Below are positions 1 to 43,039 of a DNA stretch of 43,039 bases, one piece after another. The position numbers and the translations under genes are program-made. The notes below the pieces were generated by a model. The model had not been told where the DNA came from, searched no databases, and saw only the letters and a program-made list of their open reading frames with translations. The stretch is taken from positions 1-43,039 of the IMG/VR virus record IMGVR_UViG_3300043410_000408; one strand, written 5' to 3'. The first letter of the stretch is position 1. The number at the start of each line of letters is the position of its first letter. This DNA is from a virus.

Positions 1-646
1 CACTCGTTCAGGCAACGACACTGACGGCACTTCTGTGTTGAACTTGGCTACTTCTGACAGCAACGACGCTACAAACGTTGTGAACACTAACGTGCCTTTC
101 AACGGCGTGTTGGCTAACGCTGGCTTGGGTTACTTCACATTCAGCACTGGCGTGACTTTGCAACAATTCAGCCCCTACCTGTACAAACAGTTGGTGACTA
201 CTGCTGAACAACGCTTCAATGCCAAGATCACTAACATGGTGGTCCCAACCTCGATGCGTACTCATATCTCCGATATGATGCCTACCAGCCGTTCGATCAA
301 CCGTTTCAACCCCGCTGACAAAGGCGACACAATCTCGACTTACGAAGGTGACTTCAACTACACCTACCAAATCGACGATTCATGGGTTATGGACCAAACT
401 GGTTCTGACAACACTTCTGCGTTGTTCCTGAACCCAGACGTAATCCAATGGGGTAGCTTGCGCGAATTGGGCCCTAACAATGAAGTGTTCTCCAATGCTG
501 ACGCCAGCTTGGATCAATACATCATGGAAGGAACTCTGATCGTGCGTAACCCCGCTGGTGTGGCTGTTTTGGCTGCTGTGAGTCCAACTGGTGCTGCTGT
601 GACTACTCCACGTCCTTCTGCACAAGTTCAACGTTACCTCGCTTAA
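1..646 (+). CDS. Major capsid protein, C-terminal part (gene interrupted by the sequence ends)
   Basis: The open frame runs from base 2 without its own start to a TAA at 644-646. It is the continuation of the gene that begins at 42121, since bases 1-407 match 42633-43039 in the same frame. Joined across the junction the protein is about 385 residues. The N-terminal half resembles the SU10-type capsid family (see the entry at 42121), an HK97-fold shell protein. A GTG at 35 opens a shorter frame but is only an internal valine codon; the other copy has ATC there. An intrinsic terminator follows, as is common after abundant capsid genes. The role is confident; the family name rests on pattern recognition. 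Confidence 0.88.
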   Translation, partial: TRSGNDTDGTSVLNLATSDSNDATNVVNTNVPFNGVLANAGLGYFTFSTGVTLQQFSPYLYKQLVTTAEQRFNAKITNMVVPTSMRTHISDMMPTSRSINRFNPADKGDTISTYEGDFNYTYQIDDSWVMDQTGSDNTSALFLNPDVIQWGSLRELGPNNEVFSNADASLDQYIMEGTLIVRNPAGVAVLAAVSPTGAAVTTPRPSAQVQRYLA

Positions 647-660
647 TTGTCGAGCTACTA

Positions 661-690
661 GAGGAGGCCCTTCGGGGCTTCCTTTTGTTA
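661..690 (+). terminator. Intrinsic terminator after the capsid gene
   Basis: An eight-pair stem (663-670 with 675-682, one G-U pair) is capped by a TTCG tetraloop and followed by a T-rich tract. It lies 15 bases after the capsid stop codon and before the next ribosome-binding site. It probably lets capsid mRNA accumulate over the downstream tail genes. Confidence 0.85.
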
Positions 691-705
691 TTTTTGGAGC
701 AAAGC

Positions 706-1212
706 ATGGGATTGAACGCAAACAACGAAGAAGCACAAGTCAGAGAAGACTATTACACCAAAGGCAATATGGCTGCTGGTGTGGAAGGTGTTCTTCGTAA
801 AAATGACAAGCTGTATAACGAAGTAAAGTCTGGCACTTGGTCACAAACCTTTGATACTGGCAATCTGAAATACAAGATTGGCGCTATTGATGGTGAACGT
901 TATGTTCAATATGAACAGATGAACGTTGAAAAAGTGCGTGAAAAATGCCGTCAAATGCGGGATTTTTACAAAGAACACGGTACTGACAATCCGTTTTTTG
1001 CTGGCACATTCCACGCAATGGATCTGCCTAAATGTTTTGCCCACGAAATCTCTTCAAAATGGTTTAACAACCGTCCTTGGGAATTGATCAAACAAGATAA
1101 AAAAGACAAGATCTTGTTTTATGCAATTGTTAACGAATACTACTCAGATTTCGTTTGTCATCCCACAGGAAAAATCCCTCTGCCTTACAATCCAAGCATC
1201 CCGACACGATGA
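706..1212 (+). CDS. Conserved-looking virion-region protein, function unknown
   Basis: This 168-residue protein lies between the capsid and the putative adaptor. The frame is open from TTG at 685, but ATG 706 is preferred because GGAG lies just upstream and 685 falls in the terminator tail. The protein is soluble-looking, charged and aromatic-rich, with no signal peptide or membrane segment. It carries three cysteines spread through the chain (KCRQM, KCFAH, VCHPT). By position it could be a head-completion or minor head protein. I do not recognise the family. Confidence 0.8.
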   Translation: MGLNANNEEAQVREDYYTKGNMAAGVEGVLRKNDKLYNEVKSGTWSQTFDTGNLKYKIGAIDGERYVQYEQMNVEKVREKCRQMRDFYKEHGTDNPFFAGTFHAMDLPKCFAHEISSKWFNNRPWELIKQDKKDKILFYAIVNEYYSDFVCHPTGKIPLPYNPSIPTR

Positions 1213-1221
1213 GGAATTTCC

Positions 1222-2211
1222 ATGTCTTTATTCATTCAATCTGCTAACGCCCTAGTAAATCGCGTAGCTCAATGGGTAGGGGCAATTCCTCAACCGACAG
1301 GGATTACGGTCAGTTCTTATGATTCCGTAAACCAAGTTTTGACTGTTGGCGCTGATCCAACAAGCATCATTTTTCCCGGTGATTACATCGCTCCCCGTTT
1401 GAACAACGGAATGACGATTGTTTTGTCTGTCACTTCGTCCACCATTACGGTTGTTGACCCTGATGGCTATTGGACTGGCGTTTCTACTGGAACAAACATT
1501 CTTGCATTACCTACAGCCCAGACATCTGAGATTTATGGTTGTATCCAAGCTTGTGAATTGCGTATGCGTACCTTGGAGCTACCATCATTGCGTACCAACC
1601 CATACGATCCAAGCACTCCAACAGTTTTGACAACTGATCAAAATGGTATGGCTCCTATCCCTGCGGATATGAATTGGCCTATTTTGTTTTTCCAAGAAAC
1701 TCCCAATCCAAACGTTCAACCCGGAACACCTGCTGCCACTATGGGTCCTTGGATCATTTATGACCGTGTTGGTGATCGTGAAATTATTCGTCGCCGCATG
1801 ATTGACCAACTGTACGTTCGTCCTTTTGGTGTGCCCCGTGTGATCCGTGCATCATTTTCGGAAGTTGGTCCCAATTATGTGTTCACGCCCAATCCCGGTG
1901 CAAACGTTGCAATCAAGGCTTATTACCAACGTACATTCCCATTCTTGTTTAGCCCAACATCTGATTCATTGAATCCTTTGGTGATGAACAATGCTGTGTT
2001 GTCAAGCTTCCCTGAAGGATATTTGTACGGCACATTGTGGGCTTACTACGACAAAAACAAAAACACTGAAGAAGCTCAGAAATGGGATGCAAGACTTGAA
2101 AGTTCGTATGGCAACATTGAAGACCAAAACTTCAAAGACAAATGGCGTGGTGGAGATACGCATCTCACATCAGAATATCAACCACGTACATACCGTTACA
2201 ACTTCAAATAA
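1222..2211 (+). CDS. Putative head-to-tail adaptor (SU10-type)
   Basis: The protein has 329 residues. It combines a helical segment (QACELRMRTLELPSLR), a PIPADMNW motif, a VRPFGVP strand region, a FTPNPGANVAIKAYYQRTFP segment and a C-terminal helix with FPEGYLYGTLWAYY. This order (alpha-helical stretch, lPaD motif, beta sheet with tPxP, YY, closing helices) is what I know from adaptor proteins that dock under the portal in SU10-like podoviruses. The first 90 or so residues form an additional beta-rich region. ATG 1222 follows AGGAA. The location two genes after the capsid fits. Confidence 0.6.
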   Translation: MSLFIQSANALVNRVAQWVGAIPQPTGITVSSYDSVNQVLTVGADPTSIIFPGDYIAPRLNNGMTIVLSVTSSTITVVDPDGYWTGVSTGTNILALPTAQTSEIYGCIQACELRMRTLELPSLRTNPYDPSTPTVLTTDQNGMAPIPADMNWPILFFQETPNPNVQPGTPAATMGPWIIYDRVGDREIIRRRMIDQLYVRPFGVPRVIRASFSEVGPNYVFTPNPGANVAIKAYYQRTFPFLFSPTSDSLNPLVMNNAVLSSFPEGYLYGTLWAYYDKNKNTEEAQKWDARLESSYGNIEDQNFKDKWRGGDTHLTSEYQPRTYRYNFK

Positions 2212-2220
2212 GGACTAATC

Positions 2221-4182
2221 ATGGCATCAGGTGGTCTTTATGGAAACAGCACAACTGGAGCATTGATTGCAGGTCCAGACGGCGAATCCGCTGGTCTGTA
2301 TGGCAATTCAGTTGTTTACGGCGGTACGTATTTTGAATGGTTTGTGTTCCAAATTTCTGCAACACAACCTGCCACTCCAACTGGAGGCTCTTGGAACTTT
2401 GAAACAAACGTAGGAACTCCTCCATCTGGTTGGGTTACTACCCCTCCAAATTCTCCAACGCAAACAGTTTGGGTTTCAACTGCGATTGTTAATTCACGCA
2501 ACGAAAACTCATTAACTTGGTCTACTCCCGGCTTGTATTACATGCAAGGCGCTACCGGACCTACAGGAGCTCTTGGACCTACGGGTCCTACGGGCGCTAC
2601 AGGTCCTACAGGAGCTGCTTCTACGGTGGCTGGACCTACGGGCTCAATTGGACCAACAGGACCTACTGGAGCCCAAGGTGTTGCAGGTCCAACAGGACCA
2701 ACTGGAGCTCAAGGCGTCCAAGGTAATACAGGTCCAACGGGTCCCACAGGTGCGGCATCAACAGTTGCAGGACCTACGGGTCCAACAGGCAGTGCTGGCT
2801 CATCTGGATCTGCTGGTCCAACGGGTCCAACTGGCACTTCTGGCTCCGCAGGTCCAACTGGTCCTACGGGAACTGCTGGTTCTGCTGGCAGTGCAGGTCC
2901 TACAGGTCCTACAGGTCCTAGTGCGAATATTTCAGCAACCAATGCTGTTGTTTCTGCTTATCTGAGTACTGATACAACAATCCCAACTAGCGTTGACACC
3001 TCAATTCCATTTATTGCGTTGTCTGACCCTAATAGTTGGTGGAATTCTTCGACAAAACAATTTAAACCAACAGTTGCTGGTTACTACCAAGTTTCCTATT
3101 CTGTTTGGTGGTCACAAGCTTTGATTGCTACTGGACAAAACAACGTCCAGATTCAAAAAAATGGCAACTCAGAAGCAATCTTCCAAGAAACTTTGAATGC
3201 TTCCAATGGATATACATTGGGTGGCGCAAAAATCATTTACCTAAATGGATCAACTGACTATTTGACGTTTACTGCATATACAGCAAACACAACAAGTCAA
3301 GGCATTCAAAAAGGAAGCTCAGACGGTAGTGGTACTTTCTTTACCGCTGCTTTGATGACCACAGGTGCAGGTAGTCAAGGTCCTACAGGCCCAACAGGAG
3401 CTTCTGGAACAAGCGGTACAAATGGTCCAACAGGTCCCACAGGTGCTAATGGCTCTAATGGACCTACAGGTCCAACAGGTGCAGCAGGTTCTTCTGGAAC
3501 TAATGGACCTACAGGTCCTACTGGTTCCAATGGAGCAAATGGTCCGACTGGTCCAACAGGATCTGCTGGTTCTGCTGGTTCTGCTGGTCCCACAGGACCT
3601 ACTGGAGCAACTGGTTCAACAGGTGCTGGCGGATCCTTAGGTTATTACGGTGCTTTCCAAGATGCTACTAACCAAACACTTTCCAGTTCTACAACCGCAC
3701 AAGCAATCAATATTGGCGTTACCGATGAAGCCAATGGTGTAGCTATTGTTTCTGGCAACCAAATCAAGTTTTCTTATGCTGGAACTTACAGCATTACTTG
3801 GTCTGCACAGCTCGTCAATACAGATACCGCAATTCACAATTCTCAAATTTGGTTGCGTAAAAATGGCACAGATGTAGCAGATTCAAATAGCAATTTCAGT
3901 ATTCCTAATAGTCATGGCGGCGTAAACGGAACTTTGGTTCCTAGTGTTAACTATGTAATGACATTGGCTGCAAATGATTATTTGCAACTCATGTGGGCGG
4001 CTGATAGCACATTGGTTCAATTGGATACTTTGGTTGCTGGAACAAGTCCAACAAGTCCACGCAGTCCATCAATCATTGTTACTGCCGTTCAAGTGATGTA
4101 TACCCAATTGGGTCCAACAGGTCCTACTGGTCCTGCTGCATCATCAACTAACGCTTACGCTTATACTTGGTCTGTCAAATAA
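2221..4182 (+). CDS. Collagen-like fibre protein with two beta-sandwich domains
   Basis: This 653-residue protein has an N-terminal virion-type domain (residues 1-109) and Gly-X-Y repeats dominated by GPT at about 110-234. A C1q/TNF-like jelly-roll candidate follows at about 236-380 ([17 protein letters not shown]), a second GPT block at about 382-470, a second similar sandwich at about 475-640 ([15 protein letters not shown]), and a last short GPTGPTGP. Collagen-like stretches in phages form trimeric stalks, so this is probably a trimeric fibre or capsid decoration. Threonine in the Y position is unusually dominant, which matters because a glycosyltransferase gene lies 3.7 kb downstream. The receptor is unknown. 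Confidence 0.8.
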
Positions 4183-4191
4183 GGGCAAAAA

Positions 4192-5001
4192 ATGCTAGTT
4201 TTAGACGCAACATCAAAATCAATTACGGTAGTAATGTCTGGGGCTGCGGCAACGACAAACCCAAGTTTTACTGCTGCTTATGCTGACAACAACGGAACAA
4301 CTTTTACTGAAGGCGCTAATGATGGCGTTTTGAACGGTACTAGCGCTGTTACTGTTGTTGCTGCACCTGCTGCTTCAACTCGCAGGATCATCAATACGAT
4401 TACCATTGAAAACACGGATACAGCTCCTGTAACGTTGACAATTGGTTATCTGAATACTGCAAGCACTCGCGTTATTGCAAAAGTCACGCTCCAAGTTGGC
4501 GATACATGGACAACAACTGGCGCTTACGACACTAATGGCAACTTAAAACAAATCATTGGTACTGTTAACTTGGCAACCCAAGTGACAGGAACATTGGCTG
4601 TCGCAAACGGTGGTACTGGGGTAACAACCAGCACAGGAACTGGATCTGTTGTGTTGAGCAGTGCTCCAACATTGACAACTCCAACTGTTACCAATTATGT
4701 TGAAACTTTGTACACCGCATCAGGAAGTACATCAATCAGTTTGGCTAACGGTACGATTCAAGAAATTACAACCAGCGGTTCAACAACCATTACATTGCCC
4801 GCCAGCGCAACTGGTAAAAGCTTTACTGTGATTGTGAAATACAACGCTGCTGATGCTTTGACATGGGCAGGTGGCACAACATTGAAATGGGCTGGTGGTA
4901 CAACACCAACGCCTACTAGCGCAACTGGCAAGTACGATATTTTCAACTTCTACCAAGATGGTACAAATACCTACGGTAGTGTTTTTGGGCAGAACTATTA
5001 A
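4192..5001 (+). CDS. Tail fibre-type structural protein
   Basis: The product is 269 residues, rich in Thr, Ala, Gly and Ser with no cysteine. The middle holds the segment LAVANGGTGVTTSTGTGSVV followed by LSSAPTLTTPTV, a linker seen in many phage fibre proteins. The C-terminal part (from about residue 170) looks like a compact beta domain (TITLPASATGKSFTVIVKY) found at fibre tips. Its stop codon overlaps the next start as TAATG, so it is coupled to the LamG/SPRY spike gene. It is likely a fibre subunit or adaptor between fibre and tail. Confidence 0.7.
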   Translation: MLVLDATSKSITVVMSGAAATTNPSFTAAYADNNGTTFTEGANDGVLNGTSAVTVVAAPAASTRRIINTITIENTDTAPVTLTIGYLNTASTRVIAKVTLQVGDTWTTTGAYDTNGNLKQIIGTVNLATQVTGTLAVANGGTGVTTSTGTGSVVLSSAPTLTTPTVTNYVETLYTASGSTSISLANGTIQEITTSGSTTITLPASATGKSFTVIVKYNAADALTWAGGTTLKWAGGTTPTPTSATGKYDIFNFYQDGTNTYGSVFGQNY

Positions 5002-7367
5002 TGTTTAGCGCAGCAAAAACTTCAGCTCCAAGTGGCTCATATTCACTTAGTCGCAGCTTACGGTTTCGTTCGTCTGCGTCTGCTTATTTGAATAGAACGC
5101 CTGCAAGCGCCAGCAACCGCACAACATGGACATGGAGTGGGTGGGTAAAGCGTGGGTCGTTGCCAGGCACATGGCAGGTGCTGTTTTCTGCCTATGTAGA
5201 CGGAAACAACGTATCAGGCATTGGCTTCAATGCGTCTAACCAACTTGAAATCTACAACTATGTTGGCGCTGCTTACGCATCTCGACTGATTACGAACGCC
5301 GTCTACCGTGACCCATCTTCTTGGTATCACATCGTCGTTTCATCAAACGGTTCATCTTCACTGAACCTGTATGTGAACGGAGTTCAAATAACTTCCTTTG
5401 CTACCACTGTCGGCCCAGCGGCGACCAACTGGTTCTACAACGCAACCAATTTGCACCAGCTTAGCACGACAACTGCGGGTGGTGTGACGTACTACTTCGA
5501 CGGCTACCTTGCTGAAGTCAACTTCATCGATGGTCAAGCCCTGACACCATCATCGTTTGGCGCATACAACTCAACAACAGGAATATGGCAACCTATCAAG
5601 TACAGTGGTACTTATGGGACTAACGGGTTCTATCTGAACTTCAACAACAATGCTTCCACTACAACGCTCGGCTACGATACATCTGGCAACGGCAATAACT
5701 GGACAACCAACAATATCTCTCTGACTGCTGGCTCTACATACGACAGCATGACAGATGTGCCAACACTAACAGGTCCTACCGCTTCAAATTTTCCAACACT
5801 CAATCCATTAAAAAACACATCCGTTTTGTCAAATGCAAATTTGACGGTTGGAAGCACTTCAGGAATTAACGCAGATGCAACTGGAACAATTGCAGTTACA
5901 TCTGGCAAATGGTATTGGGAAGCTACCGCTATTTCATTGAATACCGGTACAAACGTTATGGCTGTAGGAGCATGTAAAGACACAATTAGTTTGTCTACTC
6001 TTGCAAATACAGATTATTTTATTTATGCAAATGATGGAACAAAAGGTGGTGGTGGTGCTGGATCTGTAGCTTATGGATCTACATATACTGCAAACGATGT
6101 GATTGGTGTTGCTTTGGATATGAGTGCCGGAACAATAACGTTTTATAAAAATAACGTTAGCCAAGGCGTTGCATTTTCTGGTTTGACTTCATTCACATTG
6201 ACTGCAATTGTTTATGTATTTGGCACATCCGTGTTTAGTTTGAATTTTGGACAACAAGGTTTTAAATACACGCCTCCATCAGGTTTTGTGGCACTGAACA
6301 CATACAACTTGCCAACGCCAACCATTGTGAATGGTGCGTATTACATGGCAGCATCTACTTACACAGGCAATTTAACTGGTCAAAGCATTACCAATGGTGG
6401 CAACAATACATTAGGCATTACATTTCAACCTGATTTGGTTTGGATTAAATCACGTTCTGCTGCCACTGATCACAAGCTGACTGATTCTGTTCGTGGTGCA
6501 ACAAAAGCTCTTATATCAGACACAACTGGTGCAGAAACAACTGATGTAACTGGTTTAACAGCATTTAATAGTAACGGATTTACATTAGGCGCAAGTACCG
6601 TTTACAACAATACTGCGGCAACCTATGTCGCTTGGCAATGGCAAGCTGGCGCTGGCTCATCATCATCTAACACCAACGGTTCTATCACATCAACTGTGAG
6701 TGTGAATGCTGCGGCTGGATTTAGCGTGGTGACGTATACGGGCACAGGTGCTGTTGCCACTGTGGGCCACGGTTTGGGTATTGCGCCAAAAATGATGATC
6801 CACAAAGCGAGATCGTTTGGACCTTCTTCGTGGTCTGTGTATCATGCATCAGTTGGCGCTGGTTCTGAATTATTGTTAAATAGTACTGCTGCTGCCGCTT
6901 CTGCACCAAATGATTGGAATAGTACAGCCCCAACTTCTTCTGTAATTACTTTAGGAACAGCGGCCTCCACTAATCAAAATGCTGCAATCTATGTCGCCTA
7001 CTGCTGGTCAGAAGTAGCAGGCTTCAGCAAGTTTGGGTCATACACGGGCAACGGGTCTACTGATGGCACGTTTGTTTATCTTGGATTTAGACCACGGTTT
7101 ATCTTGATTAAATGTTCAAGCAATAGTTCAACCAACTGGATTATTATTGACACATCCAGAGATACATACAACTTAGCTGGTCAATCTCTTGAGCCAAACT
7201 TGTCTGCTGCTGAATACACTCCTGCATCAAGCGGTTATCCATGCGACATATTGTCAAACGGATTTAAATGGAGAGATAGCGGCTCTCAATCTGACAACTA
7301 TAGTGGCTACACATACATTTATGCCGCTTTTGCCGAAAACCCATTCAAAAACGCTCTTGCGAGGTAA
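5001..7367 (+). CDS. Large receptor-binding protein with LamG-like and SPRY-like domains
   Basis: The protein has 788 residues. Residues about 10-235 read as a concanavalin/LamG-type sandwich (FRSSASAYLNRTPAS, TWSGWVKRG, WYHIVVSSNGSSSLNLYVNG, YFDGYLAEVNFIDG). Residues about 270-430 read as a SPRY domain (GKWYWEATAI, VIGVALDMSAGTITFYKNN, NFGQQGFKYTPPSGF). The rest contains two repeats of a module with PDLVWIKSRS / PRFILIKCSS and a final YIYAAFAENPF, a tail-end module I associate with other environmental phage spikes. The domains suggest binding to surface glycans; no catalytic motif is evident. It is translationally coupled to the previous gene and is the best host-range candidate in the genome. 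Confidence 0.75.
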   Translation: MFSAAKTSAPSGSYSLSRSLRFRSSASAYLNRTPASASNRTTWTWSGWVKRGSLPGTWQVLFSAYVDGNNVSGIGFNASNQLEIYNYVGAAYASRLITNAVYRDPSSWYHIVVSSNGSSSLNLYVNGVQITSFATTVGPAATNWFYNATNLHQLSTTTAGGVTYYFDGYLAEVNFIDGQALTPSSFGAYNSTTGIWQPIKYSGTYGTNGFYLNFNNNASTTTLGYDTSGNGNNWTTNNISLTAGSTYDSMTDVPTLTGPTASNFPTLNPLKNTSVLSNANLTVGSTSGINADATGTIAVTSGKWYWEATAISLNTGTNVMAVGACKDTISLSTLANTDYFIYANDGTKGGGGAGSVAYGSTYTANDVIGVALDMSAGTITFYKNNVSQGVAFSGLTSFTLTAIVYVFGTSVFSLNFGQQGFKYTPPSGFVALNTYNLPTPTIVNGAYYMAASTYTGNLTGQSITNGGNNTLGITFQPDLVWIKSRSAATDHKLTDSVRGATKALISDTTGAETTDVTGLTAFNSNGFTLGASTVYNNTAATYVAWQWQAGAGSSSSNTNGSITSTVSVNAAAGFSVVTYTGTGAVATVGHGLGIAPKMMIHKARSFGPSSWSVYHASVGAGSELLLNSTAAAASAPNDWNSTAPTSSVITLGTAASTNQNAAIYVAYCWSEVAGFSKFGSYTGNGSTDGTFVYLGFRPRFILIKCSSNSSTNWIIIDTSRDTYNLAGQSLEPNLSAAEYTPASSGYPCDILSNGFKWRDSGSQSDNYSGYTYIYAAFAENPFKNALAR

Positions 7368-7370
7368 CTC

Positions 7371-7871
7371 ATGTTTTTACTAAACGGACAACCACTCAGC
7401 CCCGACAATGCCTTTGAGCATAACGGTGTGCAATACCCACCCAATTGGCTACGTCTTTCTACTTCAGAAGAAAAGACAGCTATCGGAATTACTGAGGTTG
7501 CTGAACAGCCTCGCCCTGATGACCGTTACTACTGGGTGACGGCAAATCCTGATGGCACATTTACATCGACTGCTAAAGATTTGACTCAACTCAAATCTAA
7601 CGCTACAACTCAAATCAATGCTGCTGCTCATTCATTGCTTACGCCAAGTGATTACATGGCTATCAAAGCCGCTGAAACAGGAACAGCATTGGATGCGAGC
7701 TGGAAAACTTGGCGCGCTCAGATTCGTACAGAAGCTCAAACAGCTCGTACAGCTATTGCAGCAGCTACAGACATTCCAAGCTTGATTACAGCATCCACAG
7801 TAACATGGACACTTGATCCAGTTGCAGCCGCAGAATTAGCTGCACAACAAGCTTCACAACCAGCAAAGTAA
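7371..7871 (+). CDS. Putative tail fibre assembly chaperone-like protein
   Basis: The product has 166 residues. The N-terminal part (FLLNGQPLSPDNAFEHNGVQYPPNWLRLST) is a short beta domain; the middle has DDRYYWVTANPDG; the C-terminal half is a helical region ending in an Ala/Gln-rich tail. This small-beta plus coiled arrangement directly after a large receptor-binding protein is typical of tail fibre assembly proteins. ATG 7371 starts three bases after the previous stop. The function is inferred from shape and position. Confidence 0.5.
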   Translation: MFLLNGQPLSPDNAFEHNGVQYPPNWLRLSTSEEKTAIGITEVAEQPRPDDRYYWVTANPDGTFTSTAKDLTQLKSNATTQINAAAHSLLTPSDYMAIKAAETGTALDASWKTWRAQIRTEAQTARTAIAAATDIPSLITASTVTWTLDPVAAAELAAQQASQPAK

Positions 7872-7874
7872 GAC

Positions 7875-8978
7875 ATGACTAGCAAAGCATTGAAAATTGC
7901 AATTTACGCCATCAGCAAAAACGAAGAAAAGTTTGTTGAACGGTTCTGTGCATCTGGAAAAGATGCTGACTTGATCATCATTGGAGACACTGGTTCTACG
8001 GACAATACCAAACAATTGGCTATTGACTGTGGGGCTGTTGTTCATGATATTTGTATCAGTCCTTGGCGTTTTGACAAAGCACGTGATGCCGTCCTTTCTT
8101 TGATTCCCCGTGATGTGGATGTCTGCATTAGCCTTGATCTTGATGAAGTCATGGAAGAAGGCTGGCGTGAAGAAATTGAACGGGTCTGGCAGGAAGATAC
8201 CACCAGATTGCGTTACAAATTCGATTGGGGTTGTGGGATTGCTTTCTTTTACGAAAAAATACACCATCGTCATGGCTACCACTGGCATCATCCATGTCAC
8301 GAGTATCCTGTACCAGACCCTAGAACTAATGAGGTATGGGCTCATACCGACATGTTATTGGTAAGCCACCATCCTGACCCAACAAAATCTCGTGGTCAAT
8401 ACATGGATCTGCTTGAGGTGGCTGTCAAAGAAGACCCACGCTGCCCACGAAATGCGTTTTATTACGCCCGTGAATTGACATTCCATTACCGTTGGCAAGA
8501 TGCTATTGTCGCTTTGGACAAGTATTTGAACATGCCTGAGGCAACTTGGCCTAATGAACGGTGTTACGCCATGCGTTTATTGTCCAAATGCAATGCTGAA
8601 CTTGGCAACCCTTGGGAAGCCATCAAATGGGCTCGTTTAGCAGCTGCTGAAGCCCCTAATACCCGTGAACCTTGGGTTGAGTTGTCCATGTTGATGTATC
8701 GCTACAGCATGTGGAATGACAGCTTTGCAGCGGCTATGAATGCCTTACAAATTGTTGACAAAGAAGCTGTATATACGATGGATCCATCTGTATGGACAGA
8801 AAAACCTTACGACCTTGCCAGCATTGCTGCTTGGCATCTTGGATTCAAAGAACAAGCAATCGAATATTGTAAGAAAGCTTTAGAATTCAACCCTACAGAT
8901 TCCCGTTTGATCAGGAATCTTGAACAGATGACGGAAGCTTTATGTCTGAATACACCAGAATACGAACCCCATTCCTAA
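7875..8978 (+). CDS. GT2-type glycosyltransferase with C-terminal TPR-like helices
   Basis: The protein has 367 residues. The N-terminal domain opens with an IAIYAISKNEEKFVERF strand-helix, then GDTGSTDNT at residues 37-45, and DLDE at 88-91, which supplies the DxD-type metal and nucleotide-sugar site of family 2 enzymes. After about residue 180 come helical repeats (RNAFYYARELTFHYRWQDAI, WEAIKWARLAAAEAPN, EQAIEYCKKALEFNP) of tetratricopeptide type, likely for substrate binding. It sits inside the tail module between the fibre and nozzle genes, overlapping the latter by 37 bases. It probably glycosylates a virion protein, or less likely a host surface molecule. Enzyme class is confident; the substrate is inferred. 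Confidence 0.85.
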   Translation: MTSKALKIAIYAISKNEEKFVERFCASGKDADLIIIGDTGSTDNTKQLAIDCGAVVHDICISPWRFDKARDAVLSLIPRDVDVCISLDLDEVMEEGWREEIERVWQEDTTRLRYKFDWGCGIAFFYEKIHHRHGYHWHHPCHEYPVPDPRTNEVWAHTDMLLVSHHPDPTKSRGQYMDLLEVAVKEDPRCPRNAFYYARELTFHYRWQDAIVALDKYLNMPEATWPNERCYAMRLLSKCNAELGNPWEAIKWARLAAAEAPNTREPWVELSMLMYRYSMWNDSFAAAMNALQIVDKEAVYTMDPSVWTEKPYDLASIAAWHLGFKEQAIEYCKKALEFNPTDSRLIRNLEQMTEALCLNTPEYEPHS

Positions 8979-10567
8979 ACATGAGTTTTACTCCTGACGT
9001 GCCTAGCAATGCGCTTGGTGCTAATGAGTACAACTCTGGTTTGAATGTTGAGGCGGATGTCCGAGGAATTAAAAAAGTGGCTGGTGAACAAGCCATTCTT
9101 TCTGCCATTCCCGGCAATGTGTTTTATCTGGATGGTGGGTTTAGAGATCAAGCAACTTGGGTTTATATTGCTGCCACAACCCAAGGAAAGTGGTACATGA
9201 TTACCGCTTCTGGGATTACCAACATTACTCCCGGTGTTGGTGCTAACCCTAGTGCAGCTTTGTCTGGTTACACAAACGATACAAACATTGTTTCGGATTG
9301 GGTTGGTGGCGTATTTTTCATCAACGATACGCTTCGTGCGCCCATGTATTTCCGTCCAACAGACACTGAAATTCATCTCTACGATGCAGCTCCTGACTAT
9401 TTTGTTTGGAACTATGAATCAGGTCTTTCTCCTGCCGTCACGTCGGTAACTGCTGGTTTTGTTCGCAACTATTGTTCGCCAAACGTCGGCAACATTTTGG
9501 TGGCTGGCAACTTAACCAAGACTTATTCGACTGGCACAACAATCAATTACCCAACAACCATCCGTTGGTCACAAGCATTCGCTAACACTGGCGTCCCTGC
9601 AACTTGGTTGCCTACCTTAAACAACGTTGCCAACGAGCAAGAAGTTCCAGTGAGAGGGCCTATCATTGATGGATTCTTTTTGGGTGCGAATTTCTATGTG
9701 TGTTCTTATTGGGACACTGTTGTGCTTACTCCTATTGCTTATCAAAATAGTACTGCCCCAGTTTTTGGAGTGCGTCTATTTAATCAGGGCAGGGGTTTGA
9801 TGAACAACAACTGTTGGGTCAATGCTGATCAGACAGTTTATGGGATTGATGCTAGGGACATTTGGGTGTTTGATGGCTCATCATTCAATGGCCTTGGCAA
9901 CCAAAAAGTCCGTGATTACTTCTTTAAAAACCTAAATCCGACCTATCAAAGCCGGATGTATATGGTTAACAACACCAAGAAATATCAGATAGAAATCTAT
10001 TACCCAGACCTGAATTCAACTGGCTGGTGTAACAAGATGCTTTCTTGGCGTTATGACTTGCAAGTATGGAATCCTCCTAAAGACGTGCAAAACTCTTGCA
10101 TGGGCGCTGAAGGTCCTATTTACCAATCTGGCGCATTCAACCTTGCTTCAAGAACAATCGTCTATGCTCAAGGCAGCTTGAACAACAGCCAATTGATTCA
10201 GACTGGCATTGGTAACGGATTCAGTGGCAATCCTATTCATGCCGTATTTGAACGCACAAACATCCAACTTCAGACTGCTGACGGTCCTGTACCTTTTTTG
10301 TCCAAGAGCTACCTGCATCGTATGGCTCCAGAAGTGAGTGGGACTGGCTTATTGACTGTTACTGTTGGCGGAAGTGACTCTGTTGCTGCGCCTACAACGT
10401 ATGGTCAAGCTCAAACCATGAGTATTGTCAGTAGTACTCCTTGGGTTCCAACCAATCAAAACAAAGCCACTTTGCCAGCTTTGAAAATCGAATCTAACGA
10501 TTCCACAGACACTTGGAACGTCACAGCAATGAACTGGCAAGCCAAAATTGTTGAGGATTCTTTCTAA
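8942..10567 (+). CDS. Putative tail nozzle/hub protein
   Basis: The 541-residue protein has an N-terminus (RTPFLNMSFTPDVPSNALGA) of the type seen at the start of podovirus tail nozzle or stabilisation proteins. Repeated beta-rich blades follow, such as VFYLDGGFRDQATWVYIAAT, WVGGVFFINDTLRAPMYF and GIDARDIWVFDGSSFNGLGN, consistent with a beta-propeller. There is no signal peptide. Start ATG 8942 lies inside the glycosyltransferase gene, with CGGAAG just upstream; ATG 8981 is an alternative that would lose the conserved-looking RTP motif. It likely closes the short tail below the adaptor. Confidence 0.6.
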   Translation: MSEYTRIRTPFLNMSFTPDVPSNALGANEYNSGLNVEADVRGIKKVAGEQAILSAIPGNVFYLDGGFRDQATWVYIAATTQGKWYMITASGITNITPGVGANPSAALSGYTNDTNIVSDWVGGVFFINDTLRAPMYFRPTDTEIHLYDAAPDYFVWNYESGLSPAVTSVTAGFVRNYCSPNVGNILVAGNLTKTYSTGTTINYPTTIRWSQAFANTGVPATWLPTLNNVANEQEVPVRGPIIDGFFLGANFYVCSYWDTVVLTPIAYQNSTAPVFGVRLFNQGRGLMNNNCWVNADQTVYGIDARDIWVFDGSSFNGLGNQKVRDYFFKNLNPTYQSRMYMVNNTKKYQIEIYYPDLNSTGWCNKMLSWRYDLQVWNPPKDVQNSCMGAEGPIYQSGAFNLASRTIVYAQGSLNNSQLIQTGIGNGFSGNPIHAVFERTNIQLQTADGPVPFLSKSYLHRMAPEVSGTGLLTVTVGGSDSVAAPTTYGQAQTMSIVSSTPWVPTNQNKATLPALKIESNDSTDTWNVTAMNWQAKIVEDSF

Positions 10568-11892
10568 TGTCCACAACCTTTTTTCTTGATTCAAATCCTA
10601 GTCCAGATCAAGTAGCAGGTGCTGTTAACTATCTGTTGGCAAACTTGTCTTCAACTACGTCGTCAAATCAAGGGACTGGACAAATCATTGATGCAGGTGG
10701 TCAGATTGTTGGTTATCTGTACAAATACATCCAAATCAAATACGCCCAGAGCTTTGATGGAACTGTTGGATTTGCCAATGTTCCCACTGGAGCTACGTAT
10801 TACGGCATCAGAAACTCTGATTCATCAACTGAATCAACCAATCCTGCTGACTACATTTGGACTCAAGTTACGGGCGGTTTTGGATCGACAAACAGTCTGT
10901 GGTATTTGACGACTGGATCACGTTCTATCCAGTTCCAAGTTGCCAGCTTGCAACCAAATACGGGATGGGTTGTTGACCCCGGCACAGCAATTGATTTGGA
11001 CGTGATTACAGCGGCTCCAGCAAGCCCAACGACATTTGTTGTTATCAGGATAGCCAATAGCTCTGCTGCCCCTACAAACGCCGAAGTTTTGTCTGCAATT
11101 GGTCGTCTGCCTTTGTATGGCGATCTTTGTACGGTTAACTACGACAGTGGTTTGTATTCGATTCAATACAAATACACCAGCGGATGGGCTATCTTTCAAA
11201 GTTATATTACCAGTGACGTGATTGTTGCTGGCAGTATCACTGGAGCTAGCATTGCCGCAAATACTATTACCGGAACAAATATTGCTGCTGGAACTATTAC
11301 TGCCACTCAAATTGCTGCAAATAGTATTACAGTAAATGAAATTAATAACGTTTCAACGGGTCAAATTATTGCTGGCAGTTTTAATTTGGCTGTGATTACT
11401 TCTTCAACTTCATGGACTGTACCTCCATACGTTTACAAAATTAAAGTTACTTTAATTGGTGGCGGTGGTGGCGGCGCTGGGGCTGATTCTTCATATAACA
11501 CTGCTGGCGGTGGTGGTGGAGCAGGCCTGATTAAATTTTTCTCTGTCACGCCCGGTGATGTATATACGATAACTATCGGCAATGGTGGCGGTGGTGGAAG
11601 TTCAGGACAAGCAAGTCAAATCAAACTTGGATCAACTGTTATTTGTACTGCTGGTGGCGGATCTGGAGGGTATGTAACTTCTTCTGCTATTCCCGGAACA
11701 GGTGGAACAGCAACTGGCGGCGACATTAACATCACTGGAAGTACAGGTATTTATGGTTATGGCAACGGTGGCGCTGCTGCATTTATTGGCACTTTTGTTG
11801 GTCAATCTCAAAATGCTTCCCCAAACTCTGGTGGTGGTGGTGGCGGATTGAGCGCATCAGGCGGCTCTGGCCTTTGTCTAATTGAATATTAA
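10567..11892 (+). CDS. Tail fibre/adhesin with glycine-rich receptor-binding tip
   Basis: This 441-residue protein is coupled to the nozzle-like gene by TAATG. Residues 1-215 look like a virion-attachment beta domain. Residues about 225-262 have short repeats (ASIAANTITG, TNIAAGTITA, TQIAANSITV) suggesting a triple-stranded stalk. From about residue 297 to the end there are several runs of five or six glycines separated by short loops (IGGGGGGAGADSS, GGGGGAGLIKFF, IGNGGGGGSSGQ). This pattern is reminiscent of the polyglycine sandwich tips of T-even adhesins (gp38 type), where loops between glycine helices contact the receptor. The structural analogy is inference. Confidence 0.7.
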   Translation: MSTTFFLDSNPSPDQVAGAVNYLLANLSSTTSSNQGTGQIIDAGGQIVGYLYKYIQIKYAQSFDGTVGFANVPTGATYYGIRNSDSSTESTNPADYIWTQVTGGFGSTNSLWYLTTGSRSIQFQVASLQPNTGWVVDPGTAIDLDVITAAPASPTTFVVIRIANSSAAPTNAEVLSAIGRLPLYGDLCTVNYDSGLYSIQYKYTSGWAIFQSYITSDVIVAGSITGASIAANTITGTNIAAGTITATQIAANSITVNEINNVSTGQIIAGSFNLAVITSSTSWTVPPYVYKIKVTLIGGGGGGAGADSSYNTAGGGGGAGLIKFFSVTPGDVYTITIGNGGGGGSSGQASQIKLGSTVICTAGGGSGGYVTSSAIPGTGGTATGGDINITGSTGIYGYGNGGAAAFIGTFVGQSQNASPNSGGGGGGLSASGGSGLCLIEY

Positions 11893-11901
11893 GGATAAAT
11901 C

Positions 11902-12213
11902 ATGGGAATGGCTTCACAAGTAGCTGCTCAAGCAACGCAACAAGCTGTACAAAACACGCCTCAACCTGCGTCACAGCCTGTTAACCAACCTCAATACCAA
12001 CAAACCTTTCAGCCATCAGGAAAAGGGTTTGCTCCATCTATTCAAGCCAATCAAACAAGCATGTCTGGCAACAAAATAACTAACTCAGCTACGTCCGGAC
12101 AGCCTCAAATTGGAGCTCCAAATCAGTACTCCAATACTGTCGGACAATGGGATAATACTCAGCAACAACCTCATTGGCCCCAATTGTTTGGCGGCAAATC
12201 GAAAGGAGCCTAA
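11902..12213 (+). CDS. Small Gln/Pro-rich protein, function unknown
   Basis: The protein has 103 residues and is low-complexity, dominated by Gln, Pro, Ser, Asn and Ala, with an N-terminal amphipathic stretch (ASQVAAQATQQAVQ). It has no cysteine and no membrane segment. It begins the run of disordered proteins between the adhesin and lysis genes, a place where podoviruses encode proteins packed in the capsid and ejected with the DNA. A direct function cannot be assigned. Confidence 0.65.
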   Translation: MGMASQVAAQATQQAVQNTPQPASQPVNQPQYQQTFQPSGKGFAPSIQANQTSMSGNKITNSATSGQPQIGAPNQYSNTVGQWDNTQQQPHWPQLFGGKSKGA

Positions 12214-12215
12214 AC

Positions 12216-12941
12216 ATGGGCGGCGGAAAATCATCAGGCAATCAAAGCAATCAGGTGCAAATGACGCCTGAACAAACACAGGCATTACAAGCACAAACCA
12301 ACTTTCTGACAGGCACGGCATTCCCTGCTTACCAAAATACGGTTGCTGGTGCTGGTAACGTTTACAACCAAGTTGCTCCTAACGTTCAATCTGCTGCTAA
12401 TACAGCTCAAGGTTTATCTACTGGTGCAGCAGGTGCAGAAGCTTTGTCTGGCCTGACAAGTCTTGCACAAGGACAACAAGGTCTGTCTTCTGTATTTAGC
12501 CCTCAATACGAACAACAACAAGTCCAAGCTGCTCTTGAGCCAGCTATGGAATCTGCCCGTGAAGCTGTTGGCGGTCAAAATGCTGCTTATGGCGCTGCTG
12601 GTGAACTTGGATCTTCTCGTGCCGCTTTGGCTAACGCCAACTTGAATAGCTTGAATACTCAACGTTTGGGAACAATTGCTGCACAAACACAGCAAGGTAT
12701 TGAGGCCAATCGCTTGGCGGCCTCTCAAGCTTTGTACGGTGGCGGCACATCAAATTTGCAAAACGCTCAAGCATCTGCTGGCAACGCAATTACTGCTGCT
12801 ACAGCACCTCAAAATGCGTATGGCAATTATGCTTCTGTGATTTTTGGCATTCCCCAAGGAAACACAACCCCCAACTTTTCTGGCACTCAAAGTTCGACTG
12901 GATCGAATTCAAGTTCTGGCAAAGGTTTCAAACTTTCTTAA
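12216..12941 (+). CDS. Putative internal virion / ejection protein
   Basis: The 241-residue protein starts MGGGKSSGN and continues with long Ala/Gln-rich helices (QTQALQAQTNFLTG, QVQAALEPAMESAREAVGG). It includes the motif GELGSSRAALANANL, followed by a helix ending near EANRLAASQALYGG. An MGGGKSS start with a GSSR-containing helical body is what I recognise from phage proteins annotated as DNA ejection or internal proteins. ATG 12216 follows AAAGGAG; the frame is open further upstream, but that overlaps the previous gene. It is likely packaged in the head. Confidence 0.55.
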   Translation: MGGGKSSGNQSNQVQMTPEQTQALQAQTNFLTGTAFPAYQNTVAGAGNVYNQVAPNVQSAANTAQGLSTGAAGAEALSGLTSLAQGQQGLSSVFSPQYEQQQVQAALEPAMESAREAVGGQNAAYGAAGELGSSRAALANANLNSLNTQRLGTIAAQTQQGIEANRLAASQALYGGGTSNLQNAQASAGNAITAATAPQNAYGNYASVIFGIPQGNTTPNFSGTQSSTGSNSSSGKGFKLS

Positions 12942-12950
12942 GGAATTGAA

Positions 12951-13274
12951 ATGGCATCAGCTTTTCAATTTGGTTATGGCAATCCAGACAATTATTCTGA
13001 TTGGGCTGGATATGCTGGCTTAGATCGCAAAACTGGCGATTTTGGCGCTGTTCCTCCATCTACTGCTCCAGTTCAGCCTCCTGCGACTTCTGTTGGCGAG
13101 TTGTACCAACAAAAAGTTGCTGCGCCTATGGCTGCTGGAATTGGTAAAGTTCAATCGGCAATGAATAGTGCAAAAAATTCATTCAATCAATTAAGTCAAG
13201 GAAATGTTGTTGGCGCTGTGACTGGAGCACAAGCTGGCGAAGATTCATTTCTTAATCGACTTGAGGAACAATAA
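12951..13274 (+). CDS. Small virion-region protein, function unknown
   Basis: The product has 107 residues. The first part is Tyr/Gly-rich (FQFGYGNPDNYSDWAGYAGL), the middle is Pro-rich, and the C-terminal half is helical with GIGKVQSAMNSAKNSFNQL and a Gly/Val patch. ATG 12951 follows AAGGAA. It lies between two putative ejection proteins and reads in the same low-complexity style, so it may belong to the same particle. No family recognised. Confidence 0.6.
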   Translation: MASAFQFGYGNPDNYSDWAGYAGLDRKTGDFGAVPPSTAPVQPPATSVGELYQQKVAAPMAAGIGKVQSAMNSAKNSFNQLSQGNVVGAVTGAQAGEDSFLNRLEEQ

Positions 13275-13283
13275 GGAATAAAC

Positions 13284-14771
13284 ATGGCAGAACAAGTTGG
13301 TGTTGCTCCACCTGAAGAAGCTAAATTAACTGAATCCGTAACACCTGCTCCTGCCGGACAAGCTGGCGTTGCTAATGTTGGCCTTAATTACGATCCTCGT
13401 TTTAAACAAATTGCTGTTGACACACATGCTTCAACTCCTGAAGCTCGTGTTCGCCTTGCTGAAAATGTAAGCAAGCAAGCTGAAGAAACAAAAGATTTCC
13501 ATCCAAATGCTCAAATGGATGCTGGAAAAATGTTTATCAGTTTGCTCCAAGGAAAAATTGGAGAAGCTTATAAATGGTACAACGGTGGCGGCGTAAAACA
13601 AGATGAAGCCCGTGATATGAACGGCAACTTGTATTACAAAGAACAAAATGAACGTGGGTTCAATGGTCGAATTCTTGATCGTCATGGCAAAGTTTTGTCA
13701 GAAGATCAAATGAAAGAATTGGAAGCTCGTGGTGGCGTGTTTACTGACACGGATCAAAAAGCTTTGAAAACTTTGCCTTGGATCAATGGGCAAACCAATT
13801 CAACATTGATTAACAGCGGATTGGCTAACCAATTCGGTACAACCGTTAACAATGCTTACAACGCTGCACGTATTGCTTCTACGGCAAACAAAAACATTGA
13901 CGAACAAGTTTCGTTGATCAAATCCAATTCAAAACTTTATAACCATATTGCCAGCCTTCCTGCTGAACAACGATCACGTTTGCTTGGTTTGACACAAGCC
14001 TACATGACGTCAGGAACAACTGCTAATGCAACTTCTGGGGCTAAAGGTTCTGTTAATACTGGCAACCAAAACACAGCCACTAATAGCGCAAACGTTGGTG
14101 GAAAAGTTGGAGGCGGTGTTGGTGGTGAAGGTGAAGGCGGACAAGCTGCTATTCCCGGCATTAAAGGTGGAATTTCTGCTGGAGCAGGATCTTCCAACAC
14201 ATCAGGAACAACTGGTGGCGTAAACGTTTCTCAAGAAAATGCCAACACAACTGGCACTTCTAATACCAATCAAGTTCAAGCTAACCAGCGCAATTTGATT
14301 GAAAAAGAAATGCAACAGATCCTTGGTGGTCCTGATGAATTTAAAAACTGGATGCGTGTTAATGCTTTGAATGCTGAAAACGAAGCAAACATGAAACAGA
14401 TTCCTTTGAGTGCTTTGCCACCCGGTGCTGTTGATCTTGCCAAGATTGATCCTGCACTAACTGGACCTGAAAAAATGTTGGCTACATTGGATGCACAACG
14501 TCATAACAATGCTTTGTTGGCTGCTCGTAATGAATTCTTGTACAAAGCTGCACGTGATCAATTGCATTCTGGCAAAAGTTACGATGTTGAATCGTTGGAT
14601 AAAGAATTTGTTAATACTGACATTTACAAAGCTTTGCAAAACAGATTTGAACATTCTCAATCATTGGCAAAAGATTCCAAATATCAACCACAATTCAATG
14701 AAGGTGACTTGTGGTCTGACAATGCCAATAACATTTTGGTTCGCCGCAATGGCAAATGGGAGAAAAGATAA
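13284..14771 (+). CDS. Putative internal virion protein
   Basis: The protein has 495 residues. An acidic, Ala/Pro-rich start is followed by a folded-looking region (residues about 30-230). That region includes MFISLLQGKIGEAYKWYNGG and then YKEQNERGFNGRILDRHGK. A disordered Gly/Asn/Thr/Ser linker spans about 240-335, and helices follow to the end. The GKIGEAYKWYNGG segment resembles a membrane-active or lytic helix but carries no recognised catalytic motif. ATG 13284 follows AAGGAATAA. Its place between the adhesin and lysis genes suggests an ejected internal protein. Function is inferred from context only. Confidence 0.5.
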   Translation: MAEQVGVAPPEEAKLTESVTPAPAGQAGVANVGLNYDPRFKQIAVDTHASTPEARVRLAENVSKQAEETKDFHPNAQMDAGKMFISLLQGKIGEAYKWYNGGGVKQDEARDMNGNLYYKEQNERGFNGRILDRHGKVLSEDQMKELEARGGVFTDTDQKALKTLPWINGQTNSTLINSGLANQFGTTVNNAYNAARIASTANKNIDEQVSLIKSNSKLYNHIASLPAEQRSRLLGLTQAYMTSGTTANATSGAKGSVNTGNQNTATNSANVGGKVGGGVGGEGEGGQAAIPGIKGGISAGAGSSNTSGTTGGVNVSQENANTTGTSNTNQVQANQRNLIEKEMQQILGGPDEFKNWMRVNALNAENEANMKQIPLSALPPGAVDLAKIDPALTGPEKMLATLDAQRHNNALLAARNEFLYKAARDQLHSGKSYDVESLDKEFVNTDIYKALQNRFEHSQSLAKDSKYQPQFNEGDLWSDNANNILVRRNGKWEKR

Positions 14772-15829
14772 TGGATGAAGCAGAGAAAAGGCTATTGTTT
14801 GGCAGTTTGGCAACGCCAGAACCTCAACAAGTTGTTCCTGCTCAACCTGCTGTTCAACCCCAACAACCTGTTGTTACTCAACAAACGCCTCAACCACGTC
14901 CACCAATTGTTACGCAACCCACTCAGCAAACTCAAACGCCTGATGTTGCAACATTGGCTCAACAAGCAGCCTCTGCTCAACAACAATTAAATGCAACTAC
15001 GCCTCCTACTGTTGCTCCTTCTGCTGTTAATTCTCTTGGAAACAACATTGGAGATGCAAATTTTTGGAACGCGGCAGGCGCTTTAGGTGGCATTCTTGGA
15101 ACTGCTGCTTTAGCTAATCAATTGTTTACCAGAATTGGTTCATCTGTTAACGGTCAAGAGCAAGTTACTCATGGTCGTGTTGAGCCGACAATGAACCAAA
15201 CTCAACCACAAGCTCCAGCCAATACTGGATTTAATGAGCCAACTGGTCAACAAATTTCCAATCCAGTTGAATCAACAACTGAAGAACAGCTAGTTAATAA
15301 ACGAGTTGAAGAAGTAAAAGCAGAAACTAAAAAGCCATTTGCTCCTGCAACATCGCCTAAAGCTACGGCTCAAGATGTTGAGATGGTTGTCAAATCTGAA
15401 GCTAACAAACAATCTAAAGCTCAACCTGTTAAGCCTCCATCAAAAGTTAATGAACGCGCTCATTGGCCTGAAGGATGGACTCGTGGAGGAATGGGTTGGC
15501 TTGTTAATCAATACGACATTGATGGCGCTAAAGCTTATATTGATGAGCACAATAATGGAAAACCATTTTTAAGCCATGAAGAAGCATTAAAGAATGTCGA
15601 AAAAACACAAATGCGTCCAATCTATAACGAAATTCCAAAAGAAGTTCGTAAATCTCGTGGTATTGCTCCAAATCCTCAATACAAAACTGGAAGCAAACCT
15701 TTGATGGGTAACGCAATTGTTCCTCCTGAACAACAAGTTTCATCTCATCATGGAATGGTTGCACCTCATAGTGTTGTTTTAAATCCTATGAATGTGTTTG
15801 AAGGTATCAACAAAGCTAAAGAAGATTAA
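14771..15829 (+). CDS. Pro/Gln-rich internal virion-type protein with one hydrophobic stretch
   Basis: The product is 352 residues when started at ATG 14771, which overlaps the previous stop as TAATG and has GGAG nine bases upstream; ATG 14756 would lie inside the preceding gene. Residues 17-90 are almost entirely Pro, Gln, Val and Thr. At about 105-125 there is a Gly/Ala/Leu stretch (NAAGALGGILGTAALANQLF) that could insert into a membrane. The C-terminal 140 residues look folded (PEGWTRGGMGWLVNQYDIDG). A disordered chain plus a membrane-active segment fits a DNA-ejection protein. Confidence 0.5.
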   Translation: MDEAEKRLLFGSLATPEPQQVVPAQPAVQPQQPVVTQQTPQPRPPIVTQPTQQTQTPDVATLAQQAASAQQQLNATTPPTVAPSAVNSLGNNIGDANFWNAAGALGGILGTAALANQLFTRIGSSVNGQEQVTHGRVEPTMNQTQPQAPANTGFNEPTGQQISNPVESTTEEQLVNKRVEEVKAETKKPFAPATSPKATAQDVEMVVKSEANKQSKAQPVKPPSKVNERAHWPEGWTRGGMGWLVNQYDIDGAKAYIDEHNNGKPFLSHEEALKNVEKTQMRPIYNEIPKEVRKSRGIAPNPQYKTGSKPLMGNAIVPPEQQVSSHHGMVAPHSVVLNPMNVFEGINKAKED

Positions 15830-15831
15830 TC

Positions 15832-16056
15832 ATGGAAGACGTAACTCACAAAGAAATTTATGACAGACTGATTGCTGTTGAAGGAAAAGTCGATTCTATT
15901 GATACCAATACAAAAGGTCTTGTCGAAGCTTTTAATAGCTTACAAGGTGCTTTCAAAGTACTTGGTTGGATTGGGTCTGCTGCCAAACCTATTCTTTGGG
16001 TAGCTGGCGCTTTTACTGCTGCTTCATTGTTCTGGGCGCAATTCATCAAGAAGTGA
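15832..16056 (+). CDS. XhlA-like small membrane protein of the lysis module
   Basis: The 74-residue protein has an N-terminal amphipathic coiled helix (HKEIYDRLIAVEGKVDSIDTNTK) followed by a hydrophobic helix near the C-terminus (KPILWVAGAFTAASLFWAQF) and two terminal lysines. This layout is that of XhlA-type haemolysin/holin-associated proteins found beside phage lysis genes. It starts two bases after the preceding stop. It may contribute to membrane permeabilisation, or be a virion protein. Confidence 0.55.
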   Translation: MEDVTHKEIYDRLIAVEGKVDSIDTNTKGLVEAFNSLQGAFKVLGWIGSAAKPILWVAGAFTAASLFWAQFIKK

Positions 16057-16087
16057 GTAAATCATTGACCCAATCAGTCTCTTGCTT

Positions 16088-16828
16088 ATGGCACAAAGCG
16101 CAGTCAGTGCGATCCGTACTGGCTGTCAAATGCTTTCTGAAGGCAAAGCAGAGATTGATAAATTCAAGAAACAAGTTGAAGGCGGTGTAAAAGATGCTAA
16201 AGCGATATATGCCGAAGTCAAAGGTGTCTGGGGTTGGGTCAAAGGGCTATTTGGCATGGCACAGAGAGCGCCTGCTTCAACGCCTAATGTTCAGAAACCT
16301 GTTTCAGAAACTGTAAAACAAACAACAAAACGCCAACCTGAACCAGAACTAAGTTACGAGGAATACAAAGCCAAAGCAGTTCACGAAATTTTTGAACAGT
16401 TGAAGATCTACTTTGATGTTCAAAGGCAATTGAAAGAGCATTGTCTAGAGCTTGAATCTCAAAGTAGCACAACTGACAAGGTGGCAGACAACGCCATAGA
16501 TCTGATTGAGATCCGTTGGCAAATGAGAGAGATGACTGTTCAGGTCAGGGAAGCTATGTCATGGACTCCTGAGAGTCTTGGGTTGCAAGATTTGTATCGC
16601 CAGTTCTTGCAGACCTATGATGACATATTGGAACAACAAGAGTTTGCTCGTCAACTCAAACGCAAGCAGGAAGTGGATGCAAAATGGCGACGGGAGCTCC
16701 TCAAAAATCACAGAATAGATCGGGCAGTCCAAGTGGGTACAGTTCTAATTCTGGTTCTGTGGACGTGGGGCTTTCTGCTGTCGCTCAGATGGCTAGAGAT
16801 GACACGAGATGGTTTGTGGTTGGAGTAG
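16088..16828 (+). CDS. Membrane-anchored coiled-coil protein, function unknown; start uncertain
   Basis: From ATG 16088 the protein is 246 residues. It has an N-terminal helical region (SAVSAIRTGCQMLSEGKAEI), a hydrophobic GVWGWVKGLFGMAQ segment, a Pro/Thr/Gln linker, a long charged coiled coil (about 100-205), and a C-terminal membrane helix (VQVGTVLILVLWTWGFLLSL). ATG 16088 has no ribosome-binding site. The same frame extends back without a stop to 16061, and an ATT at 16064 with GTGAG six bases upstream would add IDPISLLL-type residues. That N-terminus is what I recall in related phage proteins, so a rare AUU start is possible. It overlaps the next gene by 145 bases. Confidence 0.65.
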   Translation: MAQSAVSAIRTGCQMLSEGKAEIDKFKKQVEGGVKDAKAIYAEVKGVWGWVKGLFGMAQRAPASTPNVQKPVSETVKQTTKRQPEPELSYEEYKAKAVHEIFEQLKIYFDVQRQLKEHCLELESQSSTTDKVADNAIDLIEIRWQMREMTVQVREAMSWTPESLGLQDLYRQFLQTYDDILEQQEFARQLKRKQEVDAKWRRELLKNHRIDRAVQVGTVLILVLWTWGFLLSLRWLEMTRDGLWLE

Positions 16829-17001
16829 TTGTTTTGGCTTTGGTGGTGATGTTGGCTTTGCCGATCACTGTGTTGTTGGTGATTGATGACTTGAAGATGA
16901 AAGCTGAGTTGCGGTATGAAATACACGAGCTCAAAAAACTGAAAAGGGAATTGCATGAAAAAGCTGCTGCTTCTAAGTCTGCTGATTCTGACGGCATGTG
17001 A
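16684..17001 (+). CDS. Small membrane protein deeply overlapping the previous gene
   Basis: The 105-residue protein has a Ser/Gly-rich N-terminus, then ARDDTRWF, a long hydrophobic helix (VVGVVVLALVVMLALPITVL) at about 45-66, and a basic coiled tail (KMKAELRYEIHELKKLKREL). It is read in a different frame from the previous gene for its first 145 bases. An inner ATG at 16789 would reduce that overlap and keep the membrane helix. One transmembrane segment with a charged coiled tail in a lysis cassette suggests a holin-associated or antiholin-type role, which is inference. Confidence 0.6.
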   Translation: MATGAPQKSQNRSGSPSGYSSNSGSVDVGLSAVAQMARDDTRWFVVGVVVLALVVMLALPITVLLVIDDLKMKAELRYEIHELKKLKRELHEKAAASKSADSDGM

Positions 17002-17191
17002 AGACCGTTATCGGTACACCTGTCAAGACCCTAATCATTTTGGTGATGCCCAATGTCAAAAACCTGCGTGTGAGTTTACGCAGACTTGTCCTGAGTATCT
17101 TGTAGCACCTATCTTGGAGAAGAAAATTGAAGGAATTAATGCTCAAGTGGCTGGAACTCCAGCTCAACAAACCGCCTCGAACTGCCGATGA
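16955..17191 (+). CDS. Small cysteine-rich lipoprotein
   Basis: The 78-residue protein begins with a clean lipoprotein signal (MKKLLLLSLLILTAC), giving a predicted lipidated Cys15. The mature part is Cys- and Pro-containing (YTCQDPNHFGDAQCQKPAC) and ends in a short helix. It overlaps the previous gene by 47 bases and the next by 53, each in another frame. The lipobox is read directly; localisation in the cell envelope follows from it. It differs from the nested Rz1 found 800 bases downstream, so it is probably not the spanin partner. It could be a superinfection-exclusion or accessory lysis lipoprotein. Confidence 0.75.
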   Translation: MKKLLLLSLLILTACEDRYRYTCQDPNHFGDAQCQKPACEFTQTCPEYLVAPILEKKIEGINAQVAGTPAQQTASNCR

Positions 17192-17588
17192 ACTAGAAGC
17201 CCAAACAAGGGCTTTTGTCATTCGTATCGTCACGTGGATTTTGTTTTTCATTGTGATTGCTTTGATTTATTCGGTGACGTTTGTCACTCAACCAATCAAG
17301 GCTATGGCTCCGATTGACCAAGCTTACACAAAGATGCTGAACGACATTGTTCTGCTGATTGTGGGTGGCATTGGCGGGATTATGACCAAAGGTGCTGTGA
17401 CAGAAGCAACCAACATGATGACGGCGGCTAAAAACAATGCGCCAGCTTATGTTGCTCCTCCTGTTCAGACCATACAGATTGACGGCGGTTGGCAGCCTCC
17501 TCCGGCTCCAAAAACACCTGCTCATTACTTAGAGCCAGATGAAGACCGTGAGGCGATTGCCGCTGCCCGTCAAACTCTTAAGGACTGA
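17139..17588 (+). CDS. Putative holin-like protein with two membrane helices
   Basis: From ATG 17139 (GAAGGA five bases upstream) the protein is 149 residues; the TTG at 17127 is a weaker start. Two hydrophobic segments are visible: FVIRIVTWILFFIVIALIYS at about 25-50 and MLNDIVLLIVGGIGGIMTKG at about 70-90. A Pro-rich cytoplasmic tail with an acidic end follows. Two helices plus a charged tail directly before Rz fit a class II-type holin, although the tail is long for one. It overlaps the lipoprotein gene by 53 bases. Confidence 0.5.
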   Translation: MLKWLELQLNKPPRTADELEAQTRAFVIRIVTWILFFIVIALIYSVTFVTQPIKAMAPIDQAYTKMLNDIVLLIVGGIGGIMTKGAVTEATNMMTAAKNNAPAYVAPPVQTIQIDGGWQPPPAPKTPAHYLEPDEDREAIAAARQTLKD

Positions 17589-17590
17589 TC

Positions 17591-18031
17591 ATGTTTCCTT
17601 TTTTAAACCCTTGGGTTATCCTTGCGTTTTTAATGGCCTTGGGTAGCGTGTATGGCTACGGTCATCACCAAGGGTACAAAGAAAAGGAGCAAGAAGATGC
17701 TATTGTCATTGGTCAGAAAAATCAGGAAATGCAAGATGCAAAGGAACAAGCAGATGTCAAACTTGCCCAAGCCAAACAATCTTTGGCAGCTAAAAACTCT
17801 CAGCTTATTAGCGCTATCCATACTGGTCAGCAGCGGTTGTTCGTCAACGTCGCCACCCCGGCTGGATGTGCCTCCTCTAGCGGTTCAGAAACGAGAGCCG
17901 AACTTGACAGACAGACTTCTGAAAATCTTGTCGCCATCACCAACGACGGAGACAGCGCCATCGTCGAGCTCAACGCCTGTATCGACCAATACGAAAAAAT
18001 GAGGGAGATTGTCCGTGGTAAAGCTAAATAA
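17591..18031 (+). CDS. Rz: Rz-like inner-membrane spanin
   Basis: The 146-residue protein has an N-terminal membrane anchor (WVILAFLMALGSVYGYGHH) and a long charged coiled region (residues 30-80). The C-terminal part is typical of Rz-type proteins in proteobacterial phages: ETRAELDRQTSENLVAITND, then GDSAIVELNACIDQYEKMR. Inner-membrane spanins join an outer-membrane lipoprotein to bridge and fuse the two membranes at the end of lysis. That partner is nested inside this gene in another frame (17754-18002). An HNH gene on the other strand converges on its 3' end, overlapping by eight bases. Confidence 0.85.
   Translation: MFPFLNPWVILAFLMALGSVYGYGHHQGYKEKEQEDAIVIGQKNQEMQDAKEQADVKLAQAKQSLAAKNSQLISAIHTGQQRLFVNVATPAGCASSSGSETRAELDRQTSENLVAITNDGDSAIVELNACIDQYEKMREIVRGKAK
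17754..18002 (+). CDS. Rz1: Rz1-like outer-membrane spanin lipoprotein, nested inside Rz
   Basis: This frame lies entirely inside Rz and would encode 82 residues from ATG 17754, which has AAGGA eight bases upstream. The start is a lipoprotein signal: a Lys-containing n-region, LSLLALSILVSSGC with predicted lipidated cysteine, then SSTSPPRLDVPPL, a Pro-rich mature protein. A short, Pro-rich lipoprotein embedded out of frame within Rz is the classic lambda arrangement. An alternative start at 17736 gives six more residues. This is the best candidate partner for Rz. Confidence 0.82.
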   Translation: MSNLPKPNNLWQLKTLSLLALSILVSSGCSSTSPPRLDVPPLAVQKREPNLTDRLLKILSPSPTTETAPSSSSTPVSTNTKK

Positions 18032-18488
18032 CGTGGTAAATTTTTTTAGCTTCAAGATATGCTTTATGAGCATCTTCTTTGTTATCAAAAACGCCAAGGT
18101 ATTTTGTTTTTCTGTTTATAGAAATTCCTGCTTGCCATTTTTTAGATTTTTCGTTCCAACAAACGCCAAGATAACCGCTTTTATTTTGTTTGTGAGGCAA
18201 TTTTTGATTATGCAAATTTTGTTGTTGATTTACATCACGAAGATTCTCAATTCGATTATCGTGTCGAACGCCATTTATATGGTCAATTTGTCCTTTAGGA
18301 AATTCACCAAAAAATATTGCCCAAATGAGTCTATGGCCTTTGTATGTTTTGCCACGATAAAAAACTTGTGTGTATCCATAAAAGTCAAGGCTATCCATAG
18401 ATTTACCGTTTTTATTTCGGATAAGTGTTCCAGTTTTTGGATAGTATGTAAAAGATTCTCGCAAATGTTGATAATCAAATTTATCCAT
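18024..18488 (-). CDS. HNH homing-type endonuclease with AP2-like DNA-binding domain
   Basis: The protein has 154 residues. The HNH part has HRLIWAIFFGEFP at 52-64, IDHING at 68-73 and RIENLR at 79-84; the C-terminal region (about 103-150, SGYLGVCWNEKSKKWQAGIS and YLGVFDNKEDAHKAY) matches an AP2-type DNA-binding fold. It is the only leftward gene between Rz and the endolysin, has its own GGAGG site, and overlaps the Rz stop by eight bases. Such free-standing enzymes spread by cutting alleles that lack them. It is related to the HNH at 25853. Confidence 0.9.
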   Translation of the reverse strand: MDKFDYQHLRESFTYYPKTGTLIRNKNGKSMDSLDFYGYTQVFYRGKTYKGHRLIWAIFFGEFPKGQIDHINGVRHDNRIENLRDVNQQQNLHNQKLPHKQNKSGYLGVCWNEKSKKWQAGISINRKTKYLGVFDNKEDAHKAYLEAKKIYHVI

Positions 18489-18514
18489 GTTTCCTCCAAC
18501 AAAAACTTAATTAT

Positions 18515-19114
18515 ATGTCAATAAACGTTGAACAACTCAAACAATTGGGTATTGGTTCTGAATGGGTGGATGCCTTAAACAATACTTTTGATAAATTTAA
18601 TATTCAATCTGTTCGTCAACAAGCGGCTTTTATTGGTCAATGTTCGCATGAATGCAACAACTTTAAAACCCTTGAAGAGAATCTGAATTACAAAGCAGAA
18701 ACATTGAATAAACTGTGGCCTCAACGATTCCCGACAATGGAGATTGCTAATGCCTACGCACACCAGCCACAACGCATCGCCAACAAGGTTTACGCCTCTC
18801 GCATGGGCAATCGTGACGAAGCGTCTGGGGACGGGTATCGGTTCAGAGGCAGGGGTGCGATTCAACTCACTGGGCATGACTCCTACTGGCATTGCGGTCA
18901 GGCGCTCTGTGAAGATCTCGTGGCCCAACCCGATCTGGTGTCCACGCCTAAATACGCTGCGTTAAGTGCTGGTTGGTTTTGGTCAACACACAATTGCAAT
19001 GCTTTGGCTGAAGCCAACAACTATGAAGCGTTGACACGCAAGATCAATGGCGGAACTTTTGGTTTGTCTGAGCGCATAGCAAAAACTCAGAAAGCATATC
19101 AGGTGCTGTCATAA
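18515..19114 (+). CDS. Endolysin, glycoside hydrolase family 19 type
   Basis: The 199-residue protein carries the chitinase-class I-like signature of many phage endolysins. QQAAFIGQCSHECNNFKTLE contains the likely catalytic Glu46 and is followed by ENLNYKAETL; YRFRGRGAIQLTGHDSY and LSAGWFWSTHNCNALA come later. Such enzymes cleave the glycan strands of peptidoglycan. There is no signal sequence, so release depends on a holin. The 25 bases before ATG 18515 lack a recognisable ribosome-binding site, unusual for this genome; the HNH gene on the other strand ends its promoter-side sequence here. Confidence 0.9.
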   Translation: MSINVEQLKQLGIGSEWVDALNNTFDKFNIQSVRQQAAFIGQCSHECNNFKTLEENLNYKAETLNKLWPQRFPTMEIANAYAHQPQRIANKVYASRMGNRDEASGDGYRFRGRGAIQLTGHDSYWHCGQALCEDLVAQPDLVSTPKYAALSAGWFWSTHNCNALAEANNYEALTRKINGGTFGLSERIAKTQKAYQVLS

Positions 19115-19145
19115 ATATATAACTCTCAACTCGTCTAATGTGAAA

Positions 19146-19568
19146 ATGCAAATCCGTAAAGTTGATATACGCAAAGACGAAAACAGAGAAGCCCTTTATG
19201 CACTTCAAAAATACTGTTTACCGTATGACAGACCGCATAGTACTGAGTATGGGTACTGGTGGGTTATTCGTGATGCGCTTGGTCATGAGCTTGGTTTTGC
19301 TGGCCTTGTATCCTCTATGCGTTGGTCTGATTGTGGTTACTTGTGCCGTGCAGGTGTTATTCCTGCTGCTCGTGGACAAGGTTTACAGAAAAAACTTATT
19401 AAAGTCCGTATTCGGCAAGCAAAGGCATTAGGTTGGAATTGGTTGATCACAGACACTTATGACAATCCAGCTTCTGCCAATAGTCTTATCTCGTGTGGGT
19501 TTAAAATGTTTGAGCCTACTGTCCCTTGGGGTGCTAAAGGCACTCTTTATTGGCGAAGGAAGTTGTAA
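19146..19568 (+). CDS. GNAT-family acetyltransferase
   Basis: The protein has 140 residues from ATG 19146 (GTG 19140 would add two). It shows the GNAT layout: an N-terminal strand-helix, ELGFAGLVSSMRW, the acetyl-CoA loop in RAGVIPAARGQGLQKKLI (R-G-Q-G-L motif), a following helix (RQAKALGWNWL), and DNPASANSLISCGFKMFEP, the motif in which a residue near Asn faces the substrate. It sits between the endolysin and metallophosphatase genes. The substrate is unknown; modification of a host protein or of the virion is possible. Confidence 0.8.
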   Translation: MQIRKVDIRKDENREALYALQKYCLPYDRPHSTEYGYWWVIRDALGHELGFAGLVSSMRWSDCGYLCRAGVIPAARGQGLQKKLIKVRIRQAKALGWNWLITDTYDNPASANSLISCGFKMFEPTVPWGAKGTLYWRRKL

Positions 19569-20537
19569 ATGGCAACGGAAAAACTGACAGACAATGAGTT
19601 TTTGGAGTTGTGGAATACCTACAAATCTGCAACTCTTGTGGCAAAGATGGCTGGCATATCTGAACGTCGGGTTCACAGACGTCGCAGGGCATTGGAACAA
19701 AAGCTGCAAACCACTTTGGATGCCAAAAGCCCTTCAAGCCGTCCAGCCACTGGAGCTTCTGCCATTCAAAAAGCACGGATTCAATTGGGCATTGAAAACG
19801 GTGTGGTGTTGGTTTTTAGCGATGCCCACTTTTGGCCCGGCTATCGGTCCACAGCATTCAATGGTCTTTTATGGGCTATTCGTGAGCTTAAACCCAAGGC
19901 AGTGATTGCCAATGGGGATTGTTTTGACGGTGCTTCTATCAGCCGTCACCCAAGCATTATGTGGTCGCATACGCCTTCTGTAATAGAAGAACTCAAAGCC
20001 TGTGAGGCAGCTATGGGAGAAATCGAAGAAGAAGCCAAGAAAGCCCGTTACAACGTCAAATTGATCTGGACATTGGGCAACCACGATGCACGGTTTGAAA
20101 GCCGTCTGGCAGCCAACGCTCCCCAATACGAACAAGTTAAAGGGTTTTCCCTTAAAGACCATTTCCCTGCTTGGCAACCTTGTTGGTCTTGCTGGCCTAC
20201 TGATGACGTGGTCGTAAAACACCGCTGGAAGGGCGGAATTCATGCCACGCATGGCAACACCTCAATGTCTGGCAAAACGATGGTTACAGGCCATTTGCAC
20301 AGCCTTAAAGTGACTCCATACACTGATTACAACGGAAGTCGATACGGTGTTGATACAGGTTGCTTGGCTGAAGTTGATGGACCTCAGTTCATGGATTATT
20401 TAGAAGATGCGCCAGTGAATTGGCGCTCTGGTTTCGCAGTACTGACATTTAAGGATGGGAAACTTCTTTGGCCTGAATTAGTTCACAAGTGGGCTGAAAA
20501 TCAGGTTGAGTTCAGAGGTCAAATCATTGATGTTTAA
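19569..20537 (+). CDS. Calcineurin-like metallophosphoesterase with N-terminal HTH-like segment
   Basis: The protein has 322 residues. Residues about 5-45 look like a small helix-turn-helix (SATLVAKMAGISERRVHRRR). The catalytic domain shows all metal motifs in order: DAH at 85-87, GD at 116-117, GNHD at 170-173, HATH at 225-228 and GHLH at 241-244. Its substrate could be a nucleic acid or a nucleotide; the HTH hints at DNA or RNA. It is the last gene of the rightward late module and ends four bases from the converging leftward block, with no clear terminator between them. Confidence 0.85.
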   Translation: MATEKLTDNEFLELWNTYKSATLVAKMAGISERRVHRRRRALEQKLQTTLDAKSPSSRPATGASAIQKARIQLGIENGVVLVFSDAHFWPGYRSTAFNGLLWAIRELKPKAVIANGDCFDGASISRHPSIMWSHTPSVIEELKACEAAMGEIEEEAKKARYNVKLIWTLGNHDARFESRLAANAPQYEQVKGFSLKDHFPAWQPCWSCWPTDDVVVKHRWKGGIHATHGNTSMSGKTMVTGHLHSLKVTPYTDYNGSRYGVDTGCLAEVDGPQFMDYLEDAPVNWRSGFAVLTFKDGKLLWPELVHKWAENQVEFRGQIIDV

Positions 20538-20541
20538 AACA

Positions 20542-20655
20542 CTAATCTAACGCTGATAACACTGAGAAGAAAAGTAGGGCTGCACAAGTTGTAAGCCCTG
20601 CTCCTAAAAACAGGATTGTGCAAAGCATGATGATGTTCCAAATATCATCATCCAT
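20542..20655 (-). CDS. Small membrane protein (37 residues)
   Basis: ATG 20655 follows AAAGGAAAAG. The product is MDDDIWNIIMLCTILFLGA followed by a second hydrophobic stretch, so most of it spans the membrane. A longer TTG start at 20730 exists but lies over two other ORFs. It overlaps the 32-residue ORF before it by eight bases. It is the last gene of the leftward block; function unknown. Confidence 0.6.
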   Translation of the reverse strand: MDDDIWNIIMLCTILFLGAGLTTCAALLFFSVLSALD

Positions 20656-20746
20656 TGTTCTTTTCCTTTCGATCAAATGCTCGAAACAAAATAACCAAAA
20701 CAGGAACGAAACACAACAATCCCAAATCAATCAATATCATTTTCAT
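20648..20746 (-). CDS. Very small membrane protein (32 residues)
   Basis: ATG 20746 has GGAGG six bases upstream; two further in-frame ATGs at 20752 and 20740 are possible. The product MKMILIDLGLLCFVPVLVIL plus a charged tail (FRAFDRKEKNNG) is a single membrane helix with a positive inside end. It overlaps the 57-residue gene before it and the 37-residue gene after it, in different frames. Its good ribosome site and overlaps support it, but its size leaves doubt. Confidence 0.5.
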   Translation of the reverse strand: MKMILIDLGLLCFVPVLVILFRAFDRKEKNNG

Positions 20747-20900
20747 TTTCATCCTCCAATGATTCGTTTACCAATTGTTGTTTGACAATTTCTAAACATC
20801 CAATGACTGTTGACATATACATTGAGTCATCGTATTTGTGAATCAACTCAAGCATTTCGTCAACAAGTCCTTGGGACAATTTACCTTGATTTAAGTTCAT
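20727..20900 (-). CDS. Small acidic protein, function unknown (57 residues)
   Basis: ATG 20900 follows GAGAGGA and overlaps the stop of the preceding gene as ATGA. The protein (MNLNQGKLSQGLVDEMLELI...) is helical and ends in a very acidic tail (ESLEDENENDID). A longer frame from 20915 would start inside the previous gene. The function is unknown. Confidence 0.7.
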   Translation of the reverse strand: MNLNQGKLSQGLVDEMLELIHKYDDSMYMSTVIGCLEIVKQQLVNESLEDENENDID

Positions 20901-21007
20901 TCGTCCTCTCCCCAAGGATGTTTTACAGCGTCAGCATACAAAGCCAAAGCCCCGCCAACTACAAACACGGTGACAACGATTGCCACGATCCAATCAATGA
21001 AGTCCAT
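20897..21007 (-). CDS. Small membrane protein (36 residues)
   Basis: The product MDFIDWIVAIVVTVFVVGGA continues with a short tail ending KHPWGEDE: one membrane helix. Its start shares a base with the previous stop (TAATG at 21005-21009) and its stop overlaps the next start as ATGA. That double coupling supports a real gene despite its length. Function unknown. Confidence 0.65.
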   Translation of the reverse strand: MDFIDWIVAIVVTVFVVGGALALYADAVKHPWGEDE

Positions 21008-21168
21008 TATTTACCTGCTCTTTCTTTGGTAAGAAATAAAAAACAGTGGCTTACTTTTTTTCGGGCAGTCACCAACCAGCGTGTTGCTTCAAACAGCTCG
21101 TCATTGGCAAACCTTGCACAGATCGTCACTTTGCCTGTTTCTTTGTTTCTTGCTTTTAGATAAATCAT
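21007..21168 (-). CDS. Small basic protein, function unknown (53 residues)
   Basis: ATG 21168 overlaps the stop of the 99-residue gene before it as ATGA, and its own TAA overlaps the next ATG. The sequence (MIYLKARNKETGKVTICARF..., then ATRWLVTARKKVSHCFLF) reads as a compact basic beta-alpha protein without a membrane helix. Not recognised. Confidence 0.65.
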   Translation of the reverse strand: MIYLKARNKETGKVTICARFANDELFEATRWLVTARKKVSHCFLFLTKERAGK

Positions 21169-21464
21169 GCTTTTTCCCATTCTCTTTCTTTGCGACCACT
21201 GAAAGAATCCACTGTCTTTCCTGTCAACTTTACTAATCCAAGCTTTTGCATTTCAGGCAAACGACGCCACACTTGGTCGGATCGTAGACCGCTTACATAA
21301 GCAATCCCATCCTTACCCATTGCCCCATTGCTTTCAAGGGCTTCTAGGATCATTTGGTAGTGTTTAGGAGCTGCATCAGTTATTTGTTCACCAGCATCTT
21401 TGCTAGTCTGAGGATCCGTAGTCCGAGCCCTCTTGAAGATCTTCGATAAAGTCCATTTGAACAT
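21165..21464 (-). CDS. Winged-helix-like small protein
   Basis: The protein has 99 residues. After a basic start it shows TTDPQTSKDAGEQITD, a helix, then AYVSGLRSDQVWRRLPEMQK and GLVKLTGKTVDS. This resembles a winged helix-turn-helix with recognition helix and wing, as in many phage proteins of this type. ATG 21464 follows AAAGGAAAG. Its first 62 bases overlap the end of the 87-residue gene in another frame. It may be a DNA-binding regulator of early genes. Confidence 0.75.
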   Translation of the reverse strand: MFKWTLSKIFKRARTTDPQTSKDAGEQITDAAPKHYQMILEALESNGAMGKDGIAYVSGLRSDQVWRRLPEMQKLGLVKLTGKTVDSFSGRKEREWEKA

Positions 21465-21666
21465 TGTCTTTCCTTTGCTTTAGAACCATCAATTTGCCGT
21501 ACAAAATGCTTTTTTGAGACATTTCATGACAGCGCTCTTGTTCAATCATTCGTTGCTTGTACTCTGGTGAACAATCGTCACAGATACTGGACACTTCTCT
21601 GACTACATTAGCCAGATAGATCCATTCCCTATACATTTTCTTTGTTGGAAAACAATCAGGTTTCAT
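21403..21666 (-). CDS. Small phage protein with CxxC motif, function unknown
   Basis: The product has 87 residues. Motifs CFPTKKMYREWIY and SICDDCSPEYKQRM, the latter a CxxC pair that could bind zinc, match a small protein I remember from other proteobacterial phages, without known function. There is no ribosome site before ATG 21666. Its start is three bases after the stop of a 25-residue ORF, so reinitiation may be used. Confidence 0.7.
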   Translation of the reverse strand: MKPDCFPTKKMYREWIYLANVVREVSSICDDCSPEYKQRMIEQERCHEMSQKSILYGKLMVLKQRKDNVQMDFIEDLQEGSDYGSSD

Positions 21667-21667
21667 A

Positions 21668-21745
21668 TTAGGTGGGTACTCGCTGCGTCTTTTGGGGCTT
21701 CACCTTATGAACTAAATCACTTGATTGGGCGTTATCCAGAAGCAT
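21668..21745 (-). CDS. Possible leader micro-ORF (25 residues)
   Basis: ATG 21745 has GGGGAAAG just upstream; the peptide (MLLDNAQSSDLVHKVKPQKT plus RVPT) ends at TAA 21668-21670, immediately before ATG 21666 of the next gene. That gene lacks its own ribosome site, so this ORF could drive its translation by coupling. It is too short for certainty. Confidence 0.4.
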   Translation of the reverse strand: MLLDNAQSSDLVHKVKPQKTQRVPT

Positions 21746-21774
21746 CCGCTTTCCCCATTAACCATTAAAACGAG

Positions 21775-22248
21775 TTATTCGTAGATTGGTTTGTTATAGC
21801 GATGCCATTTTTTGTGGCATGTTTCGCATAACCATCTAACTTCCAAGGGTTGTGTGTAATCATCATGGTGTCCTTCAATTTTGTGTGTTGAATTGCATTC
21901 GGAACAATTTGTAGGTCTTACAAGTTTTCCGTCTCTTATGGCATTTCCAGTTATTAAATGAGCTGCATAAGCCAATGGGTAAAGTTTTTTGTACTTTTCC
22001 ATAGCTTTTTTGTGAGCCAATTTTCCAGATTGTGTTTTTGCATAATCTTTTCTTGCTTGAACTCGATCAGGTCTGTTTCCCCTTTTCTTGTCATAAGCTT
22101 GAATTTTTTCTAAATTGGCTTCTCTGTGTTTTGAAACTCTTGCCTTTACGCATTCGATACATTTATTAAGATGACCGTCTGCCATTGCTGCATGTTTATA
22201 AAACTCAGATAAAGGCTTTTCTTGTTTACATTCCCTGCACACTTTCAT
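21775..22248 (-). CDS. HNH endonuclease with zinc-binding ends
   Basis: The 157-residue protein starts MKVCRECKQEKPLSEFYK and has a second CxxC (KCIECVK), forming a likely zinc ribbon. After a basic middle the C-terminal nuclease part has NCSECNSTHKIEGHHDDY and LCETCHKKWH, a Cys-rich HNH finger with paired histidines. It lies between the SSB-like gene and the small CxxC protein, separated from the former by a ten-pair hairpin. It is probably a mobile enzyme inserted into the operon. Confidence 0.88.
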   Translation of the reverse strand: MKVCRECKQEKPLSEFYKHAAMADGHLNKCIECVKARVSKHREANLEKIQAYDKKRGNRPDRVQARKDYAKTQSGKLAHKKAMEKYKKLYPLAYAAHLITGNAIRDGKLVRPTNCSECNSTHKIEGHHDDYTQPLEVRWLCETCHKKWHRYNKPIYE

Positions 22249-22259
22249 AGGATCTCCTT

Positions 22260-22288
22260 AGAACGGTATGTGCAGTATATACCATTCT
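22260..22288 (-). promoter_or_regulatory. Ten-pair hairpin before the HNH ribosome-binding site
   Basis: Positions 22260-22269 and 22279-22288 pair in the leftward RNA (one G-U) around a nine-base loop. The hairpin overlaps the end of the SSB-like stop codon and is followed within a few bases by AAGGAG of the HNH gene. There is no T-run, so it is not a standard terminator. It could hold down HNH translation or block readthrough. Confidence 0.6.
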
Positions 22289-22574
22289 AGAAAGGCAAAT
22301 CATCATCCATGTCTTGCACTGAATTTACAGGCTTGGCATTTTGACGGGTGGGTGTATTACTTTGACGGGGGGCGTCTTGTTTTGGTTTGATAGACAAAGA
22401 CAAGAACTTTTGACCATCTTTTTTTGCTACCTGCGTCCATCCGCTGATCCAGTACTCAGTGCCGTTCACGTTGAGTGATCCGTTCATATCTGGATGTTTT
22501 TCAGATTCTTTCTTTGTGTTTCTGAACAAAGAGCCGCGGTTAGTGTTATCGTATTCTTTTTTTTCGTATGACAT
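22287..22574 (-). CDS. SSB-like protein with acidic C-terminal tip
   Basis: The protein has 95 residues. It reads NRGSLFRNTKKESEKHPD, then a beta region (NVNGTEYWISGWTQVAKKDG, FLSLSIKPK), a disordered linker, and the end DMDDDLPF. This acidic DDDLPF tip is the hallmark by which single-strand binding proteins recruit partners. The core is short for a canonical SSB and looks like a reduced OB-type domain. It lies directly after erf in the operon, consistent with recombination or replication. Confidence 0.7.
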   Translation of the reverse strand: MSYEKKEYDNTNRGSLFRNTKKESEKHPDMNGSLNVNGTEYWISGWTQVAKKDGQKFLSLSIKPKQDAPRQSNTPTRQNAKPVNSVQDMDDDLPF

Positions 22575-22583
22575 CGTAGTTCC

Positions 22584-23201
22584 TTACTGTGATTTTGACT
22601 TCTTAATTGCGCTGCGGGTTGCAGCATCCATCTGGTTAGATAACCAAACCTCTTGATCTGATTCTAAGGTTGCGTCCTTAATCATCAAATATGCTTCTCT
22701 TGCTTTTCCTTGTTTTACTAACTCAGTGCATGACTGAGCCATTTCAAGCAAAAACTCTTTTTCATCTGCGGGGATGTCGTCGCCAATACCACCCTTGGGA
22801 GTAATGATTGGTGCATCACCTTTGCGACCTGTTGTTGCATCCAATGCGTCGTGCTCGACAATTTCAAGCGCAGTTACCCAAAGGTAACGCCTACTGTAAG
22901 TCTCTACAGCTCCCATGTTTTGAATTGGATGAACGCCTTTAAGATTTGCTTCAGCCATAGGACTGGTTAAAACGATGTTTGATCCATCTTCTGTGTCTGT
23001 GATGGTCAAGGTAGCCAACTGTGCGTCAAAGCTCACTACGCCACATAGACCAATCTCTGAAAAGATTTGTTGAATCTGTGGCAAAAAGTCACCTAGCTCA
23101 AAATATTGAAACCCAACAAACTTGTTAAGCCCAGACTTTTTAAGTGGAGTGGCTTGCAATTTGATACGTGCTTGCATCAATTTTTTATGTACGGAACTCA
23201 T
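22584..23201 (-). CDS. erf: ERF-family single-strand annealing protein
   Basis: The 205-residue protein shows the ERF pattern: an N-terminal helix, LKKSGLNKFVGFQYFELGDF, a beta sheet with TLTITDTEDGSNIVL, and the central NMGAVETYSRRYLWVTALEI followed by EHDALDAT. A hydrophilic C-terminal region follows. ERF proteins anneal single strands and help circularise or recombine phage DNA. Start ATG 23201 overlaps the upstream stop as ATGA. With the SSB-like gene downstream and RusA elsewhere it forms a recombination toolkit. Confidence 0.85.
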   Translation of the reverse strand: MSSVHKKLMQARIKLQATPLKKSGLNKFVGFQYFELGDFLPQIQQIFSEIGLCGVVSFDAQLATLTITDTEDGSNIVLTSPMAEANLKGVHPIQNMGAVETYSRRYLWVTALEIVEHDALDATTGRKGDAPIITPKGGIGDDIPADEKEFLLEMAQSCTELVKQGKAREAYLMIKDATLESDQEVWLSNQMDAATRSAIKKSKSQ

Positions 23202-23404
23202 AGCTTTTCTCCAAATGGGATTGACAACTCTTCGTTGATGATTTGTTTTTGACTGTTTTCATCCAGCTCAGAAAAATGACGCCATGCTCGTTGATCACAA
23301 TCGCAGCCATTTCCACCATTGATGACCAAACAATAAGCGCAATATTTATCGTCACTGGCGCTGAACTCTTCTACGTACTGTTCGTACAAACTTTTCAATT
23401 TCAT
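23198..23404 (-). CDS. Small Cys-rich protein upstream of erf, function unknown
   Basis: The protein has 68 residues. YCAYCLVINGGNGCDCDQRAW carries a CxxC and a CxC in 15 residues, suggesting a zinc site, followed by a helical acidic end. It is coupled to erf by ATGA and to the gene upstream by a four-base overlap. Not recognised. Confidence 0.7.
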   Translation of the reverse strand: MKLKSLYEQYVEEFSASDDKYCAYCLVINGGNGCDCDQRAWRHFSELDENSQKQIINEELSIPFGEKL

Positions 23405-23598
23405 TTGACTATCCTTTCCAATCTTTCGATAAATTTATCTCTGAGCAAATCCAAAATGTCTTGTCCATCAAGGGTTAAAACTTTTTTGATGACATATTCA
23501 TCTTCGTAGTCCAACAACCTTGTGTAGACAATCCTGAACTTGTATCCATCAAACTCAACATCTTTGATGAATTGATTGTGTTTAACGTCATACGACAT
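23401..23598 (-). CDS. Small protein, function unknown (start uncertain)
   Basis: From ATG 23598 the product is 65 residues (MSYDVKHNQFIKDVEFDGYK...), beta-rich first and then helical (GQDILDLLRDKFIERL). Longer starts at ATG 23631 and ATG 23721 would overlap the preceding small membrane protein by 16 and 106 bases; neither has a ribosome site, while 23598 has a weak AAAGA. The gene ends with a coupling overlap to the next. Confidence 0.6.
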   Translation of the reverse strand: MSYDVKHNQFIKDVEFDGYKFRIVYTRLLDYEDEYVIKKVLTLDGQDILDLLRDKFIERLERIVK

Positions 23599-23615
23599 CA
23601 CATCTTTAGACCAAT

Positions 23616-23804
23616 TCACAGTGCTGCCCATAAGATCAGTGCTGCAATTGCTGCCAGAAATGCCAACGCATAAGTCGCTGCCGATTGAAAGCTCAGTGGT
23701 CGTTGGTGATATTCCAGCCATTGGGATGTCTCGTATGAGTTTGGGAATGCTTCTTTTAAAGTACGGGGGTACTTTCTTGTGGTGGGGTGCAGGTCAGGCA
23801 GCAT
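23616..23804 (-). CDS. Small single-pass membrane protein
   Basis: The protein has 62 residues. The N-terminus RKYPRTLKEAFPNSYE is a motif I recognise from short phage proteins; the C-terminus is one hydrophobic helix (ATYALAFLAAIAALILWAAL). ATG 23804 follows AAGGA and overlaps the previous gene by 11 bases. Topology is likely cytoplasmic N-terminus. Function unknown. Confidence 0.7.
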   Translation of the reverse strand: MLPDLHPTTRKYPRTLKEAFPNSYETSQWLEYHQRPLSFQSAATYALAFLAAIAALILWAAL

Positions 23805-24033
23805 CTTGTTTAATCCTTCTCAAAACTTCTTGTGTAAGGTGGTGTTGTTGGTCAGATGTGAGCTCATCCCATACTTCGTCACCTAAACGCATTGCCATCT
23901 CCATGTCTTCCCATGCCGTGTCAATCAAGATCACACCGAATTCAATGCTTTCTGACAAACCCCATGCTGGTTCAGCAGGTGAATAATCAATGTCTATGAT
24001 CTCGAAAGTGAAGTCGCCAAATTCAATAACCAT
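23794..24033 (-). CDS. Small acidic protein, function unknown
   Basis: The product has 79 residues, acidic, with a beta-type start (MVIEFGDFTFEIIDIDYSPA) and a helical C-terminus (QQHHLTQEVLRRIKQDA). ATG 24033 has AAGGAG upstream. Its composition with many Asp, Glu and Trp residues (PAWGLSESIEFG, DTAWEDMEMAM) could suit a DNA mimic, but nothing else supports that. Confidence 0.65.
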   Translation of the reverse strand: MVIEFGDFTFEIIDIDYSPAEPAWGLSESIEFGVILIDTAWEDMEMAMRLGDEVWDELTSDQQHHLTQEVLRRIKQDAA

Positions 24034-24036
24034 GTC

Positions 24037-24702
24037 TTACTCCTTTATGCCGTAGGCGGCTTCAATATCGTTGATTACAAGAATAATCCTGTCTTGCACA
24101 GGATAATCTTTACAAATATCTTTAAACGCCCTTCTAGCAATACTTTTCTTTTGCTCATCCGTCAGAGGCTTGCGGGGTTGTGGTGTGGTGTAGAGGGGCG
24201 TCCAGTCCGTTGTAAAAGGTTTTTCACAATATTCAACATCTTCACCAAAGGGTTTTCGCATCCAAGCCACAGGCTTTTGCTTGTCTTGCTTTGGTTGTGT
24301 TGCAAGTTGTGCTTCAAGTTCTTTAATCTTAGCCATGTACTCACGCAAAGATTCTTGAGTAGCTTCTAACAATGACCAATCTTCTGGTTGGAAATGTTTT
24401 GGTTGTGGGCGGGTGTACTTGATGAAATGTTCTGCAAGTTCTCTTGCTCGGTGTTTGTTAATGCCTTCTCGCACAAGGTTTCCGACAATTACATCCATTT
24501 GCAAAGTCACAGACTCTTGTTTCTCATACAAATCTAGACGCTCATTCTCGTCATGCAATGCTTGTAAGGTTTGTTGCTTCTCTGCCTCTGCAATGGCTTG
24601 GCGTAGGGATGTAATGGCTTTAGTGGTTTCGTAATCTGCTTTTACTTGCGTTGACAAATATTCCAACGCTTCAAGCCACTGTTTCATTGTTTCAATAGTC
24701 AT
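24037..24702 (-). CDS. Coiled-coil early protein with PVAW-type C-terminal motif
   Basis: The product is 221 residues from ATG 24702, which has GGAG seven bases upstream; the frame is open to 24726. Residues 1-140 are mostly coiled helices. The segment PVAWMRKPFGEDVEYCEKPF followed by TDWTPLYTTPQPRKPLTDEQ is a motif (PVAW...WxPLYxxP) common in phage early proteins of unknown function. The C-terminal part is a helical region. The start overlaps the preceding gene by 11 bases. Confidence 0.7.
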   Translation of the reverse strand: MTIETMKQWLEALEYLSTQVKADYETTKAITSLRQAIAEAEKQQTLQALHDENERLDLYEKQESVTLQMDVIVGNLVREGINKHRARELAEHFIKYTRPQPKHFQPEDWSLLEATQESLREYMAKIKELEAQLATQPKQDKQKPVAWMRKPFGEDVEYCEKPFTTDWTPLYTTPQPRKPLTDEQKKSIARRAFKDICKDYPVQDRIILVINDIEAAYGIKE

Positions 24703-24904
24703 TTTTATCTCCAAAAGGATCGCCAAAGCTGGACATGACGCCAGTGTCTAGGTTGATTTGTTGGGTTTTGGTTTCCAGAATGGTTTTGTTGTTGTCGCCA
24801 AACCAGAAACTTCCAGCTTTGACAAACGTTTCACCAGTGGATGAGACTTTGAAGTTTTTTGACTCAAGGTAGGTGTTGCCAGAAAAGATGTTGAACTTAA
24901 ACAT
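24692..24904 (-). CDS. Small protein, function unknown
   Basis: The product has 70 residues, beta-rich and Ser/Thr/Phe-containing (MFKFNIFSGNTYLESKNFKV, GETFVKAGSFWFGDN). ATG 24904 overlaps the previous stop and has AGGAG nearby. Not recognised. Confidence 0.65.
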   Translation of the reverse strand: MFKFNIFSGNTYLESKNFKVSSTGETFVKAGSFWFGDNNKTILETKTQQINLDTGVMSSFGDPFGDKNDY

Positions 24905-25088
24905 ATTCCAGCTCCTGTTTCATTTCCACGATCTTGGATGTGAGTTGAGTCAGTGTTTGGCAGTCTGGAATGTCTGCAAACTTGATGATGTGCTCAACAG
25001 CTAAGTTGATTCCCTCTGACAGACCAGCTTGAAATGCCATGATTGCATCCCCGCTGTTTACTGCCTTAATTGCGTCTTTGCGTTCCAT
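24897..25088 (-). CDS. Small helical protein, first gene of the leftward early block
   Basis: The 63-residue protein (MERKDAIKAVNSGDAIMAFQ, then a helix with EHIIKFADIPDCQ) starts at ATG 25088 with AAGGAG six bases upstream. It lies closest to the divergent control region, so it should be the first gene transcribed leftward. Function unknown. Confidence 0.65.
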   Translation of the reverse strand: MERKDAIKAVNSGDAIMAFQAGLSEGINLAVEHIIKFADIPDCQTLTQLTSKIVEMKQELEYV

Positions 25089-25146
25089 CTATTACTCCTT
25101 TGATTGCTGAACGTATGAGGATGTTAATTCAACTTAGGCTATTGTC

Positions 25147-25195
25147 CACAAATAAATATCTATCACGTTTTGATTTGCTATAGATAAATTCAATA
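25147..25195. promoter_or_regulatory. Palindromic operator-like element between divergent early blocks
   Basis: ATCTAT (25158-25163) and ATAGAT (25180-25185) form an inverted repeat within an AT-rich segment starting CACAAAT and ending ATTCAA. A similar block (CACAAAT, TCTATCG, TTGATT, CGATAGA, TTCAA) lies at 33802-33843 in the other control region. A 12-base word (TTGTCGTTTGGT) is also shared, here at 25205-25216. It may be the binding site of the Cro-like protein encoded just to the right. Confidence 0.5.
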
Positions 25196-25223
25196 GACCA
25201 TGTGTTGTCGTTTGGTGTATTAT
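25194..25223 (+). promoter_or_regulatory. Candidate promoter for the rightward early block
   Basis: TAGACC (25194-25199) and TATTAT (25218-25223) lie 18 bases apart, 27 bases before the ATG of the Cro-like gene. The -10 matches the sigma-70 consensus at five of six bases, the -35 at four. The -35 touches the palindromic element, so a bound regulator could block it. Confidence 0.4.
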
Positions 25224-25250
25224 CGCTACGTTGTAAAACGAAAGGAACTT

Positions 25251-25421
25251 ATGAAACTATCTGAATTGCCTAAACATGTCACGTTGTATGAGATTGCCAA
25301 GGTGCTTGATTTGACTGCACCAGCAACATACAAATGGAAAAAGAAAGGTGAAATCCCCAAGCTTCGTGTGTTTGAACTGAAAGAGAAAAAACCAGAGTGG
25401 TTTACCAAGGAGGAAAAATGA
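25251..25421 (+). CDS. Cro/YdaS-like small DNA-binding regulator
   Basis: The 56-residue protein starts at ATG 25251 with AAAGGA upstream; an ATG at 25200 is open but lies in the control region. MKLSELPKHVTLYEIAKVLD, then LTAPATYKWKKKGEIPKLRV, is a helix-turn-helix of the Cro/YdaS kind, in which the second helix carries TAPATYKWKK. It is the first rightward gene and faces the leftward block across a palindromic element, the usual place for a Cro-type switch. No CI-type repressor or integrase is seen. Confidence 0.75.
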   Translation: MKLSELPKHVTLYEIAKVLDLTAPATYKWKKKGEIPKLRVFELKEKKPEWFTKEEK

Positions 25422-25594
25422 AAGATCTTATTGGCTACCCAATCATTGCCATCATTGTTTATCTGGTTTGGTCTTTTTTGAACTGGTCTTGGGATGCTGG
25501 CACATGGTCTTGGGACTCACGATACATGGCTGTAATCGCATGGTTTTTGTTTGGTACGGCTTTGTCTTATCGATTTAAAAATGAGGTGTTTTGA
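25418..25594 (+). CDS. Small membrane protein, two hydrophobic segments (58 residues)
   Basis: ATG 25418 has AAGGAGG upstream and overlaps the regulator's stop. MKDLIGYPIIAIIVYLVWSF then a Trp-rich loop (NWSWDAGTWSWDS) and YMAVIAWFLFGTALSYRF give two probable membrane helices. Coupled to the next gene by TGATG. Function unknown. Confidence 0.7.
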   Translation: MKDLIGYPIIAIIVYLVWSFLNWSWDAGTWSWDSRYMAVIAWFLFGTALSYRFKNEVF

Positions 25595-25785
25595 TGGGCA
25601 AAGGCAGCACACCTCGACCAATCCCTGATCCACAGAAATTTCGTGATAACTGGGATCAAATCTTCGGAAAAAAAGAAATTAAACAAGACATTACAAACAA
25701 TCCAGAAGCAATCGCAAATATGGATTATTCTGAAATTGTTTTAAGAGCTTATGGATTTGAACCCAAAAAAGAGGAAAAGAAATGA
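25594..25785 (+). CDS. Small conserved phage protein (MGKGSTPRP type)
   Basis: The product has 63 residues and begins MGKGSTPRPIPDPQKFRDNW followed by DQIFGKK. I recognise that start from many proteobacterial phages, where no function is known. ATG 25594 overlaps the previous stop. Its own stop overlaps the relic start codon of the MazG-like gene (25782) as ATGA, preserving the arrangement before the HNH insertion. Confidence 0.75.
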   Translation: MGKGSTPRPIPDPQKFRDNWDQIFGKKEIKQDITNNPEAIANMDYSEIVLRAYGFEPKKEEKK

Positions 25786-25811
25786 AGACATTTAACTATC
25801 TGGAAAACTGA
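25782..25811 (+). pseudogene. Relic 5' end of the MazG-like gene, cut off by the HNH insertion
   Basis: ATG 25782 opens nine codons, MKTFNYLEN, then TGA. The intact gene at 26332 begins MKTFTYLENH. Eight of nine residues agree although several codons differ. The relic keeps the ATGA overlap with the upstream gene, as an original start would. The HNH gene lies between the two copies. This is read directly from the sequence; the insertion history is inferred. Confidence 0.8.
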
Positions 25812-25852
25812 TGATCCCATAGGTTATAATATTTTAATTTATGGGGAACACA

Positions 25853-26335
25853 ATGTTGAATCACGAACAAGTTAAAGAGTTGTTTGATTATCAAAACGGG
25901 AATCTTGTATGGAAAAAACAATTGTCTCCAAGAGGCAAAGTTGGATCCATTGCTGGTTACAAACAAAAAAGCGGTTACATCTTGGTTGGTGTTTTGGGTT
26001 GTCAATTGCTTGCTCATCGTCTTGTATGGTTGTTTTTCAACAAAGAATGTCCAGTTTCTATAGATCACATTGATGGAGATAAATCAAATAACAAGATTGA
26101 AAATCTTAGACCTTGTACAGCCATCCAAAATGGATACAACAGAAAAATCAGTGCTAACAATAAAAGTGGATTTAAAAATGTTGTTTGGCATAAAAGAGAC
26201 AAACTTTGGCAAGCCTCAATTACTGCTAACAAAAAATTGATCCATATTGGATTGTTTAAAGAAGCGGAAGAAGCAGCAAAAGCTGTTGAATCCTATCGAA
26301 AAAACCTTCACAAAGAATTTGCGAGGAAAGAATGA
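25853..26335 (+). CDS. HNH homing-type endonuclease with AP2-like domain
   Basis: From ATG 25853 (GGGA six bases upstream; ATG 25841 is also in frame) the protein has 160 residues. HNH motifs: HRLVWLFFNKECP from residue 55, IDHIDGD from 70, KIENLR from 81. The C-terminal SGFKNVVWHKRDKLWQASIT and HIGLFKEAEEAAKAVE fit an AP2-type domain. It resembles the enzyme at 18024-18488. Its stop overlaps the ATG of the MazG-like gene as ATGA, so the insertion carried a new start for that gene and kept translational coupling. Confidence 0.9.
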   Translation: MLNHEQVKELFDYQNGNLVWKKQLSPRGKVGSIAGYKQKSGYILVGVLGCQLLAHRLVWLFFNKECPVSIDHIDGDKSNNKIENLRPCTAIQNGYNRKISANNKSGFKNVVWHKRDKLWQASITANKKLIHIGLFKEAEEAAKAVESYRKNLHKEFARKE

Positions 26336-26640
26336 AAACATTCACTTATTTAGAAAATCACGTTGAAATCTGGGGCTATGCACGTGGCATTGTCCAGAAT
26401 GGAACACCTCTAGGACAGGCTAAAAAGACCCTAGAAGAGACAAACGAGTTGATCGCAGCTATTGCTATTGACAACAAAGACGAGATCGTTGACGCCATTG
26501 GAGATATTGTCGTCACGTTGATTATGCAGTGCGCTATTCAGAAGGTTACTTTGACCGAATGTTTAGAACATGCATACAACCAGATCAAGGATCGCAAAGG
26601 CTATTTAAACGCTGAAGGCATCTTTGTAAAGGAGTCGTGA
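26332..26640 (+). CDS. MazG-like nucleotide pyrophosphohydrolase
   Basis: The 102-residue protein shows the all-alpha NTP pyrophosphatase pattern: ETNE around residues 36-39, DEIVDAIGD at 50-58 and further helices (VVTLIMQCAIQ), giving the E..E and E..D..D metal ligands. These enzymes hydrolyse NTPs or dNTPs, and phage forms are proposed to lower alarmone or aberrant nucleotide levels. Its start has been re-created after the HNH insertion, and the N-terminal nine residues appear again as a relic at 25782. Confidence 0.8.
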   Translation: MKTFTYLENHVEIWGYARGIVQNGTPLGQAKKTLEETNELIAAIAIDNKDEIVDAIGDIVVTLIMQCAIQKVTLTECLEHAYNQIKDRKGYLNAEGIFVKES

Positions 26641-26852
26641 TGTCAGCATTGTCCAAACAAGTGGCTGGCGACCATTACAAAGACAAAAAGATTCAACCCA
26701 TTGAATACATTCATGCCAACGGCCTTGGTTTTTGCGAAGGCAATGTGGTCAAGTATGTGACTAGATGGCGTGAAAAAGCTGGCATTGCTGACTTAGAAAA
26801 AGCAAAGCATTACATTGAATTGTTGATTGAATTGGAGCAAAAAAATGATTAA
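26640..26852 (+). CDS. DUF3310-type protein
   Basis: The protein has 70 residues. It reads VAGDHYKDKKIQPIEYIHAN, then GLGFCEGNVVKYVTRWREK, then a helix ending KAKHYIELLIEL, the pattern of the family known as DUF3310 (GGDHY...QP.E.I..N.L.F..GN..KY..R...K). Some members are fused to nucleotide-metabolism proteins, but the biochemical role is unsettled. ATG 26640 overlaps the previous stop as TGATG. Confidence 0.85.
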   Translation: MSALSKQVAGDHYKDKKIQPIEYIHANGLGFCEGNVVKYVTRWREKAGIADLEKAKHYIELLIELEQKND

Positions 26853-27024
26853 TTTTAAATTTCGTCAAGTTGGAACCGCTTTTGTTCAAGTTGATTTAGA
26901 AGTTGACAACACAAAAATTGATTTAAATTTGTTTACTTTCAAACAATTAGCTGATTTGAAGTATGAACTTGAGTCAATTATTGATGACATTAATAAATAT
27001 TTACCGGAGCAAAAAAATGGCTGA
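26845..27024 (+). CDS. Small protein, function unknown (59 residues)
   Basis: ATG 26845 follows GGAGCAAAAA and overlaps the previous gene by eight bases. The product starts as beta strands (MINFKFRQVGTAFVQVDLEV) and ends as a helix (DLKYELESIIDDINKYL). Not recognised. Confidence 0.7.
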   Translation: MINFKFRQVGTAFVQVDLEVDNTKIDLNLFTFKQLADLKYELESIIDDINKYLPEQKNG

Positions 27025-27175
27025 AGTAAACATCATCCTGACAGACAAAGAAGACGGGACATTGGGCGTGCGAATCATCTCTGACCAACAAGAAGGTCAA
27101 GCGTTGACAGTAGCAATGATGTTCATGGAATGGTTGAAGGAAATTCAGAAACCAAAAATTATTGGAGCAAAGTAA
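27017..27175 (+). CDS. Small protein, function unknown (52 residues)
   Basis: ATG 27017 follows GGAGCAAAAA, the same spacing as the gene before. MAEVNIILTDKEDGTLGVRI then ISDQQEGQALTVAMMFMEWL suggests a short sheet plus helix. Its TAA overlaps the next ATG (TAATG). Not recognised. Confidence 0.7.
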   Translation: MAEVNIILTDKEDGTLGVRIISDQQEGQALTVAMMFMEWLKEIQKPKIIGAK

Positions 27176-27546
27176 TGACATTTGAAGACTTTTGGGCTGA
27201 ATGGCCTAAATCTGTTCGCAAGGGTGGAAAGTCTGCTTGCAAAGCAAAGTGGGAAAAGCTCAAGCTTGACACTGACGTGGAGACAATAATTGCCCATGTG
27301 AAATACATGAAGACTACTGACGCTTGGAAAAAGTCCGATGGGGCTTTTATCCCTGCTCCATTGGTCTACATCAACCAGATGCGTTGGGATGGTGCTGAAG
27401 TGCCTGAAGTGACTGTGAATGTCTCTATCAATTTCAAAGATCCTGCATTGGAGAAGATTGAAAAAGACAATGAAAAAGCAGCCCCGATGCCTGAGAATGT
27501 CCGACAAAAACTGAGGGACTTGACAAAAGCCCTTAAGTCGGCATAA
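27175..27546 (+). CDS. Replication protein-like C-terminal domain protein
   Basis: The product is 123 residues from ATG 27175. MTFEDFWAEWPKSVRKGGKS, then KAKWEKLKLD, AHVKYMKTTDAWKKSDGAFI and PAPLVYINQMRWDGAEV, matches a domain found at the C-terminus of phage replication initiator/helicase-loader proteins (FeeFW..yPkk..k..A...w.kl...ipnP..wL...rW). Here it stands alone without an N-terminal DNA-binding domain. It may load or recruit a host helicase. It is the last gene before the structured RNA element. Confidence 0.65.
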   Translation: MTFEDFWAEWPKSVRKGGKSACKAKWEKLKLDTDVETIIAHVKYMKTTDAWKKSDGAFIPAPLVYINQMRWDGAEVPEVTVNVSINFKDPALEKIEKDNEKAAPMPENVRQKLRDLTKALKSA

Positions 27547-27560
27547 TCCAAACCGTTGTC

Positions 27561-27655
27561 GTAGTGGACAGCAAGTTGAAGCCGCTTACTCATGCATCTG
27601 TCCCCTTAAAAAAGGGATCCACTACCGGATGCAGTAGTAAGTGGCTTTTTTGTTT
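27561..27655 (+). ncRNA. Pseudoknotted RNA / terminator candidate
   Basis: Three helices can be drawn. P1 pairs 27561-27568 with 27618-27625 (eight perfect pairs). P2 pairs 27579-27590 with 27636-27647 (12 pairs, one G-U) and continues as 27593-27598 with 27628-27633 (six pairs). P3 is a five-pair hairpin, 27603-27607 with 27612-27616. P1 and P2 interleave, so together they form an H-type pseudoknot. A run of T follows at 27646-27651. P2 plus the T-run is a strong terminator. A competing helix, GGACAG 27566-27571 with CTGTCC 27598-27603, is also possible. The pairing is read by eye; function is unknown. Confidence 0.65.
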
Positions 27656-27688
27656 TCCATTACGGCAATCCTCAGAGCGGGTTAGCTA

Positions 27689-27991
27689 ATGGTCCATGTC
27701 GGGGATGCACTCAAAGAACCGATGCGCTTACTGACAAGCCAGCGCGTGAACTTGCTAGAGGTATCACAGGAACAAGGCAAATTGGGTGATGGTCGATTAG
27801 CTGACGTAAACAGCGCCTTGGAAATTGAATCTAGACCTTATGGGTGGAGTAGTCTTAAACAAGATGGCTCAAGTTGGTGGGTATCACCTTCTTGGCTTGT
27901 CCTATGGGTAAATGAAAATGAACAAAAAAACTGCAATGAAATTGTTAGACAAAGCTCGAATGGATCACCTTATTCCGGTAAGATTGATTAA
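27689..27991 (+). CDS. Doubtful ORF after the RNA element
   Basis: The open frame has 100 codons from ATG 27689 with no good ribosome site. The first 75 residues (MVHVGDALKEPMRLLTSQRV...) do not resemble known proteins, although SLKQDGSSWWVSPSWLVLWV reads protein-like. The 3' part overlaps a better candidate at 27912 in another frame. Bases 27656-27911 otherwise hold nothing I can name; they could instead be a leader or an origin region. Confidence 0.25.
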   Translation: MVHVGDALKEPMRLLTSQRVNLLEVSQEQGKLGDGRLADVNSALEIESRPYGWSSLKQDGSSWWVSPSWLVLWVNENEQKNCNEIVRQSSNGSPYSGKID

Positions 27992-28124
27992 CGAAGCTCT
28001 AATAGCAACAGGAGACATTGATGTTCGACGACTTGATCCAGAGATTGACCGATCACTACGCCAGAATGGCAATGAATCCTGCTACCGTAGAACACGCTCG
28101 TTATATGGTCAGACAACATCGTGA
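27912..28124 (+). CDS. Small basic protein, function unknown
   Basis: The product is 70 residues (or 68 from ATG 27918). MNKKTAMKLLDKARMDHLIP then VRLINEALIATGDID is a convincing helical protein. The last 35 residues overlap the next gene in another frame and look like an untypical tail. No strong ribosome site is visible. The gene may be real with a 3' end that has drifted. Confidence 0.45.
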   Translation: MKMNKKTAMKLLDKARMDHLIPVRLINEALIATGDIDVRRLDPEIDRSLRQNGNESCYRRTRSLYGQTTS

Positions 28125-28233
28125 TGAGCCAACAGGCATGTTTAAAGACCTGCCAAACCTTGTAAAGCAACGCATAGAGGAATTTAAAAATGAGAAAGAA
28201 AAGCAAGTACAAACCCAAGCCGATCCGAGTTGA
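28021..28233 (+). CDS. Small helical protein, function unknown
   Basis: The product is 70 residues from ATG 28021, with AGGAG seven bases upstream. MFDDLIQRLTDHYARMAMNP, then TVEHARYMVRQHRDEPTGMF and a charged helical tail. It overlaps the genes on both sides, by 104 and 44 bases in other frames. Not recognised. Confidence 0.7.
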   Translation: MFDDLIQRLTDHYARMAMNPATVEHARYMVRQHRDEPTGMFKDLPNLVKQRIEEFKNEKEKQVQTQADPS

Positions 28234-28684
28234 TACCCTAGCTTACGTAAAGTCTGGAATGCTCAAAGTCAGCCAAGTACCCAATGCAGGGGTCAACCTA
28301 CTTTTACGCAACCACGAGTCTTTTGACGAGATTCTCAAAGGTGAGCCAACCAAATTCCACGTTGACGATCTTGTTCAATCCCTGAATATCACCGAGATCC
28401 TTGCAAGAGACTTCAAGATTGGTCATGATTGGCTACCTGAAATCTTTGATGCCCAAGATGCCTTGTACCGCATGGCACAGCGTGGAATTAGTGGAAAAAG
28501 TTTTAGGTTTACTGGCGAAGAAATCAAGTTAATTCAAGTAGCATTGGCAGTTCATGATGAACAGCTCAAAGTTTGTGATGTTCGCACAATGGAGAAAGCA
28601 TTGGATATGTTATTGACTGCCTACCAAAACAAGCAAGCACGAGTGATTGTGCCTTTGCAAGCTGCTAACGAGGAGAAAGCATGA
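28190..28684 (+). CDS. Conserved phage protein of unknown function
   Basis: The 164-residue protein starts MRKKSKYKPKPIRVDTLAYV and continues RNHESFDEILKGEPTK, VDDLVQSLNITEILARDFKI, DALYRMAQRGISGKSFRFTG and LAVHDEQLKVCDVRTMEKAL. I recognise this overall pattern (RkkSKYrPK.., rnh.am..l..G, D...L..a.n...ala, f.ftg.El..i..a...hd.ql) from many proteobacterial phages, without a known role. It often lies near recombination and junction-resolving genes, as here. ATG 28190 follows AGAGGA. Confidence 0.75.
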   Translation: MRKKSKYKPKPIRVDTLAYVKSGMLKVSQVPNAGVNLLLRNHESFDEILKGEPTKFHVDDLVQSLNITEILARDFKIGHDWLPEIFDAQDALYRMAQRGISGKSFRFTGEEIKLIQVALAVHDEQLKVCDVRTMEKALDMLLTAYQNKQARVIVPLQAANEEKA

Positions 28685-28899
28685 CACAAGATGAAATCAT
28701 TGAGATGGCTAGACAGGCTGGTTGCCCAATGGCAGACATGATGCCGATGTATTTCACAGACAAACAATTATTGTCAATGCTTGAAGCCTTTGCTAAATTG
28801 GTAGCAGAAAAAAAACGGGAAAAAATTTTAGCCGTTCTCAGACGCAAACCCGACCAGCAGATTTACAAAGTTTTAGATGAAATAAGGAGCATGAAATGA
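28681..28899 (+). CDS. First of three tandem paralogues, function unknown
   Basis: The product has 72 residues and begins MTQDEIIEMARQAGCPMADM. It overlaps the previous stop as ATGA and the next start by four bases. The first 20 residues recur at the start of the next two genes. A helical, charged C-terminus (EAFAKLVAEKKREKILAVLR) follows. It is shorter than its sisters and lacks the EREACAK segment. Confidence 0.75.
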   Translation: MTQDEIIEMARQAGCPMADMMPMYFTDKQLLSMLEAFAKLVAEKKREKILAVLRRKPDQQIYKVLDEIRSMK

Positions 28900-29195
28900 C
28901 ACAAGAAATCATTGAGATGGCTAGACAGGCTGGAATGGCTTACGAAGAAAAATTAGAGGTCTATGTTGCAAACATTGACGACCTTCAGGACTTTGCCAAA
29001 CTGGTAGAAGACGCAGCATTCAAAAGATGGGCAGCGCAAACCAAGCTGGCTGTTGAGGTCGAACGTGAGGCGTGTGCAAAACTAGTTGAAGATTCTTGGA
29101 TGGCTTTTGCTCAAAGAAGCAGTCGCTTGGACATTACGCCATTTCCTGAATTAAAGTATGTTGCCAAGGTAATCCGAGCAAGGAGACAAGAATGA
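28896..29195 (+). CDS. Second of three tandem paralogues, function unknown
   Basis: The product has 99 residues: MTQEIIEMARQAGMAYEEKL, a helix with DLQDFAKLVED, then VEREACAKLVEDSWMAFAQR, and an end VAKVIRARRQE. The EREACAK...IRARxQE pattern is common in small phage proteins. The 3' end and following bases recur after the third copy. ATGA-type overlaps join all three. Confidence 0.75.
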   Translation: MTQEIIEMARQAGMAYEEKLEVYVANIDDLQDFAKLVEDAAFKRWAAQTKLAVEVEREACAKLVEDSWMAFAQRSSRLDITPFPELKYVAKVIRARRQE

Positions 29196-29437
29196 CACAA
29201 GATGAAATCATTGAATTGGCTAGACACGCAGACCGCGAATGGGACTGCGATAGAGATATGTTTGAATGGCTTGAGACTTTTGCACAACAAGTAGCAGAAC
29301 GTGAGCGTGAGGCGTGTGCAAAAACCGTTGCAGGTTTGAAAGATAAATCCGGCGTAAATGAAGATGGTAATGCTTGGCTCACTCGCGTCACAAAAAGCGA
29401 CTGCGTTCAAGCAATCCGAGCAAGGGGACAAGAATGA
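29192..29437 (+). CDS. Third of three tandem paralogues, function unknown
   Basis: The product has 81 residues: MTQDEIIELARHADREWDCD, then RDMFEWLETFAQQVAERERE, ACAKTVAGLKDKSGVNEDGN and a C-terminal QAIRARGQE. It matches the second copy at both ends, with a shorter middle. It overlaps RusA by four bases (ATGA). Confidence 0.75.
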   Translation: MTQDEIIELARHADREWDCDRDMFEWLETFAQQVAEREREACAKTVAGLKDKSGVNEDGNAWLTRVTKSDCVQAIRARGQE

Positions 29438-29856
29438 AAAAGATCGAATTCTTTGTGGAAGGAGATCCAAAAGGAAAAGGACGTCCTAGATTCCGTCGGG
29501 CTGGTAACTTTGTCCAAACTTACACAGATGCCAAAACCAAATCCTATGAGCAAAAAATCAGTGAAGCCGCCAAAATTGCCATGAATGGATTAGAGCCATT
29601 TAAACAGCCTTTATGGATGACTTTGAGGATTTACATGCCTGTGCCTAAGTCGTACTCAAAAAAGCGCTCTGAGGCCTGTTTAAACGGGTTTGAGTATCCA
29701 ACAAAAAAGCCAGACATTGATAACATTGCCAAAGCGTTTCTGGATGCCATGAATGGGATTGCCTACATGGATGACATTCAGGTGGTTATGTTGACAGCGT
29801 ACAAATCCTATGCATCAATAGCAGGGGTCGAGGTTGAATGCTGTGAGTACCTTTGA
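29434..29856 (+). CDS. rusA: RusA-type Holliday junction resolvase
   Basis: The product is 140 residues from ATG 29434 (the frame is open to 29374). It shows EGDPKGKGRPRFRRAG near the start, KKPDIDNIAKAFLDAMNG at 91-108, and YMDDIQVV at 111-118. Asp94, Asp96, Asp113 and Asp114 supply the acidic metal site of the RusA family. The enzyme cuts four-way junctions made during recombination-dependent replication, which fits with Erf and the SSB-like protein on the other side of the control region. Confidence 0.9.
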   Translation: MKKIEFFVEGDPKGKGRPRFRRAGNFVQTYTDAKTKSYEQKISEAAKIAMNGLEPFKQPLWMTLRIYMPVPKSYSKKRSEACLNGFEYPTKKPDIDNIAKAFLDAMNGIAYMDDIQVVMLTAYKSYASIAGVEVECCEYL

Positions 29857-30127
29857 GAGCCCATTTAACTATCCAGAGGAAGAGCCAGAATGGTTGGCTG
29901 CCAAACGGTTAGAAAAGCAAAGAGAAAAACGGGCTGAAAAGCTTGGTCGTGAGATAGGCACATGGGGTGGCAAACGTAAGGGAGCTGGCAGAAAACCTTG
30001 GAAAGAAAAGCCATCAGGTGATACAGTGGTCGTAAAGTTAAATAACATACAACGACTGAGCTTGATGGAGATGGGAAATGGCGATGTTGCCAAAGGAATT
30101 GAAGAGCTGATCAACCAGTATTTGTGA
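29843..30127 (+). CDS. Small basic protein, possible RHH-type regulator
   Basis: The product is 94 residues from GTG 29843 (GAGG upstream; TTG 29834 is an alternative). It reads SPFNYPEEEPEWLAAKRLEK, a basic helix, then GTWGGKRKGAGRKPWKEKPS, a motif frequent in phage proteins, and VVVKLNNIQRLSLMEMGNGD followed by a helix. The end has the strand-helix-helix rhythm of ribbon-helix-helix proteins. It starts inside rusA by 14 bases. A DNA-binding role is plausible. Confidence 0.65.
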   Translation: MSTFESPFNYPEEEPEWLAAKRLEKQREKRAEKLGREIGTWGGKRKGAGRKPWKEKPSGDTVVVKLNNIQRLSLMEMGNGDVAKGIEELINQYL

Positions 30128-30294
30128 TGAAAAAAGAATTTATAAGGCTTCTGCAAGACGGAGAAGTAAAACAAACAAAACCCTTTAAAGATCTTGACTG
30201 GCAAACAAAAGTGGATTTGTTAAAAGAATGGCGGTATGAGCTTGATCGCATGTACCAAACTTTAATAGTGGCACGTAACGCAAAGGAGAATTGA
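30127..30294 (+). CDS. Small helical protein, function unknown (55 residues)
   Basis: ATG 30127 overlaps the previous TGA. MKKEFIRLLQDGEVKQTKPF then KDLDWQTKVDLLKEWRYELD and a short tail ending ARNAKEN. Charged, helical, no membrane segment. It sits tightly between two good genes and its stop is followed one base later by the next ATG. Not recognised. Confidence 0.65.
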   Translation: MKKEFIRLLQDGEVKQTKPFKDLDWQTKVDLLKEWRYELDRMYQTLIVARNAKEN

Positions 30295-30295
30295 A

Positions 30296-30499
30296 ATGAC
30301 TAAAGAAACAGGTGGATCAGCATTTCCCCATGAAAGAGGTTTGTTTAATTGCGGCATGACCTTGCGGGATTACTTTGCTGCAAAGGCAATGCAAGCAATG
30401 GTTGCCAGCCCTAGTTATTACATAGATGGTTGGGCACAGAGCGACATTGCAATTCAGTCGTATCAAATGGCAGACGCAATGTTGGAGGCACGTAAATGA
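30296..30499 (+). CDS. Small conserved phage protein (GGSAFP...GMTLRDYFA type)
   Basis: The product has 67 residues. TGGSAFPHERGLFNCGMTLR then DYFAAKAMQAMVAS and YQMADAMLEAR is a widespread pattern in small phage proteins, function unknown. ATG 30296 has AAAGGAGA upstream. The next gene starts within its last four bases. Confidence 0.8.
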   Translation: MTKETGGSAFPHERGLFNCGMTLRDYFAAKAMQAMVASPSYYIDGWAQSDIAIQSYQMADAMLEARK

Positions 30500-30828
30500 C
30501 AGACGAAGAAGCAATGAAATGTGTTGATTACATACGTGATCATGCGCCCATATACGCTAAGGCCAAAGCCAAGCGTGTGTTTATTGAAAACGGATTGAAA
30601 TCCACCAAAGCCAAGTTGATGGCACAAGAAACAGGAACACTAGGTGCAAAAGAAATCTACGCCTATTCCCACCCAGAATACGAAACAGTCCTCAGAGGGC
30701 TTGAAGAAGCAGTCCAAATCGAAGAAGAAATCAAATACCGTATGGACGCAGCTAAACTTAAATTTGACTACTGGCGCATACAGTCCTTTAACCAGCGCAG
30801 TGAAACAAGGATGATGAGCAATGTATAG
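30496..30828 (+). CDS. Conserved helical phage protein, function unknown
   Basis: The product has 110 residues: DYIRDHAPIYAKAKAKRVFI, ENGLKSTKAKLMAQ, AYSHPEYETVLRGLEEAVQI and a helix (EEEIKYRMDAAKLKFDYWRI) with basic end. I know this pattern from proteobacterial phages next to DUF1364 genes, as here. It is a long coiled protein and may be an accessory to the nuclease. Overlaps on both sides indicate coupling. Confidence 0.75.
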   Translation: MTDEEAMKCVDYIRDHAPIYAKAKAKRVFIENGLKSTKAKLMAQETGTLGAKEIYAYSHPEYETVLRGLEEAVQIEEEIKYRMDAAKLKFDYWRIQSFNQRSETRMMSNV

Positions 30829-31180
30829 AGATCCTGACTTGCTAAAGCTTGCACAAGGCGCTCCATGCTTGCTACATGCCCATCCATATTGTGATGATGA
30901 TCTGGGTGAAACAACGGTGGCTTGCCATTCCAATCAGATCATTGATGGCAAAGGCAAAGGGATCAAGGCTGATGATTGCATGTCAGTGTGGGGTTGTTAC
31001 AAATGCCATACGTGGCTCGATCAAAGTGGTGACTCCAAAAGAAAAAAAGCAAAACTCTTTGATGAAGCTTGGTATAGACAAGTACAGGAATGGCATAAAT
31101 TGGCTGCAAATCCAACAATTAAACCTTGGAGAAGGGATGCAGCTAAAAGAGTACTGCAACACATTGGAGCTTTGAAATGA
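30821..31180 (+). CDS. YbcO/DUF1364-like nuclease
   Basis: The product has 119 residues: RDPDLLKLAQGAPCLLHAHP, then CDDDLGETTVACHSNQIIDG, KGKGIKADDCMSVWGCYKCH and TWLDQSG. The set of Cys/His residues (ACHSN, WGCYKCHTWLD) and GKGKGIKA matches YbcO-like DUF1364 proteins, HNH-type enzymes that bind metal and act on DNA or RNA. It could help process recombination junctions along with RusA. It overlaps its neighbours by eight and four bases. Confidence 0.85.
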   Translation: MYRDPDLLKLAQGAPCLLHAHPYCDDDLGETTVACHSNQIIDGKGKGIKADDCMSVWGCYKCHTWLDQSGDSKRKKAKLFDEAWYRQVQEWHKLAANPTIKPWRRDAAKRVLQHIGALK

Positions 31181-31719
31181 AATCGCCAGAATACGCAAAA
31201 AAATATTATGAAGCTAACAAAGAACGTTTGATTGCGTATAAAAAGCAATGGCATGAAAAAAACAAAGAAAGATTAAAGCAAGAAAAACACGAATATTATT
31301 TGCAAAACAAAGATCATCATTTGCAAAAAACAAAAGAATATAGTATTAAAAATAAAGACAAAATCTCTTTGTATAACTCTAAATACAAAGAAATAAAAAA
31401 AGATGAACTGAGAGCTTATAGGAAAAATTACAAAAGCCAAAACAAAGAAAAAATCAACGCAAACAATTCACGAAGAAGGGCTTCAAAACTTTCGAGAACT
31501 CCTATTTGGTTATGCGAAGAACACAAAAAACAAATAGTTGAAATCTACAAAATTGCAAAACAAAAAACACAACAAGACAACGAGATTTACCATGTTGACC
31601 ACATTGTTCCTTTGCAAGGAGAAACAGTAAGTGGGTTGCATGTTCCTTGGAATCTTCAGGTCATTCATGGCAAGCAAAACATTTCAAAAAGCAATAAAAT
31701 TTGGCCGGATTCTTGGTAA
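31177..31719 (+). CDS. HNH endonuclease with a long lysine-rich N-terminus
   Basis: The product has 180 residues. Residues 1-105 are made of repeated short blocks of Tyr, Asn, Lys and Glu (KKYYEANKERL, KKQWHEKNKERL, EYYLQNKDHH), highly basic. The nuclease end is YHVDHIVPLQGETVSGLHVP then WNLQVIHGKQNISKSN, a clear HNH fold. The ATG overlaps the YbcO-like stop (ATGA), so it sits in the operon without breaking coupling. It ends just before a terminator. Strong AT-rich codon use unlike its neighbours suggests recent acquisition. Confidence 0.9.
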   Translation: MKSPEYAKKYYEANKERLIAYKKQWHEKNKERLKQEKHEYYLQNKDHHLQKTKEYSIKNKDKISLYNSKYKEIKKDELRAYRKNYKSQNKEKINANNSRRRASKLSRTPIWLCEEHKKQIVEIYKIAKQKTQQDNEIYHVDHIVPLQGETVSGLHVPWNLQVIHGKQNISKSNKIWPDSW

Positions 31720-31745
31720 TCCTAATGGTTCTCCTCTTTGGGTTT

Positions 31746-31778
31746 GAGGCTTCTCAGAAATGGGAGGCCTCTTTTTTT
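31746..31778 (+). terminator. Intrinsic terminator of the rightward early block
   Basis: GAGGCTTCTC (31746-31755) pairs with 31762-31771 over ten positions (two G-U) around a six-base loop, and seven T follow. It lies 26 bases after the HNH stop. Confidence 0.88.
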
Positions 31779-31791
31779 GACCGGGGTATCA

Positions 31792-31830
31792 AAATTTCAT
31801 GGGGGGGAGGGTAATTTTCAGGTGAAATTT
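31792..31830. repeat. Inverted repeat enclosing a G-run
   Basis: AAATTTCA (31792-31799) and TGAAATTT (31823-31830) are perfect complements. The 23-base loop has seven G in a row at 31801-31807, then AGGG. Immediately upstream is CCGGGG. Such a feature just after an HNH gene could be a packaging site or a strand-displacement barrier; no proof is available. Confidence 0.45.
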
Positions 31831-31992
31831 GCTTAAAAAATGAGCAAAAACCTTGAAAACGATGTGAGCGCTTACTGACTTAGTGGACGCAACTGTATAA
31901 AAGCACATGAGAATCTATACATGCCACTAAAACGCGCTACAAAGCCGTTATAGCTGACAAACTTTGCGACAATACCTGCACATAGTCACCAC

Positions 31993-32027
31993 AAAAAAGA
32001 GGCTTAAAACGAGTTTTTAAAGAGCCT
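31993..32027 (-). terminator. Second terminator for the leftward block
   Basis: In the leftward RNA, AGGCT and TAAAA pair with TTTTA and AGCCT (32000-32009 with 32015-32027, three-base bulge) around a five-base loop. Six U follow from 31998 down. It stands 116 bases beyond the last leftward gene and behind a stronger terminator. Confidence 0.65.
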
Positions 32028-32098
32028 AGAAAATGCGGCATTCATTGCCAGAAAGCTATTCAGCTAATGAAAGTAAGCGCACACTTCGCTACATTTCC

Positions 32099-32122
32099 AA
32101 AAAAAACGAGTCGAAACCCGTT
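32099..32122 (-). terminator. UUCG-loop terminator of the leftward block
   Basis: Positions 32105-32111 and 32116-32122 pair (seven pairs, one G-U in the leftward RNA) around TTCG, and eight T follow in the leftward sense. It is 21 bases past the stop of the 55-residue gene. Confidence 0.85.
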
Positions 32123-32142
32123 CTTTTTGAGAATGAAGCAGT

Positions 32143-32310
32143 TTAGGGCATACGATCAAGCAATACCCAAAACTGATCTGGTAGACAAACGCGAGCGACA
32201 CGCGCCCCCGTCATTGGTACACAGTACACAAGGCCATTCTGAACGCCCGTCACCTCGTGTAACTCTTGGCCTAGATGCGTAAGAATCCCGATATTTCCCG
32301 CTTTAATCAT
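32143..32310 (-). CDS. Small protein, function unknown (55 residues)
   Basis: ATG 32310 overlaps the previous stop as ATGA. The protein (MIKAGNIGILTHLGQELHEV, GVQNGLVYCVPMTGARVARV, CLPDQFWVLLDRMP) is a compact beta-type sequence and its stop lies 21 bases before a strong terminator. The coupling and terminator support it over the opposite-strand frame at 32067-32282. Not recognised. Confidence 0.65.
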   Translation of the reverse strand: MIKAGNIGILTHLGQELHEVTGVQNGLVYCVPMTGARVARVCLPDQFWVLLDRMP

Positions 32311-32492
32311 TGTTTCACCTCTGACACATCGTTAATTGTCCAATCGCTTAGCTCTTGAAAACGTCCGCCCAATGGCTCAAATTCTCCGCCGTCAGTATCG
32401 TTGGCTATATCCCACGCTTCATCTTCGCTATTTGCTTCAATTTCAATCGTGCAGAATGTCAAATATGAAGCAATTACTTTGTATTTTTTCAT
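32307..32492 (-). CDS. Small protein, function unknown (61 residues)
   Basis: ATG 32492 has AAAGGA upstream; the frame is open to 32540 but overlaps the previous gene. MKKYKVIASYLTFCTIEIEA then NSEDEAWDIANDTDGGEFEP is a short beta-alpha unit of the kind seen in many small phage proteins that end ...a.s.deAw..A. Function unknown. Confidence 0.7.
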   Translation of the reverse strand: MKKYKVIASYLTFCTIEIEANSEDEAWDIANDTDGGEFEPLGGRFQELSDWTINDVSEVKQ

Positions 32493-32502
32493 GATTAATC
32501 CT

Positions 32503-32979
32503 TTAAAAAATTGCGCCATCTTTAGTAAATTCGTATTCATTCGCCATAATGGTTTCGTCTACCGTTTCGTCTTCGTATTGCGCCTCTATATCATTACGCA
32601 TACTTTGCAGGAAAGTCTCAAGGGCTTGTTGAAACGCATAGAAGGCGTCACCTGTCTTCTTGAATTCATCCGCGAAGGTGTAGCGTAAATCACAATCGAA
32701 GCAAAACCCCGTCGGCATTGCTTCGCGGTCAAAACTTTTTAGCTTAAACCCGCGAAAATTGGCGGTCGTTGCGTCTGTTTTGATAAATTCGCGCCGTGCG
32801 TCTCCGATGGAATAGTCGAGCACCTTAATTCTGAATTCGTCGCAGAATGCCTTTAGACTGCCTTGCACTTCAGACCACCAAGGATAATCAAGGTTTTGGC
32901 GATACCAGTCCCGTGCCCGTTCTTTTGCTTCGTCGGTCAATTTGTCAAAAGTGAAAATTGTTTGTTCGATTGTTCGCAT
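32503..32979 (-). CDS. Conserved protein of unknown function (TFDxLxxxAKERARDWYRQ type)
   Basis: The product has 158 residues. TIFTFDKLTDEAKERARDWY then RQNLDYPWWSEVQGSLKAFC, a beta region with ATTANFRGFKLKSFDRE, CFDCDLRYTFADEFKKTG, and an acidic end. The N-terminal motif and overall pattern are familiar from phages and plasmids (TF.EL...AK..AR.W......W....), without a proven role. GC and codon use of this leftward block (GCG, CGC frequent) differ from the rest of the genome, hinting at separate origin. Confidence 0.65.
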   Translation of the reverse strand: MRTIEQTIFTFDKLTDEAKERARDWYRQNLDYPWWSEVQGSLKAFCDEFRIKVLDYSIGDARREFIKTDATTANFRGFKLKSFDREAMPTGFCFDCDLRYTFADEFKKTGDAFYAFQQALETFLQSMRNDIEAQYEDETVDETIMANEYEFTKDGAIF

Positions 32980-32990
32980 TTTTAATCCTT

Positions 32991-33311
32991 TTAGCAGTTG
33001 TATAGTTCTTGCAACGCGCCGTCTAAATCCATCGCGTCTTCATCATAGGACATGATGCAGCTATCGTCCCACCAATAGCCCTCGACTTGTTTTGTGCGCG
33101 TGTTGATCAAAATATTAGGGCCTCCAAACGCAACCAATACACGAGCACCTAAATATTCCTTTTTGCTACTTACAATGTATTCAATATCCAGCACATCACG
33201 CAGATAATCGAATGCTGAAAATTCTTCTCCGTCTTCGTTCAATTCTTCAGTAAAACCGTTTTCAATGTTTTTAATGATTGAAAGAACGTGATCTTTGATT
33301 TTGTCAGACAT
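32991..33311 (-). CDS. Small acidic protein, function unknown
   Basis: The product is 106 residues from ATG 33311 (AAAGG upstream; GTG 33320 would add three). EYIVSSKKEYLGARVLVAFG then GPNILINTRTKQVEGYWWDD and an end DAMDLDGALQELYNC. The YWWxD segment and closing acidic helix match a family I have seen in phage and plasmid early regions, never with a function. The gene sits between the previous conserved protein and a micro-ORF. Confidence 0.65.
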   Translation of the reverse strand: MSDKIKDHVLSIIKNIENGFTEELNEDGEEFSAFDYLRDVLDIEYIVSSKKEYLGARVLVAFGGPNILINTRTKQVEGYWWDDSCIMSYDEDAMDLDGALQELYNC

Positions 33312-33323
33312 TTTGAACACCTT

Positions 33324-33416
33324 TTATTTAGTTAAACAATCGAAGTATGCAAGCATACAAACCAGAGCACCGCAAAACAGAGCCACTGCAAAGAAAAAAG
33401 AAAAGAGCTTTTCCAT
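33324..33416 (-). CDS. Very small membrane protein (30 residues)
   Basis: ATG 33416 follows AAAGG; the peptide MEKLFSFFFAVALFCGALVC then MLAYFDCLTK is a single membrane helix with a short tail. The longer leftward frame at 33328-33522 is its shadow. Short but has a ribosome site and fills the gap between two genes. Confidence 0.5.
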   Translation of the reverse strand: MEKLFSFFFAVALFCGALVCMLAYFDCLTK

Positions 33417-33418
33417 GT

Positions 33419-33709
33419 TTAAGCCTTTGTAAAACGGATTGATTGAACAATAGCGCTGGATGTATGCGCGGCAATGAGTTGGCGTGAGGGCTCAAACTTA
33501 GCGGCAATGGTTTGCCAGTCAATCGTCACGCGCTCAGATTCAATGACCTTTGCGGAAAACTCAAAGCCACCGAAGTCACCCGCGCCGTTAGCTTTAATCC
33601 TTGCCTTGATAGCATCTAATTGCTTAGTGAGGCGTTTTACCTCTGAATCAATAGCGCCTGCTTCGTCAATGAGTGCGGCTAGATTAGGTGTTAATTGAAT
33701 GGTTGTCAT
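33419..33709 (-). CDS. Coiled-coil small protein, first gene of this leftward block
   Basis: The product is 96 residues from ATG 33709 (AGGAG nine bases upstream; the frame is open to 33739). LTPNLAALIDEAGAIDSEVK then RLTKQLDAIKARIKANGAGD is a coiled coil. FGGFEFSAKVIESERVTIDW and a final helix follow. The coiled coil plus ESERVTID segment is typical of a family of small phage proteins with unknown role. The control region lies directly upstream. Confidence 0.65.
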   Translation of the reverse strand: MTTIQLTPNLAALIDEAGAIDSEVKRLTKQLDAIKARIKANGAGDFGGFEFSAKVIESERVTIDWQTIAAKFEPSRQLIAAHTSSAIVQSIRFTKA

Positions 33710-33778
33710 CTTAAATTGCTCCTGAAATTTGACATGCACTAAACGGGTTGCTTAGTGTCGCTAAGTATAACGCACATA

Positions 33779-33843
33779 TTGTCGTTTGGTTGACTGTCAA
33801 GCACAAATATTTCTATCGCACTTGATTAGTCGATAGATTCAAG
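33779..33843. promoter_or_regulatory. Operator-like palindrome and leftward promoter candidate
   Basis: TCTATCG (33812-33818) and CGATAGA (33831-33837) form a perfect seven-base inverted repeat. The surrounding block resembles 25147-25195. The word TTGTCGTTTGGT at 33779-33790 is identical to 25205-25216. On the leftward strand TTGACA is at 33800-33795 with TATGTG 16 bases further, a possible but imperfect promoter, and TATACT at 33769-33764. Confidence 0.5.
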
Positions 33844-34122
33844 TTATCGGGAGCCGCGCAAAAAGAAAAGAGAAAACCCTTTGACCTTTGATTGCCCTAG
33901 TAGCAGATCAGATAAGGGAAACACAAGAGAGCAAAGACACAAACCAGCGCATGTGATTAGTTTATTAAACCATAGCGAAACCCGCATAAAACCTAGAAAC
34001 CCCTCGAACAGCTATTGCAATTAGCTAAGAGAGAGACATAAGGGAGGATAAGAATAGTTAGCTTCGCTCTTCGCTTCGCTCCAGCTCAAAACTAATAAAA
34101 CCATACCTCGCCCCACAACATT

Positions 34123-34169
34123 AATTGGGGACAGATCAAACCAGCTACAAACAATTGGGGACAGATCAA
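34123..34169 (+). repeat. Two copies of a 17-base direct repeat
   Basis: AATTGGGGACAGATCAA occurs at 34123-34139 and again at 34153-34169, spaced 30 bases apart. The core GGGGACAGA resembles repeats associated with REP-type (Y1 transposase) elements in proteobacteria, from memory. No transposase is present. It could also be a protein-binding site for packaging or late control. Confidence 0.6.
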
Positions 34170-34282
34170 CTTCACGGCATGGCCTAGGCATTCGCTTGGC
34201 ATCGATTCGGCGCTAGACCCCTAGGGGGTAGGGCTGGGTTAGGTACTGCAGAGAGGGGGGCCACTCACTCGTTCCCAAATTT

Positions 34283-34313
34283 TTTACAAAAACTTTTCTA
34301 ACCTGCGTATAAT
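34283..34313 (+). promoter_or_regulatory. Sigma-70-type promoter of the late module
   Basis: TATAAT at 34308-34313 is a perfect -10 box, 27 bases before the first late ATG. TTTACA at 34283-34288 is a good -35 match with a 19-base spacer, slightly long. Confidence 0.65.
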
Positions 34314-34340
34314 AAACCCACCTGAATTGAAAGGAATAGC

Positions 34341-34889
34341 ATGGAATGGACACTGGCACATCCTCTGCACGATGTAGAGGACATAGTGAATCTGGCTGAC
34401 GTGAACTATGGGTCAGAGATAGATGGGATCTTGAAGAGGGACAGGAATGTTTTTCGTCATCGGGTTACAGTAGCTACTACCGAACAAATATTCAACAAGT
34501 CTAGAGAGTTCATTGCGGTGTGCAAAGGTGAGCCTGTAAAAACAGCATCCTATGAACTAGGAGACTTTTACCGTGACAAGCTCCTTGGGTTTTGTTGGTT
34601 TGATCGGGGTGGTTATACAACCTACTCTAATGAGGAGATCAGCAATGCAAAATTTCACCATGTTGATCTTTCTCTTAGCGCTCGGACTCGGGTTTTACTT
34701 ATTAATCAAATGATTGACCAACATGTCCTTTGGGCTAATAATTACGGCATTCCGATTATTTGCTCCACGTCCATTCGTGCCGAGCATGATGGGTTTATGA
34801 AGATTCACAAAAAGCGTGGGTTTACAGTAAATGGGTCCTATGCTTGGATTCGCACAGAAGAGGCAATGAAGTGTTTGACAAACCAATAA
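34341..34889 (+). CDS. Putative GNAT-type acetyltransferase, first late gene
   Basis: The product has 182 residues. After MEWTLAHPLHDVEDIVNLAD come EFIAVCKGEPVKTASYELGD, KLLGFCWFDRGG, a basic loop and HHVDLSLSARTRVLLINQMI. The end is TSIRAEHDGFMKIHKKRGFT followed by VNGSYAWIR. The strand order and the final GFxxxGxYAWIR segment match phage GNAT-like proteins located ahead of terminase genes. A canonical acetyl-CoA loop is not obvious, so it may be an inactive relative. ATG 34341 has AAAGGAA upstream and a consensus promoter close by. Confidence 0.6.
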   Translation: MEWTLAHPLHDVEDIVNLADVNYGSEIDGILKRDRNVFRHRVTVATTEQIFNKSREFIAVCKGEPVKTASYELGDFYRDKLLGFCWFDRGGYTTYSNEEISNAKFHHVDLSLSARTRVLLINQMIDQHVLWANNYGIPIICSTSIRAEHDGFMKIHKKRGFTVNGSYAWIRTEEAMKCLTNQ

Positions 34890-35353
34890 GACCTGAGGGT
34901 TCTGAAGTCTCTGACGAAAAAAAGAAAGAGATAGCTCGTGCTGCCTACCGGGCTAAAAAGGCTGAAAAAAAAGCCCTTGCTATCGCAAGTGGGGAAAGAC
35001 TTCCTCGTGGGGGCTTTGTCGAAGGGGTTGTGACCAATCCTAAAGGCCGTCCCAAATCCATCGTCAACCGTGTTACTGAATATGGCGCTTTGTTCAACCA
35101 ACTGAACGAACAACGTACTTCCGCTGGCCTACCACCCTTGAAGACCGCTATGGAGACTCTGATTGAGGCCTTGCAGTCTGATGAGCTTGACATCAAGGAT
35201 CGTGCTAGGATTGCTGAAAAGATTGCAGCTTACGAATCTAGCCGTGCTCCTGTTATATCCATTGAACATGTTAACAATGTGGTTAGCGGTGAAGATAACG
35301 TGGATACTGAAGACGCAATGAATGAATTCATCAATTCCTTAAGAAAGGTATGA
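34871..35353 (+). CDS. Putative terminase small subunit
   Basis: The product is 160 residues from GTG 34871 (GAGG eight bases upstream), overlapping the preceding gene by 19 bases. A basic N-terminal region (AAYRAKKAEKKALAIASGER) is followed by GFVEGVVTNPKGRPKSIVNR, helices (EYGALFNQLNEQRTSAGLPP, TAMETLIEALQSDE) and a C-terminal region with acid residues. Helical, DNA-binding-like, and near the start of the packaging cluster, it is a reasonable small terminase; no diagnostic motif is present. Five small genes separate it from terL. Confidence 0.45.
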   Translation: MFDKPIRPEGSEVSDEKKKEIARAAYRAKKAEKKALAIASGERLPRGGFVEGVVTNPKGRPKSIVNRVTEYGALFNQLNEQRTSAGLPPLKTAMETLIEALQSDELDIKDRARIAEKIAAYESSRAPVISIEHVNNVVSGEDNVDTEDAMNEFINSLRKV

Positions 35354-35354
35354 T

Positions 35355-35507
35355 ATGCCCTTGAAGAAGTCTAAATCCGAGAAAGCTTTCAAATCCAACA
35401 TCGAAAAGGAAATGGAAGCAGGTAAACCTCAAAAGCAAGCTGTTGCGATTGCTTATGCGGTTAAACGTGATGCTGAACACAAACGCAAACCGAAAGGCAA
35501 AAAATGA
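35355..35507 (+). CDS. Small basic protein (MPLKKSKS type, 50 residues)
   Basis: ATG 35355 begins one base after the previous TGA. MPLKKSKSEKAFKSNIEKEM then EAGKPQKQAVAIAYAVKRDA and a Lys-rich end match a small protein widely found in phage packaging regions. It overlaps the next start as ATGA. Function unknown. Confidence 0.75.
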   Translation: MPLKKSKSEKAFKSNIEKEMEAGKPQKQAVAIAYAVKRDAEHKRKPKGKK

Positions 35508-35797
35508 GCGCTTATACATCTGGCAACAAAGCTCCCACACTGGAGCGCCAACATGCTGTTAAAGCTGGTAACGTCAACGGCGCTAAACCGTCGCACAAAG
35601 GCGGTGCTACTGATCAGCCTAAAGCTAAAGGCTCGACTGCTTATGGCGCAGGTCACGTTGCTGGCGCTTCTGCTGGCGGTAAAGATGTTACGTCTGGTCG
35701 CGGTCAAAAAGTGACTGTGCATCACGCTGGCGGCGATTACGCAATTCGCAAATCACAAGCTTACATGGCTGGTGGCGACAAATTTGAACGTAAGTGA
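35504..35797 (+). CDS. Small Gly/Ala/Lys-rich protein, function unknown
   Basis: The product has 97 residues, low-complexity: SAYTSGNKAPTLERQHAVKA, NGAKPSHKGGATDQPKAKGS, GYRQ-free and highly basic. The last part (DYAIRKSQAYMAGGDKFERK) is more ordered. Basic disordered proteins in this position may bind DNA. Not recognised. Confidence 0.65.
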   Translation: MSAYTSGNKAPTLERQHAVKAGNVNGAKPSHKGGATDQPKAKGSTAYGAGHVAGASAGGKDVTSGRGQKVTVHHAGGDYAIRKSQAYMAGGDKFERK

Positions 35798-35804
35798 GAT
35801 CAAC

Positions 35805-36029
35805 ATGTCCTACGGCAAAATCATCAGTGGTGGCAAGCAAATGTCTAAAGGCCTGACCAAGGGCATCAACGACAAACTGGCTACCTTTAGCGAAGGTCAT
35901 GCACGTAGCGAGAAAATCGCTGGTGCTGTTCGTGAAGCGTTTGTTGGTCGTTCATTGTCTGATCCTCAGACCAATGACATCCATCAACGTGGCAAATTCA
36001 AAACTATCAAATCCCCTAAAAACGTTTAA
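35805..36029 (+). CDS. Small basic protein, function unknown (74 residues)
   Basis: ATG 35805 (MSYGKIISGGKQMSKGLTKG) follows a GTGAGATC stretch; the frame is open upstream but would overlap the previous gene. A helical, basic middle (EGHARSEKIAGAVREAFVGR) and a Lys-rich end follow. Not recognised. Confidence 0.65.
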   Translation: MSYGKIISGGKQMSKGLTKGINDKLATFSEGHARSEKIAGAVREAFVGRSLSDPQTNDIHQRGKFKTIKSPKNV

Positions 36030-36038
36030 AGGAAAAGC

Positions 36039-36680
36039 ATGGCAACGTATGACATTGATGCCTTAAAGGCAGACTTACCAACGGCTAAAGAGTTGGCTCA
36101 ATTCGTTTACGACAAGACAGGCTTATCGCTTGAGCTTGTTGGAAAACCTAAAGAGGACCAATACCAAGTCGCTAAGAATGCCTTGGAGGGGAAGAAAGTC
36201 CCATCTGAATTCTTGACTGACGAAAACCCATACGTCGAGAAAAAAGATGTTGTGCCTGAAGATCCAATGCCTCAAGTCCCTGCACGTGAGGCTGGTCTGC
36301 CAGACCCAGAAGCTATGGTTCATCACTTTGGTGCTACCAACATGCCTCATCCTTTGGATCCCCAATCTGACCGCAAAGTTCACATAACATTCCGTAAGTA
36401 TGAAGATGGCTCGTTGACTTTTGAAGTCATGGGTCCATTGGAAAAGCAAGCGGTTGGTTCACGTCTGAACAAGTACGGTCAAGTGCAGCCTGAGAAATAC
36501 ACATGGTTGGATCCCCGTACTGGTGAAAAACTGATGCGTAAAGCTGATGGCACTTTCACCAAAGAAGGCCGTGGCATGTACGCTTATTGCGTGGGTGAAA
36601 AAGGCGGTGGCATTTGGAATCTGATTGACAAAGAAGCCGTCCGTATTTCTGAGAAAAACATCGCTAACCCTTGGGCTTAA
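36039..36680 (+). CDS. Packaging-region protein, function unknown
   Basis: The product has 213 residues. A helical start (ATYDIDALKADLPTAKELAQ) is followed by a Pro-rich acidic segment (EKKDVVPEDPMPQVPA), then VHHFGATNMPHPLDPQ and a folded C-terminal half (VHITFRKYEDGSLTFEVMGP, MYAYCVGEKGGGIWNLIDKE). ATG 36039 follows AAAGGAAAAGC. It could be a minor head or packaging accessory protein. Not recognised. Confidence 0.65.
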   Translation: MATYDIDALKADLPTAKELAQFVYDKTGLSLELVGKPKEDQYQVAKNALEGKKVPSEFLTDENPYVEKKDVVPEDPMPQVPAREAGLPDPEAMVHHFGATNMPHPLDPQSDRKVHITFRKYEDGSLTFEVMGPLEKQAVGSRLNKYGQVQPEKYTWLDPRTGEKLMRKADGTFTKEGRGMYAYCVGEKGGGIWNLIDKEAVRISEKNIANPWA

Positions 36681-36869
36681 ATGGAAGATTTTTCTGCAAA
36701 ATTTCAGCAGAAACTTTCAGGCCAAGCCGAAGTCTGTGCTCGTAAAACCCTTGAATGGTTGCAAAAAGACCTTCAAGGGGAGCGCAATCTAACTCCGGCT
36801 GAAGTCTATTACCTGTCGAAAGCTGCTGATGTCTTGCTGACGATCAGGGACGACTATGGCAAAAAGTGA
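36681..36869 (+). CDS. Small helical protein before terL
   Basis: The product has 62 residues: MEDFSAKFQQKLSGQAEVCA, then RKTLEWLQKDLQGERNLTPA and AEVYYLSKAADVLLTIRDDY. Helical throughout. It starts right after the previous stop and overlaps terL by 14 bases. It may be a terminase accessory. Not recognised. Confidence 0.65.
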   Translation: MEDFSAKFQQKLSGQAEVCARKTLEWLQKDLQGERNLTPAEVYYLSKAADVLLTIRDDYGKK

Positions 36870-38448
36870 AGCATCTGATTACATTCAGCCGATCTACAAA
36901 GATCGCGCTTTAAAACATCTCGTAAAGCTTGCTGGTGGCAAACGTGCCATCAAAGAATTGGACGCTGACCAGCTCCGCAAAATGAAAGTTGCGCGAGACA
37001 AGATTGCTGTTGACATGCAGTTCAATCAACTCAAATGGTTTCGTCCATTTGACTACCAAAAGAAATTCTTTGAGACTGGCGCTCATTTTGCCCGTCGAGG
37101 CATGATTGCTGCCAACCGTGCTGGCAAGACTATTGCTTCTACCTATGAGACTGCTTACCACCTGACTGGCAGGTATCCAGATTGGTGGAAAGGCAAACGT
37201 TGGGATAAGCCGATTATTGCGATGGCGGCTGGTGAATCTTGGGAGCAGGTGGCTAAGACCTTGCAATCCAAACTTTTGGGTTGTGATGACATCAAGCAAA
37301 CGTATAAACTAGGGACAGGTTCTATCCCTAAGGAATACATTGATGACAAGTCCTACCGATCAGATGGGCAAAATGTGCTTAGTATCGAAATTTGGCACGT
37401 TACTGGGGGAAAGTCCAAGCTTTACTTTTCTAACTACACACAACAGGTTCGACATCTCCAAGGGTTCGAGCTTGATTTGGTTGTCCTTGATGAACAACCA
37501 CCAGATGAGACTTTTTCAGAACTTGTTGTACGTACAGCAGCTCGAAATGGACAGGTTATCTGCTCGTTTACCCCACTCAAAGGACTCTCAGGACTCGTCC
37601 GAAAGTTCTGGGACCAAGTAGAAGGCTATTCTCACGTGCGTGTGACGTGGAATGATATTCCCTATGAGAATGAATGGGGTGAAACATTCTTTTCGCAGCA
37701 AGAACGTGATCAGTTGTCCCGAGACTTTATGCCTTGGGAGCGTGAATGTCGGATCAACGGCATCCCGTTGGTCGGCAAAGGTGTTGTTTTCCCATTGTTG
37801 GAATGGCCTACCTACAAATCCATTGACCTTGATTTGCTCAACAATGAGAAGCTTGAGCGTTTGATTAGCTTTGACTTAGGGATTAAAAATGACCCGACGG
37901 TTATCTCGTTCCTTTTCCGCGATCCAGTCGAAGAAAAGATTTACCTTCATAGGCAAATCAAAATCCCGTCTGGGGAGACGCCTGACGAATATGTACATTA
38001 CCTACTTGATCGAGAGTCAAGAGGGGTTCCGATTGCGCTCCCTCATGATGCGGGACTTGCTGGTCGATACACACTTACTGAGCAGTCGGTCAGGGAGGTT
38101 TTTGAAGATTCCTATGGCCTTAACTGTATCCCGGGAGCAATTCTTAACCCGCCCAACGACCAAGGCAAAGTGACAAACCATAAAGCGTATGGAATCAATA
38201 TAATGCGCCTAGGCATGGAACGTGGAACCTTCTTGATTAATGAATCATGCAAGGATTTCCTTGATGAAGCTAGGAACTATGCGATTGATGACAATGGACG
38301 GTTTTCAGACCCTGACGACTGCATTGACTCAGCCCGTATCGGTGTTTTGGCATTGATTCAAGGCCACGGGGAAGCTATGGTGAGCCGAGCCAATATGTTG
38401 GCATCAAAACGATTTACCCCGTTGCCGGGTAAGTATCAGAGGATTTAA
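36856..38448 (+). CDS. terL: Terminase large subunit
   Basis: The protein has 530 residues. The ATPase shows Walker A ANRAGKT at 86-92, a second strand with GESWEQVAKTLQSKLLG, and Walker B LDLVVLDEQ at 206-214. The nuclease half has FDLGIKNDP at 339-347 with Asp340, and DPDDCIDSAR at 485-494 supplying further metal ligands. It packages DNA through the portal and cuts it. ATG 36856 lies inside the preceding small gene. The portal follows two bases after the stop. The Walker A and DEQ forms match terminases of podoviruses with head-full or cos packaging; the mode cannot be told. Confidence 0.95.
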   Translation: MAKSEASDYIQPIYKDRALKHLVKLAGGKRAIKELDADQLRKMKVARDKIAVDMQFNQLKWFRPFDYQKKFFETGAHFARRGMIAANRAGKTIASTYETAYHLTGRYPDWWKGKRWDKPIIAMAAGESWEQVAKTLQSKLLGCDDIKQTYKLGTGSIPKEYIDDKSYRSDGQNVLSIEIWHVTGGKSKLYFSNYTQQVRHLQGFELDLVVLDEQPPDETFSELVVRTAARNGQVICSFTPLKGLSGLVRKFWDQVEGYSHVRVTWNDIPYENEWGETFFSQQERDQLSRDFMPWERECRINGIPLVGKGVVFPLLEWPTYKSIDLDLLNNEKLERLISFDLGIKNDPTVISFLFRDPVEEKIYLHRQIKIPSGETPDEYVHYLLDRESRGVPIALPHDAGLAGRYTLTEQSVREVFEDSYGLNCIPGAILNPPNDQGKVTNHKAYGINIMRLGMERGTFLINESCKDFLDEARNYAIDDNGRFSDPDDCIDSARIGVLALIQGHGEAMVSRANMLASKRFTPLPGKYQRI

Positions 38449-38449
38449 T

Positions 38450-40633
38450 ATGCTGGACAAACAAAACGTAGTCGTTCAAAACTTAGCTAGTGGTGAGGGC
38501 AAACGTAGCGTTGTCGAAAAAATTGCACATGAGGTGTATTTGAAGATGGTGGACTATCTCCGCCTGACTCAAGCCAAAAACACACTCAACCGATTCAATG
38601 ATTACCATTACCTGACAATCCCTGTCTCAGAATCTACCGAGCCAATCCGTGGCATTGACTACATCCACCCAGTGGTCGCCCCCGGCATTGACTATGCCAC
38701 AGCCATCATCACGAAATGCTTGATGCCTGACGGTAAGGTTAACTTTGAGTTTGGCAAAACTCACGATTACGATGAAGGCGCACGACAATCCACTGATATG
38801 GTCATGCGTATGCTGAACAACAAAAATGACTCATACGCTTTGGTGCGTGATTGGGCTCAAGACGGTTTGTTGCATAAAAACGGTATTGTGATGGTCATGC
38901 CTGTGCGCGAACCTTTGGTTCAATACAAAGAAGTCGAAGGCACAAAAGATCAACTGCGTTCATTTGAAATCATGGCGGCTGAAAAAGGCTTGACGCCAAA
39001 ACGCCAACAAATGCGTCGCATTGACGTGAATCTGCAAGGTGTTGCTCAAGAAATGATGCAGCCCGATGAGCCAGAAACAGAAGAAACAGCAGAAGCCGAA
39101 ACACCTGCTGACGAAATGCAAGAAGCGATTCGTAACAACACGATTTATCGCGCTAAATATAAACTTACTGGTTACTCTACGCATGTTCGCATCAAGCATG
39201 TGGCGCAACATTACTTTGTTTGTAACCCAACCATTCCTCAAATCCATCGTCAAGATTTCGTTGGTTTTTATGACCCAATGACAATCCACGAAGCCAAAGC
39301 TCAATATCCATTTATTGACTTGGAAGAGTTTGCTGACCACGCTGCTTATGGTCCCGCTGGTGCTTACCAAGCTGGTGCTTTGGAAAACGACTTGGCGCTC
39401 CATGCGCGAGACTCTACCCCCGTCCCCGGTCAAGGTGTGATTGCCTCACAAGGTGCAGATCGCTACAGCCGTGTGGTCATGTTGACTACGGCATGGATTC
39501 GTCGAGATATTGATGGCGACGGTGAAGAAGAGATTGTTGAGTGCTGTTTTTCTGGCTCGTACATTGTTTATGCCAAGGAAGTTGAATTTATTCCTCTGGC
39601 AAACATGTGTCCCAAGCCAATCGTTGGCAACTTCTTTGGTTACTCAATGGGTGAACGTCTTGTCCCCATGCAAGAGTACGCAACGTCAATTGCTCGTGCA
39701 GAAATGTCGTTTGCTATGCAAGCTTCAACTCCACGTATTGGTGTTAACCCTGAATTTGTTGATGCTGAAGAGATTCAGCGTGGCGTGTCGTCAATGTTTG
39801 TGTTGGATCGCAAATTTGATCCTGCAAAACACGTTTATGAGTTTGCTCCGTTGCAAGGCAACTTGGGTTACATCCAGTCGTCAATGGAACGTTTTGAGCA
39901 AGACAAGAACAGTATGTTGGGCATGACAAGTCCCGGCGATATGATGAATCCTGAGGTTATGAAAGATGGCAACAGCGGTTACAAACTGCAACTTGCCATG
40001 AGTCCTAACCAATTGATTCAAGATGAGATGGTCAAAAACTGCGCTATTGGTTTGCGTGATGCTATTTATCTGGTTTGGCGCACAATGATCCAATATTCTG
40101 ACGACTACAACATCCAGCAATTGGCTGAAGCTTGTGGCGGCAAAGGTCGTGGTTGGTTGGATGCTAAGTCAGTTGAAAACTACGAATTCATTGACCGCAA
40201 AGACATTGAGATCGACTTGGCTTTGGGCTTTATGTCCGAAGAAAACCGTTTGACTCGCCAACAATTGATCACACAATGTCAGCAACAGTTTGCCCAAGCT
40301 ATGATGCAGCTTGATCCTGAACTGCCTGAAATGTTCGAGAAGTTGCGTAAACCATACGAAGACACTTTGTATGTTTTGGGCGTCAAAGAATGCGACGACT
40401 ATTTGCCAACCTTGGAAGAAGCAATGAAAATTGCCCAATCCAAAGCCAAGCAAGGTCCTAGCGCTGTTGAGAAAGAACAGGAAGGCAAAGCACAACTCAG
40501 CGTGGCAAAAGCTCAAGAGGCGATTGCTAACGTTGGCTTGATCAAGAAGAAAACTGAAGATATTGACGTGGACAATATGTTTGAAGCGATGGCTGCAAAA
40601 CAAGGCCATCTGAAAGCTGTCCAAATAGATTAA
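38450..40633 (+). CDS. Portal protein
   Basis: The protein has 727 residues and is large, in the P22/SU10 podovirus size class. Notable parts are the start (EKIAHEVYLKMVDYLRLTQA), DYIHPVVAPGIDYATAIITK, an acidic disordered insert at about 200-230 (PDEPETEETAEAETPADE), then a stem-type region (VMLTTAWIRRDIDGDGEEEI) and helices (MKIAQSKAKQGPSAVEKEQE) at the C-terminus. It forms the dodecamer through which DNA enters the head. It lies between terL and the scaffold, the usual place. ATG 38450 has GAGGA upstream. Confidence 0.9.
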   Translation: MLDKQNVVVQNLASGEGKRSVVEKIAHEVYLKMVDYLRLTQAKNTLNRFNDYHYLTIPVSESTEPIRGIDYIHPVVAPGIDYATAIITKCLMPDGKVNFEFGKTHDYDEGARQSTDMVMRMLNNKNDSYALVRDWAQDGLLHKNGIVMVMPVREPLVQYKEVEGTKDQLRSFEIMAAEKGLTPKRQQMRRIDVNLQGVAQEMMQPDEPETEETAEAETPADEMQEAIRNNTIYRAKYKLTGYSTHVRIKHVAQHYFVCNPTIPQIHRQDFVGFYDPMTIHEAKAQYPFIDLEEFADHAAYGPAGAYQAGALENDLALHARDSTPVPGQGVIASQGADRYSRVVMLTTAWIRRDIDGDGEEEIVECCFSGSYIVYAKEVEFIPLANMCPKPIVGNFFGYSMGERLVPMQEYATSIARAEMSFAMQASTPRIGVNPEFVDAEEIQRGVSSMFVLDRKFDPAKHVYEFAPLQGNLGYIQSSMERFEQDKNSMLGMTSPGDMMNPEVMKDGNSGYKLQLAMSPNQLIQDEMVKNCAIGLRDAIYLVWRTMIQYSDDYNIQQLAEACGGKGRGWLDAKSVENYEFIDRKDIEIDLALGFMSEENRLTRQQLITQCQQQFAQAMMQLDPELPEMFEKLRKPYEDTLYVLGVKECDDYLPTLEEAMKIAQSKAKQGPSAVEKEQEGKAQLSVAKAQEAIANVGLIKKKTEDIDVDNMFEAMAAKQGHLKAVQID

Positions 40634-40642
40634 AGGATTGAA

Positions 40643-40978
40643 ATGCAAAGTTTAGTATCGAATATTCGAGGTTTTTTTAATAAACGATCACGGGCTATAG
40701 ATTCCCAGAAAGGAGCGAGTGTTGAAAGAAAAACTCTAGCAATAGAAAACGGTGAGGCCGCTAGTCGGCTTATGAAAAACAATGATTTCGCATTGATGTT
40801 TAACCTTTATCGGTTCAACATGCTTGATCGGCTGGAAGAAAGTACATCCGATCTTGAACGAATAAGCAACGCACACTATGTTGCGGGAGTCCGAGATTTC
40901 ATCGACTACATTGAGAAGATGGAACTTTTGGGAAAAATGGCACTCAAACGTTCTGATACACAGGACGAAAAGGAATAA
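40643..40978 (+). CDS. Small helical protein between portal and scaffold
   Basis: The product has 111 residues. A basic start (MQSLVSNIRGFFNKRSRAID) is followed by coiled helices (NDFALMFNLYRFNMLDRLEE, VRDFIDYIEKMELLGKMALK) and an acid-basic tail. ATG 40643 follows AAAGGA. It could be a portal-associated or accessory head protein. Not recognised. Confidence 0.65.
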   Translation: MQSLVSNIRGFFNKRSRAIDSQKGASVERKTLAIENGEAASRLMKNNDFALMFNLYRFNMLDRLEESTSDLERISNAHYVAGVRDFIDYIEKMELLGKMALKRSDTQDEKE

Positions 40979-40986
40979 GGTAATAT

Positions 40987-42105
40987 ATGTCAGACGCTAT
41001 CGAAACATCGACCGTCAACGAGCAAACTGGTGGAGTCAATCCTGCCGATGCTATTGCTTCAATGATCGCTGCCAATCGGCAAAACGCTCAGAGGCCTGTT
41101 AGCACCGAGCAACCACCAGCAGGACAAGAAGAGGCGAAAGCCGAATCCCCTGAGGCGGCTCCAGAACTGGAAGCTGAACCTGAAAATGTTAATGGTGAAA
41201 CTGAAGAAGCAGTAGAGACAGAGAATGCTGAAGAGCCCTCCGAGGGAGATAGCGACCCAGTTAATTTCTTTGAATTTGCTGATGAGAATCCGAACCTAAA
41301 AATTCGTATTCCCAACAAGAACGCCGAGGGTGGTTTTGTTGAGATCACTGCCAAAAAAGCAGCGACCCTTCTTGGTCAAACTAGCGACATTGATGAAAAT
41401 TCCCGCAAACTTAAAGCTTCGAGAGCAGAGTTTGAGGAGTATGAAGCGAATCGTCGGAAAGAACTTGATGGTTTGCAGATCGGCTTAGAGCTGACGATTG
41501 CGCCACAGTTACAAACTGCGGCAGATGAGTTGGTTACTTTGCAGGGCTACAACCAGCAATGGAAGAATATTCTTGATCAGGCAACTGATGAAGCGCAACG
41601 TGCGGAAGCAATGGCTGCAATTCGTCAAAACCAAGCTCTGATTGAGGAAAAATCCAAGTTCATTCAGACAAATCGTCCTAAAGTTGATCAGTTTTATAAA
41701 CAGAGAACTGAGTATGTCCAGCAAGCGTTGGAAAATGCTCGTCAAAGTTTCTCTGATAAAGAACTGGCTAACAAGGCCAACTACAACGAACTTCGTGATA
41801 AGTTGTCCAAGGACTGGAAGGCGGCTAGTGCTTCTTTTGTGCCGGGTGTGCCAAACATTGATTTGGTGTCATCGGACGAATACTTGTTGGGCTTGATTCG
41901 TGATGGAATGAAATTCCGCGAAGGTCCAAAAGTGAAGAACGCTGGTGGTTCTTTGGCTGCTGCTACAAAGATTGTGGCTCGTGCTAAAACCTCGCCTCGT
42001 GATGAAACTTCAGAACTCCAAGAGCGTGCTAACAAGGGCGATAAGAAGGCTGGACAAGAGCTTTTGGCTAAAATGTTGTCGGCAAACAAACAACGCCGAC
42101 GTTAA
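40987..42105 (+). CDS. Putative capsid scaffolding protein
   Basis: The protein has 372 residues. Residues about 35-100 are extremely acidic and low-complexity (GQEEAKAESPEAAPELEAEP, EEAVETENAEEPSEGDSDP). A helical core (about 135-270) is rich in Glu, Gln, Lys and Ala (ELTIAPQLQTAADELVTLQG, EKSKFIQTNRPKVDQFYK). It ends with a strongly basic helix (EQERANKGDKK-type, ANKQRRR). Acidic disordered, coiled middle and basic end between portal and capsid are the standard signs of a scaffold, the basic end binding the capsid. AGGAATAAGG lies before ATG 40987. Confidence 0.85.
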   Translation: MSDAIETSTVNEQTGGVNPADAIASMIAANRQNAQRPVSTEQPPAGQEEAKAESPEAAPELEAEPENVNGETEEAVETENAEEPSEGDSDPVNFFEFADENPNLKIRIPNKNAEGGFVEITAKKAATLLGQTSDIDENSRKLKASRAEFEEYEANRRKELDGLQIGLELTIAPQLQTAADELVTLQGYNQQWKNILDQATDEAQRAEAMAAIRQNQALIEEKSKFIQTNRPKVDQFYKQRTEYVQQALENARQSFSDKELANKANYNELRDKLSKDWKAASASFVPGVPNIDLVSSDEYLLGLIRDGMKFREGPKVKNAGGSLAAATKIVARAKTSPRDETSELQERANKGDKKAGQELLAKMLSANKQRRR

Positions 42106-42120
42106 CTTCTGGAGTAAAAA

Positions 42121-43039
42121 ATGAGTACTATCACCTCTGCATCGTTGGGTAACGGTAACGGTTCATACGCAACCGACATCGTTGTGAAAGACATGGACTT
42201 GACCGTGTCGAACTACGTCAAAGACCGCACACCTTTGACAAACATGGCTATGTCCAAAAAACGCAAGATCAATTCGACCTTGCACATTTGGCCTAACGAC
42301 TATTTCCGCACCCCTGCTCTGAACGCTAAATTGGAAGGCGCATCTGTTGACGCAACAGCTGCTGCTTCTAACACTCGTTCTAACTTGGGTAACTACACAC
42401 AAATCTTCACAACCGTGATTGGTGCTACTGGCACTGCACGTGCTGTTGAGCAAGCTGGTGGCGATCCTCAAGCCTACCAAGAAGTCAAGCAATTGACTGA
42501 GATCATGTTTGACGTTGAACTGCAAATGGTTCGCGCTGACGGTGCTTCTATCAAGTACGCTGGTCAAGCTGCTACCCAAGGTTCTTCGCCTAACAACGGT
42601 CGTCGTTTTGGCTCTTTGTTCTCGTTTGCTGGCACTCGTTCAGGCAACGACACTGATGGCACTTCCATCTTGAACTTGGCTACTTCTGACAGCAACGACG
42701 CTACAAACGCTGTGAACACTAACACTCCTTTCAACGGCGTGTTGGCTAACGCTGGCTTGGGTTATTTCACATTCAGCACTGGCGTGACTTTGCAACAATT
42801 CAGCCCCTACCTGTACAAACAGTTGGTGACTACTGCTGAACAACGCTTCAACGCCAAGATCACTAATATGGTGGTCCCAACCTCGATGCGTACTCATATC
42901 TCCGATATGATGCCTACCAGCCGTTCAATCAACCGTTTCAACCCCGCTGACAAAGGCGACACAATCTCGACTTACGAAGGTGACTTCAACTACACCTACC
43001 AAATCGACGATTCATGGGTTATGGACCAAACTGGTTCTG
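42121..43039 (+). CDS. Major capsid protein, N-terminal part (SU10/DUF5309-like)
   Basis: Starting at ATG 42121, the frame runs off the end and continues at base 2, giving about 385 residues in all. Segments SNYVKDRTPLTNMAMSKK, LHIWPNDYFRTPALNAKLEG, YTQIFTTVIGATGTARAVEQ and YQEVKQLTEIMFDVELQMVR follow the pattern of the SU10 major capsid family (tP.fN.i...., W..D.., ..i....v.vSGTar.v......e.a.q......el..D.E..ll). The protein builds the icosahedral shell. GGAG lies before the start. The last 407 bases repeat at the beginning of the window. Confidence 0.88.
   Translation, partial: MSTITSASLGNGNGSYATDIVVKDMDLTVSNYVKDRTPLTNMAMSKKRKINSTLHIWPNDYFRTPALNAKLEGASVDATAAASNTRSNLGNYTQIFTTVIGATGTARAVEQAGGDPQAYQEVKQLTEIMFDVELQMVRADGASIKYAGQAATQGSSPNNGRRFGSLFSFAGTRSGNDTDGTSILNLATSDSNDATNAVNTNTPFNGVLANAGLGYFTFSTGVTLQQFSPYLYKQLVTTAEQRFNAKITNMVVPTSMRTHISDMMPTSRSINRFNPADKGDTISTYEGDFNYTYQIDDSWVMDQTGS
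42633..43039 (+). repeat. Terminal overlap with bases 1-407 of the window
   Basis: The 407 bases match the beginning in register with about 12 mismatches by eye, both copies in the capsid frame. Three codons change residues (Val/Ile, Val/Ala, Val/Thr); the other differences are silent. This is the signature of a circular or circularly permuted sequence whose ends overlap, with sequence variants differing between the two ends. Confidence 0.9.

Follow-up and report, generated by a model that had tools for sequence, protein, structure and literature searches.

A pseudoknotted RNA built around a terminator hairpin recurs in diverse phages and may be the first of two parts of a noncoding locus

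Among the noncoding RNAs of phages, GOLLD and ROOL are large, modular and pseudoknotted, and they often lie beside tRNA genes (PMC12286853). The element described here, which we call RNA A, differs from them in that it is only about 100 nt long and carries its own terminator. The GOLLD and ROOL models of Rfam matched nothing in the window (the whole stretch of 43,039 nt analysed, IMG/VR virus record IMGVR_UViG_3300043410_000408), in 13 loci or in 8 marine phage loci. Betaproteobacteria-1 (RF02932) is, like RNA A, a structured RNA, and it is known from phages and betaproteobacteria, but in seven phage contigs it corresponds to the neighbour of RNA A, termed RNA B below, and it never matches RNA A itself in the contigs tested. 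The RNA antitoxins of type III toxin-antitoxin systems likewise combine a pseudoknotted RNA with an intrinsic terminator behind it, through which some transcription is expected to leak, whereas RNA A has neither tandem repeats nor a toxin gene and is followed by another RNA. The put RNA of phage HK022 and the EAR element of Bacillus are structured RNAs that form the beginning of their transcripts. RNA A is also structured and also lies at a predicted transcript start; it differs from both in including a full terminator, and it matches neither in sequence or family. Finally, Pistol and HDV-like ribozymes contain a comparable hairpin-loop or nested pseudoknot, in which a 5' loop pairs with a downstream bulge. 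In RNA A, however, P3 precedes the 3' strand of P1, P4 and a catalytic junction are missing, and there is almost no RNA 5' of the element to cleave off. In particular, the aligned elements leave no room for an HDV-like P4 or a J4/2 catalytic cytosine, because P2b directly follows the 3' strand of P1.

A first-pass annotation of the window had remarked that no described class fits this RNA, and this still holds, as no Rfam 15 family matches RNA A. Namely, the window gave no family at the gathering threshold, and at E-values up to 10 the region 27500-28100 gave below-threshold matches only, as did the region of L006. ARAGORN called no tRNA or tmRNA for RNA A, and a literature search found no description of the element.

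The architecture of the element in the window is summarized in Table 1. A pseudoknot of P1 and P2 with a small inner hairpin P3 had already been proposed, and all three are present at the positions then given, to within one base; P0, the promoter and the strand beyond the T-run had been missed. P2a and the six T's make up a G+C-rich hairpin with a T-run directly 3', as in intrinsic terminators, and this arrangement is conserved. The terminator hairpin is here, in addition, a building block of the pseudoknotted fold. The covariance model R1 scores the window element at 95 bits. Folded without its pseudoknot, the 100-nt RNA reaches -43.5 kcal/mol (z = -6.1), and for the nested part with its flank the folding z is -8.7. 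That said, every helix may not form simultaneously in one molecule, because P1, P2b and P3 abut with zero spare bases between them and a few elements have very short linkers (about 2 nt in L062, about 3 nt in L137). P1 could therefore be transient, or it could form between molecules.

Table 1. Positions of the promoter, RNA A with its helices, and RNA B in the window
Feature	Positions	Strand	Remarks
Sigma70-type promoter, TTGACA-16-CATAAT (predicted)	27520-27547	+	Lies within the upstream gene, at its 3' end
RNA A, whole pseudoknotted element, ~100 nt	27553-27652	+	Alignments A1 and A3; covariance model R1
P0 hairpin, GUUGU/ACAGC	27555-27572 (pairs 27555-27559/27568-27572)	+	Loop contains the P1 5' strand
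P1 5' strand, GTAGTGGA	27561-27568	+	Pseudoknot; loop of the P0 hairpin
P2 5' strand	27580-27600	+	P2a, mismatch CA, P2b
P2a	27580-27590 with 27636-27646	+	Sequence
P2 internal mismatch, C.A/G.U	27591-27592/27634-27635	+	Sequence
P2b	27593-27600 with 27626-27633	+	Sequence
P3 hairpin, UCCC/GGGA, capping P2	27601-27617 (pairs 27601-27604 with 27614-27617)	+	
P1 3' strand, TCCACTAC	27618-27625	+	Bulges from the 3' arm of the terminator hairpin, immediately 5' of P2b
P2 3' strand, terminator stem	27626-27646	+	
T-run of the intrinsic terminator	27646-27651	+	
P1' strand	27657-27668	+	Can pair with the 5' arm (27553-27568), as a second possible partner of the P1 5' strand
RNA B, second structured noncoding region	about 27660-27915	+	Compensatory changes against L046 and L155

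The gene upstream of the element (27178-27546) belongs to a PHROG annotated as 'replication initiation protein', and the promoter-like sequence lies within its 3' end. The transcript should therefore begin at P0, and we expect the start site of RNA A at about 27553-27556. Across homologues the -10 box keeps a fixed distance, mostly 12-13 nt 5' of P0, and it scores at least 9/12 against the consensus in 82 of 106 homologues, a score that 49 of 530 shuffled sequences reach. A conserved promoter thus presumably starts transcription at P0.

Homologues were collected in several ways. A search of IMG/VR turned up 57 loci with a relative of the upstream gene, many of which carry the element, either downstream or upstream of that gene. 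A scan of viral sequences with the pattern GTTGYCGT...CRAC...GGCTTTTTT, followed by removal of chance matches by eye, gave at least 105 distinct elements, and 106 elements were used in the comparisons below. A second viral scan, in which only the letters of P2 were required, added at least 66 further distinct places. RNA A thus recurs in more than 100 diverse phage contigs, with one element per contig among the matches listed. Although the second scan did not require the T-run, 63 of the 66 places among the matches listed keep it, and several of the three that do not resemble chance matches. Such a T-run and a conserved promoter at P0 make it plausible that, as had been suggested, termination produces RNA A. 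In cellular genomes, the loci listed by a pattern scan were scored with the model; the best of these 80 reached 26 bits, which is the level of chance, and none of the 80 is a real RNA A. Among annotated phage records, one (MW202484.1, 91 bits) carries the form found in the window, which we call the freshwater form. There, a hypothetical protein (UOF77725.1) is annotated over RNA A and RNA B (L297:6425-6784), and this is probably a false gene.

How well do these homologues support the proposed helices? It had been argued that an eight-pair P1 in register with a terminator is unlikely by chance, and the comparison bears this out: an exact Watson-Crick complement of the 7-nt loop stands beside P2 in 105 of the 106 distinct elements, which between them have 25 different loop sequences, while a control in which loops were exchanged between elements succeeded in 1 of 10,260 cases. 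The complement of P1 lies 15-19 nt upstream of GGCTTTTTT in all 105 elements. A direct search for the complement was used here because both the MAFFT and the model alignments misregister P1 where the length of P2b varies, its range being 5-8 pairs. What is more, in the matches selected on P2 only, the P1-type pairing of the 5' region scores 19.7 against 15.2 ± 0.35 in permuted sets, of which the highest reached 16.5 (0 of 2000 as high as observed). Over the whole of alignment A1 the covariation score is 0.411, against 0.170 ± 0.006 for shuffled alignments (0 of 500), with double-sided changes in 23 of the 33 pairs of the structure. As for the single helices, P2 is paired in 97.9% of cells and has double-sided changes in 14 of 18 pairs, P2b covaries, P3 has double-sided changes in all four of its pairs, and P0 occurs in compensatory variants (ATCAC/GTGAT in L351; GTTGG/CCGAC in L366 and L378). 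The first-pass annotation had staked its proposal on covariation of P1 across homologues, and P1 and P2 both covary. The helix GGACAG/CTGTCC, which it had offered as a competing fold, is present in the window but missing from all 105 others, and it was hence set aside as a product of chance.

The 5' arm has a second possible partner in the P1' strand beyond the T-run. The duplex of the two is worth -19.6 kcal/mol, and in the minimum-energy fold of a longer, flanked sequence it forms instead of the pseudoknot. At 106 loci the pairing of the arm with its own P1' scores 17.4 against 14.9 ± 0.26 for permuted partners (0 of 2000 as high), although relatedness of the loci may inflate this statistic, and support for P1' is weaker than for P1. 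Three Vibrio phages (L387, L391 and L392) have versions of P1' with 14-16 bp. A conserved alternative helix that would disrupt the terminator, as expected of an attenuator or a riboswitch, was not found: paired with the linker, the P2 5' strand and P3, the 5' arm scores 12.0 with its own sequence and 11.97 with permuted ones, and 892 of 2000 permutations are as good.

Immediately 3' of RNA A in the window lies not rusA but a second structured RNA, RNA B, with 78-82% identity to L155 and L046 and with compensatory changes; a sister group of RNA B has further ones. Across phages, the conserved, noncoding-looking region that follows the T-run falls into several sequence classes. An open reading frame at 27689-27991 overlaps RNA B in the window. 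It has no Pfam match and, though open in L046 by eye, is stopped in L155, and we therefore read the region as RNA. RF02932 corresponds to RNA B in L061:356-474, L147:8239-8356 and five more contigs, that is, in 7 of the 43 contigs tested, always on the same strand and beginning 14-18 nt past the end of the RNA A model. In these phage contigs the orphan Betaproteobacteria-1 RNA thus gains a constant partner. The RNA B of the window itself is not a member, as RF02932 gave no match in 27500-28100 at E-values up to 10, and Rfam does not contain the family to which it belongs. We had predicted that RNA A would also stand upstream of RF02932 in Burkholderiales genomes, and this failed: model R1 found no RNA A within about 1.5 kb of RF02932 in the genomes that have it (6 of 399). 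RNA B can therefore exist without RNA A.

A related, marine form of the element was found in 35 record matches (34 without one at E = 0.9), exclusively from Vibrio and Pseudoalteromonas phages, and mostly in records without annotation of the element. Cultured carriers include Pseudoalteromonas phages BS5 and HS2 and Vibrio breoganii phage 1.085.O. By reading, P0, P1, P2 and P3 all recur. Seven of these elements (L323, L381-L383, L385, L386 and L389) have an extra helix between the P0-P2 linker and the loop of P3 (GATAATTGGTG/CACCAATTATC, AATAGG/CCTATT, TGACGTTGGGTT/AACCTAACGTCG and AGATGGT/ACCATCT, among others), so that the predicted pseudoknot is more complex in marine versions. Model R1 scores marine elements at 26-35 bits or not at all, similarly to the reverse-strand self-matches of the palindrome. 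A common origin of the marine and freshwater forms is nevertheless likely, and because of these low scores it rests on the architecture and on a shared CATGC/GCAG motif. The gene context differs as well. In freshwater phages the element stands ahead of early replication and recombination genes, whereas in marine phages it is found in head-gene regions (as in Pseudoalteromonas phages), beside a phosphoesterase gene, or close to where the record ends. In Vibrio phage 1.085.O, annotated genes for tRNA-Trp and tRNA-Arg follow directly after the T-run, and in four more Vibrio phage records a tRNA-Trp lies under the element match. Read-through seems to be needed in these five records, because tRNA-Trp starts a few bases past the T-run. 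In Pseudoalteromonas phage HS5 (L389) the fold of P1 and P2 is kept and the T-run is absent, which suggests that the fold of RNA A is not kept for termination alone.

Given these findings, we think it rather probable that 27553-27652 is an autonomous phage gene for the structured RNA A, which would form the 5' module of a two-part A-B locus. The predicted structure is supported by covariation, and with it go a promoter-like sequence, a T-run and, where RF02932 is present, a constant spacing to RNA B. From these features we infer transcription, partial termination, two RNA species and action in trans, as follows. RNA polymerase would start at P0, and RNA A would fold as it emerges, the loop of P0 pairing with the 7-8-nt bulge 3' in the terminator hairpin (P1) to give a loop-bulge pseudoknot. 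Most polymerases would halt at the T-run and leave a stable RNA of about 100 nt with both ends in helices, while a minority would read through into an A-B RNA, RNA B following about 15 nt later. In this long form the 5' arm could leave P0 and P1 and pair with P1', its 5' end still being buried. RNA A would act in trans, probably in complex with a protein or within an RNA particle, as its own promoter and its differing gene neighbourhoods suggest.

Would control in cis account for the locus equally well? The first-pass annotation had proposed that the RNA controls read-through into the rusA cluster specifically, and this finds no support, because the gene context of the element varies between phages. 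In a milder role, partial termination may set the amount of downstream RNA. More generally, a cis-acting attenuator, in which a factor or the P1 pseudoknot would set read-through from an operon leader into RNA B and the genes beyond, agrees with the order of promoter, structured RNA, T-run, RNA B and genes on one strand, with the two possible partners of the 5' arm, and with the fact that in many freshwater phages the element heads a rightward gene cluster. Still, we consider it unlikely: no conserved pairing opens P2, the terminator stem is intact under both P1 and P1', and the downstream genes vary. An autonomous RNA gene is favoured over a switch for one operon by its own promoter, its varied context, the missing antiterminator and the fold that is kept without a T-run. 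A processive antitermination or polymerase-modifying element of the put or EAR type, whose nascent RNA would let polymerase pass later terminators, could be expected directly after a promoter and ahead of early genes, where RNA A lies in many phages, and EAR is likewise a pseudoknotted leader RNA. However, we know of no such element that includes a complete terminator as RNA A does, and no Rfam family of this kind matched the window at E-values up to 10, all of which makes this explanation quite improbable.

Two further explanations have even less in their favour. The region is rich in inverted repeats, and palindromic DNA elements exist in phages, as a DNA-level signal (an origin or a recombination site) or a chance array of repeats would have it. 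Yet an RNA agrees with the pseudoknotted pairing, with a promoter and a T-run that are strand-specific, and with a neighbour from a known RNA family on the same strand. Chance is excluded by the covariation score, the P1 complement test with its loop-swap control and the permutation test on P2-selected matches, and we regard the whole explanation as very improbable. A type III RNA antitoxin would have the identical order of promoter, pseudoknotted RNA and leaky terminator, followed by a toxin gene. RNA A, however, occurs once per contig and not in tandem, and what is conserved behind it is RNA B and not a toxin gene. For the open reading frames that come next in the window, Pfam and PHROG gave no match to toxins; such an identity is scarcely credible.

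In a bolder version of the autonomous RNA gene, a whole new superfamily of modular phage RNAs would share RNA A as its universal 5' module, joined to varied B modules, Betaproteobacteria-1 among them. With its loop-bulge pseudoknot embedded in the terminator, RNA A would give two RNA species per promoter, a short knot that ends at the terminator and a long A-B RNA whose 5' arm pairs anew beyond the T-run, and it would act in trans as a machine comparable to GOLLD and ROOL. This is conceivable, though we hold it to be doubtful. In any case, a strongly covarying RNA present in well over a hundred phage contigs is absent from Rfam and mostly unannotated, and since its related form occurs in cultured Vibrio and Pseudoalteromonas phages, the function of such RNAs is directly testable.

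Some variants of the region beyond RNA A deserve mention. In L068 and L134 an extra module of ~180 nt separates RNA A from RNA B. It is flanked by arms that complement each other (GACTGTTT... with ...AAACAGTC-like), and its insertion suggests that these RNAs are assembled modularly. In L117 and L114, RNA B contains embedded tRNA-like inserts (GGTTCGAA..., with degenerate arms), in which ARAGORN calls no tRNA.
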